NCBI RefSeq assembly: GCF_947490415.1
Contig: NZ_CANLGX010000004.1
Coordinates: 62,001 to 126,000 of the forward strand
DNA from: an uncultured Eudoraea sp.
Lineage (GTDB): Bacteria; Bacteroidota; Bacteroidia; Flavobacteriales; Flavobacteriaceae
Reading direction: 5' to 3'
Length of the DNA stretch: 64,000 nt
The translations under genes were made by a program, and so were the position numbers. This document shows, piece after piece, positions 1-64,000 of the stretch. Under the pieces are notes generated by a model. The model saw only the letters and a list, made by a program, of their open reading frames with translations. It had not been told where the DNA came from and did no database searches. How positions within the stretch are numbered: position 1 is the stretch's first letter; the number at the start of each line of letters is the position of its first letter.

Positions 1-477
1 ATGTCTAAACCCGATTTGATCATTCTTGATGTTATGATGCCTGAAATAAATGGGTTTGATGTAGCGGCGGTATTAAAAAACGATCCTGCTACCATGGATA
101 TCCCTATAATTATATTGTCTATTGTACAGGATAAGGAGCGAGGGTTTAGAATAGGCGTAGACCGGTATCTTACCAAACCAATAAATACAGAACATTTGTT
201 TCATGAAGTAGAAGAACTGCTGGAACAAGGAGTATCTAAAAAGAAAGTATTGGTAGTTGATGAGGATGCCTCGGCAGTAAAGACGCTTTCCGATGTCTTG
301 AACGCAAGAGGCTATAAAGTGGTGGAATCTAATTCCAAAGACTTTTTAGAAACGGCCACAAAATCCAAACCGGATATCATTATGCTCAACTCAGTTTTCA
401 ATGGGGATCAAAAAAAATTAAAGGAGTTAAAACTTCAGAAAGGGATGGAGAACGTAATGTTCTTTATCTATGAATAA
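1..477 (+). CDS. Receiver-domain protein, C-terminal part (gene starts before the window)
   Basis: The first visible residues already lie inside a receiver domain: the phospho-acceptor region (LIILDVMMPEINGF, Asp9) is at the very start, and the acidic N-terminal part of the fold is missing, so the Met at base 1 is an internal residue. The first receiver ends with the conserved Lys in YLTKP (about residue 59). A second receiver-like domain follows from about residue 81 (KKVLVVDEDASAV). Its acceptor position reads IIMLNS, with Asn where Asp is expected, so this second domain probably cannot be phosphorylated. The protein is likely the end of a hybrid histidine kinase or a multi-receiver regulator. 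A CheY-like gene follows 28 bp downstream and a cyclase after that, suggesting one signalling operon. The enzymatic part cannot be judged from here. Confidence 0.75.
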   Translation: MSKPDLIILDVMMPEINGFDVAAVLKNDPATMDIPIIILSIVQDKERGFRIGVDRYLTKPINTEHLFHEVEELLEQGVSKKKVLVVDEDASAVKTLSDVLNARGYKVVESNSKDFLETATKSKPDIIMLNSVFNGDQKKLKELKLQKGMENVMFFIYE

Positions 478-505
478 CTATTAATTAATAAGGAAGGAAA
501 AATAT

Positions 506-883
506 ATGGGACAAAAGTTACTCATTGTAGATGACGAAGCTCACATCAGAATGCTAATCGAGCAAACTCTGGAGGATTTGGAAGATGAAGGTGTTGAATT
601 ACTGTTTGCAGAGAATGGGGAGGAAGCATTAAACTTAATACAGAAAGAGGAACCTAACCTCGTATTTCTGGATGTTATGATGCCTAAGATGAACGGGATG
701 GAAGTCTGTCAGAAAGTAAAAAAAGAACTCAAATTATCACATGTATATATCATACTCTTGACCGCAAAAGGTCAGGAAGTAGATCGTCAAAAAGGGCTGG
801 ACATGGGAGCAGACCGTTACATGACCAAACCTTTTGATCCGGATGAGATGTTGTCTATTGCAGAAGAAATTCTGAAGCTGTAA
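506..883 (+). CDS. CheY-like single-domain response regulator
   Basis: This 125-residue protein is a stand-alone receiver domain and nothing else. The acidic pair is in LLIVDDEAHIR (Asp9 and Asp10), the phospho-acceptor Asp is in LVFLDVMMPKMNG (about residue 56), the Thr is in ILLTAKG, and the conserved Lys is in YMTKPFD (about residue 108). Without an output domain it must act by binding a partner. It sits between a multi-receiver protein and a GAF/cyclase gene that starts 2 bp after its stop, so the most economical reading is that it relays phosphorylation from the upstream kinase toward the cyclase. That link is inferred from gene order alone. Confidence 0.9.
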   Translation: MGQKLLIVDDEAHIRMLIEQTLEDLEDEGVELLFAENGEEALNLIQKEEPNLVFLDVMMPKMNGMEVCQKVKKELKLSHVYIILLTAKGQEVDRQKGLDMGADRYMTKPFDPDEMLSIAEEILKL

Positions 884-885
884 GT

Positions 886-2583
886 ATGACAAGGCATACG
901 GATTCCAAATATTATTTAAAAGCCCTCAAAAATATCTTAAAAAAGAGCCATAGTTCAGAGCAGGTAATTACTGCTATCGCGGCCAAATTGAGATTGAAAT
1001 TTGCAGTCATCGGCTTTGATGACAAACTAATACATGGAACTCCCTTAGATAGCTTTCAATCATTTCCTTTAAATCTGGATGAAATTACCTATGGAACTCT
1101 GTTAGCTTCAGGTGAGGACGGAAATTTACTGGCCAATATGATAATGGTCTTTGTTGAAAAAGAGATCGAAAAGAAAAAAATAGGAAATGAAGTTTTAGGC
1201 TTGTACAGAGAGATTAATATGATCTATGATTTTAGTGAGCGGATTTCAGAAAAAATAGATGCCAAATCAATTGCAGAAATGGCACTTGGTGAGGCCTCGC
1301 AAATCATCAATTCTACCCACGGCCTCTTCTTAATTTACGAGCCTGAGAAAAATAAAGTTGTTGAACTCGCCTCTTTTGGCCAGAATCCGGATAAGGAAGA
1401 AAATATTGACAAATTAAATTTCTTGCTCAAAGAGCTAATAAGCAGAGGCACTTCTGCCATTGTGCCTTCAGAAAAAATTGAGAATAACCCTGCATTAAAT
1501 CACCTTAGGACCATTATGTATTCCCCGTTAAAAGTTAAACATCGCACTTTGGGCATGGTTATACTGGGTCATAATGAGCAAAATGAGTTCACTGCCGCGG
1601 AATTGAAATTACTCACCACCATTTCATTACAATCAGCAGGAGCTTTGGAGACTGCCTATCTGTATCAAAAAGGTCTGCAGGAATCCAAGGAACGAGAAGA
1701 AGCTATCAGGTCTATTCATGAAGTAAGTCAAAAATTCGTTCCGCATGAATTTATTAAATTTTTAGGGAAAGATAAGCTGACAGAGGTGTCTTTAGGAGAC
1801 CTTGTGGAAAAAGAAGTAACCGTACTCTTTGCCGATATCAGAGATTTTACTACCATATCCGAATTTTTGACCCCGGAGGATAACTTCCTTTTTATCAATT
1901 CATTTAATAAAAGGATGGGGCCCATTGTTCGGGAAAATGGCGGATTTATAATGCAATATCTTGGTGATGGTTTTATGGCGCTGTTTCCTGATGGCTCTCA
2001 GGCCGCGGTAAGGGCTTCTGTAGAAATGCAAGCTTCTCTCCGGCTTTATAATGAAGAAAGAAGCACCAAAAATAGTTTTGCCGTAAAACTGGGGATTGGG
2101 ATGCAAAACGGTAATTTGATTATGGGTATCACAGGAGATATAGAACGATTGGATGCTGCAATAATATCCGATACCGTGAATACTGCTTCCAGGATTGAAG
2201 GGCTTTCCAAGCACTACGGATCATCCATTTTATTAACTGATAATTGTAAAAACAACCTGACTAATCCGGAAGAATTTGATTTTAGATATTTAGGCCCGGT
2301 TCAGGTGAAAGGGAAACAAAAACCTATAGATATTTACGAATGTATAAATGGTGACAACGCAGCACTTTTAAAGCATAAATTGCAAACCCTCAGCACTTTT
2401 GAGGAAGGTATGAATCTCTATTTTAACCGGGAGTTTGCCATGGCAGCGGTAACGTTCCAACAAATTGTAAAAAAAGAAAACACTGATAGTGCAGCTAAAT
2501 TATTTCTAAACAGATCGGCGCATATGATAACTCAGGAAATTGATGAGGACTGGAGAGGAATAGCTTCAATTTCCTCCAAATAA
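886..2583 (+). CDS. GAF-domain class III adenylate/guanylate cyclase
   Basis: The N-terminal 110 residues are an unassigned region with a helical linker. A GAF-like sensor domain spans roughly 115-260, and a class III nucleotide cyclase domain spans about 305-490, followed by a helical tail. The cyclase metal ligands are visible as Asp317 (VLFADIRDFT) and Asp361 (YLGDGF). The transition-state pair Asn432 and Arg436 is in VNTASRIEG, and Asp429 sits at one base-recognition site. The other base-recognition position, usually Lys in adenylate cyclases, is Gln357 (MQYLGDG), so the choice of ATP or GTP is not certain. The start ATG is 2 bp after the response regulator stop, and both are probably co-transcribed. 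There is no signal peptide or clear membrane segment, so the enzyme should be cytoplasmic. Confidence 0.88.
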   Translation: MTRHTDSKYYLKALKNILKKSHSSEQVITAIAAKLRLKFAVIGFDDKLIHGTPLDSFQSFPLNLDEITYGTLLASGEDGNLLANMIMVFVEKEIEKKKIGNEVLGLYREINMIYDFSERISEKIDAKSIAEMALGEASQIINSTHGLFLIYEPEKNKVVELASFGQNPDKEENIDKLNFLLKELISRGTSAIVPSEKIENNPALNHLRTIMYSPLKVKHRTLGMVILGHNEQNEFTAAELKLLTTISLQSAGALETAYLYQKGLQESKEREEAIRSIHEVSQKFVPHEFIKFLGKDKLTEVSLGDLVEKEVTVLFADIRDFTTISEFLTPEDNFLFINSFNKRMGPIVRENGGFIMQYLGDGFMALFPDGSQAAVRASVEMQASLRLYNEERSTKNSFAVKLGIGMQNGNLIMGITGDIERLDAAIISDTVNTASRIEGLSKHYGSSILLTDNCKNNLTNPEEFDFRYLGPVQVKGKQKPIDIYECINGDNAALLKHKLQTLSTFEEGMNLYFNREFAMAAVTFQQIVKKENTDSAAKLFLNRSAHMITQEIDEDWRGIASISSK

Positions 2584-2641
2584 TCGAAACTTCATTTAGA
2601 CCTTAAAAAAATACTAATAAACCACCATACCAAATACAACT

Positions 2642-3529
2642 ATGGAATTACAGATCAAAAATTTAAACAAAACCTATTCTAACGGTGTTCAGGCCTTAAA
2701 AGATGTGAACCTTACTATTCCCCAGGGAATGTTTGGGCTTTTGGGCCCCAATGGAGCCGGAAAATCTTCACTTATGAGAACCCTGGCCACCCTGCAACAG
2801 GCAGATTCGGGTTCTGTAACTCTGGGAGATATTGATGTTCTGAAGGATAAGGCCAAAGTTCGGGAAATCCTTGGCTACCTGCCCCAGGAATTTGGGGTTT
2901 ACCCGAAAATAAGCTCTTATAACATGCTTAATCATATAGCCTCCCTAAAAGGGGTATCTAATAAATCTGAGCGGAAAGCGCTTGTAGAATCCTTATTAAA
3001 TAAGACCAATCTATGGCATGTGCGAAACAAGAGTCTCGGTACCTATTCCGGTGGAATGAAACAACGATTTGGCATTGCTCAGGCACTAATTGGCGACCCA
3101 AGTCTTATCATTGTGGATGAGCCTACCGCGGGCTTAGATCCGGCCGAACGTATTAGATTCCATAACTTATTAAGTGAGATTGGTGAGAATACCATTGTTA
3201 TACTTTCCACCCATATTGTGGAAGATATCTCTAATCTGTGTAATAATATGGCTATTATATGCTTAGGCGAGGTAGTGGCTAAAGGCAATCCCTCCGAATT
3301 GACCGAAAGAATAAAGGGTAAAATATGGAAAAAGGGGATAGAAAAAGGAGATCTGGAGCGATACCAATCCGAAATGCAGGTCATTTCAACCTATTTAAAA
3401 GCTGGCCAGACTATTATTCATGTCTTAAGTGAAGAGCAACCTGATTCTTCTTTTGAGCCCAGCAAAGCCAATTTGGAAGATGTTTATTTTGCTGAGATCA
3501 CTACCAGAATGGAACGCATTACAGATTAA
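2642..3529 (+). CDS. ABC transporter ATP-binding protein
   Basis: This is a 295-residue nucleotide-binding subunit. The Walker A motif is GPNGAGKS (35-42), the signature motif YSGGMKQR is near 135-142, and Walker B LIIVDEPTAGLDP runs 155-167; the switch His is in STHIVED. It has the short C-terminal extension usual for ATPases of ABC-2 type exporters. The next gene, 28 bp downstream, encodes a permease fused to an M1 peptidase, and the two are surely one unit. The substrate cannot be told from sequence. A new transcription unit probably begins in the 58 bp after the cyclase stop, but I could not identify a convincing promoter there. Confidence 0.92.
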   Translation: MELQIKNLNKTYSNGVQALKDVNLTIPQGMFGLLGPNGAGKSSLMRTLATLQQADSGSVTLGDIDVLKDKAKVREILGYLPQEFGVYPKISSYNMLNHIASLKGVSNKSERKALVESLLNKTNLWHVRNKSLGTYSGGMKQRFGIAQALIGDPSLIIVDEPTAGLDPAERIRFHNLLSEIGENTIVILSTHIVEDISNLCNNMAIICLGEVVAKGNPSELTERIKGKIWKKGIEKGDLERYQSEMQVISTYLKAGQTIIHVLSEEQPDSSFEPSKANLEDVYFAEITTRMERITD

Positions 3530-3557
3530 TAACTGCTTCACCTAAAAATCATCCACC

Positions 3558-6500
3558 ATGTTTAAAGAAATATTCTTATTCGAAATAAAATACAGGTTAA
3601 AAAGACCTGCCACCTGGGCTTATTTCGGTATTCTTCTAGTTTTTGGATTAATAATAGCTATTGGAGGTAATGGCCCTGCCTCAGAAAAGGTTTTTGTCAA
3701 TTCCCCTATCGCTATTGCTACCATGTTAAGTACGATTAGCATTTTTGGGGTGATGATGGCCAGTGCTATCATGGGGGTCCCTGTATATAGGGATATAGAG
3801 CACAAAACTGAAAACTACTACTTCACCTATCCCATAAGTGAAAAAGGGTATATCCTGGGAAGGTTTTTAGGATCCCTTTCCATTTTATTTTTAATTAGCC
3901 TTGGATTTCATATTGGGCTAATTGTTGGCTTTGCCATTGGTCCATATGCAGGTTACACGGAACCGGATCGTTTCACATCTTTTCATTTATGGTACTACAT
4001 ACAACCCACTATCATTCTTTATTGGAGTAATTTTTTCTTTGCCGGCTGTATATTTTTTGCTCTTGTGGCCTTAACAAAAAGAGTAATGTTGGCCTATGCC
4101 GGAGGGGCCATTCTATTTATAACTTATCTTATCACCCTAACCCTGACTCAGGATGTTGAAAATAAAGATCTCGTAAGTCTTTTGGATCCTTTTGGATTTG
4201 GCACCTACAGTAACGTAATTGAATATTGGACGCCTGAAGAACAAAACACAAAAACCATTCCCTTTAAGGGCTTAATGGTATGGAATCGAGTGCTATGGAT
4301 AGGTCTGGGCCTTTTAGCTTTGCTTTTTACCCTTTTCAGATTCGATTTTCAGCGTTTTCTGAGTAGAAACTACAGCAGTAAAAAGTCGAAAAGTTTGGAT
4401 GATGAGCTGGACTTGTCAACAGTAAGCGAACATATTCCTGTGGTTACAAAGACTTACTCCAAAAGTTTAAACTTAAAGTTATTGGTTGATTTGGCCATAA
4501 TGGAGTTTAAAAATATCATCAGAGATAATTTCTTTATTGCCATTTTAGTGGCTGCAGTTCTTTTTCTATTCTTTGATGGTTGGTTTGGCTTTCCATTATA
4601 TGGAACTCCATCCCTACCCCTCACCTACTATATGCTGGAAGTAAAAGATTTTACTTACATCATTTTAATTTTTGTGCTGATTGTCTTTATGACAGGTGAA
4701 GTAATGCATAGAGAACGTGGGGTTAACTATGACCAAATATTTGGTTCTTTACCCATTCCCAATGGAATAGTTTATGGTTCTAAATTCTTAGCGCTCACAT
4801 TTGTAAGTTTTCTGTTGGTAAATTTGATACTCCTAAGTGGACTTTTTAATCAGGTAATAAAGGGCTATTTCAACTTTGAATTGGGGATGTATTTTACCGA
4901 TTTATATCTTATTGAATTTCCAAAATACATCACCTTTATCATGCTGGCTTTCTTTGTGCATTCTATGGTGACCAAGAAGTTTATTGGTCATGTTATTGCC
5001 ATTGCCATTTGGGCCCTCCTTTTTGGGCTGAATAGCTTTTTAGATGTTGATAACAACCTTTATCTATATGCTTATGCCCCGGGTTATACAGTTTCGGATA
5101 TGAATGGGTTTGGGCATTTTGGAACTGCTCTTTTTTGGTTTAGATTGTATTGGCTAGCATTTGGTGGGGTCCTTACCTATATAGGTTTTCTTTTTTGGCG
5201 ACGCGGTACGGATTCGGGAAGAAAATCCCGGGTGCAAATCGCCAAAGGGCGCTTAAATAAAGCAACTTTTTCTACTATAGTACTTTTAGCAATTGTTTCG
5301 CTAGGAAGTGGGCTCTATATAAATTACAATACTAAAACTCTGAATAATTATCGGAATGAAAAAGCCGGGACCATAGCTTCAGCTGACTATGAAAAACAAC
5401 TCAGCAAGTACGACAAAATTCCCCAGCCTAAGGTAGTGGATGTAAAGGTACAAGCCGATTTAGTCCCCGAAGAAAGGCGCGCAACCATTAAAACCGTTTA
5501 TCAATTAGTAAATAAATGGGATGTCTCCATAGATTCTCTTCATTTGAACTGGGGTGGGCCAGGAATCTTTCATAAAAAAATGGAGGAATTTAAAATTAAT
5601 GGAAAAAGCCCTGTTCTAGGGAAAAGATATGATGATTATAACTATGAAATCTATTCCCTGGAAACCCGAATGCAACCGGGTGACACCTTAGAACTGGAAC
5701 TCACCGTGAGCGGAGGTTATGACGGGTTTCCCAATGAAGGAACGGGTAGGGAAATAGTCTATAACGGAACCTTTCTTAATAATGATTTCTTTCCCTCTTT
5801 TGGTTACAATTCGGGGGGAGAACTTACAAGTGATCAGGATCGCAAGAAATACGATTTACCCATAAAGGAATATACGTCACCTCCTCAAAATGATGATTGG
5901 GGACTAAGAAATCTTCTGTTTAACGATGATGCAGATTATGTCACTTTTGAAGGAACCGTTAGTACGGCTCCGGATCAATTAGCTATAATGCCGGGTTATT
6001 TGCAAAAGGAATGGGAAGAAAATGGACGTAAATTCTATACCTACAAAATGGAAGGAGATTTGGATTTCTTTTATAATATTTCCTCGGCTAGATATGAGGT
6101 CCATAAAGAAGTCTGGACAGGTAAGAATGGAGATAGGGTGAATATTGAAATCTTCCATCATCCAGCGCATATCTATAATATTGATCGTTTTGTAAAGAGT
6201 GTAAAACATTCTATGGATTATTTTTCAGAAAATTTTGGACCTTATCAATACCGTCAAATGCGTATATTAGAATTCCCCAGATATGCAAGTTTTGCCCAGT
6301 CTTTCCCGAATACGGTCCCCTTTTCAGAAAGTTTTGGATGGGTAGCGGATTTTAGTGACCCTGAAGACTTGGACTACGCTTATTTTGTGACTTCACATGA
6401 AGTGGCACATCAATGGTGGGGGCATCAGGTAACTCCCTCGGCCACTCGAGGTGCCAACCAAGTTTCAGAATCCATGGCCGAATATTCGGCCTTGATGGTC

Positions 6501-7202
6501 ATGAAAAAGGAGTATGGAGTAGATGCCATGCAGCGCTTCCTTAAAGATGAATTGGATCGTTATTTAAGAGGCAGGGCCAATGAAAGTAAGTTTGAAAAAA
6601 CCTTGTTAGACAATGACAACCAGGCCTATGTTTGGTATCAAAAAGGGGCACTTATCTTATATGCCCTGCAAGATCTTATTGGAGAGAAAAATCTAAATAA
6701 GGCCTTTGAACGCTATGTTGATTCCGCCGCCTTCCGTCCTAAAGCTCCTTTTACAAACAGTTTGGAATGGTATGATCATATTAAATCCGCTACCCCTGAT
6801 TCACTGAATTATTTTCTTGAAGATAGTTTTGAAAAAATTACACTGTATTCAAATAAAACCTCCAAAGCAACGTACAAGCAATTAGATAATGGAAAATATG
6901 AGGTAACTATTGATGTGCAAAGTAGCAAAAGCCATTTTGATGGTAACGGAAAATTACTGGATTCGCCGGAATCAGCCAATGCATTAGAAATCGGTATTTT
7001 TACTGAGGATGTCAAAAACGATTTGGGGATGACAGTTAAATCCCCGCTGGTGTTAGAAAAAAGATGGGTAATGCCAGGCGAGAATTCCTTTACTTATACG
7101 GTGGAAAAATTACCTATAAAGGCTGGTGTCGATCCTTATAATAAAATGATTGATCGCATCCCGGACGATAATTTAATAGCTGTGGAAGAACAACCAGAAT
7201 AA
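3558..7202 (+). CDS. ABC-2 type permease fused to M1-family aminopeptidase
   Basis: This 1214-residue protein joins two modules. Residues 1 to about 600 contain two sets of hydrophobic segments typical of ABC-2 permeases, separated near 275-320 by a polar stretch, with a last membrane helix near 575-590. The rest is an extracytoplasmic M1 peptidase: an N-terminal beta domain from about 610, then the zinc motif HEVAH (His947, Glu948, His951), with the third zinc ligand probably Glu971 in VSESMAEYSA. The distance between second His and Glu is one residue longer than in the textbook M1 motif. This architecture is a recognised flavobacterial family found next to an ABC ATPase, as here. The likely role is transport coupled to peptide processing at the membrane; the substrate is unknown. 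Confidence 0.9.
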   Translation: MFKEIFLFEIKYRLKRPATWAYFGILLVFGLIIAIGGNGPASEKVFVNSPIAIATMLSTISIFGVMMASAIMGVPVYRDIEHKTENYYFTYPISEKGYILGRFLGSLSILFLISLGFHIGLIVGFAIGPYAGYTEPDRFTSFHLWYYIQPTIILYWSNFFFAGCIFFALVALTKRVMLAYAGGAILFITYLITLTLTQDVENKDLVSLLDPFGFGTYSNVIEYWTPEEQNTKTIPFKGLMVWNRVLWIGLGLLALLFTLFRFDFQRFLSRNYSSKKSKSLDDELDLSTVSEHIPVVTKTYSKSLNLKLLVDLAIMEFKNIIRDNFFIAILVAAVLFLFFDGWFGFPLYGTPSLPLTYYMLEVKDFTYIILIFVLIVFMTGEVMHRERGVNYDQIFGSLPIPNGIVYGSKFLALTFVSFLLVNLILLSGLFNQVIKGYFNFELGMYFTDLYLIEFPKYITFIMLAFFVHSMVTKKFIGHVIAIAIWALLFGLNSFLDVDNNLYLYAYAPGYTVSDMNGFGHFGTALFWFRLYWLAFGGVLTYIGFLFWRRGTDSGRKSRVQIAKGRLNKATFSTIVLLAIVSLGSGLYINYNTKTLNNYRNEKAGTIASADYEKQLSKYDKIPQPKVVDVKVQADLVPEERRATIKTVYQLVNKWDVSIDSLHLNWGGPGIFHKKMEEFKINGKSPVLGKRYDDYNYEIYSLETRMQPGDTLELELTVSGGYDGFPNEGTGREIVYNGTFLNNDFFPSFGYNSGGELTSDQDRKKYDLPIKEYTSPPQNDDWGLRNLLFNDDADYVTFEGTVSTAPDQLAIMPGYLQKEWEENGRKFYTYKMEGDLDFFYNISSARYEVHKEVWTGKNGDRVNIEIFHHPAHIYNIDRFVKSVKHSMDYFSENFGPYQYRQMRILEFPRYASFAQSFPNTVPFSESFGWVADFSDPEDLDYAYFVTSHEVAHQWWGHQVTPSATRGANQVSESMAEYSALMVMKKEYGVDAMQRFLKDELDRYLRGRANESKFEKTLLDNDNQAYVWYQKGALILYALQDLIGEKNLNKAFERYVDSAAFRPKAPFTNSLEWYDHIKSATPDSLNYFLEDSFEKITLYSNKTSKATYKQLDNGKYEVTIDVQSSKSHFDGNGKLLDSPESANALEIGIFTEDVKNDLGMTVKSPLVLEKRWVMPGENSFTYTVEKLPIKAGVDPYNKMIDRIPDDNLIAVEEQPE

Positions 7203-7725
7203 ATAATATTGGCTTTTTCAAAAAGGATCCTGATTAAAGCTGACTATTGCTTTATGTCATCATATTCCAAGGTTTTATCTATTACCTGTGAATACAGTGA
7301 TGCAGTGAGATTTTAGTAGTAATCCTGGAATGGGAAAGTACCCTTTAGATTATCAGGCAAACTAACAAATTACTCATTTTTAGCACTTTAACACAGTATT
7401 TGGAAGAATACATTAAATAGGAGGTATCTTTGTAATGTTAAAAGGTCAGAAAGCTTCCCTTTATTACGATCTACCCGGATCTTTAATTTACTCCCGCTCT
7501 CTTCAGTTTTTTAATAGCAATAGTGCAAAAAAACTTTTTATCAGCCAATAATAAGAAAAGGTGATTCTGGTTTAGATGTTATTTTAAGTGAAAAGAGATT
7601 TTCCTATTATACCTTAATTAGTTTCTTTAAAATTCCTCCAATTATTTACCGACCCTAAATCAATAATGAACAAGGATGATTTATGTTCATTAATATCTTA
7701 AGCCGGTAGAAAGCTATAAAATTAA
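7203..7725 (+). other. Intergenic region without a recognised gene
   Basis: About 520 bp lie between the permease/peptidase and the reading frame of the desaturase, and I see no convincing gene. Stop codons are frequent in all frames. A Bacteroidota-type -7 element TATCTTTG lies at 7425-7432 with TTTG 22 bases upstream (7399-7402), slightly wider than the consensus. It is followed by a 38-codon open frame starting with ATG at 7435, which has no recognisable similarity and is probably chance. The region may simply hold the promoter and long leader of the desaturase gene. Confidence 0.4.
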
Positions 7726-7800
7726 AATAGTAATCGTATTAAAACTCCAAAATTTTCAAAAAGAACAAGCTCTGACTTTTCGAAAACATTAAAAGACAGA

Positions 7801-8847
7801 GTGAATGTCTATTTCAAAACAAATGATCTCAGCAAACATGCAAATAAGAGCATGATTTTAAAGACCATACTTATGTTATCATTATTTATTATTCCAATGA
7901 TAATTATCAACAGTGGTCTTATAACCAGTGCTGGAATTTTATTTATCCTTTACATTATTAGTGGTTTGGGAATGGCAGGAATTGGTATGGGTATAATGCA
8001 TGATGCCATTCATGGTTCCTATTCTAAAAATAAATATGTTAATAAGTACCTGGGGTACACCATGAACCTTATTGGCGCAAACTCCACAGTATGGAGGATT
8101 CAGCACAACGTTTTACATCATACATATACAAATATAGATCAATCGGATGATGATATAAACCCTCCAACAGTCCTGCGTTTTTCACCCCATGCGAAAAAAA
8201 ACCGGATGCATAAGTTTCAGCATTTTTATGTTTGGTTTTTCTACGGCCTGTCTACTATTTCGTGGATTACGTCTAAGGATTTTGTAAGAATAAATCGCTA
8301 TAGAAAGAAAGGTTTTTTTAGTAAAAAAAATGAATTTAAAAAGGAACTGGCAAAACTAATCGGATGGAAACTTTTCTACTATACTTATGCCTTAATCTTA
8401 CCAATTCTGATAATACCTCTGGCGCCGTGGATCATTGTACTGGCCTTTCTTAGTATGCACTTTATGACCGGTATTTTGATCAGTATTGTGTTTCAGGTAG
8501 CACATATCACGCCCAGTGTAGAATTTCCCTTACCTGATAAAGATGGTTTTGTAGAAGGTGATTGGTTCACTCATCAACTGGCAACAACATGTAATTTCTC
8601 GCCTAAAAGCAGATTCTTATCATGGTTAATTGGGGGGTTAAATTACCAAATAGAGCATCACTTATTGCCTAATATTTGTCATATCCATTATAAAAAAATA
8701 TCTGGTATTGTAGAACTTACGGCTAAAGAACACGGCATTCCTTATCATACCAAAAGCACACTTGCCTCCGCTATTTGGGACCATATCAAAATGCTAAAAG
8801 AATTAGGCAAAGTATCGCCTTTGGAGCCAATAACAGTCAAGAATTGA
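7801..8847 (+). CDS. Membrane fatty acid desaturase (acyl-CoA/lipid desaturase family)
   Basis: The protein has the three histidine boxes of membrane-bound di-iron desaturases: HDAIHGS (near 63), HNVLHH (near 100) and QIEHH (near 285), with hydrophobic pairs between them. The spacing and the QxxHH third box fit the delta-5/delta-6 acyl desaturase group common in marine Bacteroidota; regiochemistry cannot be read from sequence. The start is problematic. The first accepted codon is GTG at 7801, but the same frame stays open upstream to 7726 and reads like the family N-terminus (KFSKRTSSDFSKTLKDR), with no ATG, GTG or TTG. The only near-start there is ATT at 7738. The true protein probably begins upstream of the coordinates given. 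A cold-shock gene follows after 54 bp. Confidence 0.88.
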   Translation: MNVYFKTNDLSKHANKSMILKTILMLSLFIIPMIIINSGLITSAGILFILYIISGLGMAGIGMGIMHDAIHGSYSKNKYVNKYLGYTMNLIGANSTVWRIQHNVLHHTYTNIDQSDDDINPPTVLRFSPHAKKNRMHKFQHFYVWFFYGLSTISWITSKDFVRINRYRKKGFFSKKNEFKKELAKLIGWKLFYYTYALILPILIIPLAPWIIVLAFLSMHFMTGILISIVFQVAHITPSVEFPLPDKDGFVEGDWFTHQLATTCNFSPKSRFLSWLIGGLNYQIEHHLLPNICHIHYKKISGIVELTAKEHGIPYHTKSTLASAIWDHIKMLKELGKVSPLEPITVKN

Positions 8848-8901
8848 CAAAAAAATAAAAACAAAAAATAAATAAAATAATTAATAATAAATATCAAAGT
8901 A

Positions 8902-9096
8902 ATGAACGAAGGAACAGTAAAATTTTTTAATAGGGCCAAAGGATTTGGTTTTATAAAACCAGTTAATTCTGAAGAAGACATTTTTGTACACCAAAGTGGT
9001 CTTATTGATGAAATTAATGAAAACGATAACGTAAAGTTTAATTTGGAAAAAGGACAAAAGGGAATGAACGCAGTAAATGTGGAAGTAATTGACTAA
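8902..9096 (+). CDS. Cold-shock domain protein (CspA family)
   Basis: A 64-residue protein made of a single cold-shock domain. RNP1 is KGFGFI (13-18) and RNP2 is DIFVH (26-30), the aromatic nucleic-acid binding surface of the CspA family. Such proteins bind single-stranded RNA and DNA and melt RNA structure. It is a little shorter than CspA (about 70). The 54-bp upstream gap is very A-rich and shows no long structured leader like that of E. coli cspA. A strong hairpin terminator follows. Its position after a desaturase is suggestive, because both are commonly linked to growth at low temperature, but co-transcription is inference. Confidence 0.95.
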   Translation: MNEGTVKFFNRAKGFGFIKPVNSEEDIFVHQSGLIDEINENDNVKFNLEKGQKGMNAVNVEVID

Positions 9097-9120
9097 GTCC
9101 TGAATACCAAAACTAAGTTT

Positions 9121-9148
9121 AAAGCCATCATAACTGATGGCTTTTTTT
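9121..9148 (+). terminator. Intrinsic terminator after the cold-shock gene
   Basis: A perfect 10-bp stem (AAAGCCATCA at 9121-9130 with TGATGGCTTT at 9135-9144), a 4-base loop and a run of T to 9148. It lies 25 bp after the cold-shock stop codon. Confidence 0.9.
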
Positions 9149-9405
9149 ATTTCCCTAATTCTATTTTAATTCTTACTAAAATAAAATATTTGAACATACT
9201 TTTATATAGTTAGGAAGTTGAATGAATATTTCTTGCATGTTTTTAAGCATGTCTGAATTCAGAATTAAATTGCGGTGTATGATCAATTAGAAATCTAGGG
9301 CTATACCTTCGTAATAATATGTCATCCAAAGAAGAATTTGAGAAATATATAAAAGAAAGGGTAAAAAACTTTTCATGTTATTGAACAACGTTTTGGAAAA
9401 CACCA
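9149..9405 (+). other. Intergenic region without a recognised gene
   Basis: This AT-rich spacer separates the cold-shock terminator from the porin promoter. It holds a short direct repeat of GCATG (near 9234-9252) and a 22-codon open frame from ATG at 9319. I recognise neither, and nothing here resembles a tRNA or known RNA family. Confidence 0.4.
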
Positions 9406-9436
9406 TTTATTTGAACTGAGATTTTAGGTAAATTTG
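9406..9436 (+). promoter_or_regulatory. Probable promoter of the porin gene
   Basis: TAAATTTG at 9429-9436 matches the Bacteroidota -7 consensus TAnnTTTG, with TTTA at 9406-9409 spaced 19 bases upstream in place of TTTG. The predicted transcript start near 9443 falls just before the ATG at 9464, and the element overlaps the in-frame TTG at 9434, which argues against that TTG as a start. Confidence 0.5.
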
Positions 9437-9463
9437 AAATACTCCCAACCAATATCCGACCAT

Positions 9464-10672
9464 ATGGCCAATTCTTTGAAAAATATCAATTTCACATTAA
9501 TTGTCTTAGTCCTAATTATTTTTGGATATCAATTGAATGCTCAGGAAACTGAGCAAGAAGATAAAAAGGTCAATTTCACATATGGCAGTAAAGGATTTCA
9601 AATGCAAACACGGGATAATCGTTTTTTACTACATCTGGAATCCCGGTTTCAATTCAGGTTTGCCTACCCAAATGATGAGGACCCTTTAAATTTTGATGCA
9701 GTAATTTCGGATAGTCCTATCTTCAAAATTAACAGAGCCCGTTTAAAAGTTGGGGGTAACGCATTTGCTCCCTGGCTAAAATATTATTGGGAATACGAAT
9801 TGGGGCAGGGAAATTTACTCGATTTTCGGCTTATGGTCGAAAAATGGGAATTTTTAAAATTTAAAGCCGGCCAATGGAAAACCTATTACAACAGAGAACG
9901 AGTTATTTCATCGGGAAAACAACAGATGATGGACAGATCCATTCTTAACCGTCCTTTTACCATAGACAGGCAACAGGGAATCTCAGTGTATGGCCGAATC
10001 TTTCCGAAAACGCTTACCGATATTTCCTATTATTTCTCAGTGCTTACAGGTGCCGGCAGAGGTTCAACCCAAAATGATGATTCCCACCTTATGTATGTGG
10101 GAAGATTACAGTGGAATTTTTTAGGGCGGGAATTGGAAATGACCGGTTCCGATTTAGATTATCATGAAAAACCAACAGCTTTACTTGCTTTTGGTGCACT
10201 TACCAATAGGAGTCCTTACACACGATTCTCCCAGTCAGGGGGAGGTCAGCTCAATGGTTTTGAAGAAGGCATTCCAGGACAATACAGGGTGAAGCAGGCA
10301 TTAATTGAGACTGCCTTCATGTACCGAGGATTTTCATGGCAACAGGAACTTCATTTCAAAGATATATCCGACAAGGTGAATGAAACAAATACAGAACTCT
10401 ATGGAAATTATGTTCAGGCGGGTTATTTTTTGAATGGATTATGGAAAAAAATTCCAAAACCGCTTGAAGTGGCAGGGAGATACTCTTTTTATGTCCCCAA
10501 CAGCACCATCTCCTCCTTTAAGGAAGAAGAATACGCTTTAGCGTTTAATTGGTTCTTTGCGAAGCATCGCAATAAATTAACCACAGACATAACTTATTTT
10601 AACATCAAAACTACAAACACCGATATCCCAAAGGGTTGGAGATTTAGAGTACAATGGGATATCTCACTGTAA
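9464..10672 (+). CDS. Porin, OprO/OprP (phosphate-selective porin) family
   Basis: This outer-membrane beta-barrel protein belongs to the Porin_O_P family. I chose the ATG at 9464 because it gives a clean signal peptide (MANSLKNINF, then a hydrophobic run ending LNAQ) and lies downstream of a promoter that overlaps the alternative TTG at 9434. The mature chain starts with a short acidic spacer, then alternating strands rich in aromatic residues, for example FLLHLESRFQFRF and the family-like INRARLKVGG, and ends in a C-terminal strand (FRVQWDISL). The family was named for phosphate and polyphosphate porins of Pseudomonas, but many members in Bacteroidota have unknown substrates and no pho genes are adjacent here. 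It appears to be a single-gene unit. About 725 bp of non-coding DNA follow. Confidence 0.85.
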   Translation: MANSLKNINFTLIVLVLIIFGYQLNAQETEQEDKKVNFTYGSKGFQMQTRDNRFLLHLESRFQFRFAYPNDEDPLNFDAVISDSPIFKINRARLKVGGNAFAPWLKYYWEYELGQGNLLDFRLMVEKWEFLKFKAGQWKTYYNRERVISSGKQQMMDRSILNRPFTIDRQQGISVYGRIFPKTLTDISYYFSVLTGAGRGSTQNDDSHLMYVGRLQWNFLGRELEMTGSDLDYHEKPTALLAFGALTNRSPYTRFSQSGGGQLNGFEEGIPGQYRVKQALIETAFMYRGFSWQQELHFKDISDKVNETNTELYGNYVQAGYFLNGLWKKIPKPLEVAGRYSFYVPNSTISSFKEEEYALAFNWFFAKHRNKLTTDITYFNIKTTNTDIPKGWRFRVQWDISL

Positions 10673-11398
10673 TACCGACTTATAATCCGTATTCTCTTTC
10701 ACGATATGCATAATTTACCAACATTTATAGAGTAATTCAATCTACAATATTGCTTACTCAGAATAAGTCTGGGAAGTTGGGTTATTTAAACTTTTGGAGG
10801 ATGACTCTTCGGAATATGCCTTCATGATTGATAGCTTTTCTATCCCCCCCTTTCTGATTAAATATTTTATCGTTAACCTTCATAAAACAGATTATCGGAA
10901 CATCCTTTTAAGGAATTAAAAGACTTAATATTAATTTGTTTTTCATGAATTGAAGTATCTCTGAACCGGAAATTTATTTTCGAACATGAATAAACATTAT
11001 GAAAATCTGTTCTCCTGAAAATACTTGTGTCAAGACATCATCACTTTTTTTATAAATCCGTTGTTTATTCAAATTTTTTGTTTTCATTTGTCTTGTCAAA
11101 TGAATAATCTTTGGTAAGACAATAGAGCTTTTAGCTGCACATTATGAACCGTGTTTATACGTTCGGGTTATTGGGAATTAGGAAGTCAAACCCAATGACT
11201 GCTTATCGGATAAGTAACCGAATTTTAGAGCTAACTTCCGTTAGTACTGCGATCTTTTCGAGCCAGCATGGCTATTTTTTTATTCCTACTACAGCACAAC
11301 AAATAATTATTTGAAGTTGAGAACTAAAGCCCTCGCCTTTTACGTATAAGAGTGGGCCGATCTATTAAAACTAGTTTTCAATATTTATATATACCACA
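10673..11398 (+). other. Long intergenic region before the polyamine operon
   Basis: No intact gene is visible in these 726 bp. A short open stretch near 10773-10835 resembles the DD-motif region of IS5-group transposases (listed separately). An 8-bp inverted repeat, TTCATTTG (11083-11090) and CAAATGAA (11097-11104), has no T-run and could be a protein site or chance. I found no good TAnnTTTG element upstream of speA. Confidence 0.4.
10773..10835 (+). pseudogene. Possible decayed IS5-group transposase fragment
   Basis: The frame through 10791-10835 reads LLEDDSSEYAFMIDS, which resembles the segment around the first catalytic Asp of IS5/IS427-type transposases, where a leader such as LxxDxxxEYxMIDST precedes VRAHQ. 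Directly after it the similarity stops (SFSIPPF instead of STIVRAH), and the upstream part seems frameshifted. No terminal repeats or target duplication could be identified. The match is by eye over only about 15 residues and could be coincidence. Confidence 0.25.
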
Positions 11399-12883
11399 GT
11401 GAATACAAAATACATCGATCTGATTAATCAGACATTTGATTTTCCGCAGGATGATCTTTCTCTTGAGGAAAACAATTTACGGTTTCATGGCATAGACCTT
11501 TTGAGCCTTATAGAAACCTATGGCAGCCCCCTAAAATTTACATATTTACCTAAAATTTCTGATAATATTAACCGCGCCAAAACATGGTTTAACAACGCCA
11601 TGAAAAAAAATAATTACGCCGGGAAATATTATTATAGTTATTGCACCAAAAGTTCACATTTTGCTCATGTTCTCAATGAGGCCCTCAAGAATGATATTCA
11701 TATTGAAACTTCTTCAGCCTTTGATATTAATATTGTTGAACATCTTAAAAAAACCGGGAAAGTCAAAAACGACACTTTTGTAATTTGCAATGGGTACAAG
11801 AAGCCGCAGTACATAGAAAACATTGCCCGACTCATTAATGAAGGCCATCAGAATTGCATTCCCATTATTGATAACTATGAAGAAATCGATTTACTCTCAG
11901 AAGAAATTAATGACACTTTTAAGGTAGGGATACGTATTGCTTCCGAGGAAGAACCAAAGTTTGAATTCTACACCTCACGCTTAGGCATTGGCTATAAAAA
12001 CATTATACCCTTTTATGAAAATCAAATTAAGGATAATGATAAGGTAGAACTAAAAATGCTTCACTTTTTTATTAATACAGGGATAAAGGATAATGCCTAT
12101 TATTGGAACGAATTACTAAAATGTCTCCGTGTATACGTTCGTCTTAAAAAGAATTGTACCTCGCTGGATAGCTTAAACATTGGGGGTGGATTTCCCATCA
12201 AAAACTCCCTTGCATTTGACTACGACTATGAGTACATGGTAGACGAAATAGTAAATCAAATAAGTGTTGTTTGTAAGGAAGCAGATGTTCCTGTACCCAA
12301 TATTTTTACCGAATTCGGAAACTTTACAGTTGGTGAAAGCGGAGGGGCTATTTATAAGATTTTGTATCAGAAACAGCAAAACGATAGGGAAAAGTGGAAT
12401 ATGATTGATTCTTCTTTTATTACCACCTTGCCGGATACCTGGGCGATAAACAAACGTTTTGTTATGCTTCCCATTAACCGCTGGGATAGCGAATACGAAA
12501 GAGTTCTGTTAGGAGGACTCACCTGTGATAGTGATGATTATTATAACAGCGAGCAGCATATGAATGCTATTTACCTGCCCAAATTCAAAAAAGACAAACC
12601 TTTATATATCGGCTTTTTCAATACCGGGGCATACCAGGAAACCTTAGGCGGTTTTGGCGGATTACAGCATTGCTTAATTCCACAGCCAAAGTATATTATT
12701 ATTGATAAAGATGAGAAAGGAAGAATTATCTCTTCCGTATATAAACCGGAACAAAGTTCGGAACAAGTTTTAGCCATCCTGGGGTATGACGCGGAAAAAG
12801 TAAAACCTATCGATAAATCTCAGAATGGAGAACACCTTATTGAAGCATTATTTGATAATTATCCTAAAATTAAATTAAAGTGA
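11399..12883 (+). CDS. speA: Arginine decarboxylase (PLP barrel type)
   Basis: This 494-residue enzyme of the alanine-racemase-fold decarboxylase group should convert arginine to agmatine. The pyridoxal phosphate Lys is most likely Lys84 in SYCTKSSHFA, followed by the barrel. The phosphate-binding glycines are in NIGGGFPI (about 260), and the C-terminal beta domain carries the substrate-site Cys in GLTCDSDDYY (about 380). It is shorter than E. coli SpeA (about 650) and fits the compact form of Bacteroidota. The GTG at 11399 is chosen because the sequence from MNTKYIDLINQTF matches the family N-terminus as I know it. Its stop overlaps the start of the agmatinase gene (GTGA), so translation of the two is probably coupled. 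The pathway continues with agmatinase and a DHS-like enzyme. Confidence 0.9.
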   Translation: MNTKYIDLINQTFDFPQDDLSLEENNLRFHGIDLLSLIETYGSPLKFTYLPKISDNINRAKTWFNNAMKKNNYAGKYYYSYCTKSSHFAHVLNEALKNDIHIETSSAFDINIVEHLKKTGKVKNDTFVICNGYKKPQYIENIARLINEGHQNCIPIIDNYEEIDLLSEEINDTFKVGIRIASEEEPKFEFYTSRLGIGYKNIIPFYENQIKDNDKVELKMLHFFINTGIKDNAYYWNELLKCLRVYVRLKKNCTSLDSLNIGGGFPIKNSLAFDYDYEYMVDEIVNQISVVCKEADVPVPNIFTEFGNFTVGESGGAIYKILYQKQQNDREKWNMIDSSFITTLPDTWAINKRFVMLPINRWDSEYERVLLGGLTCDSDDYYNSEQHMNAIYLPKFKKDKPLYIGFFNTGAYQETLGGFGGLQHCLIPQPKYIIIDKDEKGRIISSVYKPEQSSEQVLAILGYDAEKVKPIDKSQNGEHLIEALFDNYPKIKLK

Positions 12884-13824
12884 AAACAAACACTAATTAC
12901 GCAGGGATCCCACAAGATCTGGCACAACTTGAAAAAGCAAAGATTGTTCTCATTCCTGTTCCATACGATGGAACGAGCACATGGGGTAAAGGCGCAGACA
13001 AGGGGCCAAATGCCTTTTTAGAAGCTTCAGAGAATATGGAACTCTATGATATTGAAACTGATACTGAAGTCTATAAACAAGGTATTTACCTGGCAGATGA
13101 AATTTTGGAGAACCGTAGCCCGGAATCTATGGTAGATACCGTGCATAAAGTCACTAAAGAATATATTAAGCGTAACAAATTTGTGGCTCTGATCGGAGGT
13201 GAGCATTCAATTTCTATTGGAAGTATCAGGGCATTTAATGAGTGTTTTGAGAACCTGAGTGTTTTACATATTGATGCACATGCAGATTTAAGGAAAACTT
13301 ATCAGGGCACCCAGTATAACCACGCCTGTGCGGTTCATGAAGCATCGCAACAGACAAATTTAGTTCAGGTAGGAATACGCAGCATGGATGCAATTGAAAA
13401 AACCTATATGGATCCCGATAAGACTTTCTTTGCCCATGAAATGTTGAGCAACGAATATTGGATGGACAATGTTATTGATCAACTTTCTGATAATGTTTTT
13501 ATCACCTTTGACCTTGATGCACTGGATCCTTCCATAATGCCTTCGACAGGGACACCCGAACCGGGCGGATTATTGTGGTATGAAACCCTGGAATTTCTTT
13601 TACAGGTTTTTCAGGAGAAAAATGTTGTTGGGTTTGATATGGTTGAATTATGTCCAAATAAAAATGATAAATCCCCTGATTTCCTAGCCGCCAAATTATT
13701 TTATAAAATGTTGACCTATAAGTTTAAAGAAGAAGAGGCCGATGATGATTATGACAACACTTATGATACTGATTTAAAATCAGTTTCCAATACCCATTTC
13801 AAATTTGATGATGATGAAGACTAA
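12880..13824 (+). CDS. speB: Agmatinase
   Basis: A ureohydrolase of 314 residues expected to hydrolyse agmatine to putrescine and urea. The binuclear manganese ligands are visible: His109 in GGEHS, Asp132, His134 and Asp136 in HIDAHADLR, and Asp211 and Asp213 in TFDLDALDPS. It starts with GTG at 12880, overlapping the speA stop by 4 bp. The last 35 residues or so form a very acidic tail (EEEADDDYDNTYD, ending DDDED) beyond the normal end of the fold, and the start of the next gene is embedded in this tail-coding DNA. The order decarboxylase, agmatinase, DHS-like is the whole route from arginine to putrescine and then probably a triamine. Confidence 0.93.
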   Translation: MKTNTNYAGIPQDLAQLEKAKIVLIPVPYDGTSTWGKGADKGPNAFLEASENMELYDIETDTEVYKQGIYLADEILENRSPESMVDTVHKVTKEYIKRNKFVALIGGEHSISIGSIRAFNECFENLSVLHIDAHADLRKTYQGTQYNHACAVHEASQQTNLVQVGIRSMDAIEKTYMDPDKTFFAHEMLSNEYWMDNVIDQLSDNVFITFDLDALDPSIMPSTGTPEPGGLLWYETLEFLLQVFQEKNVVGFDMVELCPNKNDKSPDFLAAKLFYKMLTYKFKEEEADDDYDNTYDTDLKSVSNTHFKFDDDED

Positions 13825-14788
13825 GGGAGCAATCTCATCTTTTATAGAACAGCACTTTTTACATTTTAATGCAGCTGCTCTGGTAGATGCCGCCAAAGGG
13901 TATGAAGAGCAGTTAGAAAAAGGTGCAAAAATGTTGGTTTCCCTGGCAGGGGCCATGAGTACGGCAGAGTTGGGTAAAAGTTTTGCCCAAATGATCCGTT
14001 CCGGGAAAGTAGACATCATTTCGTGTACCGGCGCAAACCTTGAAGAGGATATCATGAATCTTGTGGCACATTCGCATTATAAAAGAGTACCCAATTACAG
14101 GGATTTAACCCCTCAGGATGAATGGAACTTACTGGAAAAAGGACTAAACCGAGTTACAGACACCTGTATACCCGAAGAAGAAGCCTTTAGAAGGTTGCAA
14201 CACCATATTTTTAAAATATGGAAGGATGCCGAACAAGCAGGAGAACGCTATTTTCCACATGAATATATGTACAAAATGCTGCTCTCAGGGGTACTGGAAG
14301 AACATTATGAAATTGATCTGAAGGATTCATGGATGTATGCAGCAGCTGAAAAGAACCTGCCGATTGTGGTGCCCGGCTGGGAAGACAGTACCATGGGGAA
14401 TATTTTTGCAAGTTATGTAATGAAAGGAGAATTAAAGGCTGATACAATGAAGTCCGGCATTGAATATATGACCTATTTGGCGGAATGGTATACCCCGAAT
14501 TCAAAGAATGGGATTGGCTTTTTTCAAATTGGTGGTGGGATAGCAGGAGATTTTCCCATTTGTGTGGTTCCAATGTTAACACAAGACCTCGGGCTGGAAG
14601 ACACCCCCTTTTGGAGTTACTTCTGCCAGATTAGCGACTCTACCACAAGTTATGGTTCTTATTCGGGTGCCGTACCCAATGAGAAGATTACCTGGGGTAA
14701 GTTAGATATTAATACGCCTAAATATATCATAGAGAGTGATGCCACTATTGTTGCTCCCTTGATCTTTGCCTATCTATTGAATCTATAA
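13814..14788 (+). CDS. Deoxyhypusine synthase-like protein, probable homospermidine synthase
   Basis: The 324-residue protein is a clear homologue of eukaryotic deoxyhypusine synthase. It keeps the NAD-binding segments (SCTGANLEED near 70-79, FQIGGG near 237-242) and the reactive Lys, here Lys296 in ITWGKLD, matching the WGK motif of the human enzyme. Bacteria have no eIF5A, so the authentic protein substrate is absent. Homologues of this type in bacteria and plants can use a polyamine as acceptor and form homospermidine, and flavobacteria are known chemotaxonomically for homospermidine. Coming directly after arginine decarboxylase and agmatinase, this gene most likely makes homospermidine from putrescine. 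The start at 13814 is preferred among three consecutive ATGs because MKTKGAIS is the family N-terminus; it overlaps the speB end by 11 bp. Confidence 0.85.
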   Translation: MKTKGAISSFIEQHFLHFNAAALVDAAKGYEEQLEKGAKMLVSLAGAMSTAELGKSFAQMIRSGKVDIISCTGANLEEDIMNLVAHSHYKRVPNYRDLTPQDEWNLLEKGLNRVTDTCIPEEEAFRRLQHHIFKIWKDAEQAGERYFPHEYMYKMLLSGVLEEHYEIDLKDSWMYAAAEKNLPIVVPGWEDSTMGNIFASYVMKGELKADTMKSGIEYMTYLAEWYTPNSKNGIGFFQIGGGIAGDFPICVVPMLTQDLGLEDTPFWSYFCQISDSTTSYGSYSGAVPNEKITWGKLDINTPKYIIESDATIVAPLIFAYLLNL

Positions 14789-14790
14789 AA

Positions 14791-15114
14791 ATGAAAAAGA
14801 CAAATTCGCCCCTCCGCAGAGTAATTGTGGACTATAAAAAGCTTACCCATGATATCCTTGATCTTTTGGTAACAAAATATCCTGATGGATATGATGAAGA
14901 CAATATTATAACTTTTAAAAATGCACAAAATGAAGTTGTTGAATGTGTAGAGGTCAGAACCATTGACACAGTTTATCTGGTCAAAATTAGTAAACGCTTA
15001 GTTGCCGCTATGGAGGATTTTGATCCTGATGAGGATCAGGATGATGATGACAATGAATTTGAAAACCACAAGGAGGAAGAAAATTTAGAAATGGATGATG
15101 ATTCAGAAGAATAA
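14791..15114 (+). CDS. Conserved small acidic protein of the polyamine operon
   Basis: I do not recognise a named family. The first 75 residues have a compact, mixed composition (PLRRVIVDYKKLTHDILDLL; VYLVKISKRLVAAM), and the last 30 are almost entirely Asp, Glu and Asn. It has no signal peptide or membrane segment. It starts 2 bp after the DHS-like gene, so it belongs to the same transcript. The acidic tail recalls the acidic end of the agmatinase two genes upstream; both could bind polycations such as polyamines or simply reflect composition. A possible terminator follows about 30 bp downstream. Confidence 0.75.
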   Translation: MKKTNSPLRRVIVDYKKLTHDILDLLVTKYPDGYDEDNIITFKNAQNEVVECVEVRTIDTVYLVKISKRLVAAMEDFDPDEDQDDDDNEFENHKEEENLEMDDDSEE

Positions 15115-15144
15115 ATTAAAAATCTCAGAGGTTACACCTAAAAA

Positions 15145-15185
15145 ATAGACAGGAGAGAATCACAAGTTATACTTGTCTGTTTTTT
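15145..15185 (+). terminator. Possible terminator of the polyamine operon
   Basis: An outer stem (AATAGACA at 15145-15152 with TGTCTGTT at 15175-15182, one G-T pair) or an inner alternative (ACAAGT at 15162-15167 with ACTTGT at 15171-15176), followed by T to 15185. The alternatives compete, so the call is moderate. Confidence 0.5.
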
Positions 15186-15415
15186 GCACACAGGTATGAT
15201 TTAAGCAATATTTACATAGGCTAATCTCTTGTAGCGGCCTAAGTATTTCCAGACCGCCAAATATTGATAATCTCCTATCAGGAATAAAGCCCTTAATTTA
15301 CATTCGCGTTTGTTTTATGAAGATAAAAGGCCTGATTTTACTGGTCTATTAATGCTTTATTTAGTAACTTCAATCAGATTTTTTTTAAAAATTATTATAA
15401 CTCAAAAAAATATTT
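15186..15415 (+). other. Intergenic region before the sulfatase
   Basis: Together with the terminator this makes a 300-bp gap. I see no gene and no clear TAnnTTTG promoter; the last 60 bases are extremely AT-rich. Confidence 0.4.
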
Positions 15416-17764
15416 ATGAACAAGAAGTATTTTGTTAAAATGCTACTATTATTGGTGATTAGCAGCCTTACCACTGGTGTTTTAGCGCAGGAAGTAGACA
15501 GAACTGAATTACCTATAAAAGGACCCTGGTATCCTCCAATAAAAATATTAGATGCAAGGGATGCCGAAGCTCCTCCGGTTTTTGAAGTAAAAGCACCAAA
15601 AGATGCTCCAAATGTAGTGATCATCCTCCTGGATGATATCGGTTTTGGCGGTACCAGTGCCACAGGAAGTGTTTTACAAACACCCCATTTCGATAAGCTT
15701 GCAAGCCAGGGGTTACTTTACAATCAATTTCATACAACAGCTTTGTGTTCTCCAACAAGACAAGCTTTGAAAACAGGCCGTAACCACCATTCGGCTAACC
15801 AGGCCAAGATCTCAGAGGTAGCCACTTCCTTCCCGGGTGCTACTGGTATGCTACCTGATGATGTAGCCGGAATTGGAACTGTACTCAACCACAATGGATA
15901 CAGTACGGCGGCATTTGGAAAATGGCATGAAACAGCGGTATGGGAGATCAGCCCATCCGGGCCAATGACACGTTGGCCTAACGGTCAGGGATTTGATGAG
16001 TTTTATGGCTTTATGGGAGGGGAGACCAATCAATGGTCACCTGGTTTATTCCATAATCAAAATCAGGTTGAACCTTCCAGTGATCCTGACTATCACTTTA
16101 TGAACGATATGGCTACGAAATCCATTGAATGGATGCGGTTCCAGCAGGCATTAACGCCGGATAAACCTTTCTTTGTCTATTTTGCTCCAGGGGCAGTACA
16201 TGCACCTCATCATGTGCCTCAATCTTATATTGATAAATACAAGGGTAAGTTTGATGCCGGATGGGATGTTATTCGTGAACAAATCTTCGAAAATCAGAAA
16301 AAACTGGGCGTAATTCCGGCAGACACAAAACTGGCTCCTAAACCAGCAGATATTAAAGACTGGAAAGATCTATCAGATAAAGAGAAAAAATTATTTGCAA
16401 GACAGGCAGAGGTATTTGCAGGGTTCCTGGATATGACAGATCACGAAACAGGTCGTGTAATCCAGGCAATCGAAGATATGGGCGAGTTAGACAATACGCT
16501 AATCTTTTACATAGCCGGGGATAACGGCACAAGTGCAGAAGGTGGAATGGGTGGATTATATAATGAAATGACATACTTCAATGGTGTTGCAAAAGGTTCG
16601 GATATCGACTTTATGATGGAGCACTATGATGACTGGGGTGGGCCTACCACATACCCTCATATGGCAGCCGGATGGGCAGTCTGTTTTGACTCGCCATTTA
16701 CCTGGACCAAGCAGGTTGCTTCCAATTATGGTGGTACCCGTAATGCTATGGTCATACACTGGCCAGATGGTATTAAGGCGAAAGGAGAAATTAGAACTCA
16801 ATGGCATCATGTCATAGATGTGGTACCAACCATTCTGGAAGCAGCAAATTTACCCGAACCCCGTATTGTTAATGGCACACCACAACGGCCTATTGAAGGT
16901 GGAAGTATGGTTTATACTTTTGATGAACCCCTGTCCCCCAGCCGTCACCAGATCCAATATTTTGAGATGTTCGGTAACCGTGGTATTTATTTTGATGGTT
17001 GGTTTGCCGGTACTGTTCATATAAAACCCTGGGGTGTGGTAGAAAACCGATTTCCTGAGGATACCTGGGAACTCTATCATGTGAAAGAAGATTTTAGCAT
17101 GTCTACCAACCTCGCAAATGAACGTCCTGACATCGTTGCGCTGATGCAAAAAATGTTTATAGGTGAAGCCGAAAAATATAAGGTACTGCCTATGGATGAC
17201 AGAAGACAAGAACTTTTTAATCCAAAATTAGCAGGGCGTCCAGACCTGATGTTCGGGCGTACAAGCCTGACCCTATACGAAGGTATGACAGGGATGCTTG
17301 AGAATGACTTTATCAATACCAAAAACAGCTCTTTTGAGATAGTTGCCGATATAGAGGCTGGTGACAAAACCACGAATGGCGTTATAATTTCTCAGGCCGG
17401 ACGTTTTGGAGGCTGGAGTTTTTATGTAAATAATGGCACGTTGACCTATTTGTATAATTATGTCGGAATAGATCAATACAAGGTGACGGCTTCTGCTAAA
17501 TTGCCCAAGGGAAAGTCCACGGTGAAAATGGATTTCGCCTATGAAGGTGGAGATAAACCAGGTCAGGGAGGTACTGCCACTCTCTACATAAATGGGAAAT
17601 CTGTTGGGTCAGGTAAGATAGACCATACACAATTTTCGATTTTTTCTGCAGACGAATCTGCCAACGTTGGGTTGGACAGTGAAACACCGGTATCTAAGGA
17701 TTACGATGTTGAAAGTAGCAAGTTTAACGGAAAGATTGATAAGGTTACTATATCTCTAAAATAG
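15416..17764 (+). CDS. Secreted sulfatase (arylsulfatase family S1)
   Basis: The 782-residue protein begins with a signal peptide (MNKKYFVKM, hydrophobic run, cleavage after about VLAQ). A type I sulfatase catalytic domain follows. Metal ligands Asp73 and Asp74 are in ILLDDIGFGG. The formylglycine site is Cys111 in LCSPTRQALKTGR, the CxPxR motif that must be oxidised by a maturase; no maturase gene is in this window. A second metal site lies in IAGDNGTSAEGG. Residues from about 620 form a C-terminal beta domain resembling a laminin G-like sandwich (ATLYINGKSVGSGKI). The 100-kDa-type family that includes this N-terminal region (GPWYPPIKILDARDA) acts on small aryl or alkyl sulfates in several bacteria, but the substrate here is unknown. 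No SusCD pair or glycosidase is adjacent, so it is not an obvious polysaccharide locus. Confidence 0.9.
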   Translation: MNKKYFVKMLLLLVISSLTTGVLAQEVDRTELPIKGPWYPPIKILDARDAEAPPVFEVKAPKDAPNVVIILLDDIGFGGTSATGSVLQTPHFDKLASQGLLYNQFHTTALCSPTRQALKTGRNHHSANQAKISEVATSFPGATGMLPDDVAGIGTVLNHNGYSTAAFGKWHETAVWEISPSGPMTRWPNGQGFDEFYGFMGGETNQWSPGLFHNQNQVEPSSDPDYHFMNDMATKSIEWMRFQQALTPDKPFFVYFAPGAVHAPHHVPQSYIDKYKGKFDAGWDVIREQIFENQKKLGVIPADTKLAPKPADIKDWKDLSDKEKKLFARQAEVFAGFLDMTDHETGRVIQAIEDMGELDNTLIFYIAGDNGTSAEGGMGGLYNEMTYFNGVAKGSDIDFMMEHYDDWGGPTTYPHMAAGWAVCFDSPFTWTKQVASNYGGTRNAMVIHWPDGIKAKGEIRTQWHHVIDVVPTILEAANLPEPRIVNGTPQRPIEGGSMVYTFDEPLSPSRHQIQYFEMFGNRGIYFDGWFAGTVHIKPWGVVENRFPEDTWELYHVKEDFSMSTNLANERPDIVALMQKMFIGEAEKYKVLPMDDRRQELFNPKLAGRPDLMFGRTSLTLYEGMTGMLENDFINTKNSSFEIVADIEAGDKTTNGVIISQAGRFGGWSFYVNNGTLTYLYNYVGIDQYKVTASAKLPKGKSTVKMDFAYEGGDKPGQGGTATLYINGKSVGSGKIDHTQFSIFSADESANVGLDSETPVSKDYDVESSKFNGKIDKVTISLK

Positions 17765-17793
17765 ATTAGAACGAGCCTTCATGAATTAAGATT

Positions 17794-17832
17794 TGAAAAT
17801 CCGGGAGTGAATTTCCGGATTTTCACTTTTTA
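17794..17832 (+). terminator. Intrinsic terminator after the sulfatase
   Basis: A perfect 11-bp stem (TGAAAATCCGG at 17794-17804 with CCGGATTTTCA at 17815-17825), a 10-base loop and CTTTTTAG afterwards. Confidence 0.88.
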
Positions 17833-18156
17833 GTCTTTTTTTGGTTCGAAAAAATAGAGATGTATACGTATCTCTTGTAAAAGAGGATGTTATTCCTGAT
17901 ACGCTACCATAAGGTGATGGATATTTGTCAATTCTTGCAGCAATAGTACTTTTTTTGAACTAAATTGGAATTGTAATAGCGATTTATTATAAGTGATTTT
18001 ATAATATGGGGGCACGTTTTAAAATAAAAATTAGCAACTTTATTTTAAGAAAACTATGCAAAACGATTGATGTCCAGACTTCCGACGTCACGGAGCCTTA
18101 CTGAAAGTTGTCTACTGTTAAATTCGTAAATTGGGCGATATATAAAACAATACAAA
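17833..18156 (+). other. Intergenic region before the Sel1-repeat gene
   Basis: This 324-bp stretch has no recognisable gene, RNA or repeat. It changes from AT-rich to more balanced composition near 18060 (CGATTGATGTCCAGACTTCC), close to the unusual Sel1 gene, which may mark one edge of an acquired segment. Confidence 0.4.
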
Positions 18157-18810
18157 ATGAAACCATTCAGATCCAAAATTCTTGCTCTTTGCGTATGCCT
18201 CCTTGCCACCACGGCATTTACTGTCGAGACCCATGCTCAAGCTAAGGAAAATGCCAATTTTGAGGCTGGAATCGCGGCATATCAAGCCAATAACCTGCCA
18301 CTCGCCTACAAAGAGTTTCTCGCAGCTGCTAAGGAAGGCCATGCCGATTCCCAATTTAATGTAGCCTTGATGTATGAGCAAGGCATAGGGGTTGCCAAAG
18401 ATGAGAAGGAAGCGGTTGTTTGGTATGGCAAATCCGCCACACAAGGGAATTCGGCTGCCCAATACAATCTAGGGGTGCTCTATGAAAATGGTCGTGGAAC
18501 TGTGATTGATTATGCGAAAGCCCACAAGTGGTATCGGGCGGCCTCTGTCCAGGGAGATGCGCTGGCCATCGGTAATCTGGGCATGCTCTATGTGCGGGGC
18601 CAGGGTGTGAAAGAAAACAAGGTCGCGGGTGTGGCACTTCTCATGGAGTCTGTTATCCTGGATCCCTCACCGGAAAACCATGCTAAACAGAATATTTCGG
18701 CTACTCGGGGCCTAACGGCTGAGATGATCACCCAGGCCCAGGCACTCTCCAAAAAATTGAATAGTGCCCAGAACCTGTTGGTACCGCTTGATCAGTATTT
18801 AAAGGAATAA
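18157..18810 (+). CDS. Secreted Sel1-repeat protein, probably acquired
   Basis: A 217-residue protein with a signal peptide (MKPFRSKILA, hydrophobic run, cleavage near THAQA) and about four Sel1-like (SLR) helical repeats, for example AKEGHADSQFNVALMYEQG, SATQGNSAAQYNLGVLYENG and ASVQGDALAIGNLGMLYVRG. Such repeats form an alpha-solenoid that binds other proteins. The base composition is unlike its neighbours: the 60 bases from 18541 contain 38 G or C, and codons such as ctg, gcc and cgg are common, whereas adjoining genes are strongly AT-biased. This and the proteobacterial look of the repeats suggest horizontal transfer. It stands alone, with an unrelated minus-strand gene downstream. Function is unknown. 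Confidence 0.85.
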   Translation: MKPFRSKILALCVCLLATTAFTVETHAQAKENANFEAGIAAYQANNLPLAYKEFLAAAKEGHADSQFNVALMYEQGIGVAKDEKEAVVWYGKSATQGNSAAQYNLGVLYENGRGTVIDYAKAHKWYRAASVQGDALAIGNLGMLYVRGQGVKENKVAGVALLMESVILDPSPENHAKQNISATRGLTAEMITQAQALSKKLNSAQNLLVPLDQYLKE

Positions 18811-18934
18811 AAGAATAGCACCGGGGAGATGCAGTAACCCGATCTCTTATACTGAAGTACAAGAGTATGAAGCAACTTCAATAGTAAAAGTTAACGAAGC
18901 TGTTCTTCCCGCCGCATTTGAAATAAACCCCTGG

Positions 18935-20983
18935 TTATTCCGGATACTCCACCCTAAGGTGGTAGATATTGGTCAATTTTTGCTTAAGTACCTTCTTAAT
19001 CATTTGAATCTCTTTAAATGTAATGTTGGCATTTAAAAATTGATTCCCATTCATTTGTCCGGTTATGATCTTTTCCACAAATTGGTCTATAATCTGATAG
19101 GTTGGGTTATTTAAACTTTTGGAGGCTGCCTCCACGGAATCTGCCATCATTAAAATAGCGGTTTCCTTGGAAAATGGTATAGGTCCGGGATACCTGAAAT
19201 CTGATTCCTTAAGTGGCTGATCTAATTCCTGCTGTTTTTTATAGAAATAATACACAAAACTGGTTCCATGGTGCGTTCTTATAAAATCGATTACCCTGTC
19301 CGGCAGATTGTACTTCCTGGCAAGTTCTATTCCTTCAATCACATGATTGATGATTATCCTGGCACTTTCTTTAGGATCCAGATCGTCATGTGGATTTATA
19401 CTGGTTACCTGATTTTCAGTAAAATAGGTGGGATTGTTCATTTTACCAATATCGTGGTATAATGCCCCAACCCTAACAAGCATGGCATTTGCGCCAATTT
19501 CATTTGCAGAAGCTTCGGCCAGATTCGCAACCTGAAGAGAATGATGAAAGGTCCCTGGTGCCTTATTAGATAACTCTTTCAGTAATTTGGAATTCGTATC
19601 AGATAATTCTAGCAGGGAAACATCTGAGACCATACCAAACATTTTCTCATAGATATAGATAAGTGGTTGTGCGAAAAGCGTAATCATACCATTTAAAAAG
19701 AAAAACCCAAATATGTACCAGTTCACATTATCAAGGTTGCCTTCGTGAATAATATGAAAAGCAAAATAACCAATAATGTAGATAAGGGTTATCTGCCCTA
19801 CAGAAATAAATAAATTTGCCCGTTTATAGAGTTCGGAGACTGTTAGAATGGTGACAATTCCCGCTATGATCTGGAGGAAAATATATTCAAAACTGTTTGG
19901 AACCACAAAGCCTAGAATAAGTACCGTTAAGACATGTACAAAAAGTCCAAGTCGCGCATCAAAAAAGGTTTTCAGTATTAAAGGCATTATACATAACGGT
20001 ACCACATAAACATAAGCCTCATTGTATTTTACCACCAGTGTGGTTATAAATACCATGAGTAAAATATTAAAGAAAATAAAGGTCACTTTTACATTGTTCC
20101 TAAAAACTTCGGGCCTGTATTTTTTGAGAAACAAAAACAGCATCATCAGTACCAGGGCCACAAGAATTGTATACCCGAAAAGGATAAAATAGTAATTGTT
20201 TTCAGTCCATAATTCCGATTCATATTCCGCTTTTAAGGACTCCAGTATTTTCAAATTATCAGCCTCTACTACCTCTCCCCTGGCAATTATAAGTTTTCCT
20301 TCATCTACATTACCCCTTGTTAAGGAGATTTCAGAAAGGGCTTCCTCCAGCTCCCTTCTGGTAAGTTCCTCATCAAAGGAGACATTGGGTTGCAGCACAT
20401 CAAATAAAAGAGTTTTAAAGTCTGTATCATAACTTCCAAGTCTCTTGTCGTTGAGCACCTTGGTTATAGAGTCATCAATAGCCCCCATTCTATAAAGTGC
20501 ATCAGATTGTACACGCCTTGCCTCTCCGTCCTTTATAAGATAAAGACTGTTTTTGGAGATTAGTTCGTCTGCCTTTTTTAAAATTCCGTAACTATATATG
20601 GTATCCAGAAAATCTTTTCCGACTGATTCTAAAATACGCCTTGATCTGTTACTAAATTTTTCAGTACTGAAAACAACCGGAAATTTATCTGCAAAAATCT
20701 GGTAGGCTTCGGAGGCCGCTACTTCGTCATACTGATAATAATCTACCTGATCACTTTCAATCGTATTTCTTTCTTCAGCAATTTCATCGGTTGTTTTCTT
20801 AATGGAAAAATCGAAGGGGGCATAAAGGTTTTCATACTGCCAGGGTTTACCTTTCTGAAATTCATATTTGAACTTACCACCTCTGGGGAAGAAAAATACA
20901 ATACAAGCTATGGTTATAACATATAGAATGTATTTATAGATAAGTGATTGGTTTTTATAAACGCTGTCTAAGGTTTTGGCCAT
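18935..20983 (-). CDS. HD-domain membrane phosphohydrolase (PgpH-like, 7TMR-HDED)
   Basis: The protein has one N-terminal membrane helix (about 20-38), a large extracytoplasmic 7TMR-HDED domain to about 265, seven membrane helices to about 450, and a cytoplasmic HD domain. The metal-binding HD motif is in LYHDIGKMNNP (about 510) with an upstream His in TFHHSLQVA (about 480). This layout is that of PgpH, a c-di-AMP phosphodiesterase in Firmicutes, so c-di-AMP hydrolysis is the best guess. The ATG at 20983 is preferred over the TTG at 21004, because a -7-like TATTTTTG on this strand lies at 21009-21002 and would place the transcript start between them. The gene is divergent from the thiolase with about 100 bp between them. 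Confidence 0.87.
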   Translation of the reverse strand: MAKTLDSVYKNQSLIYKYILYVITIACIVFFFPRGGKFKYEFQKGKPWQYENLYAPFDFSIKKTTDEIAEERNTIESDQVDYYQYDEVAASEAYQIFADKFPVVFSTEKFSNRSRRILESVGKDFLDTIYSYGILKKADELISKNSLYLIKDGEARRVQSDALYRMGAIDDSITKVLNDKRLGSYDTDFKTLLFDVLQPNVSFDEELTRRELEEALSEISLTRGNVDEGKLIIARGEVVEADNLKILESLKAEYESELWTENNYYFILFGYTILVALVLMMLFLFLKKYRPEVFRNNVKVTFIFFNILLMVFITTLVVKYNEAYVYVVPLCIMPLILKTFFDARLGLFVHVLTVLILGFVVPNSFEYIFLQIIAGIVTILTVSELYKRANLFISVGQITLIYIIGYFAFHIIHEGNLDNVNWYIFGFFFLNGMITLFAQPLIYIYEKMFGMVSDVSLLELSDTNSKLLKELSNKAPGTFHHSLQVANLAEASANEIGANAMLVRVGALYHDIGKMNNPTYFTENQVTSINPHDDLDPKESARIIINHVIEGIELARKYNLPDRVIDFIRTHHGTSFVYYFYKKQQELDQPLKESDFRYPGPIPFSKETAILMMADSVEAASKSLNNPTYQIIDQFVEKIITGQMNGNQFLNANITFKEIQMIKKVLKQKLTNIYHLRVEYPE

Positions 20984-21101
20984 TTCAGAAAGTATCTTCT
21001 TCAAAAATAGAAAATAATAGCATCATCGGTTGCCTTTTAGAGACTAAACACAATGCATTGCACTTTAATTTATTAATTTCGTGTAATTAATGGATTTTCA
21101 T

Positions 21102-22277
21102 ATGAAAGAGGTTGTTATTGTATCTGTAGCCAGAACACCTATTGGCAGTTTTATGGGCTCTCTATCCACTATTCCGGCTCCAAAGTTAGGGGCTATTGCA
21201 ATAAAAGGTGCATTGGATAAGATTAACATCAGTCCTGATAAAGTTGATGAAGTACTTATGGGCAACGTTGTACAGGCGGGAACCGGACAGGCTCCGGCAA
21301 GACAGGCCGCCATATTTGCAGGTATCCCCGACACTGTTCCTTGCACTACGGTAAATAAAGTCTGTGCATCTGGAATGAAGGCGGTGATGCAAGGCGCACA
21401 GTCTATTGCACTTGGTGACACCTCTGTGATTATTGCAGGGGGGATGGAGAATATGAGCCTTATTCCACATTACCTTCATATGAGAACAGGTCAGAAATTT
21501 GGTCCTTCAACGCTATTAGACGGCATGCAAAAAGATGGTTTGGTTGATGTTTACGACCAGAATGCCATGGGAGTTTGTGCAGATGCCTGTGCAGTTGAAT
21601 ACGATTTCAGCAGGGAGGATCAGGATAACTTTGCCATCCAATCCTATAAACGATCTGCCGAGGCCTGGAAATCGGGAAAATTTTCCGATGAAGTTGTTCC
21701 GGTTGAGGTACCTCAGCGACGGGGTGAACCAATTATTGTAAGCGAAGATGAAGAATATAAGAATGTTAAATTAGATAAGATACCTGCATTGCGACCTGCC
21801 TTCAGCAAAGACGGTACTGTTACAGCTGCCAATGCATCAACTATTAACGATGGTGCGGCTGCCCTGGTCTTAATGAGCGCAGAAAAAGCCAAAGAACTTG
21901 GCTTAAAGCCCATAGCCAGCATTAAAAGTTATGCCGATGCAGCCCAGGAACCAAAATGGTTTACAACAGCACCGGCCAAGGCACTTCCCAAAGCCATTGC
22001 CAAAGCGGGAATATCGATGGAGGATGTTGATTATTTTGAGTTTAACGAGGCATTTGCAGTAGTAGGGCTGGCCAATATGAAACTATTGAAACTCAAGGAT
22101 AACAACGTAAATGTGAATGGTGGTGCGGTTTCCCTTGGACATCCTTTAGGATGCTCCGGGGCCCGGATAATCATTACCCTTTTAAGTGTCTTAGAGCAAA
22201 ATAATGGCAAAATAGGAGCTGCCGCTATCTGCAATGGTGGTGGAGGGGCTTCAGCAATTATTTTGGAAAGAAATTAA
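21102..22277 (+). CDS. Acetyl-CoA C-acetyltransferase (thiolase)
   Basis: The enzyme condenses two acetyl-CoA or cleaves acetoacetyl-CoA. All thiolase landmarks are present: nucleophile Cys88 in [11 protein letters not shown], His347 in [12 protein letters not shown] and the acid/base Cys377 in ICNGGGGAS. The length (391 residues) is that of the biosynthetic type. I start at the ATG at 21102 ([15 protein letters not shown]), the common family start; an in-frame ATG at 21090 would add four residues. The gene is followed after 21 bp by an NlpC/P60-like gene, an arrangement that may be one transcript although the functions are unrelated. Confidence 0.92.
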
Positions 22278-22298
22278 TTTTCGCTGCAACGGTAGCCT

Positions 22299-23051
22299 AT
22301 GCATCACGGTATTTGTCACCTTAGTATTGTACCTATACGATTTCTTGCAGAAGATACAAGCGAGATGGTGACACAGCTTCTTTATGGAGATCATATAAAA
22401 ATCCTGGAAAAAAGAAAATACTGGAGTAAGATTCGGGATGACTTTGATGGTTGCGAGGGATGGATTCGCAACAATCAATTTATTCCAATCCACAAACAAG
22501 ATTATAAAAATCTAAAAAAATCGGAGGATAATAATTTTTCGGCAGATCTGGTATCTTATGTAAGTAATAGTAAAAGTATATTGATCCCCATAGTTCTTGG
22601 TTCAGTTGTTCAGAATACAAACTTACTTGGTCATCAATTTGAAGGGACTTCAATAACTGCTAAAAAAGGGAAATCCAATCTTATTAATACTGCGCTTTAC
22701 TATTTAAATGCACCCTATTTATGGGGAGGGAAAACACCTTTTGGTATAGATGGCTCCGGCTTTACGCAAATGGTTTACAAAATAAATGGATATAAACTTC
22801 TAAGGAGAGCAGAAGAACAGGCTACCCAGGGAGAAGCCCTTAGTTTTATTGAAGAAAGCGAACCGGGGGACCTTGCTTTTTTCGATAATAATGAGGGGCG
22901 TATAAATCATGTAGGTCTTATTATGCAAGATAATTTTATCATCCATGTACACGAAAAAGTAAGAATTGACCGACTGGACCATACCGGCATATTCAATACA
23001 GAACAGAGACACTACACCCACAAATTGAGAGTTATAAAAAAGATCCTATAA
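22299..23051 (+). CDS. NlpC/P60 (C40) family protein lacking the catalytic cysteine
   Basis: The 250-residue protein has an SH3-like N-terminal region (about 1-65), a linker with a second SH3-like part, and a C-terminal NlpC/P60 domain from about 125. This family cleaves cell-wall peptide stems using Cys and His. The normal motif PFGIDCSGF reads PFGIDGSGF here, with Gly152 (codon GGC at 22752-22754) in place of the nucleophile Cys; the family codon TGC differs by one base. The His204 (INHVGL) and the later His216 (IIHVHEK) remain. No signal peptide is visible, which is common in this cytoplasm-like group. Either the protein is a pseudoenzyme, or there is a recent mutation or sequencing error. 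The reading frame is otherwise intact. Confidence 0.85.
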   Translation: MHHGICHLSIVPIRFLAEDTSEMVTQLLYGDHIKILEKRKYWSKIRDDFDGCEGWIRNNQFIPIHKQDYKNLKKSEDNNFSADLVSYVSNSKSILIPIVLGSVVQNTNLLGHQFEGTSITAKKGKSNLINTALYYLNAPYLWGGKTPFGIDGSGFTQMVYKINGYKLLRRAEEQATQGEALSFIEESEPGDLAFFDNNEGRINHVGLIMQDNFIIHVHEKVRIDRLDHTGIFNTEQRHYTHKLRVIKKIL

Positions 23052-23084
23052 AAAAACCCTGACAAATTGATTGCCAGGGTTTTT
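23052..23084. terminator. Bidirectional terminator between convergent genes
   Basis: A perfect stem AAAAACCCTG (23052-23061) with CAGGGTTTTT (23075-23084) and a 13-base loop. T-runs occur on both strands, serving the NlpC/P60-like gene and the TPR gene on the other strand. Confidence 0.85.
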
Positions 23085-23105
23085 CTTATGGATATATAAC
23101 CTTTG

Positions 23106-24362
23106 TTATTCTCCCAATAACTTTTTAATTCTCATAAAATTTTCTGTATCCCCCAAAGCACCATAAATATTCTTAAGCTGAGTAAGTATGCTCTGGTTAT
23201 CAGGTTTCAATTTAAGAGCATCTTCCAAAATAAGGGCAGCTTCCCTAAAAAGATCATCTTTATGCTTCTTTATTTCTTCGTATCGCGCTATATCTGCTTT
23301 GGAATTTCCTAAACTATTCATTTCGTCTATTAGACCATTGCCTTCATCTACATACGTTGTTGAAAGATTCAATTGTGCATTCACATATCCAGGGTCTACT
23401 TCCAAGGCTTTTCTGTAAGCCGTTCGAGCTTCCTCAATATTGCCTTGTTCCATGTTAATTACACCTATATTATACTGCAAATCCGCATTATCCGGGGCCA
23501 TTGCAGCCGCTTCTGCCATAAGTGTTTTAAACTTATCCTTATCGCCTAATTTATAATGTAAATTAGCTTCATTCAGGACCAAATTTACATCGTTGGGGTC
23601 GCTTGCCCTGGCATCAGTAAATGCAGCAAGTGCTTTATCGTCCTCCCCTAATTGTGAATAAATTAAGGCCATATTTTTAACTATTTCGGCTTTTTTTGAA
23701 GGAGATTTTTCATCGACAGGATCTTTATAAGCACCAGACTTTATCATCAAATCTCTTTGAGTTTTATCCATCATCTCCTCTTCACCAGTTGCTAAATTAG
23801 TAGCCTTATAAACCACGCCACTACCATCATAATTAATATCCCTTAATTCCTCGTAATAACCAAGAGCTTCTTCATAAAGCCCTCCATTTACGGCACTACT
23901 CGCGGCATAATATAAATAAATAGTGTCCTTTGGGCTCAACTTATAACTTAAATAGAGCTTATCTGCAGCCCTTTTGAATTCCTTTTTACCGTTATCCGCA
24001 ACCGCAGAATTTACCAGATCAGCTGTTATGGCTGCCATACGCTGCTTTGTTTCAGCGGCATGCTTTCCTTTATCACCTTCAATACTCAAGACCTTCTTAT
24101 AAGAATCAACTGCTACATTAAAAGCATCATTATCACCTTTATTGGCAAGATCTGCATAGGTTTTGCCTCTAAGAAAGAAATACTCTGCCTGAGTTTTTTC
24201 ATCCGCTCCACTGATCATGCCTTGAATTCCATCCAAAGAGGCTTTGGCAGATGCGGTATCACCAGATTTTAATGCTTTATCAGCGGCTTTAAGTTCCGCT
24301 TTCTGTGAATATCCGGCTAGCGTAAAGCATATAGCTGCCAGAATTAAAAATTTAGTCTTCAT
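23106..24362 (-). CDS. Exported TPR protein
   Basis: A 418-residue protein with a signal peptide (MKTKFLILAAICF, cleavage after about GYSQ) and multiple tetratricopeptide repeats. The clearest are KAEIVKNMALIYSQLGEDDKALAAFTDARASDP and the two following units to about 340, with repeat spacing of 34 residues. It should lie in the periplasm or on the outer membrane inner face, mediating protein contacts. It starts 34 bp after the gyrA stop codon on the same strand, and this gyrA-TPR order is one I know from other flavobacteria. No enzymatic domain is present. Confidence 0.85.
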   Translation of the reverse strand: MKTKFLILAAICFTLAGYSQKAELKAADKALKSGDTASAKASLDGIQGMISGADEKTQAEYFFLRGKTYADLANKGDNDAFNVAVDSYKKVLSIEGDKGKHAAETKQRMAAITADLVNSAVADNGKKEFKRAADKLYLSYKLSPKDTIYLYYAASSAVNGGLYEEALGYYEELRDINYDGSGVVYKATNLATGEEEMMDKTQRDLMIKSGAYKDPVDEKSPSKKAEIVKNMALIYSQLGEDDKALAAFTDARASDPNDVNLVLNEANLHYKLGDKDKFKTLMAEAAAMAPDNADLQYNIGVINMEQGNIEEARTAYRKALEVDPGYVNAQLNLSTTYVDEGNGLIDEMNSLGNSKADIARYEEIKKHKDDLFREAALILEDALKLKPDNQSILTQLKNIYGALGDTENFMRIKKLLGE

Positions 24363-24396
24363 CTTAAAATTAAATTTACTTATTAGTGTTTATTAA

Positions 24397-26931
24397 TTAT
24401 TCTTTATCAGTTTCCGGGCTATCTTTATCAATAGCCGTGCCATCTTCCGCTTTTACCTCAATATCCATAATATCAACCTCATCCAGATTATCTTCATCTT
24501 TCATTACTTTGGCGACAGCTGCTATGGAGTCACTGTCTTTCAGGTTGATCAACTTAACACCTTGAGTAGCCCTACCCATAGTACGCAAATCATCAACACT
24601 CATCCTTATGGCTATACCAGATTTATTTATGATCATTAAGTCATCAGAATCAGAAACATTTTTAATGGCCACCAGACCCCCTGTTTTATCGGTTATAGAG
24701 ATGGTCTTCACGCCTTTACCTCCTCTATTGGTAATCCTGTAATCATCAATACTGGATCTTTTACCATATCCATTCTCCGAGACCACCAATATTTCGTCAT
24801 CAAAATTATTAACAGCGACCATACCAACGACCTCATCCTTTTCATCCGCCAATCTTATACCACGTACACCAGAGGCATTCCGTCCCATAGGTCGGGTCTT
24901 ACTTTCTTCAAACCTGATAGCCTTACCGGATTTAAGCCCGAGTAAAATCTGACTTGTACCTGTGGTTAGTTTAGCTTCCAGGAGCTCATCATCTTCTCTT
25001 ATATTAATTGCAATAATTCCATTTTGACGTGGCCTGGAATACTGTTCTAATGAGGTTTTTTTAACTGCTCCTTTTTTAGTGGCCATAATTACGTAATGAC
25101 CATTAACATATTCCTCATCCTTTAAATCTCTGGTACATATAAACGCTTTTACCTTATCATCCTGTTCAATATTCACCAGGTTTTGTATGGCTCTGCCTTT
25201 TGATGTGCGGCTACCTTCCGGAATTTCATAAACCCGCATCCAGAAACACTTGCCCTTTTGGGTAAAGAAAAGCATATATTGATGGTTGGTACCCACAAAA
25301 AGATGCTCAAGGAAATCCTCAGTCCTAGTTGATGAGGCTTTTTGCCCTACTCCACCCCTGTGCTGTGTTTTATACTCACTTAGCGGAGTCCTTTTTATGT
25401 AACCTGCATGCGAAATTGTGATTACTACCTGCTCGTCAGGTATCATATCTTCTATACTCAGGTCGCCTCCGGCAAAATTTATTTCTGATCTTCTTGCATC
25501 TCCATAGCGTTCTTTTATATCCAGAAGTTCATCCTTAATAATCTGCATTCTTCGATCCTTATTGGCCAGGATATCCTTTAAGTCCGCAATTGTCTCAATG
25601 ATCTCATCGTATTCGGAGCGCAATTTATCCTGTTCAAGCCCTGTAAGCTGGCGAAGACGCATCTCCACAATAGCCTTGGCCTGAAGTTCGGATAATTTAA
25701 ATCTTTCTATGAGGTTCTCTCTGGCATCATCTGCATTTGACGACGCTCTTATGATAGCGATAACTTCGTCAATATTATCGGAGGCTATAATGAGTCCCTC
25801 CAATATATGAGCCCTTTCTTCCGCCTTTTTCAGATCGAAAGCGGTGCGTCTTACCACTACTTCATGCCGATGCTCAACAAAATAATGAATGATCTCTTTT
25901 ACATTAAGCATTTTTGGTCTTCCATTTACCAGCGCTATGTTATTCACACTGAAGGAAGACTGTAATGCTGAATGCTTATATAATGTATTAAGAACAATAT
26001 TAGGAATAGCATCCCTTTTAAGGATATATACAATTCGCATTCCCTTTCTATCTGACTCATCCCTAATAGATGATATCCCGTCTATCTTTTTTTCATTGAC
26101 CAAATCGGCAGTCTTTTTGATCATGTCTGCCTTATTGACCTGATAGGGAATCTCTGTGACAATTATACATTCCCTGCCCTGAACTTCCTCAAAAGAGGCT
26201 TTGGCCCTCATTACAACTCTGCCACGTCCTGTATGAAAAGCTTCTTTCACACCATCATAACCGTATATGATCCCCCCGGTAGGAAAGTCGGGAGCTTTAA
26301 TGTGTGTAATTAATTCATCTATCTCTATGTCCTTATTATCAATATAAGCGATTGTTCCGTCTACTACTTCTGAAAGGTTGTGTGGCGGCATATTGGTTGC
26401 CATTCCCACTGCAATACCTGAGGCGCCATTGATCAATAAATTTGGAATCCTGGTGGGAAGAACTGTTGGTTCTTTAAGAGAATCATCAAAATTAAGCTGA
26501 AAATCCACGGTATCTTTATCGATATCCGCCAACATCTCATCCGCTATCTTGCGCATGCGGGCCTCTGTATATCTCATTGCCGCAGGACTATCGCCATCCA
26601 CAGATCCAAAATTCCCCTGCCCGTCGATTAACATGTATCTAAGACTCCATTCCTGAGCCATTCGTACCATACTATCATAAACAGACGTATCACCATGTGG
26701 GTGATACTTTCCTAAAACCTCCCCAACAATCCTGGCAGATTTCTTGTGTGAACTTGAAGAACGAACACCTAAGTCGTGCATTCCGTATAAAACTCTCCTG
26801 TGAACCGGCTTTAGACCATCCCTGACATCGGGAAGGGCACGTGACACAATGACCGACATTGAGTAGTCAATGTAGGCTGATTTCATTTCATCTTCAATGT
26901 TGATAGGGATCAATTTTTCTCCTTCAGCCAT
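24397..26931 (-). CDS. gyrA: DNA gyrase subunit A
   Basis: This 844-residue subunit cuts and rejoins DNA in the gyrase A2B2 complex. The catalytic Tyr is Tyr121 in [10 protein letters not shown]. The quinolone-resistance region reads [15 protein letters not shown], with Thr82 and Asp86 where E. coli has Ser83 and Asp87. The C-terminal beta-pinwheel begins near residue 515 with a GyrA-box-like HRGGVGQ and shows repeated blade motifs ([26 protein letters not shown]). The end is a long acidic tail. It is divergent from clpC with 260 bp between; I could not pick a clear promoter for either. The TPR gene lies just downstream. Confidence 0.97.
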
Positions 26932-27191
26932 ATAAAAATCTTATTGCTTTATTGTGATTAAAAATTCAGGCCAATATACGCAAAATCATAGCTTACGAAG
27001 CATGTTCCAAGTAGTTTATTAAAGAATTTATCAACACATCCGGATAGGGGTTTCGTTAATAATTAGGGTGTTAATTTTTTTGTAAATCCGTGTTTTTTTC
27101 GTCATTTAGTCCAAGTTTGTCGAATATAGGTACGGTATTTGTCGTTCTTAAGAATAGATTTACTAATTTTATTACTGATTAAGAAAATTTT

Positions 27192-29741
27192 ATGGATGAT
27201 AATTTTTCACCTAGAGTAAAAGATGTAATTGCTTACAGCAAGGAAGAAGCATTAAGACTCGGCCATGATTTTATTGGTACGGAGCATTTAATGCTGGGAT
27301 TGCTGCGCGATGGAAATGGAAAAGCAATTAGTATTCTGGATGCACTCGATGTGGATCTGGATCACCTAAGGCGCAAAGTGGAAATTTTGAGTCCGGCCAA
27401 TCCAAATTCCGGAGGTATCCAAAAAGATAAAAAAAACCTTCATCTGACGAGACAGGCAGAACGTGCGCTAAAAACTACCTTCCTGGAAGCGAAATTATTT
27501 CAAAGCTCTTCAATAAATACAGCACATTTACTTTTGTGCATCCTTAGAAATGAAAACGATCCAACCACAAAATTACTCCATAAACTTAAAGTGGATTATG
27601 ATGGAGTGAAAGATCAGTTTAAATCTATGATCACCAGTGAGGACGACTATATTGATTCTCCTACTTCAGAATCTTTTCCCAGTGATTCCGATGAGCCTGT
27701 GGAAGGCAAGGAAGGATCTTTTGGAGGGGCTTCCGGTCAAAAAGGAAATAAAAAATCCAAAACACCTGTTTTGGACAATTTTGGAAGAGATTTAACCCGG
27801 CTTGCAGAAGATAACAAATTAGATCCTGTTGTAGGACGGGAGAAAGAAATTGAGCGTGTTTCTCAGATACTGAGCAGAAGAAAGAAAAATAACCCACTTC
27901 TTATAGGAGAACCTGGTGTTGGTAAAAGTGCTATTGCCGAAGGTTTAGCACTTAGAATCATTGACAAGAAGGTATCACGTATCCTTTATAATAAGAGAGT
28001 AGTTACTTTAGATCTGGCTTCACTGGTTGCTGGTACAAAATATCGCGGACAGTTTGAAGAGCGGATGAAAGCCGTGATGAACGAGTTGGAAAAGAACGAT
28101 GACGTAATTCTGTTTATAGATGAGATCCATACTATTGTAGGAGCAGGAGGAGCAACAGGCAGTTTGGATGCTTCAAATATGTTTAAACCGGCTTTGGCTA
28201 GGGGAGAAATTCAATGTATTGGAGCAACTACACTTGATGAATACAGACAGTATATTGAAAAAGATGGTGCTCTGGAAAGACGTTTCCAAAAAGTAATGGT
28301 AGAGCCAACCACAGTGGAGGAAACCATTGAAATATTAATGAATATTAAAGGGAAATACGAAGATCACCACAATGTAAATTATACTGATGAAGCCATTATC
28401 GCCTGTGTCAAGCTAACCAACAGGTATATGACGGACCGGTTTTTACCGGATAAAGCTATAGATGCGCTGGACGAATCTGGTTCACGGGTACATATAATAA
28501 ACATGGATGTTCCAAAGCAAATTCTTGAATTGGAAAATCAGTTGGATGATGTGCGTGAATTGAAGAATAGCGTGGTTAAGAAACAGCGTTATGAGGAAGC
28601 TGCAAAGCTTAGGGATGATGAAAAGAGACTTGAAAAGGAACTTTCTATTGCGCAGGAAAAGTGGGAAGAAGACAGTAAACTTCACCGTGAAACCGTAAGT
28701 GAAGATAATGTTGCCGATGTAGTATCTATGATGAGTGGAATTCCGGTTAATAGAATAGCACAGACGGAAAGCAATAAACTTGCTGAGTTGCCAAATCTTA
28801 TTAAAGGGAATGTAATTGGACAAGATGAAGCTGTAGCTAAAGTAGCCAAAGCCATTCAACGAAACAGGGCTGGTCTAAAAGATCCTAATAAACCTATAGG
28901 TTCCTTCATTTTCCTCGGACAAACCGGTGTTGGTAAAACCCAGTTGGCCAAGGTATTAGCACAAGAACTTTTTGATTCTGAAGATGCCTTGATCCGCGTT
29001 GATATGAGCGAGTATATGGAAAAATTTGCCATATCCAGATTAGTTGGGGCTCCTCCTGGTTATGTGGGTTACGAGGAAGGTGGACAACTTACTGAAAAAG
29101 TTAGGCGCAAACCTTATTCGGTAATTCTTTTGGATGAAATTGAAAAAGCGCATCCTGATGTTTTTAACATGTTACTTCAGGTATTGGATGATGGTTTTTT
29201 AACGGATAGTTTAGGGCGTAAAATAGATTTTAGGAATACAATCATTATAATGACCTCGAATATTGGTGCCCGACAACTTAAGGACTTTGGACAAGGCGTT
29301 GGTTTCGGTACAGCGGCCAAAAAATCGCAGGAACATGATCACCATAAGGGTGTGATTGAAAATGCGCTTAAAAAAGCTTTTGCCCCGGAGTTTCTGAACA
29401 GAATAGATGATGTTGTTGTATTTAATCCATTGGAGCGAAAACATATACACAAGATTATCGACATTGAATTAAATAAGCTTTATGAAAGAATAAAGGATAT
29501 TGGATACCATCTGAATTTAACTGATAAAGCAAAAGATTATATCGCTGATAAAGGTTTTGACAAAGAATACGGTGCCCGACCTTTAAAAAGAGCTATTCAG
29601 AAGTATATTGAAGATACCCTGGCGGAAGAAATTGTAAATTCTAAACTCGAAGAAGGGGATAGTATTTTTATGGATTTGGATGAAAAGAAAAATGAACTGT
29701 CTATTAAGATAAAAAAATCCAAGAAGGGCTCCAAAGCATAA
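27192..29741 (+). CDS. clpC: ATP-dependent Clp protease ATP-binding subunit ClpC
   Basis: A Hsp100 unfoldase of 849 residues that feeds substrates into ClpP. It has the two N-terminal Clp repeats (1-145), the first AAA+ module with Walker A GEPGVGKSA (about 237) and Walker B LFIDEIHT, a UVR-type coiled insertion (QRYEEAAKLRDDEKRLEKEL, about 475), and the second AAA+ module with LGQTGVGKTQLA (about 575) followed by the D2-small domain. The UVR segment distinguishes ClpC from ClpA and ClpB. The ClpP-docking loop was not located with certainty. It is a monocistronic-looking unit with its own terminator. Confidence 0.95.
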   Translation: MDDNFSPRVKDVIAYSKEEALRLGHDFIGTEHLMLGLLRDGNGKAISILDALDVDLDHLRRKVEILSPANPNSGGIQKDKKNLHLTRQAERALKTTFLEAKLFQSSSINTAHLLLCILRNENDPTTKLLHKLKVDYDGVKDQFKSMITSEDDYIDSPTSESFPSDSDEPVEGKEGSFGGASGQKGNKKSKTPVLDNFGRDLTRLAEDNKLDPVVGREKEIERVSQILSRRKKNNPLLIGEPGVGKSAIAEGLALRIIDKKVSRILYNKRVVTLDLASLVAGTKYRGQFEERMKAVMNELEKNDDVILFIDEIHTIVGAGGATGSLDASNMFKPALARGEIQCIGATTLDEYRQYIEKDGALERRFQKVMVEPTTVEETIEILMNIKGKYEDHHNVNYTDEAIIACVKLTNRYMTDRFLPDKAIDALDESGSRVHIINMDVPKQILELENQLDDVRELKNSVVKKQRYEEAAKLRDDEKRLEKELSIAQEKWEEDSKLHRETVSEDNVADVVSMMSGIPVNRIAQTESNKLAELPNLIKGNVIGQDEAVAKVAKAIQRNRAGLKDPNKPIGSFIFLGQTGVGKTQLAKVLAQELFDSEDALIRVDMSEYMEKFAISRLVGAPPGYVGYEEGGQLTEKVRRKPYSVILLDEIEKAHPDVFNMLLQVLDDGFLTDSLGRKIDFRNTIIIMTSNIGARQLKDFGQGVGFGTAAKKSQEHDHHKGVIENALKKAFAPEFLNRIDDVVVFNPLERKHIHKIIDIELNKLYERIKDIGYHLNLTDKAKDYIADKGFDKEYGARPLKRAIQKYIEDTLAEEIVNSKLEEGDSIFMDLDEKKNELSIKIKKSKKGSKA

Positions 29742-29763
29742 CAAAATGTAAGAATTTAGTTAT

Positions 29764-29794
29764 AAAGGAATCAAGTTATTTGGTTCCTTTTTTT
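29764..29794 (+). terminator. Intrinsic terminator after clpC
   Basis: An 11-bp stem (AAAGGAATCAA at 29764-29774 with TTGGTTCCTTT at 29780-29790, one G-T pair) and T-run to 29794. Confidence 0.88.
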
Positions 29795-29942
29795 ATTTCC
29801 CTAGATTACAACAAGTAAGAATAAGAATACAGTTTCAACACGGTGTAAACCAGTTAAACGATATATACGCTTTTGATCTAATATTTTTCGGAAACCTTGC
29901 CCAAGCGTATACTTTCGTTTTAGACACACTAAACTATATGAA

Positions 29943-30344
29943 ATGAAAGTCGGACCGGCTAAAAAAATTATTATAGTTAAAGAATACAACTTAGATATTG
30001 GTACCGTTCAGGTATTTAAAAATCATATGGTTGCAATCTTTGACGAAGGGGCAACACTTACCCTGGAAAGGGCTTATCAAATTATAGGAATTTCAGAGAT
30101 ACATTTCAGAGATACAAACTTTGGCATTATTAGTCTCAGAAAAAATTCTTATGCCGTTGATCCCACTATTTACAGCTATTTAAGGGAGTTAAAAAATCTT
30201 AAAGCATTTGCTATTGTTTCCGTAAAGGAAGTAGATATGCATAATTTTAAAATTGAAAAACTCTTCTACAAAAAACCAATGAAATTTTACATTGATTATA
30301 ACAATGCACTTGCCTGGGTGCAAAGAAGAGTTAGAAAGAAGTGA
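29943..30344 (+). CDS. Uncharacterised small cytoplasmic protein
   Basis: I do not recognise a named family for this 133-residue basic protein. It alternates beta-like and helical stretches (KKIIIVKEYNLDIGTVQVFK; LKAFAIVSVKEVDM), a pattern reminiscent of SpoIIAA/STAS-type folds as seen in many small flavobacterial proteins, but without a diagnostic motif. There is no signal peptide or membrane segment. Upstream, TACTTTCG near 29910 is one base off the -7 consensus. The gene ends 3 bp before the end of nnr on the opposite strand. Codon use matches its neighbours and the frame is intact, so it is likely a real gene. Confidence 0.7.
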   Translation: MKVGPAKKIIIVKEYNLDIGTVQVFKNHMVAIFDEGATLTLERAYQIIGISEIHFRDTNFGIISLRKNSYAVDPTIYSYLRELKNLKAFAIVSVKEVDMHNFKIEKLFYKKPMKFYIDYNNALAWVQRRVRKK

Positions 30345-30347
30345 GAA

Positions 30348-31892
30348 CTAGTTCTCCTTCGTTTCTTTTTCAATATCTGTAGGTGGTACATTAAACAGAT
30401 CAAGATAAGCTGGCCCAATACCATTAATTATTGCTGTTGCAGTCAGCGCCTGGTATCCTAAATTTTCAATTGCAATATCTCCTGCTCTACCGTGGAGGTA
30501 TACTCCAAAAATAGCTGCTATTAAAGGTTCATACTTCTGGGCAATTAATGAGGTTATCACACCGGTAAGTACATCTCCGCTTCCTGCCGTTGCCATTCCG
30601 GGGTTTCCCGTAGTATTTACATATCCCTTCCCATTGTAGACTACTATAGTATGAGCCTCTTTGAGCACCAGGATACAGTCGTGTTTTTTGGAGAATTCTT
30701 TGGCTTTGTGTAGTTTATCAAAATCGTCCTCCCAATTACCTATCAAACGCCTCAATTCTCCCGGGTGAGGCGTGAGTATAGTTTTTGGGGGAAGCATTTT
30801 TAACAGCGATTTTTTTTTGGCTAGTATATTAAGGCCATCAGCATCAATAACCATCGGACAGTTAGTTGTTCCTAAGAACTTTGTGAACGCTTCCTGAGTA
30901 CTTTTGGCAGTTCCCAGTCCAATTCCCATGCCTATTACATCGGGCTCTATGTTCAAAGAAATATTCATAATTTCATCTTCGCCTTGGTCTGTAATAACCA
31001 TAACCTCAGGCACTGAGCTCTGAATTGGTATATATCCGCATTGCGGTACATAGGCCGAAACCAATCCACTCCCGGAGGTAATACAGGCCCTGGAAGCAAG
31101 GGAGACAGCACCAATTTTTCCATGGCTGCCACCAAGAATCAAAGCATGCCCGTACGTGCCTTTATGTGAAAATTTTTCCCTCGGCAAATAATATTGTAAA
31201 ACCTTATTTTTGGTAATAAGCTCATAGTCGGCCTCTGTTTGTTCAATAAATTTTTGAGACAAATCTATATTCAAAATTTCCCATTGATTAGAGAAAATTC
31301 CGGTTTCCGGTAAGAAAAAAATAAGTTTTGGAAACTGAAAACTGAGGACATAATTAGCTTTGACCACCGCTTTTGAATTTTTAACGGCCTGATCTAAAAA
31401 CAAACCAGAAGGGACATCAACTGAAACCACAAAAGCCCCTGAATTATTAAGATGTTCTATAAGCCGCTCTACCCACTGATCGGGTGATCTGTTCAACCCA
31501 ATCCCGAAAAGAGCATCAATAATAATATCTTCTGAATCTAATGAAGGGAGTTCAGTATCCTGGTTAACAAAGTTTGGCCAAATCTTGCGGTCCTTTAACC
31601 GTTCCAAATTAATCAGGAAATCGTGAGACCTCTTCTCACTATAGTTTACAACAAATACCTCAAAATTATATCCATGTTCCCATAATTGCCTGGCCAGGGC
31701 TAATCCATCGCCGCCGTTATTCCCAATCCCGCAGAACAACTTAATTTTAACCTGATCACCCTGTAACCTATGGTGAAACCAGTTAAAAAGCCGGGTTGCC
31801 GCCCTTTCCATAAGCGCATCACTGCTAATATCCTGCTCTTCTAATGTAAATTGATCGGCTGCGTATATCTGTTTGGCTGTAAATATCTTCAT
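30348..31892 (-). CDS. nnr: Bifunctional NAD(P)H-hydrate repair enzyme
   Basis: The protein joins two repair activities for damaged NADH and NADPH. Residues 1 to about 215 are the YjeF-N epimerase (GNNGGDGLALARQL near 56-69), which interconverts the R and S hydrates. Residues from about 235 are the ADP- or ATP-dependent S-hydrate dehydratase, with LILGGSHGKIGA (about 250), ILTPHPGELRRL (about 375) and the ribokinase-like anion hole AGSGDVLTGV (about 440). The length of 514 matches bacterial fusion forms. The start ATG at 31892 is followed upstream by 400 bp that hold the thr leader on the other strand. No promoter for nnr was identified with confidence. Confidence 0.93.
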   Translation of the reverse strand: MKIFTAKQIYAADQFTLEEQDISSDALMERAATRLFNWFHHRLQGDQVKIKLFCGIGNNGGDGLALARQLWEHGYNFEVFVVNYSEKRSHDFLINLERLKDRKIWPNFVNQDTELPSLDSEDIIIDALFGIGLNRSPDQWVERLIEHLNNSGAFVVSVDVPSGLFLDQAVKNSKAVVKANYVLSFQFPKLIFFLPETGIFSNQWEILNIDLSQKFIEQTEADYELITKNKVLQYYLPREKFSHKGTYGHALILGGSHGKIGAVSLASRACITSGSGLVSAYVPQCGYIPIQSSVPEVMVITDQGEDEIMNISLNIEPDVIGMGIGLGTAKSTQEAFTKFLGTTNCPMVIDADGLNILAKKKSLLKMLPPKTILTPHPGELRRLIGNWEDDFDKLHKAKEFSKKHDCILVLKEAHTIVVYNGKGYVNTTGNPGMATAGSGDVLTGVITSLIAQKYEPLIAAIFGVYLHGRAGDIAIENLGYQALTATAIINGIGPAYLDLFNVPPTDIEKETKEN

Positions 31893-32075
31893 TTCCCGTT
31901 TAAAGGTTAGATTTTGAGTTCCCTTATTAAGTAATAACCGTATTTGAAATAGATTGTTCCATTTTAGTTCCTATTTACAAATTCTGATGTATTGAATGAA
32001 TCAACCTAAAAAGCGGCTATTTTATGTAAAAATATTTGAAAAAAATTGATGACTTCGTAAAAATAACATGAATTA

Positions 32076-32106
32076 TTTGATAAGGGGTTCAAAAGTCCTA
32101 CTTTTG
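32076..32106 (+). promoter_or_regulatory. Promoter of the thr operon (Bacteroidota consensus)
   Basis: TTTG at 32076-32079, 19 bases, then TACTTTTG at 32099-32106: an exact match to TTTG-N19-TAnnTTTG. The expected transcript start, about 7 bases on, is just upstream of the leader peptide ATG at 32126. The -7 element lies inside an inverted repeat (TTCAAAAG at 32088-32095, CTTTTGAA at 32101-32108). Confidence 0.75.
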
Positions 32107-32125
32107 AATTGTTATCATAGGCATT

Positions 32126-32218
32126 ATGAAAAGCATATCGGACATAAATAAATGGGCTTCATCCCATACCAACAGGCACAATTTTGCTGTTATCACTACT
32201 ACTACCCCTAAGGGGTAA
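32126..32218 (+). CDS. Thr operon leader peptide (30 residues)
   Basis: A short open frame beginning 20 bases after the promoter and ending 75 bases before thrA. It encodes MKSISDINKW, then ASSHTNRHNF, then AVITTTTPKG. Four consecutive Thr codons (ACT ACT ACT ACC) follow an Ile codon right before the stop, the same logic as the E. coli thr leader, which is rich in Thr and Ile. Those codons run straight into the left arm of a hairpin that ends at the stop. This is the expected design of a ribosome-mediated attenuator sensing charged tRNA-Thr and perhaps tRNA-Ile. Conservation of the peptide in relatives could not be tested here. Confidence 0.72.
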   Translation: MKSISDINKWASSHTNRHNFAVITTTTPKG

Positions 32219-32262
32219 GATTCTACATACACGTCCGTACCCATTTAAATATAGCACCCCCT
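32203..32262 (+). promoter_or_regulatory. Attenuator-like alternative hairpins of the thr leader
   Basis: GGGGTA at 32212-32217 can pair with TACCCC at 32203-32208, which is covered by a ribosome stalled on the Thr codons. Parts of the same G-run can instead pair with TACCC at 32238-32242 or CCCCT at 32258-32262. The three pairings exclude each other. No clear T-run follows any hairpin, so termination may be weak or factor-dependent, or control may be on translation. Confidence 0.5.
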
Positions 32263-32293
32263 GTATCAATCAAGCAATTAATAATATCATAAA

Positions 32294-34738
32294 ATGAAGG
32301 TTTTAAAATTTGGAGGTACTTCAGTAGCCAATGCACAACATATAAAGCAGGTTCAGAATATCGTCAAAAATTTGGATGAAAATAATATTGTGGTTGTAGT
32401 ATCTGCTTTGGGAGGAATTACAGATCTGCTTCTAAAGACTGTTGATTTGGCATCAAATCAGGATGAAAGCTATAAAGATAGTCTTCGGGAAATAGAAGAC
32501 AGGCATATAAAGGCCATAAAAGAACTTATCCCAATTAAATTACAAAGCGCTATTTTAAGTAAGGTAAAAAGCGAATTAAACACCCTGGACACCTTAGCAG
32601 AAGGTGCATTTCTAATTGCCGAAAAAACGCCGCAGTTAACGGACAAGATTGTTAGTTTTGGTGAGCTTTTATCATCCTTTATAATAAGTGAATTCTTTAT
32701 CTCGGCAGGTATGAATGCAGCCTTCAAGGATAGCCGGGAGCTGATCAAAACTGACGACACATATGGAAAGGCTGCTGTGGATTTTGAAAGTACAAACACC
32801 AATTGTAAAGCTTATTTTTCAAATACAAAAAATAAAATAACTGTTATTCCCGGATTTATTTCTTCATCAGCCAAAGGTAATCCCACAACCCTAGGCAGAG
32901 GCGGTTCGGATTATTCTGCGGCTGTGGTGGCCAGTGCAATAGATGCAGAAGAATTACAAATATGGACGGACGTAAGTGGGATGTATACAGCAAACCCCAG
33001 GATAGTTAAACAAGCCAAAGCCATACCGCAGATATCCTATGAAGAGGCAATGGAATTGTCCCATTTTGGAGCCAAAGTTTTGTACCCACCTACCATTCAG
33101 CCCGTTCTATCGAAAAACATACCTATTCTTATTAAAAATACTTTTGCCCCGGAGGAGGCAGGTACCTTAATAGCTAAAAATGAAAATGTCCTGGGCAAAT
33201 CTGTTCGGGGAATCAGTAATGTTGAGCATATTACGCTTCTTTCCCTAGAAGGTCCCGGAATGATAGGAATACCGGGCATTTCAAAACGCTTTTTTGAAGT
33301 GCTTTCTCAGGCCGGTATTAGTGTTGTCCTTATTACTCAGGCATCCTCAGAACATTCAATTTGTGTTGGAATTTCTGATAATGATGCAGTTATTGCAGAA
33401 TCACTGGTAAACGCAGCCTTCGAATATGAAATAGCTACACATAAAATTAAGCCTGTTTTAGTGGAAACCGGGCTCGCCATCATTGCGTTGGTAGGAGATA
33501 ATATGAAAAGCCATCAAGGACTAAGCGGCAAGATGTTTAGTGCATTAGGTAAAAATAATGTAAATATCAGAGCCATAGCCCAGGGGGCATCAGAAAGGAA
33601 TATTTCCGCTGTAATAAAAAATGATGATGTTAAAAAAGCTCTTAATACTTTACATGAAGAGTTCTTTGAGGAGAACATTAAGCAATTAAACCTCTTCGTC
33701 ATGGGGGTTGGAAATGTGGGTTCCAGATTTATTAAGCAAATCCAAAAACAGAAAAAATACCTCAAAACCAATCTTAAGCTAAATCTCAGGGTAATTGGAT
33801 TATCCAATTCCAGAACCATGATTTTCGAAGAAGGCGGAATTCCTTTAGAACATTGGGAAGAGCTTTTAGCAAAAGGTGAAAAAGCTGATAGAACAAAGTT
33901 TTATGAAAACGTATTAAAGTACAATTATCGAAATAGCATTTTTGTAGATAATACAGCCAGCGAAATTGTAGCCAATGACTACTCTGATTATTTAAAGCGG
34001 AGTATCTCTGTAGTTACCTGCAATAAAATTGCATGTTCTTCAGACTATAAAAAATATAGAGACCTTAAAGATCTTTCAAGGGAATACAATTCTCCATTCC
34101 TTTTTGAGACCAATGTGGGTGCCGGATTACCCATAATAGATACTTTGAAGCATTTGATAGTGTCCGGAGATAAAATAAACAAAATACAAGCTGTATTGTC
34201 CGGAAGCCTGAATTTTGTTTTTAATAATTTTAATGACAAAACCACCTTTCATGATATTGTTAAAAGAGCGCAAGAAGAGGGTTATACTGAACCGGATCCA
34301 AAAATAGATTTAAGTGGTATTGATGTCATGCGAAAGATATTAATTTTGGCACGAGAAAGCGGTTATGTACTTGACATTGAAGATATAAAGAACAAATCAT
34401 TTTTGCCTGAGGAAAGTCTGGCTGCAACCAACAATGAAGACTTTTATGCCTCACTTACTGCCAATGAAAAATCGTTTCAAAATTTATATAAAAAGGCCGT
34501 TTCTTCTGAAAGTAAGCTCAAATATGTTGCAGAATTTGAGAATGGCAAAGCAAGTGTTGGCCTAGAGTTAATCCCTAAAGGTCATGACTTTTATAATTTG
34601 GAAGGAAGCGACAATATTGTTCTTTTTTATACCGAAAGATACCCTAACCAACCGCTGATCATAAAAGGAGCCGGAGCCGGGGCCGATGTTACTGCATCCG
34701 GAATTTTTGCAGATATAATTAGAATAGGAAATTTTTAA
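32294..34738 (+). CDS. thrA: Bifunctional aspartokinase / homoserine dehydrogenase
   Basis: This 814-residue fusion catalyses the first and third steps from aspartate to threonine. The aspartokinase starts at once with KFGGTSVANA (5-14) and covers about 1-290 (GGSDYSAAV near 207). Two ACT-type regulatory domains lie at about 310-455 and normally bind threonine. The homoserine dehydrogenase follows from about 462 with the NAD(P)-binding FVMGVGNVGSRF and the conserved GLPIIDTLKHLI region near 617. It is preceded by a consensus promoter and a Thr-rich leader peptide, and thrB begins 4 bp after its stop, so expression is probably controlled by threonine both at the RNA and the enzyme level. Confidence 0.96.
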   Translation: MKVLKFGGTSVANAQHIKQVQNIVKNLDENNIVVVVSALGGITDLLLKTVDLASNQDESYKDSLREIEDRHIKAIKELIPIKLQSAILSKVKSELNTLDTLAEGAFLIAEKTPQLTDKIVSFGELLSSFIISEFFISAGMNAAFKDSRELIKTDDTYGKAAVDFESTNTNCKAYFSNTKNKITVIPGFISSSAKGNPTTLGRGGSDYSAAVVASAIDAEELQIWTDVSGMYTANPRIVKQAKAIPQISYEEAMELSHFGAKVLYPPTIQPVLSKNIPILIKNTFAPEEAGTLIAKNENVLGKSVRGISNVEHITLLSLEGPGMIGIPGISKRFFEVLSQAGISVVLITQASSEHSICVGISDNDAVIAESLVNAAFEYEIATHKIKPVLVETGLAIIALVGDNMKSHQGLSGKMFSALGKNNVNIRAIAQGASERNISAVIKNDDVKKALNTLHEEFFEENIKQLNLFVMGVGNVGSRFIKQIQKQKKYLKTNLKLNLRVIGLSNSRTMIFEEGGIPLEHWEELLAKGEKADRTKFYENVLKYNYRNSIFVDNTASEIVANDYSDYLKRSISVVTCNKIACSSDYKKYRDLKDLSREYNSPFLFETNVGAGLPIIDTLKHLIVSGDKINKIQAVLSGSLNFVFNNFNDKTTFHDIVKRAQEEGYTEPDPKIDLSGIDVMRKILILARESGYVLDIEDIKNKSFLPEESLAATNNEDFYASLTANEKSFQNLYKKAVSSESKLKYVAEFENGKASVGLELIPKGHDFYNLEGSDNIVLFYTERYPNQPLIIKGAGAGADVTASGIFADIIRIGNF

Positions 34739-34742
34739 TCAA

Positions 34743-35663
34743 ATGAATAGTATTAAAGTCTTTTGTCCGGCTACCATAGCTAATATCTCATGCGGATTTG
34801 ATGTCCTGGGGTTAGCATTGGATGCAATAGGTGATGAAATGATAGTACATAAGACAAATGAACCAGGTATTAAAATCTCTAAGATAACTGGACAATCGCT
34901 GCCCCTGGAGACTATGGATAACGTAGCCGGCGTAGCGGGATTGGCCTTATTGAAAGAAAGCGGTTATTCTGGTGGCTTTGAGATAGAAATACATAAAAAG
35001 ATTAAAGCAGGCAGCGGTATTGGAAGTAGTGCGGCAAGTGCCGCAGGAGCTGTATGGGCCATGAATGAACTTCTGGAGAAACCTTTTTCACCTATTGAGC
35101 TGGTTAAATTTGCTATGCAAGGCGAGGCATTAGCCAGCGGTGTAGCGCATGCGGACAATGTAGCACCTGCATTATATGGTGGGTTTACCCTGGTGCGCAG
35201 CTATGAACCTCTGGATATTATAAAAATAAACACACCTCCGGAGTTGTACGCTACAGTTATCCATCCTCAGATTGAAGTAAAGACCTCAGATTCAAGAAAA
35301 ATACTGAAAACATCAATTTCTTTAAAAGATGGGATAAAACAATGGGGGAATGTTGGTGGCCTCATATCGGGCCTTTTCCTTGAAGATTATGATCTAATTG
35401 GCAGGTCTCTGGTAGACCATATCGTAGAACCTATCCGCTCTATGTTAATACCGGGTTTCAGTGAAGTAAAATCAGCAACCATTAAAGCAGGAGCCCTGGG
35501 CACGGGTATTTCTGGTTCTGGTCCTTCAATTTTTGCCCTGAGTAAAGGAAAGGAAACGGCGGATAGAGTGGCGAAAGCCATGAAAAATGTATATATCAAT
35601 ATAGGTGTGGATTATGATGTATATGTTTCAAAAATAAATACCATAGGAATGCGTAAAATATAA
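34743..35663 (+). CDS. thrB: Homoserine kinase
   Basis: A GHMP-family kinase of 306 residues that phosphorylates homoserine. The ATP-binding glycine-rich loop is AGSGIGSSAASAAG (about 89-102), and the third GHMP motif is GISGSGPSIFAL (about 257-268). The N-terminus VFCPATIANISCGFDVLGLAL is the typical substrate-side strand-loop of the family. It starts 4 bp after thrA and ends 30 bp before thrC, clearly within one operon. Length and motifs are standard, and nothing unusual is seen. Confidence 0.96.
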   Translation: MNSIKVFCPATIANISCGFDVLGLALDAIGDEMIVHKTNEPGIKISKITGQSLPLETMDNVAGVAGLALLKESGYSGGFEIEIHKKIKAGSGIGSSAASAAGAVWAMNELLEKPFSPIELVKFAMQGEALASGVAHADNVAPALYGGFTLVRSYEPLDIIKINTPPELYATVIHPQIEVKTSDSRKILKTSISLKDGIKQWGNVGGLISGLFLEDYDLIGRSLVDHIVEPIRSMLIPGFSEVKSATIKAGALGTGISGSGPSIFALSKGKETADRVAKAMKNVYINIGVDYDVYVSKINTIGMRKI

Positions 35664-35693
35664 TTTTGACTTTTACTTCCATAAAACCGGCAA

Positions 35694-36989
35694 ATGAAAT
35701 TTTATAGTCTAAATAAAGAAGCTGAGGATGTATCATTTAAAGATGCGGTCATTAAAGGAATAGCTCCCGATAGAGGATTATATTTTCCCAGAGAAATAAA
35801 ACCCTTGCCTCCTGCTTTTTTTGAAAATATTGAAAATCTTACTGATCATGATATTGCCTTCAAGGCAATAGAACAATTTGTACGTGAAAGCATTCCGGAA
35901 AATACGTTAAAAGAGATCTTAAATAGCGTGTTGGATTTTCCTTTTCCTCTTATTGAATTGGAAAAAAATGTGGCGACATTAGAACTTTTCCATGGGCCCA
36001 CGCTTGCATTTAAAGATGTCGGAGCCCGATTTATGGCGCACTGCCTTGGATATTTCTCAGAGAATCAAAACAGTGAAGTAACCGTACTAGTAGCCACTTC
36101 GGGGGATACAGGTGGTGCTGTGGCCAATGGCTTTTTAGGGGTTAAAGGTGTAAAGGTGGTTATATTGTACCCAAGTGATAAAGTCAGTGATATTCAGGAA
36201 CGGCAGTTAACCACTTTGGGGCAGAATATAACGGCCCTTGAGGTTAATGGGAACTTTGATGATTGCCAGAATATGGTTAAAACTGCCTTTTTAGATTCGG
36301 ATCTGAAGTCAGAAATGCAATTAACTTCTGCAAACTCAATAAATGTAGCCAGATGGTTACCTCAAATGTTTTATTTTTTATTTGCATATAAAAAGCTAAA
36401 AAACAAAGATCAGCCTATTGTTTTCTCAGTCCCAAGTGGCAATTTTGGAAATATCTGTGCCGGAATGGTTGCTCAAAAATTAGGTATGCCGGTTGCACAT
36501 TTTATTGCTGCAACAAATGTAAATGATACGGTTCCTCTTTATATGCGCACGCAAGAGTATTCTCCTAAAACTTCAAAAGCCACTATATCGAATGCGATGG
36601 ACGTAGGAGATCCCAGTAATTTTATTAGGATAAGAAATCTTTATAAAAATAATTTTACCGAATTAAAAAATATTCTGTCCTCATATTCATTTACAGATGA
36701 AGAGACAAAACGGGCCATGCACAGCATATATGATTCAAGTAACTACATTGCTGATCCTCATGGTGCAGTAGGGTATTTAGGTTTAAAAGAATACCTGAAG
36801 GATAACTCTGATACCTTTGGCGTCTTTCTGGAAACCGCGCATCCCGTTAAATTTTTAGACGTGGTTGAAGAAACTCTAAAGTTAAAATTACCCATTCCTT
36901 ATCAGATTCAAAAAGTATTAGAAAAAAAGAAAGTTTCCATCAAAATAGATACCTACGAAGAACTTAAAAATTATTTGTTGAACAAATAG
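35694..36989 (+). CDS. thrC: Threonine synthase
   Basis: The PLP enzyme converts O-phosphohomoserine to threonine and phosphate, completing the pathway. The Schiff-base Lys is Lys107 in GPTLAFKDVGARF, and the phosphate-binding segment SGDTGGAVA follows near 139-147. The 431-residue length matches the class II form found in enteric bacteria and Bacteroidota. It is the last gene of the thrABC operon. The next gene, gcvT, has its own promoter-like element after a 94-bp gap. Confidence 0.96.
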   Translation: MKFYSLNKEAEDVSFKDAVIKGIAPDRGLYFPREIKPLPPAFFENIENLTDHDIAFKAIEQFVRESIPENTLKEILNSVLDFPFPLIELEKNVATLELFHGPTLAFKDVGARFMAHCLGYFSENQNSEVTVLVATSGDTGGAVANGFLGVKGVKVVILYPSDKVSDIQERQLTTLGQNITALEVNGNFDDCQNMVKTAFLDSDLKSEMQLTSANSINVARWLPQMFYFLFAYKKLKNKDQPIVFSVPSGNFGNICAGMVAQKLGMPVAHFIAATNVNDTVPLYMRTQEYSPKTSKATISNAMDVGDPSNFIRIRNLYKNNFTELKNILSSYSFTDEETKRAMHSIYDSSNYIADPHGAVGYLGLKEYLKDNSDTFGVFLETAHPVKFLDVVEETLKLKLPIPYQIQKVLEKKKVSIKIDTYEELKNYLLNK

Positions 36990-37031
36990 GCCATCTTATT
37001 TCTATAAGTCATAAAACATTGTGAAGCCTGA

Positions 37032-37062
37032 TTTAGCTATCTATTAATTTTCTATAAATTTG
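37032..37062 (+). promoter_or_regulatory. Probable gcvT promoter
   Basis: TAAATTTG at 37055-37062 fits the -7 consensus; TTTA at 37032-37035 sits 19 bases upstream in place of TTTG. The gcvT ATG is 21 bases after the -7 element. Confidence 0.5.
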
Positions 37063-37083
37063 CGCAGCTAAAATTGACGAAAT

Positions 37084-38169
37084 ATGAAGAATACAGCTCT
37101 AACCATGACCCATGAAGCACTCGGGGCCAAAATGGTTCCATTTGCCGGGTATTTAATGCCGGTATCTTACGAAGGAGTTAATGCCGAACATGAAACGGTG
37201 CGAAAATCTGTGGGCGTCTTTGATGTTTCTCATATGGGAGAGTTCTTAATAGAGGGACCCAACGCTTTAACGCTTATTCAAAAAGTCACCTCCAATGATG
37301 CTTCAAAACTGACGGTTGGAAAGGCCCAGTACAGCTACTTTCCAAATGAGTCTGGTGGTATTGTGGATGACCTTATCGTATATAGAATAAAAGAAGAAGT
37401 TTATCTCCTCGTAGTGAATGCCTCTAATATTCAAAAAGATTGGGATCATATCTCTAAGTATAATAAAAAGATAGGGGCTACACTGAGGGATATATCGGAA
37501 AACTACTCATTATTGGCTATTCAAGGCCCAAAAGCGGTAGAATCCATGCAGTCTTTAACATCCGTAGATTTGTCGGCAATTAAATTCTATAATTTTGTGG
37601 TTGGCGACTTTGCGGGGATAGAACATGTTATCATTTCAGCAACAGGATATACAGGTTCCGGAGGTTTTGAAATCTACTGTAAAAATGAGGAAGTAAAGCA
37701 AATTTGGGATAGTGTTCTGAAAGCTGGTGCCGATTATGGTATTAAACCAATTGGTTTGGCTGCCAGGGATACTCTTAGATTAGAAATGGGGTATTGTTTA
37801 TATGGAAATGACATTAATGAGGACACTTCACCCCTGGAGGCCGGTCTTGGTTGGATTACAAAGTTTAGCAAAGATTTTGTGAACAGTGAGGCTCTGGCTA
37901 AAGAAAAGGAGCTAGCTCCAAAACAAAAATTAATTGCCTTTGAATTGGAAGAAAGAGGCATTCCAAGACAAGGTTATGACATTGTAGATGGAAATGGCAA
38001 TAAAATTGGTTTTGTCACATCGGGCACTATGTCTCCATCCTTAAATAAAGGAATTGGTTTAGGCTATGTGCATTCTGGATTTTCTGAAGCAGGTAGCGAG
38101 ATTCATATTCAAATACGCAAGAATACAGTAAAGGCAAAAGTGGTTAAATTACCATTTTATAAAGCATAG
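37084..38169 (+). CDS. gcvT: Aminomethyltransferase (glycine cleavage T protein)
   Basis: T protein of the glycine cleavage system moves the methylene group from the lipoyl-bound aminomethyl on H protein to tetrahydrofolate, releasing ammonia. The 361-residue protein shows the family start ([19 protein letters not shown]), the folate-site segment [13 protein letters not shown] (about 43-55), the [12 protein letters not shown] motif (about 191-202) and the C-terminal barrel ([11 protein letters not shown]). The other gcv genes are not next to it, which is usual in Bacteroidota. Position after thrC may reflect the shared link between threonine, glycine and one-carbon metabolism, but it appears to have its own promoter. 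Confidence 0.95.
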
Positions 38170-38199
38170 ATTACTTTTAGACAGAAGGAGGAAAAAAGG

Positions 38200-39027
38200 G
38201 TGAAAGACGGAGGAAAGAAAATACTGATACTGGGAGGAAGTGGTTTTATTGGATACGCTATATACAAGGAACTCTGTAATTATTTTGACACCTATGCTAC
38301 CTATTGTTCATCTGGAGGTGCTTTTGAAGACAATAAACAATTTATAAGGTATGATATGCAGGAAGATGATATCTATCAACTTCTTGAGAAAATACGTCCA
38401 CAAATCATTATTTCTGCGTTAAGAGGCAATTTTAGCGCGCAAGTTCAGGCACACCAGCACATAATAGAATATCTCGTTAAACACGACTGCAAACTCTATT
38501 TCTTATCTTCTGCTAATGTGTTTGATGCGTACAGCAAATTCCCGTCATATGAACACGACAAAACCTTATCCGAGAGTGTCTACGGGAGATTAAAAATCAG
38601 AATAGAGAACATGCTTTTACGATTGCCTAAATCTAAAATGGCCATTTTAAGAATACCAATGGTTTTTGGAAATTCCTCTCCTCGGGTTAAAGAAATGAAG
38701 AAATTTATCTGGAATAATGAACCTATAGAAGTTTTCCCCAATCTGATTATTAATGTAACAAGCGATTACAAGCTTACTCAGCAAATCCATTATCTCATTA
38801 ATCGAAATAAGAGCGGAATTTTTCATTTGGGCAGTTATGATTTGGTTCATCATGAAGACTTTATTAAGGATATCCTAGAAAGGATTGGGAGCTTTAATCC
38901 CATTTTTAAAAGAGTATTCACTACAAATGAGGAACGTTATCTGGCAGTCTTGCCAAAAGACAATAAACTTCCAAAAAACCTACGAATTAGTTGCCAGGAG
39001 ATTATTGATCATCATGTTATGGGTTAA
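38200..39027 (+). CDS. NAD(P)-dependent sugar-nucleotide reductase/epimerase-like protein
   Basis: An extended short-chain dehydrogenase of 275 residues related to RmlD-type dTDP-sugar reductases. The NAD(P)-binding loop is LGGSGFIGYA (about 9-18). The catalytic Ser and Tyr-Lys pair appear as FLSSANVFDAY and YGRLKIR (YxxxK). It starts with GTG at 38200, preceded by an unusually good AGAAGGAGG-like ribosome site, rare for this phylum. There are no rml or other sugar-nucleotide genes nearby, so the substrate is uncertain. It could belong to the same transcript as gcvT, 30 bp upstream. Confidence 0.8.
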   Translation: MKDGGKKILILGGSGFIGYAIYKELCNYFDTYATYCSSGGAFEDNKQFIRYDMQEDDIYQLLEKIRPQIIISALRGNFSAQVQAHQHIIEYLVKHDCKLYFLSSANVFDAYSKFPSYEHDKTLSESVYGRLKIRIENMLLRLPKSKMAILRIPMVFGNSSPRVKEMKKFIWNNEPIEVFPNLIINVTSDYKLTQQIHYLINRNKSGIFHLGSYDLVHHEDFIKDILERIGSFNPIFKRVFTTNEERYLAVLPKDNKLPKNLRISCQEIIDHHVMG

Positions 39028-39097
39028 CTGGTAAGAAATCTGTCTATTTTAAAGGGCTTAAGTCATATTTTTCTAACTTTAAGAAAAATAGAATAAT

Positions 39098-39385
39098 ATG
39101 AAAAAATTAAGCGAAGAAGAAATAACCAAAAAGCTAAAAGAATTGCCCGGTTGGGAATATAAAGACGCCGCTATTGAACGAGCCTATAAGTTTAGCAATT
39201 TTAAAGAAGCTTTTTCAACAATGACACGAATTGCATTTGAATGCGAGGCACAAAATCACCATCCGGATTGGTCAAATGTCTACAACTCTCTTAACATACG
39301 ATTAAATACTCATGACGTTGGCGGTATAACCAATAATGATTTTGAACTTGCAAAAAGCATTGAAAAGATAGTAAATAACAAATAA
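39098..39385 (+). CDS. 4a-hydroxytetrahydrobiopterin dehydratase
   Basis: This 95-residue protein belongs to the pterin-4a-carbinolamine dehydratase (PCD) family, which dehydrates the hydroxypterin left by aromatic amino acid hydroxylases. The family signature is clear: the two His in QNHHPDWSNVYN and the following LNTHDVGG with the later acidic residue. In bacteria without phenylalanine hydroxylase the protein may act on other pterins or molybdopterin. The neighbours give no hint. The gene stands alone between an oxidoreductase-like gene and yebC. Confidence 0.93.
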   Translation: MKKLSEEEITKKLKELPGWEYKDAAIERAYKFSNFKEAFSTMTRIAFECEAQNHHPDWSNVYNSLNIRLNTHDVGGITNNDFELAKSIEKIVNNK

Positions 39386-39407
39386 TTTTTACCAGTTATA
39401 TCATCTC

Positions 39408-39437
39408 TTGTCTCCACATTTAAATTTGTTAAATTTG
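39408..39437 (+). promoter_or_regulatory. Probable yebC promoter
   Basis: TTG at 39408-39410, 19 bases, TAAATTTG at 39430-39437, an excellent fit to the Bacteroidota consensus. A second TAAATTTG lies at 39421-39428. The yebC ATG follows 25 bases after the downstream element. Confidence 0.65.
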
Positions 39438-39462
39438 CTTTCAATAAATAGCATATTAATTT

Positions 39463-40173
39463 ATGGGAAGAGCATTTGAATTTAGGAAAGCGCGGAAAAT
39501 GAAGCGATGGTCAGCAATGTCCAAAGCTTTTACACGGATTGGGAAGGATATCGTAATGGCTGTAAAGGAAGGTGGCCCTGATCCTGATTCCAATTCGCGG
39601 TTAAGAGCGGTAATTCAGAATGCCAAGTCTGTAAATATGCCCAAAGACAATATCGAAAGAGCCATTAAAAGGGCATCAGATAAGTCACTAGGCGATTTTA
39701 AGGAGGTTTTGTTTGAAGGGTATGCTCCCCATGGAATAGCTATTTTAATAGAAACCGCAACAGATAATAATACCAGGACTGTAGCCAACATTCGCAGTTA
39801 TTTTAATAAATGTAACGGAAGCCTGGGCACATCAGGATCTGTTGAGTTTATGTTTGATCATACTTGTAATTTTCGCATCAATTCCGAGGGAATAGATCCG
39901 GAAGAAATAGAATTAGATATGATAGATTTTGGTGCTGAAGAAGTTTTTATGGATGAAGACGGCATTTTGATATACGCCCCTTTTGAAAGTTTTGGCGCCA
40001 TCCAAAAGGAATTGGAATCCAGAAATATTGAAATCCTGTCATCAGGATTCGAACGAATCCCGCAGATTACCAAGGAGCTCACTCCTGAAGAAGCAGAAGA
40101 TGTTGAAAAACTATTGGAGAAAATTGAGGAAGATGATGATGTGCAAAATGTTTATCATACGATGCAGGAATAA
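39463..40173 (+). CDS. YebC/PmpR (TACO1) family protein
   Basis: A 236-residue member of the YebC family, described as DNA-binding regulator in some bacteria and as a translation factor aiding proline-rich sequences in others. It has the typical N-terminus (MGRAFEFRKARKMKRWSAMS), the conserved core LRAVIQNAKSVNMPKDNIERAI and the middle domain beginning YAPHGIAILIE. The C-terminal end is acidic (EKIEEDDDVQNVYHTM), as usual. A consensus promoter precedes it, so it is probably transcribed alone. Whether this is the translational or regulatory branch cannot be decided by eye. Confidence 0.93.
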   Translation: MGRAFEFRKARKMKRWSAMSKAFTRIGKDIVMAVKEGGPDPDSNSRLRAVIQNAKSVNMPKDNIERAIKRASDKSLGDFKEVLFEGYAPHGIAILIETATDNNTRTVANIRSYFNKCNGSLGTSGSVEFMFDHTCNFRINSEGIDPEEIELDMIDFGAEEVFMDEDGILIYAPFESFGAIQKELESRNIEILSSGFERIPQITKELTPEEAEDVEKLLEKIEEDDDVQNVYHTMQE

Positions 40174-40450
40174 ATTTCGATATATGCTTATAATCTTTTA
40201 GATATAGCTCATAATAGGTTTCGACACTTATCCATTAATATTCATACTTTTTTTTTAGAGAAAGCATTAATCATACAAACTGTATTGGATTTATTGTTTA
40301 TCAAATAATTTTTAAAGGGATGATGCATATCATTTCAATTCATCAATGTCCTTAATAATTTTATTATCGGTTGAAGTTAATATTGAGACTAATACCTCAT
40401 TTTACCTTAACCGGAATTTAAATTATTGATAACCCTTTAAATCTAATATT

Positions 40451-40942
40451 ATGAAAACACTAAGCAAAGTATTTTTATTTGCCCCCTTGTTCGCATTTTT
40501 ACTACTTTCCTGTTCTGGTGACGACGATACAGATGCTTTAGTCAAAGAAGGAGGATCTTTTGAAATAAGTGAATTGGCCGGTAATTGGGAAGCCACTTCG
40601 GCTACTTTTAATGACGGTAATATGCTGTCTGTAAATATCATTGACGAAGGCGGATCTGTATCCATGTCCGTACAAAGCAGTGGCAAGTTTACTTTAACCA
40701 TTGATCCATCAGATAGGCCTTCATACACAGTAAGTGGGGAAATGTTCTGGGAAAAATGGGAAGGAAAATATTATTTTGCCATCGAATGGGCTGCTTATCC
40801 CGGAGACTGGGATACTTATGGGGCAACACTTACCGCCAGCACATTTACCATTAATGGGGGTTTTGAATCTGGAGAATATGATTTTGACAACGATGGAACT
40901 TTTGAAACTGCTAGTATAGGGTTTACCTTTGTAAGGGTTTAA
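40451..40942 (+). CDS. Surface-exposed lipoprotein of unknown function
   Basis: The 163-residue protein has a lipoprotein signal peptide ending in the lipobox LLSC (Cys21), followed by SGDDD. An acidic SxDDD stretch right after the Cys is the lipoprotein export signal of Bacteroidota, which sends the protein to the outer face of the outer membrane. The mature part is a small beta-rich domain (lipocalin-like in feel: LAGNWEATSATF... EYDFDNDGTFETA), a pattern seen in many short flavobacterial lipoproteins. No function can be assigned. Its last codons overlap by 4 bp with the end of a convergent acyltransferase gene. Confidence 0.83.
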   Translation: MKTLSKVFLFAPLFAFLLLSCSGDDDTDALVKEGGSFEISELAGNWEATSATFNDGNMLSVNIIDEGGSVSMSVQSSGKFTLTIDPSDRPSYTVSGEMFWEKWEGKYYFAIEWAAYPGDWDTYGATLTASTFTINGGFESGEYDFDNDGTFETASIGFTFVRV

Positions 40943-41478
40943 AAACTGTATTCAGGAATTTTGCCGATGACTCCTTTATAAAATTCTTTGTATTTTTTTA
41001 GGTCGGCTTCCATGTTATCTGTGGGGAATTGAGGCTCTGAAACCTTGACTTGTTTTTTACCAAAATCAAAGGCCACCATAACAATTGGGACTTGAGCAGT
41101 CTTGGCGATATAATAAAACCCGGTTTTCCAATCAGCTACCTTTTTTCGGGTACCTTCTGGTGCCAGTGCCAACCTAAATTTTTTGCGCTCATCAAAAATT
41201 TTGGCAATGGCTGCTACTTTGTTTTGGCTTTTACTGCGGTTTATAGGAGCACCTCCCATCCATCTGAAATACCAGCCGAATGGAGGCTTAAACAAACTTT
41301 CCTTTCCAATAAAATTAATTTCTTCATTAAATAGCTTTCGAACCAATAAACCCAGAAAAAAATCCACCCAACTGGTATGAGGAACAACAATAACAACGCA
41401 TTTATCCACATCAGGGAAAGTACCTATTAGCTGCCACTTTAGTATCTTAAAAAAAATAAATTTAGAAAGTTTATGCAT
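40939..41478 (-). CDS. 1-acyl-sn-glycerol-3-phosphate acyltransferase-like protein
   Basis: This PlsC-family acyltransferase of 179 residues has the HxxxxD motif as VPHTSWVDF, the second motif as GGAPINRS and the third as LAPEGTRKK. It lacks the long N-terminal membrane region of larger PlsC enzymes. I place the start at the ATG at 41478 (MHKLSKFIFFKILKW); a TTG at 41517 would add 13 residues. It is the last gene of a minus-strand run that carries kdsB and kdnB, so a role in lipid A or another envelope lipid is as plausible as phospholipid synthesis. Confidence 0.82.
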   Translation of the reverse strand: MHKLSKFIFFKILKWQLIGTFPDVDKCVVIVVPHTSWVDFFLGLLVRKLFNEEINFIGKESLFKPPFGWYFRWMGGAPINRSKSQNKVAAIAKIFDERKKFRLALAPEGTRKKVADWKTGFYYIAKTAQVPIVMVAFDFGKKQVKVSEPQFPTDNMEADLKKYKEFYKGVIGKIPEYSF

Positions 41479-41587
41479 AAAATAGTGTGAGGGATTTCTA
41501 ATAATGTATAGGCTCAATACCTTTAAATCAATAAGTACAAATATGCATAAAAGGGCAATTCTGTAAAAAGTTGATGCTTCTTTAAGA

Positions 41588-42715
41588 TTATATTTTCTGG
41601 TAAATAGATTTCAATTTTTCAGGGGTTATATATTTAGCCCAGTCTTTGCCTAAAGCATTTTCCCAAAGCGGCACCATACCCAGTGATACTTTTATCATAG
41701 TATTAAATTGCTCATCAGTTAAATGTTCGCAAATTCCTTTAGGTAGTTGGATGTCATGCTTTTTCATCATTTTGTTAAATATAGCCACCCCTTCAGGATA
41801 AAACTCTCCTAAATGCTGAAAAACAAGACAATTTCCAATCCCATGCCTGGTTCCCAGTAAGTAAGAAAGTCCATAACTCATTGCGTGTGCAACACCTACC
41901 TGAGAATAGGCAATGCTCATACCCCCATGCCATGAGGCCATCATTAATTTATCCCTGGATTCTGATTCTGAAATATCACCTAAGAAAACTTCTTCACATA
42001 ACTCCAGTGCTTTTTCACCATAACTTTGGCTAAATGCATTCAGGTAGGTTCCATTGAGAGATTCCACACAATGAATAAAACAATCCATTCCGGTATAGAA
42101 CCATTGTTCTTTGGGAACTCCCTGAAGCAGATCAGGGTCCAGAATAACCTGGTCAAAGGGGGTAAAATCCGAATTAATCCCCAGTTTCTTCTCGGGGCCA
42201 AGTAAAACTGTTGTTCTGGACACCTCAGCCCCCGTGCCACTTATAGTAGGTATCCCAACATGATAGACAGCAGGATTATGTACCAAATCCCAACCCTGAT
42301 ACTTCGCCGAAGAACCCTCGTTATTTAACATGATGGCAACCGCTTTTGCTAAATCCAATAAAGTACCCCCACCAATGCCGACCACAGCTGAAGGTAACTC
42401 TGTATAATCTTCTTTTATCTGACTAACTAAATCATCTACCTGTCCGGTTTTTGGTTCTTTGTCCGAAGAAATAAGAATAGTCCTATCATTGAATTGAACA
42501 GGAATTCTTTCTATTAAGTCTGAGTTAGTGAAAACATCATCTACAAGGAAAATAACGGGGGCATCAGGACTGCTTCTATGAGGACCTATTATTTCACCTA
42601 ATTGGTCAAAACTTCCAGATCCAAAGACAACACGAGGTACCATTGGAAAATTTCTGTATGGTCCTTTTGTAATTTTAGCAGCTTCCTTTAATGGAATTTC
42701 TTTGTCTTGTTTCAT
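41588..42715 (-). CDS. kdnB: KdnB-like iron-containing dehydrogenase (3-deoxy-octulosonate 8-oxidase)
   Basis: The 375-residue protein is an iron-type alcohol dehydrogenase with GIGGGTLLD (113-121) and probable metal ligands Asp211, His215, His277 and His291 (in TGMDCFIHC, GVAHAMSYG and GTRHGIGNC). Its sequence follows closely, as I recall it, KdnB of Shewanella, which oxidises carbon 8 of Kdo before amination to 8-amino-Kdo. The same strand holds kdsB two genes upstream, which supports this. The partner aminotransferase kdnA is not in the window, so the full conversion cannot be shown here. A general alcohol dehydrogenase role is less likely given this context. Confidence 0.78.
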   Translation of the reverse strand: MKQDKEIPLKEAAKITKGPYRNFPMVPRVVFGSGSFDQLGEIIGPHRSSPDAPVIFLVDDVFTNSDLIERIPVQFNDRTILISSDKEPKTGQVDDLVSQIKEDYTELPSAVVGIGGGTLLDLAKAVAIMLNNEGSSAKYQGWDLVHNPAVYHVGIPTISGTGAEVSRTTVLLGPEKKLGINSDFTPFDQVILDPDLLQGVPKEQWFYTGMDCFIHCVESLNGTYLNAFSQSYGEKALELCEEVFLGDISESESRDKLMMASWHGGMSIAYSQVGVAHAMSYGLSYLLGTRHGIGNCLVFQHLGEFYPEGVAIFNKMMKKHDIQLPKGICEHLTDEQFNTMIKVSLGMVPLWENALGKDWAKYITPEKLKSIYQKI

Positions 42716-42719
42716 AATT

Positions 42720-43421
42720 TTAATTAAGGTATTTAAGAATATCTGATATCGTGTTTAATGTTAGGTGGTTATTCGTCTGTTCCTCTACAGTAACCTCTTC
42801 ATGTGCCCAGGTTGTATGAAATGGCACATGTACTGCCCTGGCACCTATATTCAAAATAGGTAATACGTCTGATTTCAGCGAATTTCCTATCATTAAAAAT
42901 TCGTTAGTATTAATTTCCAGATGGTCCAGTAGATTTTTATAATTCTCTTCCTTCTTGTCACTTAATACCTCAACATGATGAAAATATTTAGTAAGTCCGG
43001 ATCTTTCTAATTTTCTCTCCTGATCTAAGAGATCTCCTTTTGTAAGAACAATCAACCGATATTTTCTGGACAGTTTTTGCAATACTTCTTCCACGCCCTG
43101 TAAAAGTTCGACAGGCTTGGCTATCATTTCCTTTCCAAGATTCAATATTTCAGTTAGTGTCTGTGGAGGAACATGATTATTTGATAATTCCATGGCAGAT
43201 TCTATCATAGAAAGCATAAAACCTTTTATCCCATAACCATACAACTCAAGGTTGTTCATTTCCGTTTTAAAAAGCTCCTGATCCACCTTATTCTTGGTTT
43301 CATAATTTTCAAGAAGATCCGCAAATTTTTCTTCCGCTTCCCGGAAATAGGTTTCATTTACCCAGAGGGTATCATCAGCATCGAAACCAACCACTTTGAT
43401 ATTGCTAAAATCTAATTCCAT
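42720..43421 (-). CDS. HAD-family hydrolase between kdsB and kdnB
   Basis: A haloacid dehalogenase-type phosphatase of 233 residues with motif [10 protein letters not shown] (Asp14 and Asp16), motif II LTKGD and motif [10 protein letters not shown]. It has an alpha-helical cap, so it is not the capless tetrameric KdsC type. Its start overlaps the kdsB end by 10 bp and kdnB starts 4 bp after its stop, so all three are translated in step. It might dephosphorylate a sugar phosphate of the Kdo route, but that is inferred from context only. Confidence 0.83.
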
Positions 43422-44143
43422 ACCTCTTTAGCTTTTTCAAGATCTTCAGGAGTGTCAATTTCTATTCCATTTGCTTCAGTTTCCACCATTTTTATTTTTT
43501 TTCCATACTCCAAATATCGTATGGCCTCAATTTTCTCTGCTGCTTCAAGAGTTAACATAGGTAAACTTCTAAAATCCATAAGTGCCCTTTTTCTGAAAGC
43601 ATAAACCCCTTTATGTTTAAAATAATCTATTTCCATATCTGTAGACCTCAGATAAGGGATAGTCGATCTCGAAAAGTAAAGTGCGAAATTTCTGTTATCG
43701 ACAATTACCTTGACAATATTAGGATTATTAATTTCCTCCGAATCGGTGATTTTTGTCATTAGAGAGGCTAAATCAATTTCTTCGTTCAAATCATTTTCAA
43801 ATACTTTTAGCATACTAACTAAACTTTCCTTGTCAGTAAAAGGTTCATCACCCTGTATATTGACAATAATATCCACTTCCATGTCGCTCACTGCCTCCGC
43901 TATTCTATCACTGCCACATTCATGCTCTTCCTTACTCATAATAGCATTCCCGCCTACTTTAACGATAGCATCATAAATGATAGGGCTGTCTGTTACTACA
44001 TAAACCTCATCAAATAATTTTGTCTTTAAAGCGGCCTCATTAGTTCTGACAATGACAGGTTTACCTGCTAAATCCTGCATCAATTTTCCGGGAAATCTGG
44101 TTGCGGCATAACGCGCAGGTATCATGGCAATTATTTTAGTCAT
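43412..44143 (-). CDS. kdsB: 3-deoxy-manno-octulosonate cytidylyltransferase
   Basis: This enzyme couples Kdo (or an 8-amino variant) to CMP before transfer to lipid A. The 243-residue protein starts with [16 protein letters not shown], the CTP-binding loop, and has NIQGDEPF (about 94-101) and the later VYAFRKRAL and [12 protein letters not shown] segments. It overlaps the following HAD gene. In Shewanella the analogous enzyme works on 8-amino-Kdo made by KdnA and KdnB, and this gene lies beside a kdnB homologue. Which sugar it prefers here is unknown. Confidence 0.93.
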
Positions 44144-44157
44144 TGATATAGTTTTTA

Positions 44158-44727
44158 TTAATGTTTAATTCTTGGCCTTAGTTTTCGATAAATGGAAAAA
44201 ATAAAAATTAGTATAATAATAACCAACACCATAGCAAGTATTGGAGCAAATATTGATGCGATTGAAACTACTATAGCAGTTCCGGATTCTAAGGCAGAAA
44301 CCAATGGATTCGCCAAACCTCCTGTAGTTGTCGTAGAAACAACTCTTCCAGCTGCTGAAGCTCCTTTTATAGCCGTTGCAGTGCCTCCTCCGGCTATAAT
44401 GGCAAGGGACCAAGTAACAACCGGATCCAAATTTGCCACTGTAGAAACCATAACGGCTGTACCTGCAATTGCAGCAAGGGGAATCGCTAAGCTATCAAGT
44501 AAGTTATCCACCCAAGGAATAAAATAGGCCAATAATTCTATTAATGTAGCAACTCCAAGTACAATTAATGCTGCAAGACTACCAATCCATACCCACTGTT
44601 GGTTTAATTCCCAAACGCCGAAATAGGCCGCAAGACTAAGTGCAAACAAAGGCAAAAATACCCTAAACCCTACCGAAGCGGCCAGGCCGATTCCAAGAAA
44701 TATACTAATAATTGTCTCAGATGTCAT
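44158..44727 (-). CDS. DUF4126 membrane protein
   Basis: A 189-residue hydrophobic protein with about five membrane segments, rich in Gly and Ala ([22 protein letters not shown] at the start; TKAA-like inner loop with [17 protein letters not shown]). This is the pattern of the DUF4126 family, whose function is not known. The segment [13 protein letters not shown] is characteristic. It lies 14 bp before kdsB and 27 bp after the helicase gene on the same strand, so co-transcription is likely, though no function follows from it. Confidence 0.85.
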
Positions 44728-44754
44728 TATAAAAATCTGTTGTACTAATTTAAG

Positions 44755-46194
44755 TCATTCCTGATCAACAAAAAAATCGCTCTTGAACCCTATCAGGTAC
44801 AATTTTTCCTTAGCTCTGGTTACCGCGGTATAGAGCCATCGTAAATATTCACGATCTATTCCATTCGGAAGATAAGGTTGCTCTACAAATACAGTATTCC
44901 ATTGTCCTCCCTGTGATTTATGGCACGTAATGGCATATGAAAATTTCACCTGCAAGGCATTAAAGTATTTGTTATTCTTTACTCCCAGAAAACGTTTGTA
45001 TTTGGACTTTTCATGAGCATAATCCTTTTGTACTTCCTGATATAACCTATTTCCTTCTTCATAGGACAATGAAGGTGTATCCGCTCTTATTGTATCTAAT
45101 AATAAGACAGTCTCAAACGGCCTTTGGTTCGGATAATCTACCATTTTTACTTTTACCTCCGCAAATTTGAAACCATAGAGTTCCTTAATAGAAAAAATCT
45201 CCAGGATTTCAATAATATCCCCATTTGCAATAAAACCGGCCTCTGAACTGGTCTTTAACCAAAAGTAATTGTTCTTGACAACCATCATATAATCGCCGGG
45301 GGCCAACTCATTTTCCAGGTATAATATTCTGTTTCTTATGTTTTCATTATACAAATTTGCTCTTTTATTTGAGCGAACAATTAGTACTGTCTCTTCCTTC
45401 CCATTTTCCCTGTATGAATTATCAATAGCTTCCTGAATGTCATTACCATCAATTAGTCTTACAATATCTTTATAGGGGTTAACATCAAATCTAAATTCAT
45501 CCAAGTAGCCAGATTGTAATTGTTCCCGCAAATTGGTGGCATTCAGTAATATCCCAGAGTCCTCTGCCTGTCTTACTACTTCATCTAACTCTAAGGTTGT
45601 AACCTCTTTATTATAATTATGAGCTAGTTTTTCGCTGTCCAAAGCAGGGCTGATTTGCAAATGAACCGGTGGCAACTGAGCAGTATCACCAATTAAAATC
45701 AATTTACAATTATGGCCGGAGTACACAAACATCAACAAGTCGTCTAATAGTGAGCCATTTCCAAATAACTTGGAATCTGATGGTGCATCAGGGATCATAG
45801 AAGCTTCATCTACAATAAAAATTGTATCCCTATGCTTGTTTGGTGCAAGTATAAATTTTATGCCTCCCCCACTTTCTTTTTTCGGAAAGTAAATTTTCCG
45901 GTGAATTGTGAAGGCCTGACTTTTGGAATAATTACTCATCACTTTGGCGGCCCTTCCGGTGGGTGCCAGCAGAACTGCCTTCATAGTTGTCTTCCATAAA
46001 TTAGATACTATGTCCCCTACTATGGTTGTTTTACCAGTTCCGGCAAAACCTTTCAACAAATAGACTTCCTCTTTTTTTTCAGATAACACAAAATGTGCCA
46101 GCTGTTGTAAGGCCACTTCTTGTTTTGATGTGGGTGTATGAGGAAAGTTATCCTTAAGAAGTTTATAAAAAGAAGGCGCAGTAAGCAATTTCAT
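44755..46194 (-). CDS. RecD-like ATP-dependent DNA helicase
   Basis: A superfamily 1B helicase of 479 residues. Walker A is GFAGTGKTTIV (49-59), followed by a GRAAKVMS-type motif Ia, Walker B IFIVDEASM, motif III GDTAQLPPV and the C-terminal motif with AITCHKSQGGQW and LYTAVTRAKEKLYL. It is much shorter than RecD of the RecBCD enzyme and stands without recB or recC, like the RecD2/Dda-type helicases widespread in Bacteroidota. The role is presumably in DNA repair or replication restart. A possible -7 element (TATATTTG on this strand at 46209-46202) would make the transcript nearly leaderless. Confidence 0.9.
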   Translation of the reverse strand: MKLLTAPSFYKLLKDNFPHTPTSKQEVALQQLAHFVLSEKKEEVYLLKGFAGTGKTTIVGDIVSNLWKTTMKAVLLAPTGRAAKVMSNYSKSQAFTIHRKIYFPKKESGGGIKFILAPNKHRDTIFIVDEASMIPDAPSDSKLFGNGSLLDDLLMFVYSGHNCKLILIGDTAQLPPVHLQISPALDSEKLAHNYNKEVTTLELDEVVRQAEDSGILLNATNLREQLQSGYLDEFRFDVNPYKDIVRLIDGNDIQEAIDNSYRENGKEETVLIVRSNKRANLYNENIRNRILYLENELAPGDYMMVVKNNYFWLKTSSEAGFIANGDIIEILEIFSIKELYGFKFAEVKVKMVDYPNQRPFETVLLLDTIRADTPSLSYEEGNRLYQEVQKDYAHEKSKYKRFLGVKNNKYFNALQVKFSYAITCHKSQGGQWNTVFVEQPYLPNGIDREYLRWLYTAVTRAKEKLYLIGFKSDFFVDQE

Positions 46195-46298
46195 AAGCCT
46201 TCAAATATAAAGAGGATTTTTGCGACAAAACCTTTTACGATTAAAAAAAAATTGTAGATTTGTGAAGACCAGTTAAAGATAATTAATACCAGTTAAAA

Positions 46299-46949
46299 AT
46301 GAAAACCATACTTCAGATAGTACTTTGGATAATTTGCGTAGGACTTGGATACCTAATCTATAGATCTGTAACGGGACCTATTGAGTTCAAAAAGGTAAAG
46401 GAAGAACGTTTTTCTAAAGTAATTTCCAATTTAAAGGACATCAGAGATTCTCAGGAAGCTTACAGGACAGTTAATGGAAAATTTGCCAACGACTTTAATA
46501 GTCTTATAACTTTTGTGGATACCGGAAAATATACAATAACTCAACAAAGAGACTCTTCATATATGGAGTTCGACAAGGTTTATGGAATTGATCTTTTAAG
46601 AGAAGTAACCATTATTGATACCCTGGGTTTTGTTTCCGTAAAGGATTCCTTATTTAAAGGCGATGATCGCTATAAAAGCATGATGAATGTTCCTTACGCT
46701 CAAGGTGGAGAAACATTTGAAATGAAAGCTGAAATTGTTGATAAGGGAGGCTACAAGGCTCCGGTTTTTGAAGCCAAAGTTAAAAAGGATATTATTTTAT
46801 ACGACCAACCTAGGGATCTTATGGCCAGGGAAAATGCTCAAATAAGTGTTGAAGAAGTAAACGGACCAGAAATTAGAGTAGGTTCGCTTACAGATGTAAG
46901 TACCAATGGTAACTGGCCCCCTATTTATGACAAAAAAGGAGATCAATAA
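46299..46949 (+). CDS. Membrane-anchored protein of unknown function
   Basis: This 216-residue protein has one N-terminal membrane helix (about 5-22) without a cleavage site, then a charged helical part and a beta-rich domain. I do not recognise the family, but the gene order with DUF3822 and rsmD is one I associate with flavobacteria. TAGATTTG at 46255-46262 fits the -7 consensus. The C-terminal 22 bp overlap the start of the DUF3822 gene, suggesting coupled translation. The soluble part should face the periplasm given the short cytoplasmic N-terminus. Confidence 0.8.
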   Translation: MKTILQIVLWIICVGLGYLIYRSVTGPIEFKKVKEERFSKVISNLKDIRDSQEAYRTVNGKFANDFNSLITFVDTGKYTITQQRDSSYMEFDKVYGIDLLREVTIIDTLGFVSVKDSLFKGDDRYKSMMNVPYAQGGETFEMKAEIVDKGGYKAPVFEAKVKKDIILYDQPRDLMARENAQISVEEVNGPEIRVGSLTDVSTNGNWPPIYDKKGDQ

Positions 46950-47748
46950 CAATATTGAAAATTTTCATAAATTGTCCATTCAGGTTAGCTTGAATGGACT
47001 TTCTTTTTGTATCGTGGACACTATAGCCAACACGATCAAACATTACAAGCGGCGTAACTTTGGTAAAGAGTTAAGCCCTTATGAGATGCTAAAGGAATTA
47101 AAACAGCTCTTTAGAGAAATACAACTTGAAGATTATTCCTTTACAGAGGTCGTGGTTATCCATAGAAATAATCTCTTTAGCCTTGTTCCTAAGCCATTAT
47201 TTGATAAAGCCGAACTTGCCAACTATCTTAAGTTTAATGTCAAAATACTCGCCAATGATCTGGTTGAATACGATGAGATTGATAGTTACGATCTGGTAAA
47301 TGTTTATGTACCTTTTGTAAATATCAACAATTACATTTATGATCTTTTTGGGGAATTTGAATTCATGCACCATGGGACAGTTATGGTTCAATCCTTATTA
47401 AATTCCCACAGCAATGGAAATGAGCCTATTTGTTATGTGCATGTAGCCGATAAGCAGATGGATATTACAGTACTCACTCAAAAGCAATTATTATTCTTTA
47501 ATAGTTTTCAATTTAGCACCAAGGAAGATTTTATTTATTACCTCCTTTTTACCTTAGAACAATTAAAACTGAATACGGAAACCATAAAATTGAGGCTTTT
47601 CGGTGCGGTCGATATGGGCGATGAGCTTTACAATATTGCTTATGAATATATACAGCATATTTCATTATTTATTCCACCCAGCGACATTTATTCAACTGAA
47701 GAGTTTGATAAGGAAACAGTGGATTTTACAGTACTAAACGCTCTTTAA
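46927..47748 (+). CDS. DUF3822 family protein
   Basis: The protein has about 273 residues from the ATG at 46927 (MTKKEINNNIENFHKLSIQV); an upstream in-frame ATG at 46906 is less likely. The pattern of short strands (LSIQVSLNGLSFCIVD, CYVHVADKQMDITVL) fits the DUF3822 family, which is found in Bacteroidota directly upstream of rsmD, as here. The function is unknown, although the association suggests something linked to that gene or simply a stable operon. It overlaps both neighbours: 23 bp with the previous gene and one base with rsmD (TAATG). Confidence 0.85.
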   Translation: MTKKEINNNIENFHKLSIQVSLNGLSFCIVDTIANTIKHYKRRNFGKELSPYEMLKELKQLFREIQLEDYSFTEVVVIHRNNLFSLVPKPLFDKAELANYLKFNVKILANDLVEYDEIDSYDLVNVYVPFVNINNYIYDLFGEFEFMHHGTVMVQSLLNSHSNGNEPICYVHVADKQMDITVLTQKQLLFFNSFQFSTKEDFIYYLLFTLEQLKLNTETIKLRLFGAVDMGDELYNIAYEYIQHISLFIPPSDIYSTEEFDKETVDFTVLNAL

Positions 47749-48299
47749 TGCGCATTATCTCCGGTTCACATAAAGGCCGCCGTATCATGGCCCCCAAGGG
47801 ACTGCCTGTACGTCCCACTACTGACATGGCCAAAGAAGCTTTATTCAATATCTTAAATAACAACTATTATTTTGAGGATCTAGAAGTATTGGACTTATTT
47901 TCTGGGACGGGGAATATAAGTTTCGAATTTGCCTCCAGAGGCAGCAGGGAAATTGTGGCTGTTGATAAAGATTACAGATGTATTAAGTTTATCGCAAAAA
48001 TGGCCAATGAACTTGGCTTTAATATTTCTGCTATTAAAAGTGATGTTTTTAAGTTTATTGAAAAAGTAAAGCTGAATTTTGATGTCATATTTGTTGATCC
48101 TCCTTATAGTTTTACCTTCGAAGATTGTTCCAGGATTGCTTCAATTGTTTTTGAAAGACAATTATTAAATAAAAATGGGATTTTAATAATAGAGCATTCC
48201 AAACACACCGATTTATCTGTTGTTGAAAATTTTAAATACATGAAGAAATACGGAGGGAGTATTTTTAGTTTTTTTGAATCAAATGAATCTATGGAATAA
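47748..48299 (+). CDS. rsmD: 16S rRNA (guanine-N2) methyltransferase RsmD
   Basis: RsmD methylates G966 of 16S rRNA on the assembled 30S subunit. The 183-residue protein has the family start MRIISGSHKGRRI, the SAM-binding VLDLFSGTGNISFE (47-60) and the catalytic DPPY motif (117-120). Its start overlaps the stop of the DUF3822 gene by one base. A bidirectional terminator separates it from the RNase P RNA gene on the opposite strand. Confidence 0.95.
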   Translation: MRIISGSHKGRRIMAPKGLPVRPTTDMAKEALFNILNNNYYFEDLEVLDLFSGTGNISFEFASRGSREIVAVDKDYRCIKFIAKMANELGFNISAIKSDVFKFIEKVKLNFDVIFVDPPYSFTFEDCSRIASIVFERQLLNKNGILIIEHSKHTDLSVVENFKYMKKYGGSIFSFFESNESME

Positions 48300-48300
48300 A

Positions 48301-48354
48301 AAAATCCCTCACTCTTAGATCCAAAATAGACCTTATAGAACAAGGGAGTTTTTC
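48301..48354. terminator. Probable bidirectional terminator between rsmD and rnpB
   Basis: A-run and TCCCT (48305-48309) face AGGGA (48343-48347) and a T-run, with one mismatch in the outer stem and a long internal loop. It could end both rsmD (+) and rnpB (-). Confidence 0.45.
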
Positions 48355-48356
48355 TA

Positions 48357-48669
48357 AAAGCAGGTCATAAGCCGGATTCTGTAAGGCCTCAAAGAGACCT
48401 CCTTATCATTTATCTGGACTAAAGGTTACCCCAAAGTTCTAACCGCCTACCCTTCAGCTTGAACGTGCAGTCCTCAAACGCTGATTTACATGACGTTTCA
48501 CCGCATAGAGTTTACCTGATTTCACTACAGCATTACCTGTACTTGCTTTCTGTTGCACTTGTCCTTCTTCCGCACATGGCGGAAGAGACGGGCGTTACCC
48601 GCTATGCTGCACTATGGTGTCCGGACTTTCCTCACTAACATAAACTGTTAGCGCGATAAGGGGACCTGT
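48357..48669 (-). ncRNA. rnpB: RNase P RNA, bacterial type A-like
   Basis: On the minus strand this holds the hallmarks of RNase P RNA: the conserved core GAGGAAAGTCCGGAC (complement of 48619-48633) near the 5' end and ACAGAATCCGGCTTAT (complement of 48367-48382) at the 3' end, which pair to form P4 and closing helices. This catalytic RNA removes 5' leaders from pre-tRNAs. Length of about 313 nt is normal. A -7 element TACCTTTG on this strand (48683-48676) places the transcript start near 48669. The ends given are estimates. Confidence 0.93.
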
Positions 48670-48675
48670 TTAGTG

Positions 48676-48711
48676 CAAAGGTACGATATCCCTTTTAGGC
48701 TTAAAAACAAA
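48676..48711 (-). promoter_or_regulatory. Probable rnpB promoter
   Basis: Minus-strand TACCTTTG (48683-48676) fits TAnnTTTG exactly; a TTTG at 48711-48708 lies 24 bases upstream, wider than the usual 19-21. Confidence 0.5.
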
Positions 48712-48944
48712 TACGGCTCTATTCATACTTTGATTTGTCTTCATATATGCTATTTCAAATCCTGACATGGAAATAATAATGAATATTTTGGCCTTTACAC
48801 CCTTGGTCAATAGTTCTGTCAGAAAACAATTGTTGATAAAAACTGGGCATATAGTTCCAAATTAAACGCCAGAATTGACGGCTATTTCTATATTTGTATA
48901 TCACAGAGTAGACGTTTATATTTAGCCTACAAAACCTTATTTAA

Positions 48945-50759
48945 TTGGAACCTTTTATTGTATCGGCCCGTAAGTACAGACCCAAAACCTTCAAGGATGT
49001 TGTGGGCCAGGAAGCCATTACAAATACTTTGCTGAATGCAATAGATAATAACCATCTGGCTCAAGCGCTTTTATTCTGTGGCCCCAGAGGAGTAGGAAAG
49101 ACTACATGCGCACGGATTTTGGCCAAACAGATTAACCAGGACGGTACAGAAAAAGAAGATGAAGATTTTGCATTCAATATTTTTGAACTGGATGCGGCAT
49201 CGAATAATTCTGTTGATGATATCAGGAGCTTGATAGACCAGGTGCGAATACCACCTCAGGTTGGAAAATACAAAGTATATATCATTGATGAGGTACATAT
49301 GCTGTCTCAATCCGCGTTTAATGCATTTTTAAAAACACTGGAAGAACCACCTAAACATGCTATTTTTATTTTAGCTACTACAGAAAAACACAAGATTATA
49401 CCCACCATATTATCGCGTTGCCAGATCTTTGACTTTAAACGTATAACCGTTAAGGATGCCGCTGAGTATCTCAAATATATTGCCGAGCAACAAGGTATTG
49501 AAGCAGAGGATGATGCACTTCACATTATAGCCCAGAAGGCAGATGGCGCTATGAGAGATGCATTATCTATTTTTGACCGGGTAGTTAGTTTCTCCGGAAA
49601 AAATCTTACCAGAGCGGCTGTAACTGAGAATTTAAATGTTCTGGATTACGATACATATTTTGCCACTACAGATTTAATTCTGGAGCATAACATCCCTCAA
49701 TTATTAGTTTTGTACAATCAAACGCTCGCTAAAGGCTTTGAGGGACATCATTTTATTAGCGGTCTGGCTTCACATTTCAGAGACCTTTTGGTTTGCAGGC
49801 ATAAAGACACTATCGCCCTTTTGGAAGTTGGAGAAAAGGCTAAAAAAAAGTATCTGGAGCAATCTAAAAAAACTTCTGAATCCTTTTTATTAAGAGGGAT
49901 AACTATTGCAAATGAATGTGACCTTAACTACAAAGCCAGTAAAAACCATAGATTATTGGTTGAGTTAACCTTAATGAAATTAGCCTCCATAGATTTTAAT
50001 GGTGAAAAAAAAAATCTTGAAAACCTCAGTTCCACCTGGAATGGTGAAATTCAATTAATACCGACTTCGTTTTTTATTGATACTATACCCGCTAACCAGG
50101 CTCCGGAACCTCTGGAATCGGGGAATATGTTGGAGGAAATCAAAACAGTCATACCTAAAGAGAAGGAAGTCGAAGTCCGGGAACAGGCGGAATTTCCCGA
50201 AACGGAAAAAATTGAAAAACAGCCACTTACATCCATTATGTCGGAAGAAGTATTGGTATCAGATCCTAACAAAAACATTAGGATTAAGGAGCGATCCAAA
50301 AGAATTTCGGGATTGTCAATATCCAGTTTAAAGGCGAAAAAAGAACATCAGCTTAAAAGGATAGAGGTCGTAATTGATGAGGATGAACTGCCTAAAGAAA
50401 GTTTTGAAAAAGAAGAATTATTAAAACATTGGGGAAATTATATTCAAAAATTAGACGAAGCAGGTAAAAAGATTATGGCTTCTAATCTACGTTCCGACCA
50501 ACCTAAAATAGTTGATGAATCGCAAATATGGATTGAGCTGCCCAATGGTACAATGAAAAAAGAAATTGAAAGGGAACAATATCAACTTTTGAAATTTCTA
50601 AGAAAGCAGCTTAACAATTATAGTATTGAGTTGAAAATAACCGTCAATGACGAAATTGCCAAAAAATTTGCCTATACACCTGAAGAGAAGTATCAAAAAC
50701 TAAGGGAAATAAACCCTGCGATTGATCTCCTAAGAAAGGAGTTTGATTTAGACCTTTGA
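48945..50759 (+). CDS. dnaX: DNA polymerase III subunit gamma/tau
   Basis: The clamp-loader ATPase of 604 residues. It starts with TTG at 48945, giving MEPFIVSARKYRPKTF, the family N-terminus. Walker A is GPRGVGKTT (46-54), Walker B VYIIDEVHM, and the SRC sensor is in TILSRCQIF. The zinc-binding cysteine module present in E. coli between Walker A and B is absent: the segment here reads AKQINQDGTEKEDEDFAF. The part after about 370 is the variable tau-like extension. The last codons overlap by 12 bp with the end of a convergent gene. No programmed frameshift signal was identified. Confidence 0.95.
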   Translation: MEPFIVSARKYRPKTFKDVVGQEAITNTLLNAIDNNHLAQALLFCGPRGVGKTTCARILAKQINQDGTEKEDEDFAFNIFELDAASNNSVDDIRSLIDQVRIPPQVGKYKVYIIDEVHMLSQSAFNAFLKTLEEPPKHAIFILATTEKHKIIPTILSRCQIFDFKRITVKDAAEYLKYIAEQQGIEAEDDALHIIAQKADGAMRDALSIFDRVVSFSGKNLTRAAVTENLNVLDYDTYFATTDLILEHNIPQLLVLYNQTLAKGFEGHHFISGLASHFRDLLVCRHKDTIALLEVGEKAKKKYLEQSKKTSESFLLRGITIANECDLNYKASKNHRLLVELTLMKLASIDFNGEKKNLENLSSTWNGEIQLIPTSFFIDTIPANQAPEPLESGNMLEEIKTVIPKEKEVEVREQAEFPETEKIEKQPLTSIMSEEVLVSDPNKNIRIKERSKRISGLSISSLKAKKEHQLKRIEVVIDEDELPKESFEKEELLKHWGNYIQKLDEAGKKIMASNLRSDQPKIVDESQIWIELPNGTMKKEIEREQYQLLKFLRKQLNNYSIELKITVNDEIAKKFAYTPEEKYQKLREINPAIDLLRKEFDLDL

Positions 50760-51107
50760 TTTATTTACCAATCCTAACCTAAGGGCATAAATCAGCATTA
50801 CTATTGCTACAATAAGCAGCCCTAAAGACTCTCTTCCCCTTTCAATATTGACAATATCTCCATTACCAATAGTTACGCCTTCAAACTTATCTGGCCACAA
50901 AACAAAAGTGCCGATAAAATATATTCCACTTAGAATAAGTGCCACGGTAAAGTTTAATTTACCCAGATAGAAGAACAAAGAAGCTGTAGCAGCAACTCCA
51001 TAGATGGCATACCATAACAAAGCGTCTGGATCATTGTATTGCACATAAGCGGCCCATATGAATAACAATATAAATATTAAGGAAAGATATTTAAACAGGT
51101 TTTTCAT
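50748..51107 (-). CDS. TMEM220-family membrane protein, last gene of the ebo run
   Basis: A 119-residue protein with four hydrophobic segments and the family-like QYNDPDALLWYAIYG after the first helix, as in the TMEM220 family shared by bacteria and animals. Its function is not known. It begins 11 bp after the eboF stop on the same strand, and the next gene beyond is convergent, so it is probably the final gene of the ebo operon. Whether it takes part in ebo function or is only co-transcribed needs comparison across genomes. Confidence 0.82.
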   Translation of the reverse strand: MKNLFKYLSLIFILLFIWAAYVQYNDPDALLWYAIYGVAATASLFFYLGKLNFTVALILSGIYFIGTFVLWPDKFEGVTIGNGDIVNIERGRESLGLLIVAIVMLIYALRLGLVNKSKV

Positions 51108-51118
51108 AATGTAAGATT

Positions 51119-52492
51119 TTAACCGGTTAACTGTTTAGTTATAAGCTGATACACCTCTGTGGATTTAAAAAGTTGCTGTTTTAATGATCCTTTATTATTT
51201 GTTATAAAAACCGGATAATCTGATTGATCTTCAGGTATTCTGCCATGGGAACCCTTTACCAAATTTGCTTTTAGGGGAATTATATTCATTACAGTTCTAA
51301 ATCCGAGTTTCTTTTTTATAAGTTTCAATATCACCTTGAGCATCACAAATTTATCATCCGGATCTGTGAACATTTCTACCGGGTCATAACCAGGCTTTTT
51401 GTGGATATCCACCATATTTGCGTAGTCCGGAGCTTTTGAATCATCCATCCAGAAATAATAAGTAAACCATGAATCTTTATCAGCTATCAACAGCAAATCG
51501 CCACACCTGCTGTGATTTAAATGTGCCTCTTGCAATTCATTATGCGATAACACCCTGTCAATACCTTCAATTCCTTTTAATAACTCCTTTACTTTGCTTT
51601 CAATTGTTGGGTCATTAAGATAAATGTGCGCTATCTGATGATCAGCCACTCCAAAAGCTTTACTGGCGCCTGCATCTAAAAGCTCCAGGCCTCTTTCTTC
51701 CCTGATACTTATTAATCCCTCAGATCGAAGAATACGGTTAATGTGAATTGGTTTGCTTACATCGGTTATACCGTATTCCGAGAGTAGAACGATATTTGTA
51801 TTTTCCTTGTCATAATGACTTACCAGTTTTTTCACAACCTCATCAATTTCATTGAGATCTTTACTGATTTTGGAAAAGTCAATACCATATCTCTGCAAAT
51901 TATAATCCAAATGAGGCAGATAAACTAAAGTAAGTGTAGGATCATGCAATTGGTCTATTCTGATTGCAGCGTCAGCAATCCACTGACTCGACTTCACTGA
52001 TGTTTTGGGACCCCAAAAATTAAATAAAGGGAAAGTCCCTAGTTCTTTTTGTAATTGGTCTCTTAATTCAGGTGGATGTGAATAGACATCAGGGATTTTT
52101 CTGCCATCGGCAAGATAGTTAGGACGAGGCGTAACACTGTAATCCACTGTAGAATACATATTATACCACCAGAAAAGATTAGCACAGGTAAAATTGCTGT
52201 CCAATTGCTTCATCTCATCCCACAACTTGTCACTTTGAGTCAATTTATTGGATTGTCTCCAAAATTTTACTTCACATTCATCCTTAAAATACCATCCGTT
52301 TCCAACAATACCATGTTCTGAAGGCCATTTACCGGTAAGATAAGTTGTTTGAGCAGTGCAGGTGACCGCAGGCAAAACCGGTTCAATTGAGGCTAACTCG
52401 CCTTTTTCCAGAAATGACTTGATAAAAGGCGTATGTTCACCAATTAGTCTATTGGTAAGACCAACAACATTAAGAACGACCGTTTTATTCAT
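51119..52492 (-). CDS. eboF: EboF, alkaline-phosphatase-superfamily protein
   Basis: The 457-residue protein has the fold signature of nucleotide pyrophosphatase/phosphodiesterases: PAVTCTAQTTYLTGKWPSEHG (41-61), with Thr44 at the nucleophile position. Several metal ligands appear changed by my alignment. The first ligand Asp of VxxxDG is Val10 (NVVGL), the DxxxH pair keeps Asp196 but has Gln200, and SDHG reads SEYG (238-241). A His at 285 remains. These changes may be typical of the EboF family, so activity may differ from classical members. No signal peptide is visible. It starts 5 bp after eboE, inside the ebo operon. Confidence 0.85.
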   Translation of the reverse strand: MNKTVVLNVVGLTNRLIGEHTPFIKSFLEKGELASIEPVLPAVTCTAQTTYLTGKWPSEHGIVGNGWYFKDECEVKFWRQSNKLTQSDKLWDEMKQLDSNFTCANLFWWYNMYSTVDYSVTPRPNYLADGRKIPDVYSHPPELRDQLQKELGTFPLFNFWGPKTSVKSSQWIADAAIRIDQLHDPTLTLVYLPHLDYNLQRYGIDFSKISKDLNEIDEVVKKLVSHYDKENTNIVLLSEYGITDVSKPIHINRILRSEGLISIREERGLELLDAGASKAFGVADHQIAHIYLNDPTIESKVKELLKGIEGIDRVLSHNELQEAHLNHSRCGDLLLIADKDSWFTYYFWMDDSKAPDYANMVDIHKKPGYDPVEMFTDPDDKFVMLKVILKLIKKKLGFRTVMNIIPLKANLVKGSHGRIPEDQSDYPVFITNNKGSLKQQLFKSTEVYQLITKQLTG

Positions 52493-52497
52493 GCCTT

Positions 52498-53691
52498 TTA
52501 TAGTTTATCTATTAACCAGTTCATTTCCCTGATTATCGATTCTGAAAGTTCTTTTTTAAGAGAATTTGGAAGTACATCCCAGGTATAAGTCTCAATTTCC
52601 AGGTGTTCTGAAATCAAATTATCTCTGAGAATAGCTATCACCTTCAATATATGATCTTGTGTGGAATATAATTCCTCAAAAGATTCTAGAAAAATGGGAA
52701 CATGAAAATGTGCTCTTAATTCTGAAACATTAGTTTTATTTTTTAGAACAACGGGCAAGTCATTATAAGTCTTAACCCCCTCGCTAGTATTTTCAGTAAC
52801 CTGGTGCAGGTAGGTAGGCTCATCAAATTGCGCCAATGATTCCCATATTTTATCTCTATCGGATGTATCAAATTTAATTTTCAAAGCTGCGCTAACCTGT
52901 ATTTTTCCAATCTTAATTCCAGCATTCTTTAATTTTTCGAAAGTATAGGCGGGCTCTTCATAGGCAAGTGAAAAATGACATATATCATAGCAAAGGGTAC
53001 AATAGCGCAAAACCAAATCTTTCGCCCTTTCTTCGCTCACATCAAGGGTTTTTATTAGTTCCTTTTTCGCAATTGGTAAAAGAAAATTACGGTAGAACGT
53101 TAAAACATCTTCAGTATTCTCAAGCATCCCATCCGGCTCCGGTTCTATATCAAGATGAAGATACTTGGCGGTTCTTTCTTCAAGTTCATGGAGTTTTAAC
53201 ACAAGCTCGGTCAAATGAGTTGCTCCCTTTTCCATGACTGTCTTTTTACTATCCTTGCTACTGTGCCAGTGTTTGTAGCTAATTGGTGATGTGGAAATAC
53301 CCCCAGAAATACCTTCGGGCAAGAGATAAGCCAACTGATCAAATAGTCTTATAGTATAATTGACTCTATCCCTTGTTGTCCAATCGGGTTCATGGACTTT
53401 AGCCTTTACAACTTCATCATGAAAATTTCCATATGGAAAACCATTCATGGTAAATACATAAAGACCGTTTTTAATTAACCAACTTTTAAATTTTGGGAGA
53501 TTATCATTCATAGCAAGCTCTTCACTTGCCTTATTGGATAGTCGCAATCCTATACCAAATAGTTGCCCTTTTGATATTTTATTCTTTATAACCGGCAGGT
53601 ATTCAACTAAACTCTCAAAAGTACTTTCCCAATCCTGTCCCGGATGAATATTAGTGCAATAAGTCAGATGGTATTTATCATCGATCAGCAT
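52498..53691 (-). CDS. eboE: EboE, TIM-barrel metabolite-traffic protein
   Basis: The protein of 397 residues resembles sugar-phosphate isomerase/xylose-isomerase-like TIM barrels and matches the EboE family. Likely metal-site residues are Glu183 (HLDIEPEPD), Asp236 and His239 (CYDICHFS), Gln265 (KIQVSAAL) and His328/His330 (RAHFHVP). The reaction is not known; the family name, metabolite traffic protein, comes from its cluster in cyanobacteria. It lies 3 bp after eboD and 5 bp before eboF. Confidence 0.87.
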   Translation of the reverse strand: MLIDDKYHLTYCTNIHPGQDWESTFESLVEYLPVIKNKISKGQLFGIGLRLSNKASEELAMNDNLPKFKSWLIKNGLYVFTMNGFPYGNFHDEVVKAKVHEPDWTTRDRVNYTIRLFDQLAYLLPEGISGGISTSPISYKHWHSSKDSKKTVMEKGATHLTELVLKLHELEERTAKYLHLDIEPEPDGMLENTEDVLTFYRNFLLPIAKKELIKTLDVSEERAKDLVLRYCTLCYDICHFSLAYEEPAYTFEKLKNAGIKIGKIQVSAALKIKFDTSDRDKIWESLAQFDEPTYLHQVTENTSEGVKTYNDLPVVLKNKTNVSELRAHFHVPIFLESFEELYSTQDHILKVIAILRDNLISEHLEIETYTWDVLPNSLKKELSESIIREMNWLIDKL

Positions 53692-53694
53692 AGT

Positions 53695-54861
53695 TTATGC
53701 CATATTAATTTTACATTTATTATTAAGGGAATTTACTGCATTCTTCATTAATTCTATGTCTATTTTGTGCACATCTACCTTCTGCCCAATACCGTTTATT
53801 AATGTAATTGTCAATTCACCTCCAAGATGCTCACGAAACTCCTGAATCCCTTTTAATAATTCCTGCATTTCTTCATCTCCTGAAACCGGAATAGACAAAT
53901 CAAAGCCAATGTCTGCCATGACCTTTAAAATTTCATCCAAAATTTCTGCTGAAATAAAACCAATAAGCTTAGAATATACTAAATCCAGAGCAATCCCCTT
54001 AGCCACAGCTTCACCATGTCTCAAAGAATAATTGCTCATCTGTTCTAACTTATGCGCGGACCAATGACCAAAATCTAAGGGTCTGGAAGATCCGCTTTCG
54101 AAAGGGTCGCCACCTTTGGCAATATGTTCCATATGCATTTCGGCGCACCTGTAAATAGTTTTGAGCATGGCATCCATATCACGTTCTTTCAATTTGATCG
54201 CATTTTCTTTAATTGTTTTAAAGAAAAATTCATCTTTAATAAGAGCAACCTTAATAGCCTCAGCTACTCCTGCAATCCAATCGCGTTGCTCAAGACTTGT
54301 CAAAAAATCACTATCGTTTATTATTGCATATGGTGGCGCAAAAGTTCCTATAAAATTCTTTTTGTTATAAGCATTTATGCCATTCTTTACCCCTATTGCG
54401 GCATCGTTCTGGGAAAGGACAGTAGTTGGGATACGAATGAGCTTTACACCCCTGTGAGCAACCGACGCAGCATAACCTGCCATATCAATTACCGCACCAC
54501 CTCCAATGACTATCACAAAGGAATGCCTGCAAATACCATTATTATTGATCGCGCCTATTATTCTATCAACATTGTTGTAATTGTTTTTGGATATCTCTCC
54601 ACCTTCAATTACCAGACACTCGGTAAATAGCAGTTGAGAGCTATGCAGCAGACAATAATTTCTAATACGCTCAATTAGCTTAGGGTGCTTTTTAAGAACG
54701 CCATTATCCGCAACGAAAAGGAGTTTTACCTGTTCATTTGGCTTGTATGACTCTATAACCTCCTTGAACAATTTATTATTGCTTTCAAATAAGCCACTTG
54801 TGAAGTGTAAACTATATTTAAAATTTACGGCAAAAGATTGTTCTATAGGCTTTAATTGCAT
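53695..54861 (-). CDS. eboD: EboD, 3-dehydroquinate synthase-like sugar phosphate cyclase
   Basis: A sugar phosphate cyclase of 388 residues. NAD-binding is by GGGAVIDMAGYAA (120-132), and zinc ligands probably include Glu201 (AEAIK), a His in DFGHWSAHKLE and a His in LRHGEAVAKG. The RGVKLIRIPTTVLSQNDAAIG stretch is typical of the wider family. It is longer at the N-terminus than ordinary AroB and lies within the ebo operon, so it is more likely the ebo-specific cyclase than the shikimate enzyme. The substrate is unknown; sedoheptulose- or hexose-phosphate-derived cyclitols are the usual products in this family. Confidence 0.88.
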   Translation of the reverse strand: MQLKPIEQSFAVNFKYSLHFTSGLFESNNKLFKEVIESYKPNEQVKLLFVADNGVLKKHPKLIERIRNYCLLHSSQLLFTECLVIEGGEISKNNYNNVDRIIGAINNNGICRHSFVIVIGGGAVIDMAGYAASVAHRGVKLIRIPTTVLSQNDAAIGVKNGINAYNKKNFIGTFAPPYAIINDSDFLTSLEQRDWIAGVAEAIKVALIKDEFFFKTIKENAIKLKERDMDAMLKTIYRCAEMHMEHIAKGGDPFESGSSRPLDFGHWSAHKLEQMSNYSLRHGEAVAKGIALDLVYSKLIGFISAEILDEILKVMADIGFDLSIPVSGDEEMQELLKGIQEFREHLGGELTITLINGIGQKVDVHKIDIELMKNAVNSLNNKCKINMA

Positions 54862-54870
54862 TCCATAATT

Positions 54871-55773
54871 TTAAGTTACGGCAAATATTTTAGCTAATAT
54901 GTACGAAAGTGGCAACAATAGTAAAACAATCAATCCAAACTGCCAACTATCAAAGGCTACAGTGAGCGAGGCATCCAAAACAATTATTGAAAGTACACCG
55001 CTAACCACTGCTTTTTTTATATTTTCCGGTGAATTTATTCTATATGCCCTAATTAATGAACTATAAATCAGAAATATAAATAAACCAAGGAAAGGAATTA
55101 AACCAAGCAACTTTTCCTGTTTATCCGGTAAAATCATCAAAACGCTAAAAATTACCACAGCATATAATAGCCCTGCCCAAATTATGTGCTTTTTGTTTTC
55201 CCCATAAACCTCTCCCCTGCTTATTAATGTAATGGCAAAAATATATAAAAGAGGAATTACGGCATACATCCAGTGAGATATTTCACCAAATACAGACATC
55301 CCTAAAATAAGGTTCAATGCTCTGCAAAGCCCCATATTTAAAGGCCCCAGAAATTGAAATTTTTTGGAAAATGTATCATAAAGTATGATTGCTAAAGCAA
55401 GAATTAAAGCTATGATACCACTAAGGTAATTCACAAAAAAGGATAAAATAATTCCTGATATCAATAAGCCGGTTCCAAATAATGAAGCTCCTTTTAGAGA
55501 TACATCTCCTTTTGGAATAGGTCTTTCAGGTCGTTCTATCTGGTCAATTTTAAAATCAAATACATCATTTAGTACAACTCCTCCGGCGTAAAGGAACGTT
55601 GAGGAAATTAGGAGAAGTAATAAATTCAGAGATACAGCTCCACCTAAAAAAGTGTCAGATGCAATTAGCACGGTTAAACCGGATATGCTGGAACCGGCCA
55701 TTATATCTGCCATGGCAGTGGGTAAGTTTGCAGGCCTGGCAAGCTTTGAATAACCCAGAAGTACCACGTTCAT
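54871..55773 (-). CDS. eboC: EboC, UbiA-like prenyltransferase
   Basis: A 300-residue integral membrane protein with about eight or nine hydrophobic segments. The first aspartate-rich motif NDVFDFKID (Asn69, Asp70, Asp73, Asp77) followed by ERPERPIPKG is diagnostic for UbiA-type prenyltransferases, which join isoprenoid diphosphates to an aromatic or other acceptor at the membrane. The second motif is only loosely preserved (ILYDTFSKKF). It begins 1 bp after the eboB stop. As the only membrane enzyme among eboA-F it is the natural place for a lipid anchoring or membrane step in the pathway. Confidence 0.9.
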   Translation of the reverse strand: MNVVLLGYSKLARPANLPTAMADIMAGSSISGLTVLIASDTFLGGAVSLNLLLLLISSTFLYAGGVVLNDVFDFKIDQIERPERPIPKGDVSLKGASLFGTGLLISGIILSFFVNYLSGIIALILALAIILYDTFSKKFQFLGPLNMGLCRALNLILGMSVFGEISHWMYAVIPLLYIFAITLISRGEVYGENKKHIIWAGLLYAVVIFSVLMILPDKQEKLLGLIPFLGLFIFLIYSSLIRAYRINSPENIKKAVVSGVLSIIVLDASLTVAFDSWQFGLIVLLLLPLSYILAKIFAVT

Positions 55774-55774
55774 T

Positions 55775-56683
55775 CTACTTTATTTGATCTGTGTCTCTAC
55801 GAGGTTCCTGACCTCTTAAAACGCTATTATCATTGAAAAGAATTGATTGATTAATTCCTTGCGGATTTAACCAGTCTGATTCTTTCATTTTGCCATTTTT
55901 ACTAAAAGCATCCAGGGCATTCTGATAACAGGTTTTTATGACATCCTCACGCTCTATACCGCGCTTTAACATAAGGGCTGCCGTTTTTGGCACTGCCAAT
56001 GGGTCACTAACCCCCCAGTCTGCCGAACTATCTACTATGATTTTAGAGCTGCCATATTTACGCACTACTTCTACCATGCGTTCATTGCCCATTTTAGTTT
56101 TGGGATAAATGGTAAAAGCGGCAATAAAACCTCTATCTAAAACTTCTTTTACTGTTTCCTCATTATTGTGATCAATTATGACATTGCCAGGATCCAGTTT
56201 ATGCTCCATGCACACTTCCATGCTCCTGATTGTTCCAGCCTTTTTATCTCTATGAGGGGTATGCACCTGTACAGTCATATTTAGTTCTTTAGCCAGCTCT
56301 AATTGTTCCCTAAAATACTTATCCTCAGCCGGCGTTTGATCATCATAGCCTATTTCGCCTATAGCTACAACATTTTCCTTGTGAAGATATAAGGGTAAAA
56401 GTTCCATAACCTGCTCTGCCAGGGCCTCATTATTGGCTTCTTTGGAATTCAAGCCAATGGTGCAGTAGTGTTTTATTCCAAACTGACTGGCCCTAAATGG
56501 TTCCCAACCAACAAGGCTACTAAAATAATCCTGGAATGATCCAACCTGGGTTCGCGGCTGACCTAACCAAAACGAGGGCTCAATAATTGCAACAATTCCA
56601 GCCTCCGCCATAGCTTCATAGTCATCGGTTGTCCTCGAGGTCATATGAATGTGAGGGTCAATTATCATCATTTTTTCTTTCAT
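55775..56683 (-). CDS. eboB: EboB, TatD-like metal-dependent hydrolase
   Basis: The 302-residue amidohydrolase-fold protein has HxH as His11 and His13 (IIDPHIHM), a Glu in GEIGYDDQ (about 110), His in VQVHTPHRDK, His in VIIDHNNEE and Asp in VDSSADWGVSD, the full TatD-type metal set. It overlaps the eboA stop by 4 bp (ATGA). Classical TatD proteins are nucleases, but the substrate for the ebo member is unknown. Confidence 0.9.
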   Translation of the reverse strand: MKEKMMIIDPHIHMTSRTTDDYEAMAEAGIVAIIEPSFWLGQPRTQVGSFQDYFSSLVGWEPFRASQFGIKHYCTIGLNSKEANNEALAEQVMELLPLYLHKENVVAIGEIGYDDQTPAEDKYFREQLELAKELNMTVQVHTPHRDKKAGTIRSMEVCMEHKLDPGNVIIDHNNEETVKEVLDRGFIAAFTIYPKTKMGNERMVEVVRKYGSSKIIVDSSADWGVSDPLAVPKTAALMLKRGIEREDVIKTCYQNALDAFSKNGKMKESDWLNPQGINQSILFNDNSVLRGQEPRRDTDQIK

Positions 56684-57543
56684 AGCTTATTTTTTAAATT
56701 TTCCCAGGTGACGGCCTTATTCGCAACTTTTTCCTTTAAATTGGGATACTTATCCAATAGTCTGATTGCTTCCGGTTGATTGGAGTAATAACAACAAAGT
56801 GCAGCCGCCAGATTTTCAATTTTATCTTTACTCCTAAACAAATGATCCATATCCTGTAATAAAACACCTTCCAAAAATCCTGTTACAGGTCGCCAGAACA
56901 ATGGATCTATATCCCTTGAAGCCGCCCATCGCTCATGGGCATAATCTGAAATAATTCTCACTAAATCTCTGTTCGCCCGCTTTTCAACATCAACAATCTC
57001 TCCCAAATTGCGCTCCATAAAAGCCGCTTTCAAATACATTTGATTCCATTGCTGATCATTAAAATATATAGAAGGATAAGGATTGTTTAATGCTATAGCG
57101 TCAAAAATTATCCCAATATTAGTTCGCAATGCTTCAACGCCTACGTGATTATAGTCCCCGGCATTAGGTAAAAGCATTAAAAACTTCAAAAAGGTTTCCA
57201 GCTCACCGGTATCAGCAACCTGAATAAGATTTGCCACCTTAGTTGAAAAATATGCTAAATCTGATTCAAGTACTTTACTAAGAAGATAAATCCTAGCAAT
57301 TTGGAGCAGGTTCGCATTCTGTGCGATCAGATATTTTTCCAATTCCTGATTTATGCCCTGGATTCTTGGTTTTTGTGCAGGATCAATTTTTCCGGCTAAT
57401 AGACTATAAGATAAATATAATTCCTTTGCAGATTTGGACTTAATAATTAAATCTAACTTATTCTCTATCCAGGTATGTGTTTCTTCAGATACACTATCAC
57501 CCAAAATTTTAGATAACTGTTTACGAGTATCCAAATGCTGCAT
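56680..57543 (-). CDS. eboA: EboA-domain protein, first gene of the ebo operon
   Basis: A 287-residue all-helical protein of the EboA family, which has no known activity. Typical stretches are LIQVADTGELETFLKFLMLL near 100 and YAHERWAASRDIDPLFWRPV near 210-230. The ATG at 57543 is preferred; a TTG at 57552 would add three residues. A -7-like TATATTTG on this strand at 57607-57600 gives a leader of about 50 nt, but no good -33 element was found. Six ebo genes follow in order with gaps of at most 10 bp, so they are one transcript divergent from miaE. Confidence 0.87.
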   Translation of the reverse strand: MQHLDTRKQLSKILGDSVSEETHTWIENKLDLIIKSKSAKELYLSYSLLAGKIDPAQKPRIQGINQELEKYLIAQNANLLQIARIYLLSKVLESDLAYFSTKVANLIQVADTGELETFLKFLMLLPNAGDYNHVGVEALRTNIGIIFDAIALNNPYPSIYFNDQQWNQMYLKAAFMERNLGEIVDVEKRANRDLVRIISDYAHERWAASRDIDPLFWRPVTGFLEGVLLQDMDHLFRSKDKIENLAAALCCYYSNQPEAIRLLDKYPNLKEKVANKAVTWENLKNKL

Positions 57544-57708
57544 ATATTCCAATTACAAAATAAACAAGGAGTTAAACAAAAGAAAAATCTTTAGCAGCAC
57601 AAATATATTAAGATAACAGCAATCCTCTTCTATTAATAAGAGAATATAGTTTTATTAAACACCATAAGTGTTTCACAGGTTCTTTTTAATTTAGCAAAAA
57701 TTTGAATT

Positions 57709-58290
57709 ATGTTAGGACTAAAATTACCAACTGATCCTCGCTGGGTAAACATAGTGGAAAAAAATATAGACGAAATTCTGACAGATCATGCCTATTGCGA
57801 ACAAAAGGCGGCCAGTACGGCTATTTCTTTAATAATTACTTTCCCTGAATATACAGAATTGATTCAGGAAATGATCGCGTTATCAAGAGAGGAAATGGGA
57901 CATTTTAAAATGGTACACGATAAGATCCTTGCCCGTGGTAAAACACTGGGAAGGTATCGCAAGGATGAATACGCCATTCAACTTTTAAAATTTTTTCCAA
58001 AAGGAGGAAACAGGACCACTCAACTGGTGCATCGTCTGTTATACGCCGCGTTGATTGAAGCGCGTAGTTGTGAGCGGTTTAGGTTGCTATCAGAAGAACT
58101 AAAGGACAAGGAATTGGCAGATTTTTATCAAAAACTCATGGTCAGTGAGGCTGGGCACTATACCATGTTTTTAAAATTTGCGAGGAAATACGGAAATAAA
58201 GAAGAGGTAGATAAAAAATGGCAGGAACTTCTGGAATATGAAGCGGAGATTATGAAAGATTTAGGCAGAAAAGAAACTATACATGGTTAG
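57709..58290 (+). CDS. miaE: tRNA-(ms2io6A)-hydroxylase MiaE
   Basis: This 193-residue di-iron ferritin-like enzyme hydroxylates the isopentenyl group of ms2i6A37 in tRNA. Di-iron ligands are seen in the helices with HAYCEQKAAS, SREEMGHFKMV (ExxH), LIEARSCERF and VSEAGHYTMF (ExxH). The N-terminus LGLKLPTDPRWVNIVE is the usual family start. The gene is divergent from eboA and its end overlaps the ppx end by 14 bp. Isoprenoid-linked tRNA modification beside a prenyltransferase operon is probably coincidental. Confidence 0.93.
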   Translation: MLGLKLPTDPRWVNIVEKNIDEILTDHAYCEQKAASTAISLIITFPEYTELIQEMIALSREEMGHFKMVHDKILARGKTLGRYRKDEYAIQLLKFFPKGGNRTTQLVHRLLYAALIEARSCERFRLLSEELKDKELADFYQKLMVSEAGHYTMFLKFARKYGNKEEVDKKWQELLEYEAEIMKDLGRKETIHG

Positions 58291-59167
58291 CATAATATAA
58301 AGTCTTTATAATCCCATCAGACAGACCAATTTTGGGTACATGAATTTTTCTTGCCCCACTCCATTTAGCAGAAGTCAAAAATATCCGTGTGGCGGGAATG
58401 ATTACATCTGCCCTATCCGGATTTAGACCTAACTCGGAAATACGGTCTTCATAGGACATACTTTTCAAAAAGTTATATTGAGCATTCAGCCATATATTGG
58501 AAAGGGGTTCCCCTTCCCTTCGCCCCGACAATTTATGCAATGTATTGATGTTGCCTCCTGAACCAATTATTGAGATTTTAGATGTCCCTTTTGTAATTTT
58601 TCTTATCCATGTCTCAATATCGTTCCATATATCGTCATTCACCATATTATTAAGCAGGCGCACTGTTCCTATCTTGAAAGACCTTGATACTTTAATACTC
58701 CCTTCGGCAAATAAAGTGAACTCTGTACTACCCCCGCCTACATCTATATAGAGATAGGACTGATCTGTTTGAATAAGTTTTTTTAGATCCGTAGATGCAA
58801 TTATTGAGGCCTCTTCTTTACCATTAATTAATTCAATGGCAATACCTGATTCCTTTAAGATCCTGGCAATAACTTTATTTCCATTACGGGCCTCTCGCAT
58901 TGCCGATGTTGCACATGCCTTATACTTTTCCACGCCAATAACCTCCATTAAAAGACTAAAAGATTTCATGGTTTTTACAATTCTTTCAGTATTGAATTCA
59001 GATATTGCGCCTTTGGTGAAAGAGTCTTCTCCAAGACGGACAGGAACCCTAATAAGTACATTTTTCCTGAATTTTGTTTCCTTATCCTTTTCCTCAATAA
59101 CATTGTGAACCAATAACCTAATAGCATTGGAACCAACGTCTATTGCGGCAAATTTTCGGATATTCAA
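58277..59167 (-). CDS. ppx: Ppx/GppA-family exopolyphosphatase
   Basis: A 296-residue phosphatase of the actin-like Ppx/GppA family, with the two phosphate loops AAIDVGSNAIRLL (8-20) and LYIDVGGGSTEFTL (about 138-151). It is the short form without C-terminal HD domain. It would cleave terminal phosphate from polyphosphate or the 5' phosphate of pppGpp. It starts with TTG at 59167, overlapping the ppk stop by 4 bp, so translation of kinase and phosphatase is linked. Confidence 0.9.
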   Translation of the reverse strand: MNIRKFAAIDVGSNAIRLLVHNVIEEKDKETKFRKNVLIRVPVRLGEDSFTKGAISEFNTERIVKTMKSFSLLMEVIGVEKYKACATSAMREARNGNKVIARILKESGIAIELINGKEEASIIASTDLKKLIQTDQSYLYIDVGGGSTEFTLFAEGSIKVSRSFKIGTVRLLNNMVNDDIWNDIETWIRKITKGTSKISIIGSGGNINTLHKLSGRREGEPLSNIWLNAQYNFLKSMSYEDRISELGLNPDRADVIIPATRIFLTSAKWSGARKIHVPKIGLSDGIIKTLYYANHV

Positions 59168-61263
59168 ACTTCTCTATTTTTAGAATTTATTTTGTTAAGG
59201 TAGTAATCATAAATAGCGAATTGAGAGCGTAATTTAGGTTGTTCGTTCTTCTTATAAATATTGTTTTGTTCCCCATTAAAAATTCGTGCTTTAACATTGT
59301 CACCCCAGGAGATTTCAAAGGTATCTATTAATTCCTGTTTTATGTCTTCATCATAAATTGGACAACCAACCTCCACCCTATTATCTAAATTACGTGTCAT
59401 CCAATCTGCAGATGAGATATAGATTTTAGGGTTGCCTTCATTACCAAAAATAAATACACGCGGATGCTCTAAAAATTTATCAACAATACTTATGGCTTCA
59501 ATATTTTCACTCATACCCTCAACCCCGGGAATAAGACAACAAACACCCCGTATAATTAGTTGTATTTTAACACCAGCCCTACTTGCCTCATATAATTTAT
59601 CTACCATTTCATAGGAGGTGAAACTGTTCATCTTTATTTTTATATAGGCATCTCTGCCGAGTTTTGCAGACTGTATTTCATTGTCAATAAATTTCTTAAA
59701 CAAACTTTTTGTATAATGAGGGGAAACAACCAGATGTTTGTATTTATATATTTTGTAGGTGGTTTCAAAAAAATCGAAGACAATTTTGACTTCTTTTAAG
59801 ATAGCTGCGTTTGCTGTAAACAGAGTATAATCTGTATATATTTTGGCAGTTGACTCATTAAAATTTCCGGTGCTGATAAATCCATATCGCTTAATTAAAT
59901 CATCCTCTTCCCTTTCAATTACGCAAATTTTACTATGTACTTTTAGACCCGGGACTCCAAAGATCAGTTTTACGCCTTCAGCCTGCAATTCTTCTGCATA
60001 TTTTATATTGGCCTGCTCATCAAAACGAGCCCTTAATTCTATCTGCATGGTAACTTTCTTACCATTTTTTACAGCATTTATTAAGGATGCCGCCACTTGT
60101 GAATTCTTGGCGAGCCGATATACCGTAATCTTTATGCTTTTTACTTTTGGATCCAGGGCTGCTTCCCTAAGGAATTTTATAATGTATGAAAAGGTATGGT
60201 ATGGTGCATACATCAGGTAATCCTTTTCGGCAATACGTTCCAATAAGCTTCCTTCCAGACTTAAGCCTTTAACCGGCAGTGGCGTGATCTTATCGTACAT
60301 AAGATCTTGTCTTCCTAAACTTGGGAAGTCCATATAATCCCTTCTATTGTGATAACGCCCTCCGGGAATCACACTATCTGTATCCTCAATACGCATTTTC
60401 CCTTTCAGAAATTCTAAGGTATCCCTGGCTATACTCTTATCATATACAAAACGAACCGGATCACTTATTTTTCTTCCCTGAACGCTTGATGATATTTTTT
60501 CTATAAATGTTTTGCTTAAGTCATTATCTATATCCAATTCGGCATCTCTGGTAATTTTAATCATATGCGCAGAAATAGCTTCATATTCAAACATGGGAAA
60601 TATCCGGGCCAGACAAAACCGAATCAGGTCATCCAGTATAATGATGTAATCTTTATCTCCTTCCCTAGGCAGCACAACAAAGCGGTCTATGCCTTTTGGA
60701 ATTTCTATAAGTGCATATCTTTTCTCAACTATTTCTTTCTCATTTTCGTCTATATCCTTTGCCTTATGAACCATTTTTACAGCCAGATAGGCTTCGGTAT
60801 CTTTTAAAAGAGGAAATTGATTAAGATCATTAAGAACAATAGTCATTAACTGTGGACTTACTTTTTCCAGAAAATAGTTTTTAACAAACTTAGCCTGACT
60901 TTCAGATACCTCCCTTTCGTTAATAAAATAAATGCCTTCTGATTCTAATTCTTTTTCAATATCCCCGTGAATTTCCAGGCTTTTACTTTGCTGATTGATT
61001 ACAATCTCCGTGATTTCCGCAAGCAAGTCCTTTGCTTTTTCACCTCCCAAGGCACTTTTACCTTTCTTACCTGCCAGGACAATTCTTTTAATAGTGGCGT
61101 ATCTTACTTTAAAAAATTCATCCAAATTATTTGAAAAAATACCTAAAAACCGAAGTCGTTCTATTAATGGAACATTTTTATCTGCACTTTCCTGTAATAC
61201 ACGATCATTGAACATCAACCAGCTTATCTCCCTGTTGATGTATTGATTTTTAGTTTTAATCAT
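59164..61263 (-). CDS. ppk: Polyphosphate kinase 1
   Basis: PPK1 makes polyphosphate from ATP reversibly. The 699-residue protein begins YINREISWLMFNDRVLQES, as usual, and has the four-domain layout; the phosphorylated His is in GLKVHSKICVI (about 442), with the second conserved region STGNFNESTAKIYTDYTLFT and the final SADWMTRNLDNRVEVGCPI. It starts within the sixA-like stop (TAATG). Polyphosphate genes cluster here as pdxH-sixA-ppk-ppx. Confidence 0.96.
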   Translation of the reverse strand: MIKTKNQYINREISWLMFNDRVLQESADKNVPLIERLRFLGIFSNNLDEFFKVRYATIKRIVLAGKKGKSALGGEKAKDLLAEITEIVINQQSKSLEIHGDIEKELESEGIYFINEREVSESQAKFVKNYFLEKVSPQLMTIVLNDLNQFPLLKDTEAYLAVKMVHKAKDIDENEKEIVEKRYALIEIPKGIDRFVVLPREGDKDYIIILDDLIRFCLARIFPMFEYEAISAHMIKITRDAELDIDNDLSKTFIEKISSSVQGRKISDPVRFVYDKSIARDTLEFLKGKMRIEDTDSVIPGGRYHNRRDYMDFPSLGRQDLMYDKITPLPVKGLSLEGSLLERIAEKDYLMYAPYHTFSYIIKFLREAALDPKVKSIKITVYRLAKNSQVAASLINAVKNGKKVTMQIELRARFDEQANIKYAEELQAEGVKLIFGVPGLKVHSKICVIEREEDDLIKRYGFISTGNFNESTAKIYTDYTLFTANAAILKEVKIVFDFFETTYKIYKYKHLVVSPHYTKSLFKKFIDNEIQSAKLGRDAYIKIKMNSFTSYEMVDKLYEASRAGVKIQLIIRGVCCLIPGVEGMSENIEAISIVDKFLEHPRVFIFGNEGNPKIYISSADWMTRNLDNRVEVGCPIYDEDIKQELIDTFEISWGDNVKARIFNGEQNNIYKKNEQPKLRSQFAIYDYYLNKINSKNREV

Positions 61264-61748
61264 TATTTAAGCAGTTTTGGAATAAGGATATGTTCGGTAA
61301 TACCATTTTTAATCACTTGCCAACTAGAGACATCGAAGCTGATTTGCACCAAAGCCGAAGTAGGTACATTTTCGATAGCCTTATTCCCCCACTGGTTAAC
61401 AATATTGGTGAGTGCATAGTTATGGCCAAAAATCACAACTTTATTGAGACTATCATCCAATTGTTTTACAAAAGACATTACCGCCTCCCCGGAAAAATCA
61501 TATAGTTGATCAGAAATATTTAATTTTTCCAAAGGATAATCAAAAGTCCTTAAGAATATCATACAGGTATGAAGAGCCCTGTTTGCGGGGCTGGAATATG
61601 CTGAATCTATGTTCTTTGATAGCCTTTTGAATTCAGCACTAACCAATTGGGCGTCATTAATTCCCCTCTCTTGTAAGGGTCTGTCCTGATCACTTACCCC
61701 GTATTGCCAGGATGATTTCCCGTGTCTGACAAGAATAACTGTTTTCAT
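61263..61748 (-). CDS. SixA-like histidine phosphatase
   Basis: A 161-residue phosphoglycerate-mutase-fold phosphatase with the catalytic RHGKSSW (8-14) and a second His in FGHNYALTN. SixA removes phosphate from histidine on phosphorelay proteins in E. coli; other members act on small molecules. It is located between pdxH and ppk, 13 bp after the former and overlapping the latter by one base, an arrangement common in flavobacteria. Its real substrate is unknown. Confidence 0.9.
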   Translation of the reverse strand: MKTVILVRHGKSSWQYGVSDQDRPLQERGINDAQLVSAEFKRLSKNIDSAYSSPANRALHTCMIFLRTFDYPLEKLNISDQLYDFSGEAVMSFVKQLDDSLNKVVIFGHNYALTNIVNQWGNKAIENVPTSALVQISFDVSSWQVIKNGITEHILIPKLLK

Positions 61749-61761
61749 AATTAAAATAGTT

Positions 61762-62409
61762 TTATGGAGCCAGTCGCTCTATTTTCCAATCAAAATCTGC
61801 TTGAAGTGAGTACCGGATTCTATCGTGTAACCTATTATCTCTGCCCTGCCAAAACTCTATGGAAACAGGCCTCACAAGATAACCACCCCAATAATCCGGA
61901 CGTTCAATTTCTTTGCCTTTATATTTTTCTTCCAATTTCTTTAATTCAATTTCCAGGACTTCTCTAGACTCAATTACACTACTTTGGTCCGATACAATTG
62001 CTCCTAATTTACTGCCTTCTGGTCTAGACTCAAAATAACCATCGGAAAGATTTTGGGCTAATTTCTCAGCCGTTCCTTTAATAATAACCTGGCGTTCCAG
62101 ATTGGGCCAAAAAAATGACAAACAAACTCTTGGATTCGCCTCGATTGCTTTTCCTTTTTCGCTTTGGTAATTCGAATAAAATATAAAACCCTCAAATGTA
62201 TATTTTTTCAGGAGGACCATTCTGCTCTTTGGAAATCCATCCAATCCCAATGTCGAAACTGACATCGCGTTGGTTTCATCCAAGCCATCAGCAGCTTCAA
62301 CTTCGTAATACCATTTCTGAAAAAGCTCCATTGGATTGTCTGAAATAGATTGCTCAGTTAAGGCGCTCTTATTATACGATTTTCGATGATTCCCTAAATC
62401 TCTATGCAT
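61762..62409 (-). CDS. pdxH: Pyridoxamine 5'-phosphate oxidase
   Basis: FMN enzyme oxidising PNP and PMP to PLP. The 215-residue protein shows the N-terminal RMVLLKKYTFEGFIFYSNY, the middle RPEGSKLGAIVSDQSS and the C-terminal signature PVSIEFWQGRDNRLHDRIRY. Length and motifs are complete. It is the first gene of the pdxH-sixA-ppk-ppx run. The 150-bp upstream region is AT-rich and has no clear promoter consensus that I could find. Confidence 0.95.
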   Translation of the reverse strand: MHRDLGNHRKSYNKSALTEQSISDNPMELFQKWYYEVEAADGLDETNAMSVSTLGLDGFPKSRMVLLKKYTFEGFIFYSNYQSEKGKAIEANPRVCLSFFWPNLERQVIIKGTAEKLAQNLSDGYFESRPEGSKLGAIVSDQSSVIESREVLEIELKKLEEKYKGKEIERPDYWGGYLVRPVSIEFWQGRDNRLHDRIRYSLQADFDWKIERLAP

Positions 62410-62562
62410 TTTTAAAAGACGAATATTAGTTCTACAAAGTTGGGGAAAAGATGTATAAAATTGAAGTGTTATTGAATTTTTATAATAAAGCGGGCAAGTA
62501 TTAAATAATAGTCTGGTAATATAAACAAAAGCAGGATCTGCATTTTCTGAAAGCAGCTATTG

Positions 62563-63468
62563 TCAAATTTCAAAAATCTTGCCATCATCAGCCAAATCAA
62601 CATTCTCAAAAACTGCAATAGCCTCCTCTCTGAAAGGCAATATAGATTTATACCTTGTAGAAAAATGTCCTAGTAGTAATCTAAATACATTGGCTTCTTT
62701 GGCAATTGTTGCCGCCTGCATGGCTGTAGAATGCTTGGTTTTTTTCGCTAAATTCGCTTCGGTTTCTAAAAAAGTGGCTTCATGATACAGTAGATCCACA
62801 TCGTTTAGAAGGGGAACCATCTCCCTGTTAAATCCGGTATCACTGCAATAGGCATATTGTTTTGTCTGAGGGGGATCCAGGCTGAGTTCCGAATTTGCTA
62901 TAACTGAACCATCATCAAGTTTTATGTCATTACCCTGTTTTATACTCCGAAAATATGCTTTGTCAATTTTATATTTTGCTGTTGCCAACACATTCAATTT
63001 GCGCTCGCCCGGCAGTTCGCTGAATAAAAAACCGTTAGTATATATTCTATGATCCAAAGGAATTGTTTTCACCCTTACATTGGCATCTTGAAAAATAATT
63101 TCAGATTTTTTGGAAGATAGTTCGTGAAAAATAAGCTTATAATTGGTCCAGGAATTGCCAAGCCTAAGAAGTAAGGTAATGACCTTTTGAATTCCTACCG
63201 GACCATATATGTGCAGGTCCTTTTCTCTACCTAATAATCTAAACGTGGAAATAAGTCCGGGCAAACCAAAAAAATGATCTCCATGTAAATGTGAAATAAA
63301 TATATGCTCAATCCTTGAGAATTTAATTTTATTCTTTCGCAACTGTACCTGTGTTCCTTCACCGCAGTCTATTAGAAAAAGACGGTTCCTTATTTCCAAT
63401 ACCTGAGACGTTGGGTTAGTCAATGCTTTAGGAGTAGCTGCGTAGCAACCCAGGATGTGCAGCTTCAT
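62563..63468 (-). CDS. rnz: Ribonuclease Z
   Basis: The tRNA 3'-processing endonuclease of the metallo-beta-lactamase fold. The zinc motif is SHLHGDH (His60, His62, Asp64, His65 in ISHLHGDHFFGLPG), with further ligands in YCSDTGFN and LLGHFSTRY and the flexible exosite around 150-170. Length 301 is the short RNase Z form. The start overlaps the stop of the upstream DUF3291 gene by 4 bp. Confidence 0.95.
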   Translation of the reverse strand: MKLHILGCYAATPKALTNPTSQVLEIRNRLFLIDCGEGTQVQLRKNKIKFSRIEHIFISHLHGDHFFGLPGLISTFRLLGREKDLHIYGPVGIQKVITLLLRLGNSWTNYKLIFHELSSKKSEIIFQDANVRVKTIPLDHRIYTNGFLFSELPGERKLNVLATAKYKIDKAYFRSIKQGNDIKLDDGSVIANSELSLDPPQTKQYAYCSDTGFNREMVPLLNDVDLLYHEATFLETEANLAKKTKHSTAMQAATIAKEANVFRLLLGHFSTRYKSILPFREEAIAVFENVDLADDGKIFEI

Positions 63469-63944
63469 TTTTGTTTCCAGGTTTCCAATTTATATATATT
63501 GGCCTGTTTTGGGGTAAAATTGCTCTTTAAGGTAAAGGCGTAGGGACTTTCCCCATATTTATTAAGATATTCAAGCCGTTCTTTCGCCTCCCGGGGAGTA
63601 GGATATTTACCATTTGGCACATACCAGCAGGCCATATGCATTTCTTTCATATTAGAGAACCATTCCTTTCTTCTATTGAATATATTCTTGTGTTCAGACC
63701 TATAGGTAAAATCGAAAAGTGCTTTTATTGATTGCCAAACAGACATATTAACAACAATATATTCGTCATGGAACACCTGAATAGAAGATTCACTATTGTC
63801 CTCTATTAATCGCCAGATAAAACCTTCACTTTTTTCCGCCAGTTGGTTTATTCGATCCAGGTTATTTACAAAATCTATCATAACAGGACTGTCCATAGGG
63901 GCTAACATGCGGGCAATATTAATTTGTGCAAGGTTATAATTCAT
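63465..63944 (-). CDS. DUF3291 family protein
   Basis: A 159-residue protein matching the DUF3291 family, related in fold to monooxygenase-type ferredoxin-like (ABM) domains. Its start NLAQINIARMLAPMDSPVM and VNMSVWQSIKALFDFTY are typical. Its function is not known. It is translated just before rnz, overlapping by 4 bp, and starts 3 bp after the stop of the gene at the window edge. Confidence 0.83.
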   Translation of the reverse strand: MNYNLAQINIARMLAPMDSPVMIDFVNNLDRINQLAEKSEGFIWRLIEDNSESSIQVFHDEYIVVNMSVWQSIKALFDFTYRSEHKNIFNRRKEWFSNMKEMHMACWYVPNGKYPTPREAKERLEYLNKYGESPYAFTLKSNFTPKQANIYKLETWKQK

Positions 63945-63947
63945 GAA

Positions 63948-64000
63948 TTACAGCTCAAGATCTCGTTCAATTTCTTCCATTTCAATAATATCCTTTGCCT
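63948..64000 (-). CDS. C-terminal end of a probable STAS-domain protein (cut by the window)
   Basis: Only the last 16 full codons are visible, ending KDIIEMEEIERDLEL and a TAA at 63950-63948. A gene for a STAS-type anti-sigma factor antagonist with a similar acidic C-terminus lies upstream of rnz in flavobacteria as I recall, so this is the likely identity; the fragment alone cannot prove it. Confidence 0.4.
   Translation of the reverse strand, partial: AKDIIEMEEIERDLEL

Follow-up and report, generated by a model that had tools for sequence, protein, structure and literature searches.

The locus studied here raises the question whether a small gene of the TMEM220 family, located directly after eboF, is a working part of the ebo operon or only its neighbour. 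The window, the whole stretch of 64,000 nucleotides analysed, originates from an uncultured Eudoraea sp. We estimate at about 50% the probability that it carries the known ebo operon of Bacteroidota plus TMEM220 as a seventh gene, that TMEM220 and ebo genuinely belong together in function within this phylum, and that TMEM220 acts in a periplasmic hand-off.

The ebo operon and an apparent seventh gene

A complete eboABCDEF operon followed by a TMEM220 gene, seven genes together, was identified on the minus strand at positions 50748-57543:

eboA, 56680..57543, minus strand: all-helical protein with EboA domain, ATG start at 57543
eboB, 55775..56683, minus strand: TatD-like metal-dependent hydrolase family (PF01026)
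eboC, 54871..55773, minus strand: UbiA-type membrane prenyltransferase (NF035940)
eboD, 53695..54861, minus strand: sugar phosphate cyclase family (PF01761, PF24621)
eboE, 52498..53691, minus strand: TIM-barrel protein by family name (NF035939)
eboF, 51119..52492, minus strand: phosphodiesterase-superfamily protein with changed metal-ligand positions (PF01663)
TMEM220 gene, 50748..51107, minus strand: four-helix membrane protein (PF15071)

The mechanical open reading frame of eboA begins at TTG 57552, and the ATG at 57543 was used as the start. The layout given in the initial annotation agrees with our measurements: the six ebo genes lie on one strand in the order ABCDEF, each with a family match, and the spacings, put at no more than about 10 bp, are 1-9 bp (an overlap of 4 bp between eboA and eboB, and gaps of 1 bp for eboB-eboC, 9 bp for eboC-eboD, 3 bp for eboD-eboE and 5 bp for eboE-eboF), with the TMEM220 gene following at 11 bp after eboF. 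The TMEM220 stop overlaps by 12 bp the 3′ end of a convergent gene that appears dnaX-like from its translation. Upstream of eboA lies a divergently oriented gene of the MiaE family.

The ebo assignment by family was sustained for most members. Both NCBI equivalog models with a cut-off of 250 bits were exceeded, NF035939 by EboE (483.9 bits) and NF035940 by EboC (373.5 bits). EboD matched NF004852 (549.1 bits, cut-off 333) together with PF01761 (120.1 bits) and PF24621 (111 bits), EboF matched PF01663 (220.5 bits, cut-off 23), EboB matched PF01026 (70 bits, cut-off 27), and TMEM220 matched PF15071 (85.4 bits, curated cut-off 27). For EboA the domain model NF035938 was reached (141.2 bits, cut-off 50), but the narrower model NF035937 ('EboA family') was missed with 153.6 bits against a cut-off of 320. 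The closest EboE proteins found were those of Eudoraea (90% in a MAG and 84% in E. adriatica), which by this one protein points to a host within Flavobacteriaceae.

According to Yurchenko et al. 2016 (PMC5133447), ABCDEF is the ancestral gene order of Bacteroidetes and of Cyanobacteria. The window shares with this ebo type the six genes, their order and the protein families, but adds TMEM220 after eboF, a word absent from the main text of that paper, from which the idea of a prenylated cyclitol also comes. No report naming the natural ebo product, a small molecule that is probably linked to the membrane, was found. In 2022, Ubi-297, the EboC of Maribacter sp. MS6, was assayed with homologues from Zobellia and Algoriphagus, and these EboC relatives farnesylate 8-hydroxyquinoline-2-carboxylic acid (8-HQA) in vitro (PMC9235831). 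The window EboC belongs to the same family, keeps the Asp-rich motif, and is 52.3% identical to the EboC of Maribacter flavus and 55.3% to that of Zobellia russellii (matches over 300). By the numbering of that paper rather than by alignment to Ubi-297, Tyr-56 and Arg-145 correspond at an offset of six to Y62 and R151 of the window EboC. The earlier view that the role of ebo in flavobacteria is undescribed was therefore too strong; what stood is the novelty of the TMEM220-ebo link, since no paper connecting the two was found among the matches listed in the open-licence literature. As far as the literature search shows, this link is new, and the ebo operon itself is known.

Co-occurrence and linkage of TMEM220 with ebo

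The presence of TMEM220 was tabulated with Fisher tests in three genome draws. TMEM220 was detected in 13 of the 14 genomes with EboE versus 20/281 without it in the class draw, in 43/46 versus 18/203 in the family of the window, and in 51/53 versus 32/95 in the Algoriphagus family, statistics that ignore kinship (G407 and G609, with TMEM220 matches under the family cut-off, were left out of these tables and remain inside the genus counts). The proximity to eboF is not confined to one genome, because in 46 of the 80 named loci retained TMEM220 is at most 2.3 kb away from eboA or eboF. Its position relative to ebo varies: after eboF on the same strand, convergent with eboF, before eboA, or far away. 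In the family of the window we counted 32 cases after eboF on the same strand, 5 before eboA, 1 elsewhere within 10 kb and none convergent with eboF, and in the Algoriphagus family 7, 1, 2 and 4, respectively. Where TMEM220 lies directly beside eboA or eboF, the gaps are mostly below 60 bp.

Genomes in which the gene stands apart from the locus were also informative. In the Algoriphagus family, 39 EboE-carrying genomes have no TMEM220 on the contig of eboE at a distance of up to 10 kb, and 37 of them have it elsewhere, versus 32/95 without EboE; in two of the 37 (G618 and G713) only a contig break separates TMEM220 from a neighbouring eboF piece, leaving 35/37. Unlinked TMEM220 thus co-occurs with EboE, and inheritance of the operon alone is not enough as an explanation. 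Likewise, 30 of 33 named genomes without TMEM220 at the ebo locus carry one in the genome, two of them (G324 and G328) on a different contig, next to a fragment of eboF; L112, with TMEM220 2.2 kb from the locus, was left out of this count. A tree was constructed from fetched TMEM220 genes only, a subset of the matches in the draws (221 matches, 191 distinct after merging identical ones, 190 used; G228 and G253, with less than 40 bits, and the degenerate row L029_15009 were left out). On this tree the label 'linked' needs 16 changes, at least 13 of which are forced by well-supported branches. Since TMEM220 accompanies ebo in most of the relatives surveyed, often from a separate position in the genome, it probably works with ebo and does not merely neighbour it by chance. 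The proposal of a seventh operon member was in this way upheld by recurrence in relatives and qualified by the frequent location elsewhere in the genome and by the presence of TMEM220 where EboE is absent.

The pairing is not universal. In the cyanobacterial draw TMEM220 was found in 0/194 genomes, 8 of them with EboE, in a search whose controls gave no match either, while the same family search gives matches in Bacteroidota. In the cyanobacteria of this draw ebo thus has no TMEM220 partner, and a universal seventh ebo gene is rejected. No TMEM220 was present among the listed products of a Deinococcus plasmid ebo cluster, nor was one found in the Bacteroidota member Aureibacter, with six ebo genes on a plasmid, and tblastn against plasmids gave no TMEM220 match at E 0.001. 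Also within Bacteroidota, no TMEM220 was found in three genomes with all six ebo genes (G188, G520 and G715) or in G550 with eboB-F. Further exceptions are G349 and Zhouia (G303), where EboE stands alone within the roughly 20 kb of locus covered, and G326, where the contig ends at eboF, the place where TMEM220 would sit. A divergent, overlooked TMEM220 in the exceptions was rejected: with profile A2 and E values up to 1, 6 of 9 genomes showed matches of only 12.6-16.7 bits and 3 showed nothing, and no match was accepted.

Many Bacteroidota carry TMEM220 without ebo. It is accordingly possible, with a likelihood clearly below that of a partnership, that TMEM220 is a general envelope protein of Bacteroidota, for instance in polyol or sugar handling beside TonB receptors, and that a lifestyle also favouring ebo makes the association ecological and the linkage a convenient co-regulation. 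This explanation is favoured by the TMEM220 genes of EboE-lacking genomes in all three draws, and by the genera g392, g402 and g416, in which members with and without EboE all have TMEM220. It also agrees with the neighbourhoods: in genomes lacking EboE (67 of 70; G228, G253 and G604 were excluded by score or length limits), 20/67 TMEM220 genes lie no more than 600 bp from a TonB-receptor-like gene and 25/67 no more than 6 kb from a TIM-barrel relative, versus 5 and 15, respectively, of the 54 fetched, mostly unlinked, TMEM220 genes in EboE-carrying genomes. However, the repeated separate placement right beside eboA or eboF exceeds what a shared lifestyle would lead one to expect, and the presence in 51/53 and 43/46 genomes is close to obligate. 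Gfo/Idh genes were also frequent neighbours of TMEM220 in the genomes lacking EboE.

TMEM220 protein and the proposed hand-off

The TMEM220 protein of 119 amino acids was modelled by AF2 with a pLDDT of 93.8, and its four predicted transmembrane helices (4-25, 29-47, 53-69 and 85-118) were taken from this model alone. All 38 members of the TMEM220 alignment match the family at E 0.001. Seven residues are invariant, N25, D26 and W32 in 190/190 rows, and E89, R92, E93 and G96 in all 189 rows with a letter there. The mean K+R is 1.7 at the N-terminus, 1.7 in loop 2 and 2.8 at the C-terminus, with D+E of 0.1-0.2 in these segments; the values are K+R 0.1 and D+E 2.1 in loop 1, and K+R 2.9 and D+E 6.4 in loop 3. 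The invariant residues probably lie on the periplasmic face. In our judgement, the pattern of conserved polar residues suggests a site and not a helix-packing surface. The model gave no fold match to PDB structures at E 0.001 and the sequence no PDB match at E 1; with no solved structure resembling it, no mechanism is derivable from the fold.

In the partnership that we propose, EboD would cyclise a sugar phosphate, which EboB and EboE, perhaps with EboF, would then tailor; EboC would prenylate an acceptor at the inner membrane, and EboA would keep soluble enzymes together. The lipid-linked product or its cargo would then have to reach the periplasmic side, where TMEM220, placed in the inner membrane with the polar cluster N25, D26, D28, W32, E89, R92 and E93 towards the periplasm, might flip, receive or unload the polar head or cargo. 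The periplasmic part is based on Nostoc punctiforme, in which ebo is needed for such export: ebo deletions (eboD not being among those studied) leave the scytonemin monomer in the cytoplasm (PMC6282210). The Nostoc genes are homologous to those of the window, but TMEM220 was absent from the 194 genomes of the cyanobacterial draw. Because cyanobacteria do without it, TMEM220 would serve a hand-off specific to Bacteroidota and not the core chemistry. The EDB cluster of Pseudomonas fluorescens NZI7 includes, like the window, a full ebo cluster (PMC6282210), and differs by its link to indoles repelling C. elegans, as described in a review (PMC9655573). As a membrane partner that is close to obligate and bears a conserved polar site, TMEM220 would be a concrete candidate for the periplasmic step of ebo in culturable marine flavobacteria.

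We consider it unlikely that TMEM220 instead carries out no chemical step itself and serves the EboC prenyltransferase as a small subunit or as an assembly factor. The two membrane proteins are encoded in one operon, and the small size of TMEM220 and the failure of its fold to match any known enzyme or transporter are in agreement with such a role, but EboE occurs without TMEM220 in the cyanobacterial draw, EboC relatives showed activity after production in E. coli membranes (PMC9235831), and the polar residues, in our judgement, resemble a site more. That TMEM220 is there by chance and was inherited from a single fixation, although 32/38 cases within 10 kb in the family of the window share one arrangement and may trace to one event, was rejected as highly improbable on the several arrangements, the supported label changes on the tree and the co-occurrence where unlinked.

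For the TMEM220 family, which takes its name from an animal protein, the partnership would also supply a pathway context in bacteria, no earlier one being found among the matches listed in the open-licence literature. Human TMEM220, which we presume to belong to PF15071, shares the family name with the window protein. The endogenous human protein is reported to reside in the Golgi, with a defect in secretion and Golgi after knock-down (PMC6979480). As a speculation of low probability, TMEM220 proteins could form a class, so far unrecognised, of membrane proteins that face the periplasm and there transfer, flip or modify small molecules or lipids bearing a polyol or cyclitol, together with ebo in Bacteroidota and with TonB-dependent uptake and sugar-oxidation genes in ebo-free genomes, the animal Golgi protein being a relative with a comparable lumen-side task.

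Individual ebo proteins and the promoter region

EboA was modelled as all alpha (pLDDT 96); its model matched no PDB fold at E 0.001, and the armadillo/HEAT-like chains that rank high in the fold search have E of at least 0.14 and TM-scores of at most 0.37 among the matches listed. EboE matched no PDB sequence at E 0.1. At least 98% identity was observed for H11, H13, E110, H141, H172 and D222 of EboB (76-row alignment) and for N69-D70-x2-D73-x3-D77, Y62 and R151 of EboC (77-row alignment). The genome has a further DHQ-synthase gene outside the operon (G000:C3:474212), which suggests that EboD is distinct from the housekeeping AroB. Type I phosphodiesterases use a Thr nucleophile and a two-metal ligand set. 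In EboF, T44 is kept in 77/77 rows, while V10 (77/77) and E239-Y240 (76/76 letters, within S-E239-Y240-G) align with D and DH of the phosphonoacetate hydrolase 1ei6, and Q200 stands opposite its H, in alignment pieces of only 15 and 17 bits.

A sigma-70 scan was uninformative (31 sites versus 27.5 in shuffles), and the expected -33 element was not seen by eye upstream of eboA. One candidate promoter element was read against TAnnTTTG, which we take to be the promoter consensus:

TATATTTG, 57600..57607, minus strand: candidate promoter element lying 64 bp ahead of the start of eboA

The window and four Eudoraea loci carry this sequence at -62 to -64, L058 has it at -113, and locus L055 carries TAGCTTTG at -60.

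The ebo operon in the window

The initial annotation had placed a minus-strand cluster of seven genes at positions 50748-57543, and both the sequence and profile searches bore it out. The genes, closely packed on the minus strand, are eboA, eboB, eboC, eboD, eboE, eboF and TMEM220 (eboB, eboD and eboF named from general families plus operon position), with spacings of 1-11 bp and a 4-bp overlap of eboA and eboB, in a host genome of 18 contigs and 3.89 Mb. The nearest EboE among the best 80 named-genome matches is that of Eudoraea, and therefore the assignment to flavobacteria in that annotation is correct. The operon is complete and of an already known type. Upstream of eboA, TTATCTTAATATATTTG is kept in the window, in four Eudoraea loci and in Muriicola.

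Yurchenko et al. 2016 (PMC5133447) named the operon, concluded that ABCDEF was the ancestral gene order of both Bacteroidetes and Cyanobacteria, and put forward an isoprenoid-cyclitol as product; Klicki et al. 2018 (PMC6282210) described that the scytonemin monomer stays in the cytoplasm of Nostoc ebo mutants and suggested a prenylated carrier, and Phycorickettsia is another lineage bearing ebo (PMC6092422). The role in flavobacteria had been taken as undescribed. This does not hold for EboC, since its relatives from Maribacter, Zobellia and Algoriphagus were assayed by Amiri Moghaddam et al. 2022 (PMC9235831), the Maribacter enzyme with farnesyl diphosphate preferring 8-HQA among 14 acceptors tried.

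TMEM220 beside ebo genes

Named genomes were searched with an EboE profile. The profile hit over 595 stretches, and the 80 best were taken, a set skewed to close relatives. Within these best 80, TMEM220 was carried by 46 loci, so that the apparent seventh member recurs outside this genome: it lies on the same strand after eboF in 39 of the 46, before eboA at 125 bp or less in 5, and on the opposite strand after eboF in 2, one of them 2.2 kb off. A whole-genome search of 34 genomes, all but L112 having a locus that lacked TMEM220, found it in 31, or in 30 of 33 without L112, whose locus had already shown TMEM220. It adjoins an eboF piece on a separate contig in two of those 30, and the three genomes without it are Zhouia (EboE alone), one cyanobacterium and a 2.7-Mb MAG with the contig ending at eboF. 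EboE without further ebo genes across about 20 kb was seen at loci L178 (genome G349) and L097 (Zhouia). One MAG labelled Neomarinimicrobiota (L081) carries eboABCDEF plus TMEM220, with an EboE 57% identical to that of the window, a case of transfer or mis-binning.

Three evenly sampled Bacteroidota draws, with a few genomes common to more than one, were then compared. EboE was present in 14/295 genomes of the class draw, and TMEM220 in 13/14 EboE-positive vs 20/281 EboE-negative genomes; the corresponding counts, with one match under cut-off left out in each family draw, were 43/46 vs 18/203 for the window's family and 51/53 vs 32/95 for the Algoriphagus family. Counted by genus, with the two sub-cut-off matches kept, they were 10/11 vs 12/145 (class), 40/43 vs 17/192 (window's family) and 29/31 vs 21/53 (Algoriphagus family); Fisher values of the genus counts disregard kinship and are therefore not taken as probabilities. 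When genomes whose TMEM220 and eboE genes lie 10 kb or less apart were set aside, TMEM220 was found in 8/9, 5/8 and 37/39 EboE-positive genomes, respectively, the TMEM220-ebo link spanning a contig break in two of the 37.

Position of TMEM220 relative to ebo (window's family; Algoriphagus family)
After eboF, same strand: 32; 7
Convergent with eboF: 0; 4
Before eboA: 5; 1
Otherwise within 10 kb: 1; 2
Farther off or on another contig: 5; 37

The partnership with TMEM220 is a well-supported addition to ebo in Bacteroidota, and we found no earlier report of it among the open-licence papers that our searches listed. Some Bacteroidota with ebo genes gave no TMEM220: it was not found in three genomes with all six ebo genes (G188, G520, G715), in Aureibacter with six ebo genes on a contig that matches plasmid pAT1 in length, or in G550 (eboB-F, with no eboA across 20 kb). 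The cyanobacterial draw gave TMEM220 in 0/194 genomes and EboE in 8/194. In the Aureibacter locus (L218, NZ_AP025306.1) the operon lies on a 615-kb plasmid with a ferritin-like gene ahead; in G583, where the contig bearing ebo is equally long, no TMEM220 was seen.

TMEM220 away from ebo genes

TMEM220 is common without EboE, often near TonB-receptor-like or TIM-barrel genes, and so it also has some use independent of ebo. A TonB-receptor-like gene (judged by CarboxypepD_reg domains in Pfam searches of representatives, length and reading of the sequence, with no TonB Pfam match) lies within 600 bp of 20/67 TMEM220 genes examined from EboE-negative genomes and 5/54 fetched from EboE-positive ones; a TIM-barrel relative of the xylose-isomerase-like kind lies at most 6 kb away in 25/67 vs 15/54. 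Given these ebo-free genes and their neighbours, a lifestyle common to both stays a serious rival as the explanation of the association. In the loci L190, L193, L194 and L183 of ebo-free flavobacteria, a row of genes for a 3-keto-disaccharide hydrolase, FGE-like, Gfo/Idh and TIM-barrel proteins is followed by TMEM220, at near-constant spacing in the first three. A NIPSNAP-family gene overlaps TMEM220 or lies within 20 bp in EboE-negative Algoriphagus-family relatives (L232, L233, L228, L242, L200), and a NIPSNAP relative lies within 6 kb of 12/54 fetched TMEM220 genes of EboE-positive genomes.

A tree was built from 190 of the TMEM220 proteins fetched, on 126 columns, and many of its forks are unresolved. 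In it, 60 rows were labelled as linked, meaning that an ebo reading frame lies no more than 3 kb away, and both main clades contain linked proteins. The label has to change 16 times, each time by a possible gain or loss, and 13 of these changes are forced by well-supported branches. L102 and L107, with TMEM220 before eboA, fall in a group whose other members at the same supported fork are ebo-free, several adjoining sugar-metabolism genes. The L250 stretch 6142-8484, scored EboE-negative, is a decayed ebo locus: what is left is eboA, fragments of eboF and a TMEM220 frame that is still open.

Properties of the encoded proteins

The AlphaFold2 model of TMEM220 (38 sequences) has four helices with a pLDDT of 93.8, and Foldseek gave no PDB match at E 0.001. 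N25, D26 and W32 are invariant in 190/190 sequences and D28 is kept in 189, while E89, R92, E93 and G96 are invariant in 189/189 rows with letters there. The N-terminus, loop 2 and the C-terminus carry lysine and arginine without acids; loops 1 and 3 are mostly acidic, loop 3 averaging 2.9 basic residues too. Membrane sidedness can be read from the positive-inside rule, by which both conserved motifs are predicted to face the periplasm.

The simplest picture joining the facts, observed at gene level and with a chemistry that we infer, is a proposed mechanism in which the ebo enzymes would form a lipid-linked or prenylated product at the inner membrane, and TMEM220 would act on the periplasmic side, on the head group or on the cargo. 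EboA gave a confident all-helical model with no significant fold match. EboF (51119-52492, minus strand) keeps the Thr aligned with the family nucleophile, and has V10, E239-Y240 and Q200 at four positions aligned, in weak pieces of 15 and 17 bits, to what we take to be metal ligands of phosphonoacetate hydrolase. Judging from these residues, read across 77 rows, EboF may be other than an ordinary two-metal phosphodiesterase, with a different metal arrangement or no hydrolysis. EboC of the window keeps the Asp-rich motif and both residues discussed for Ubi-297, the EboC relative of Maribacter sp. MS6, and besides eboD the genome has another DHQ-synthase gene.
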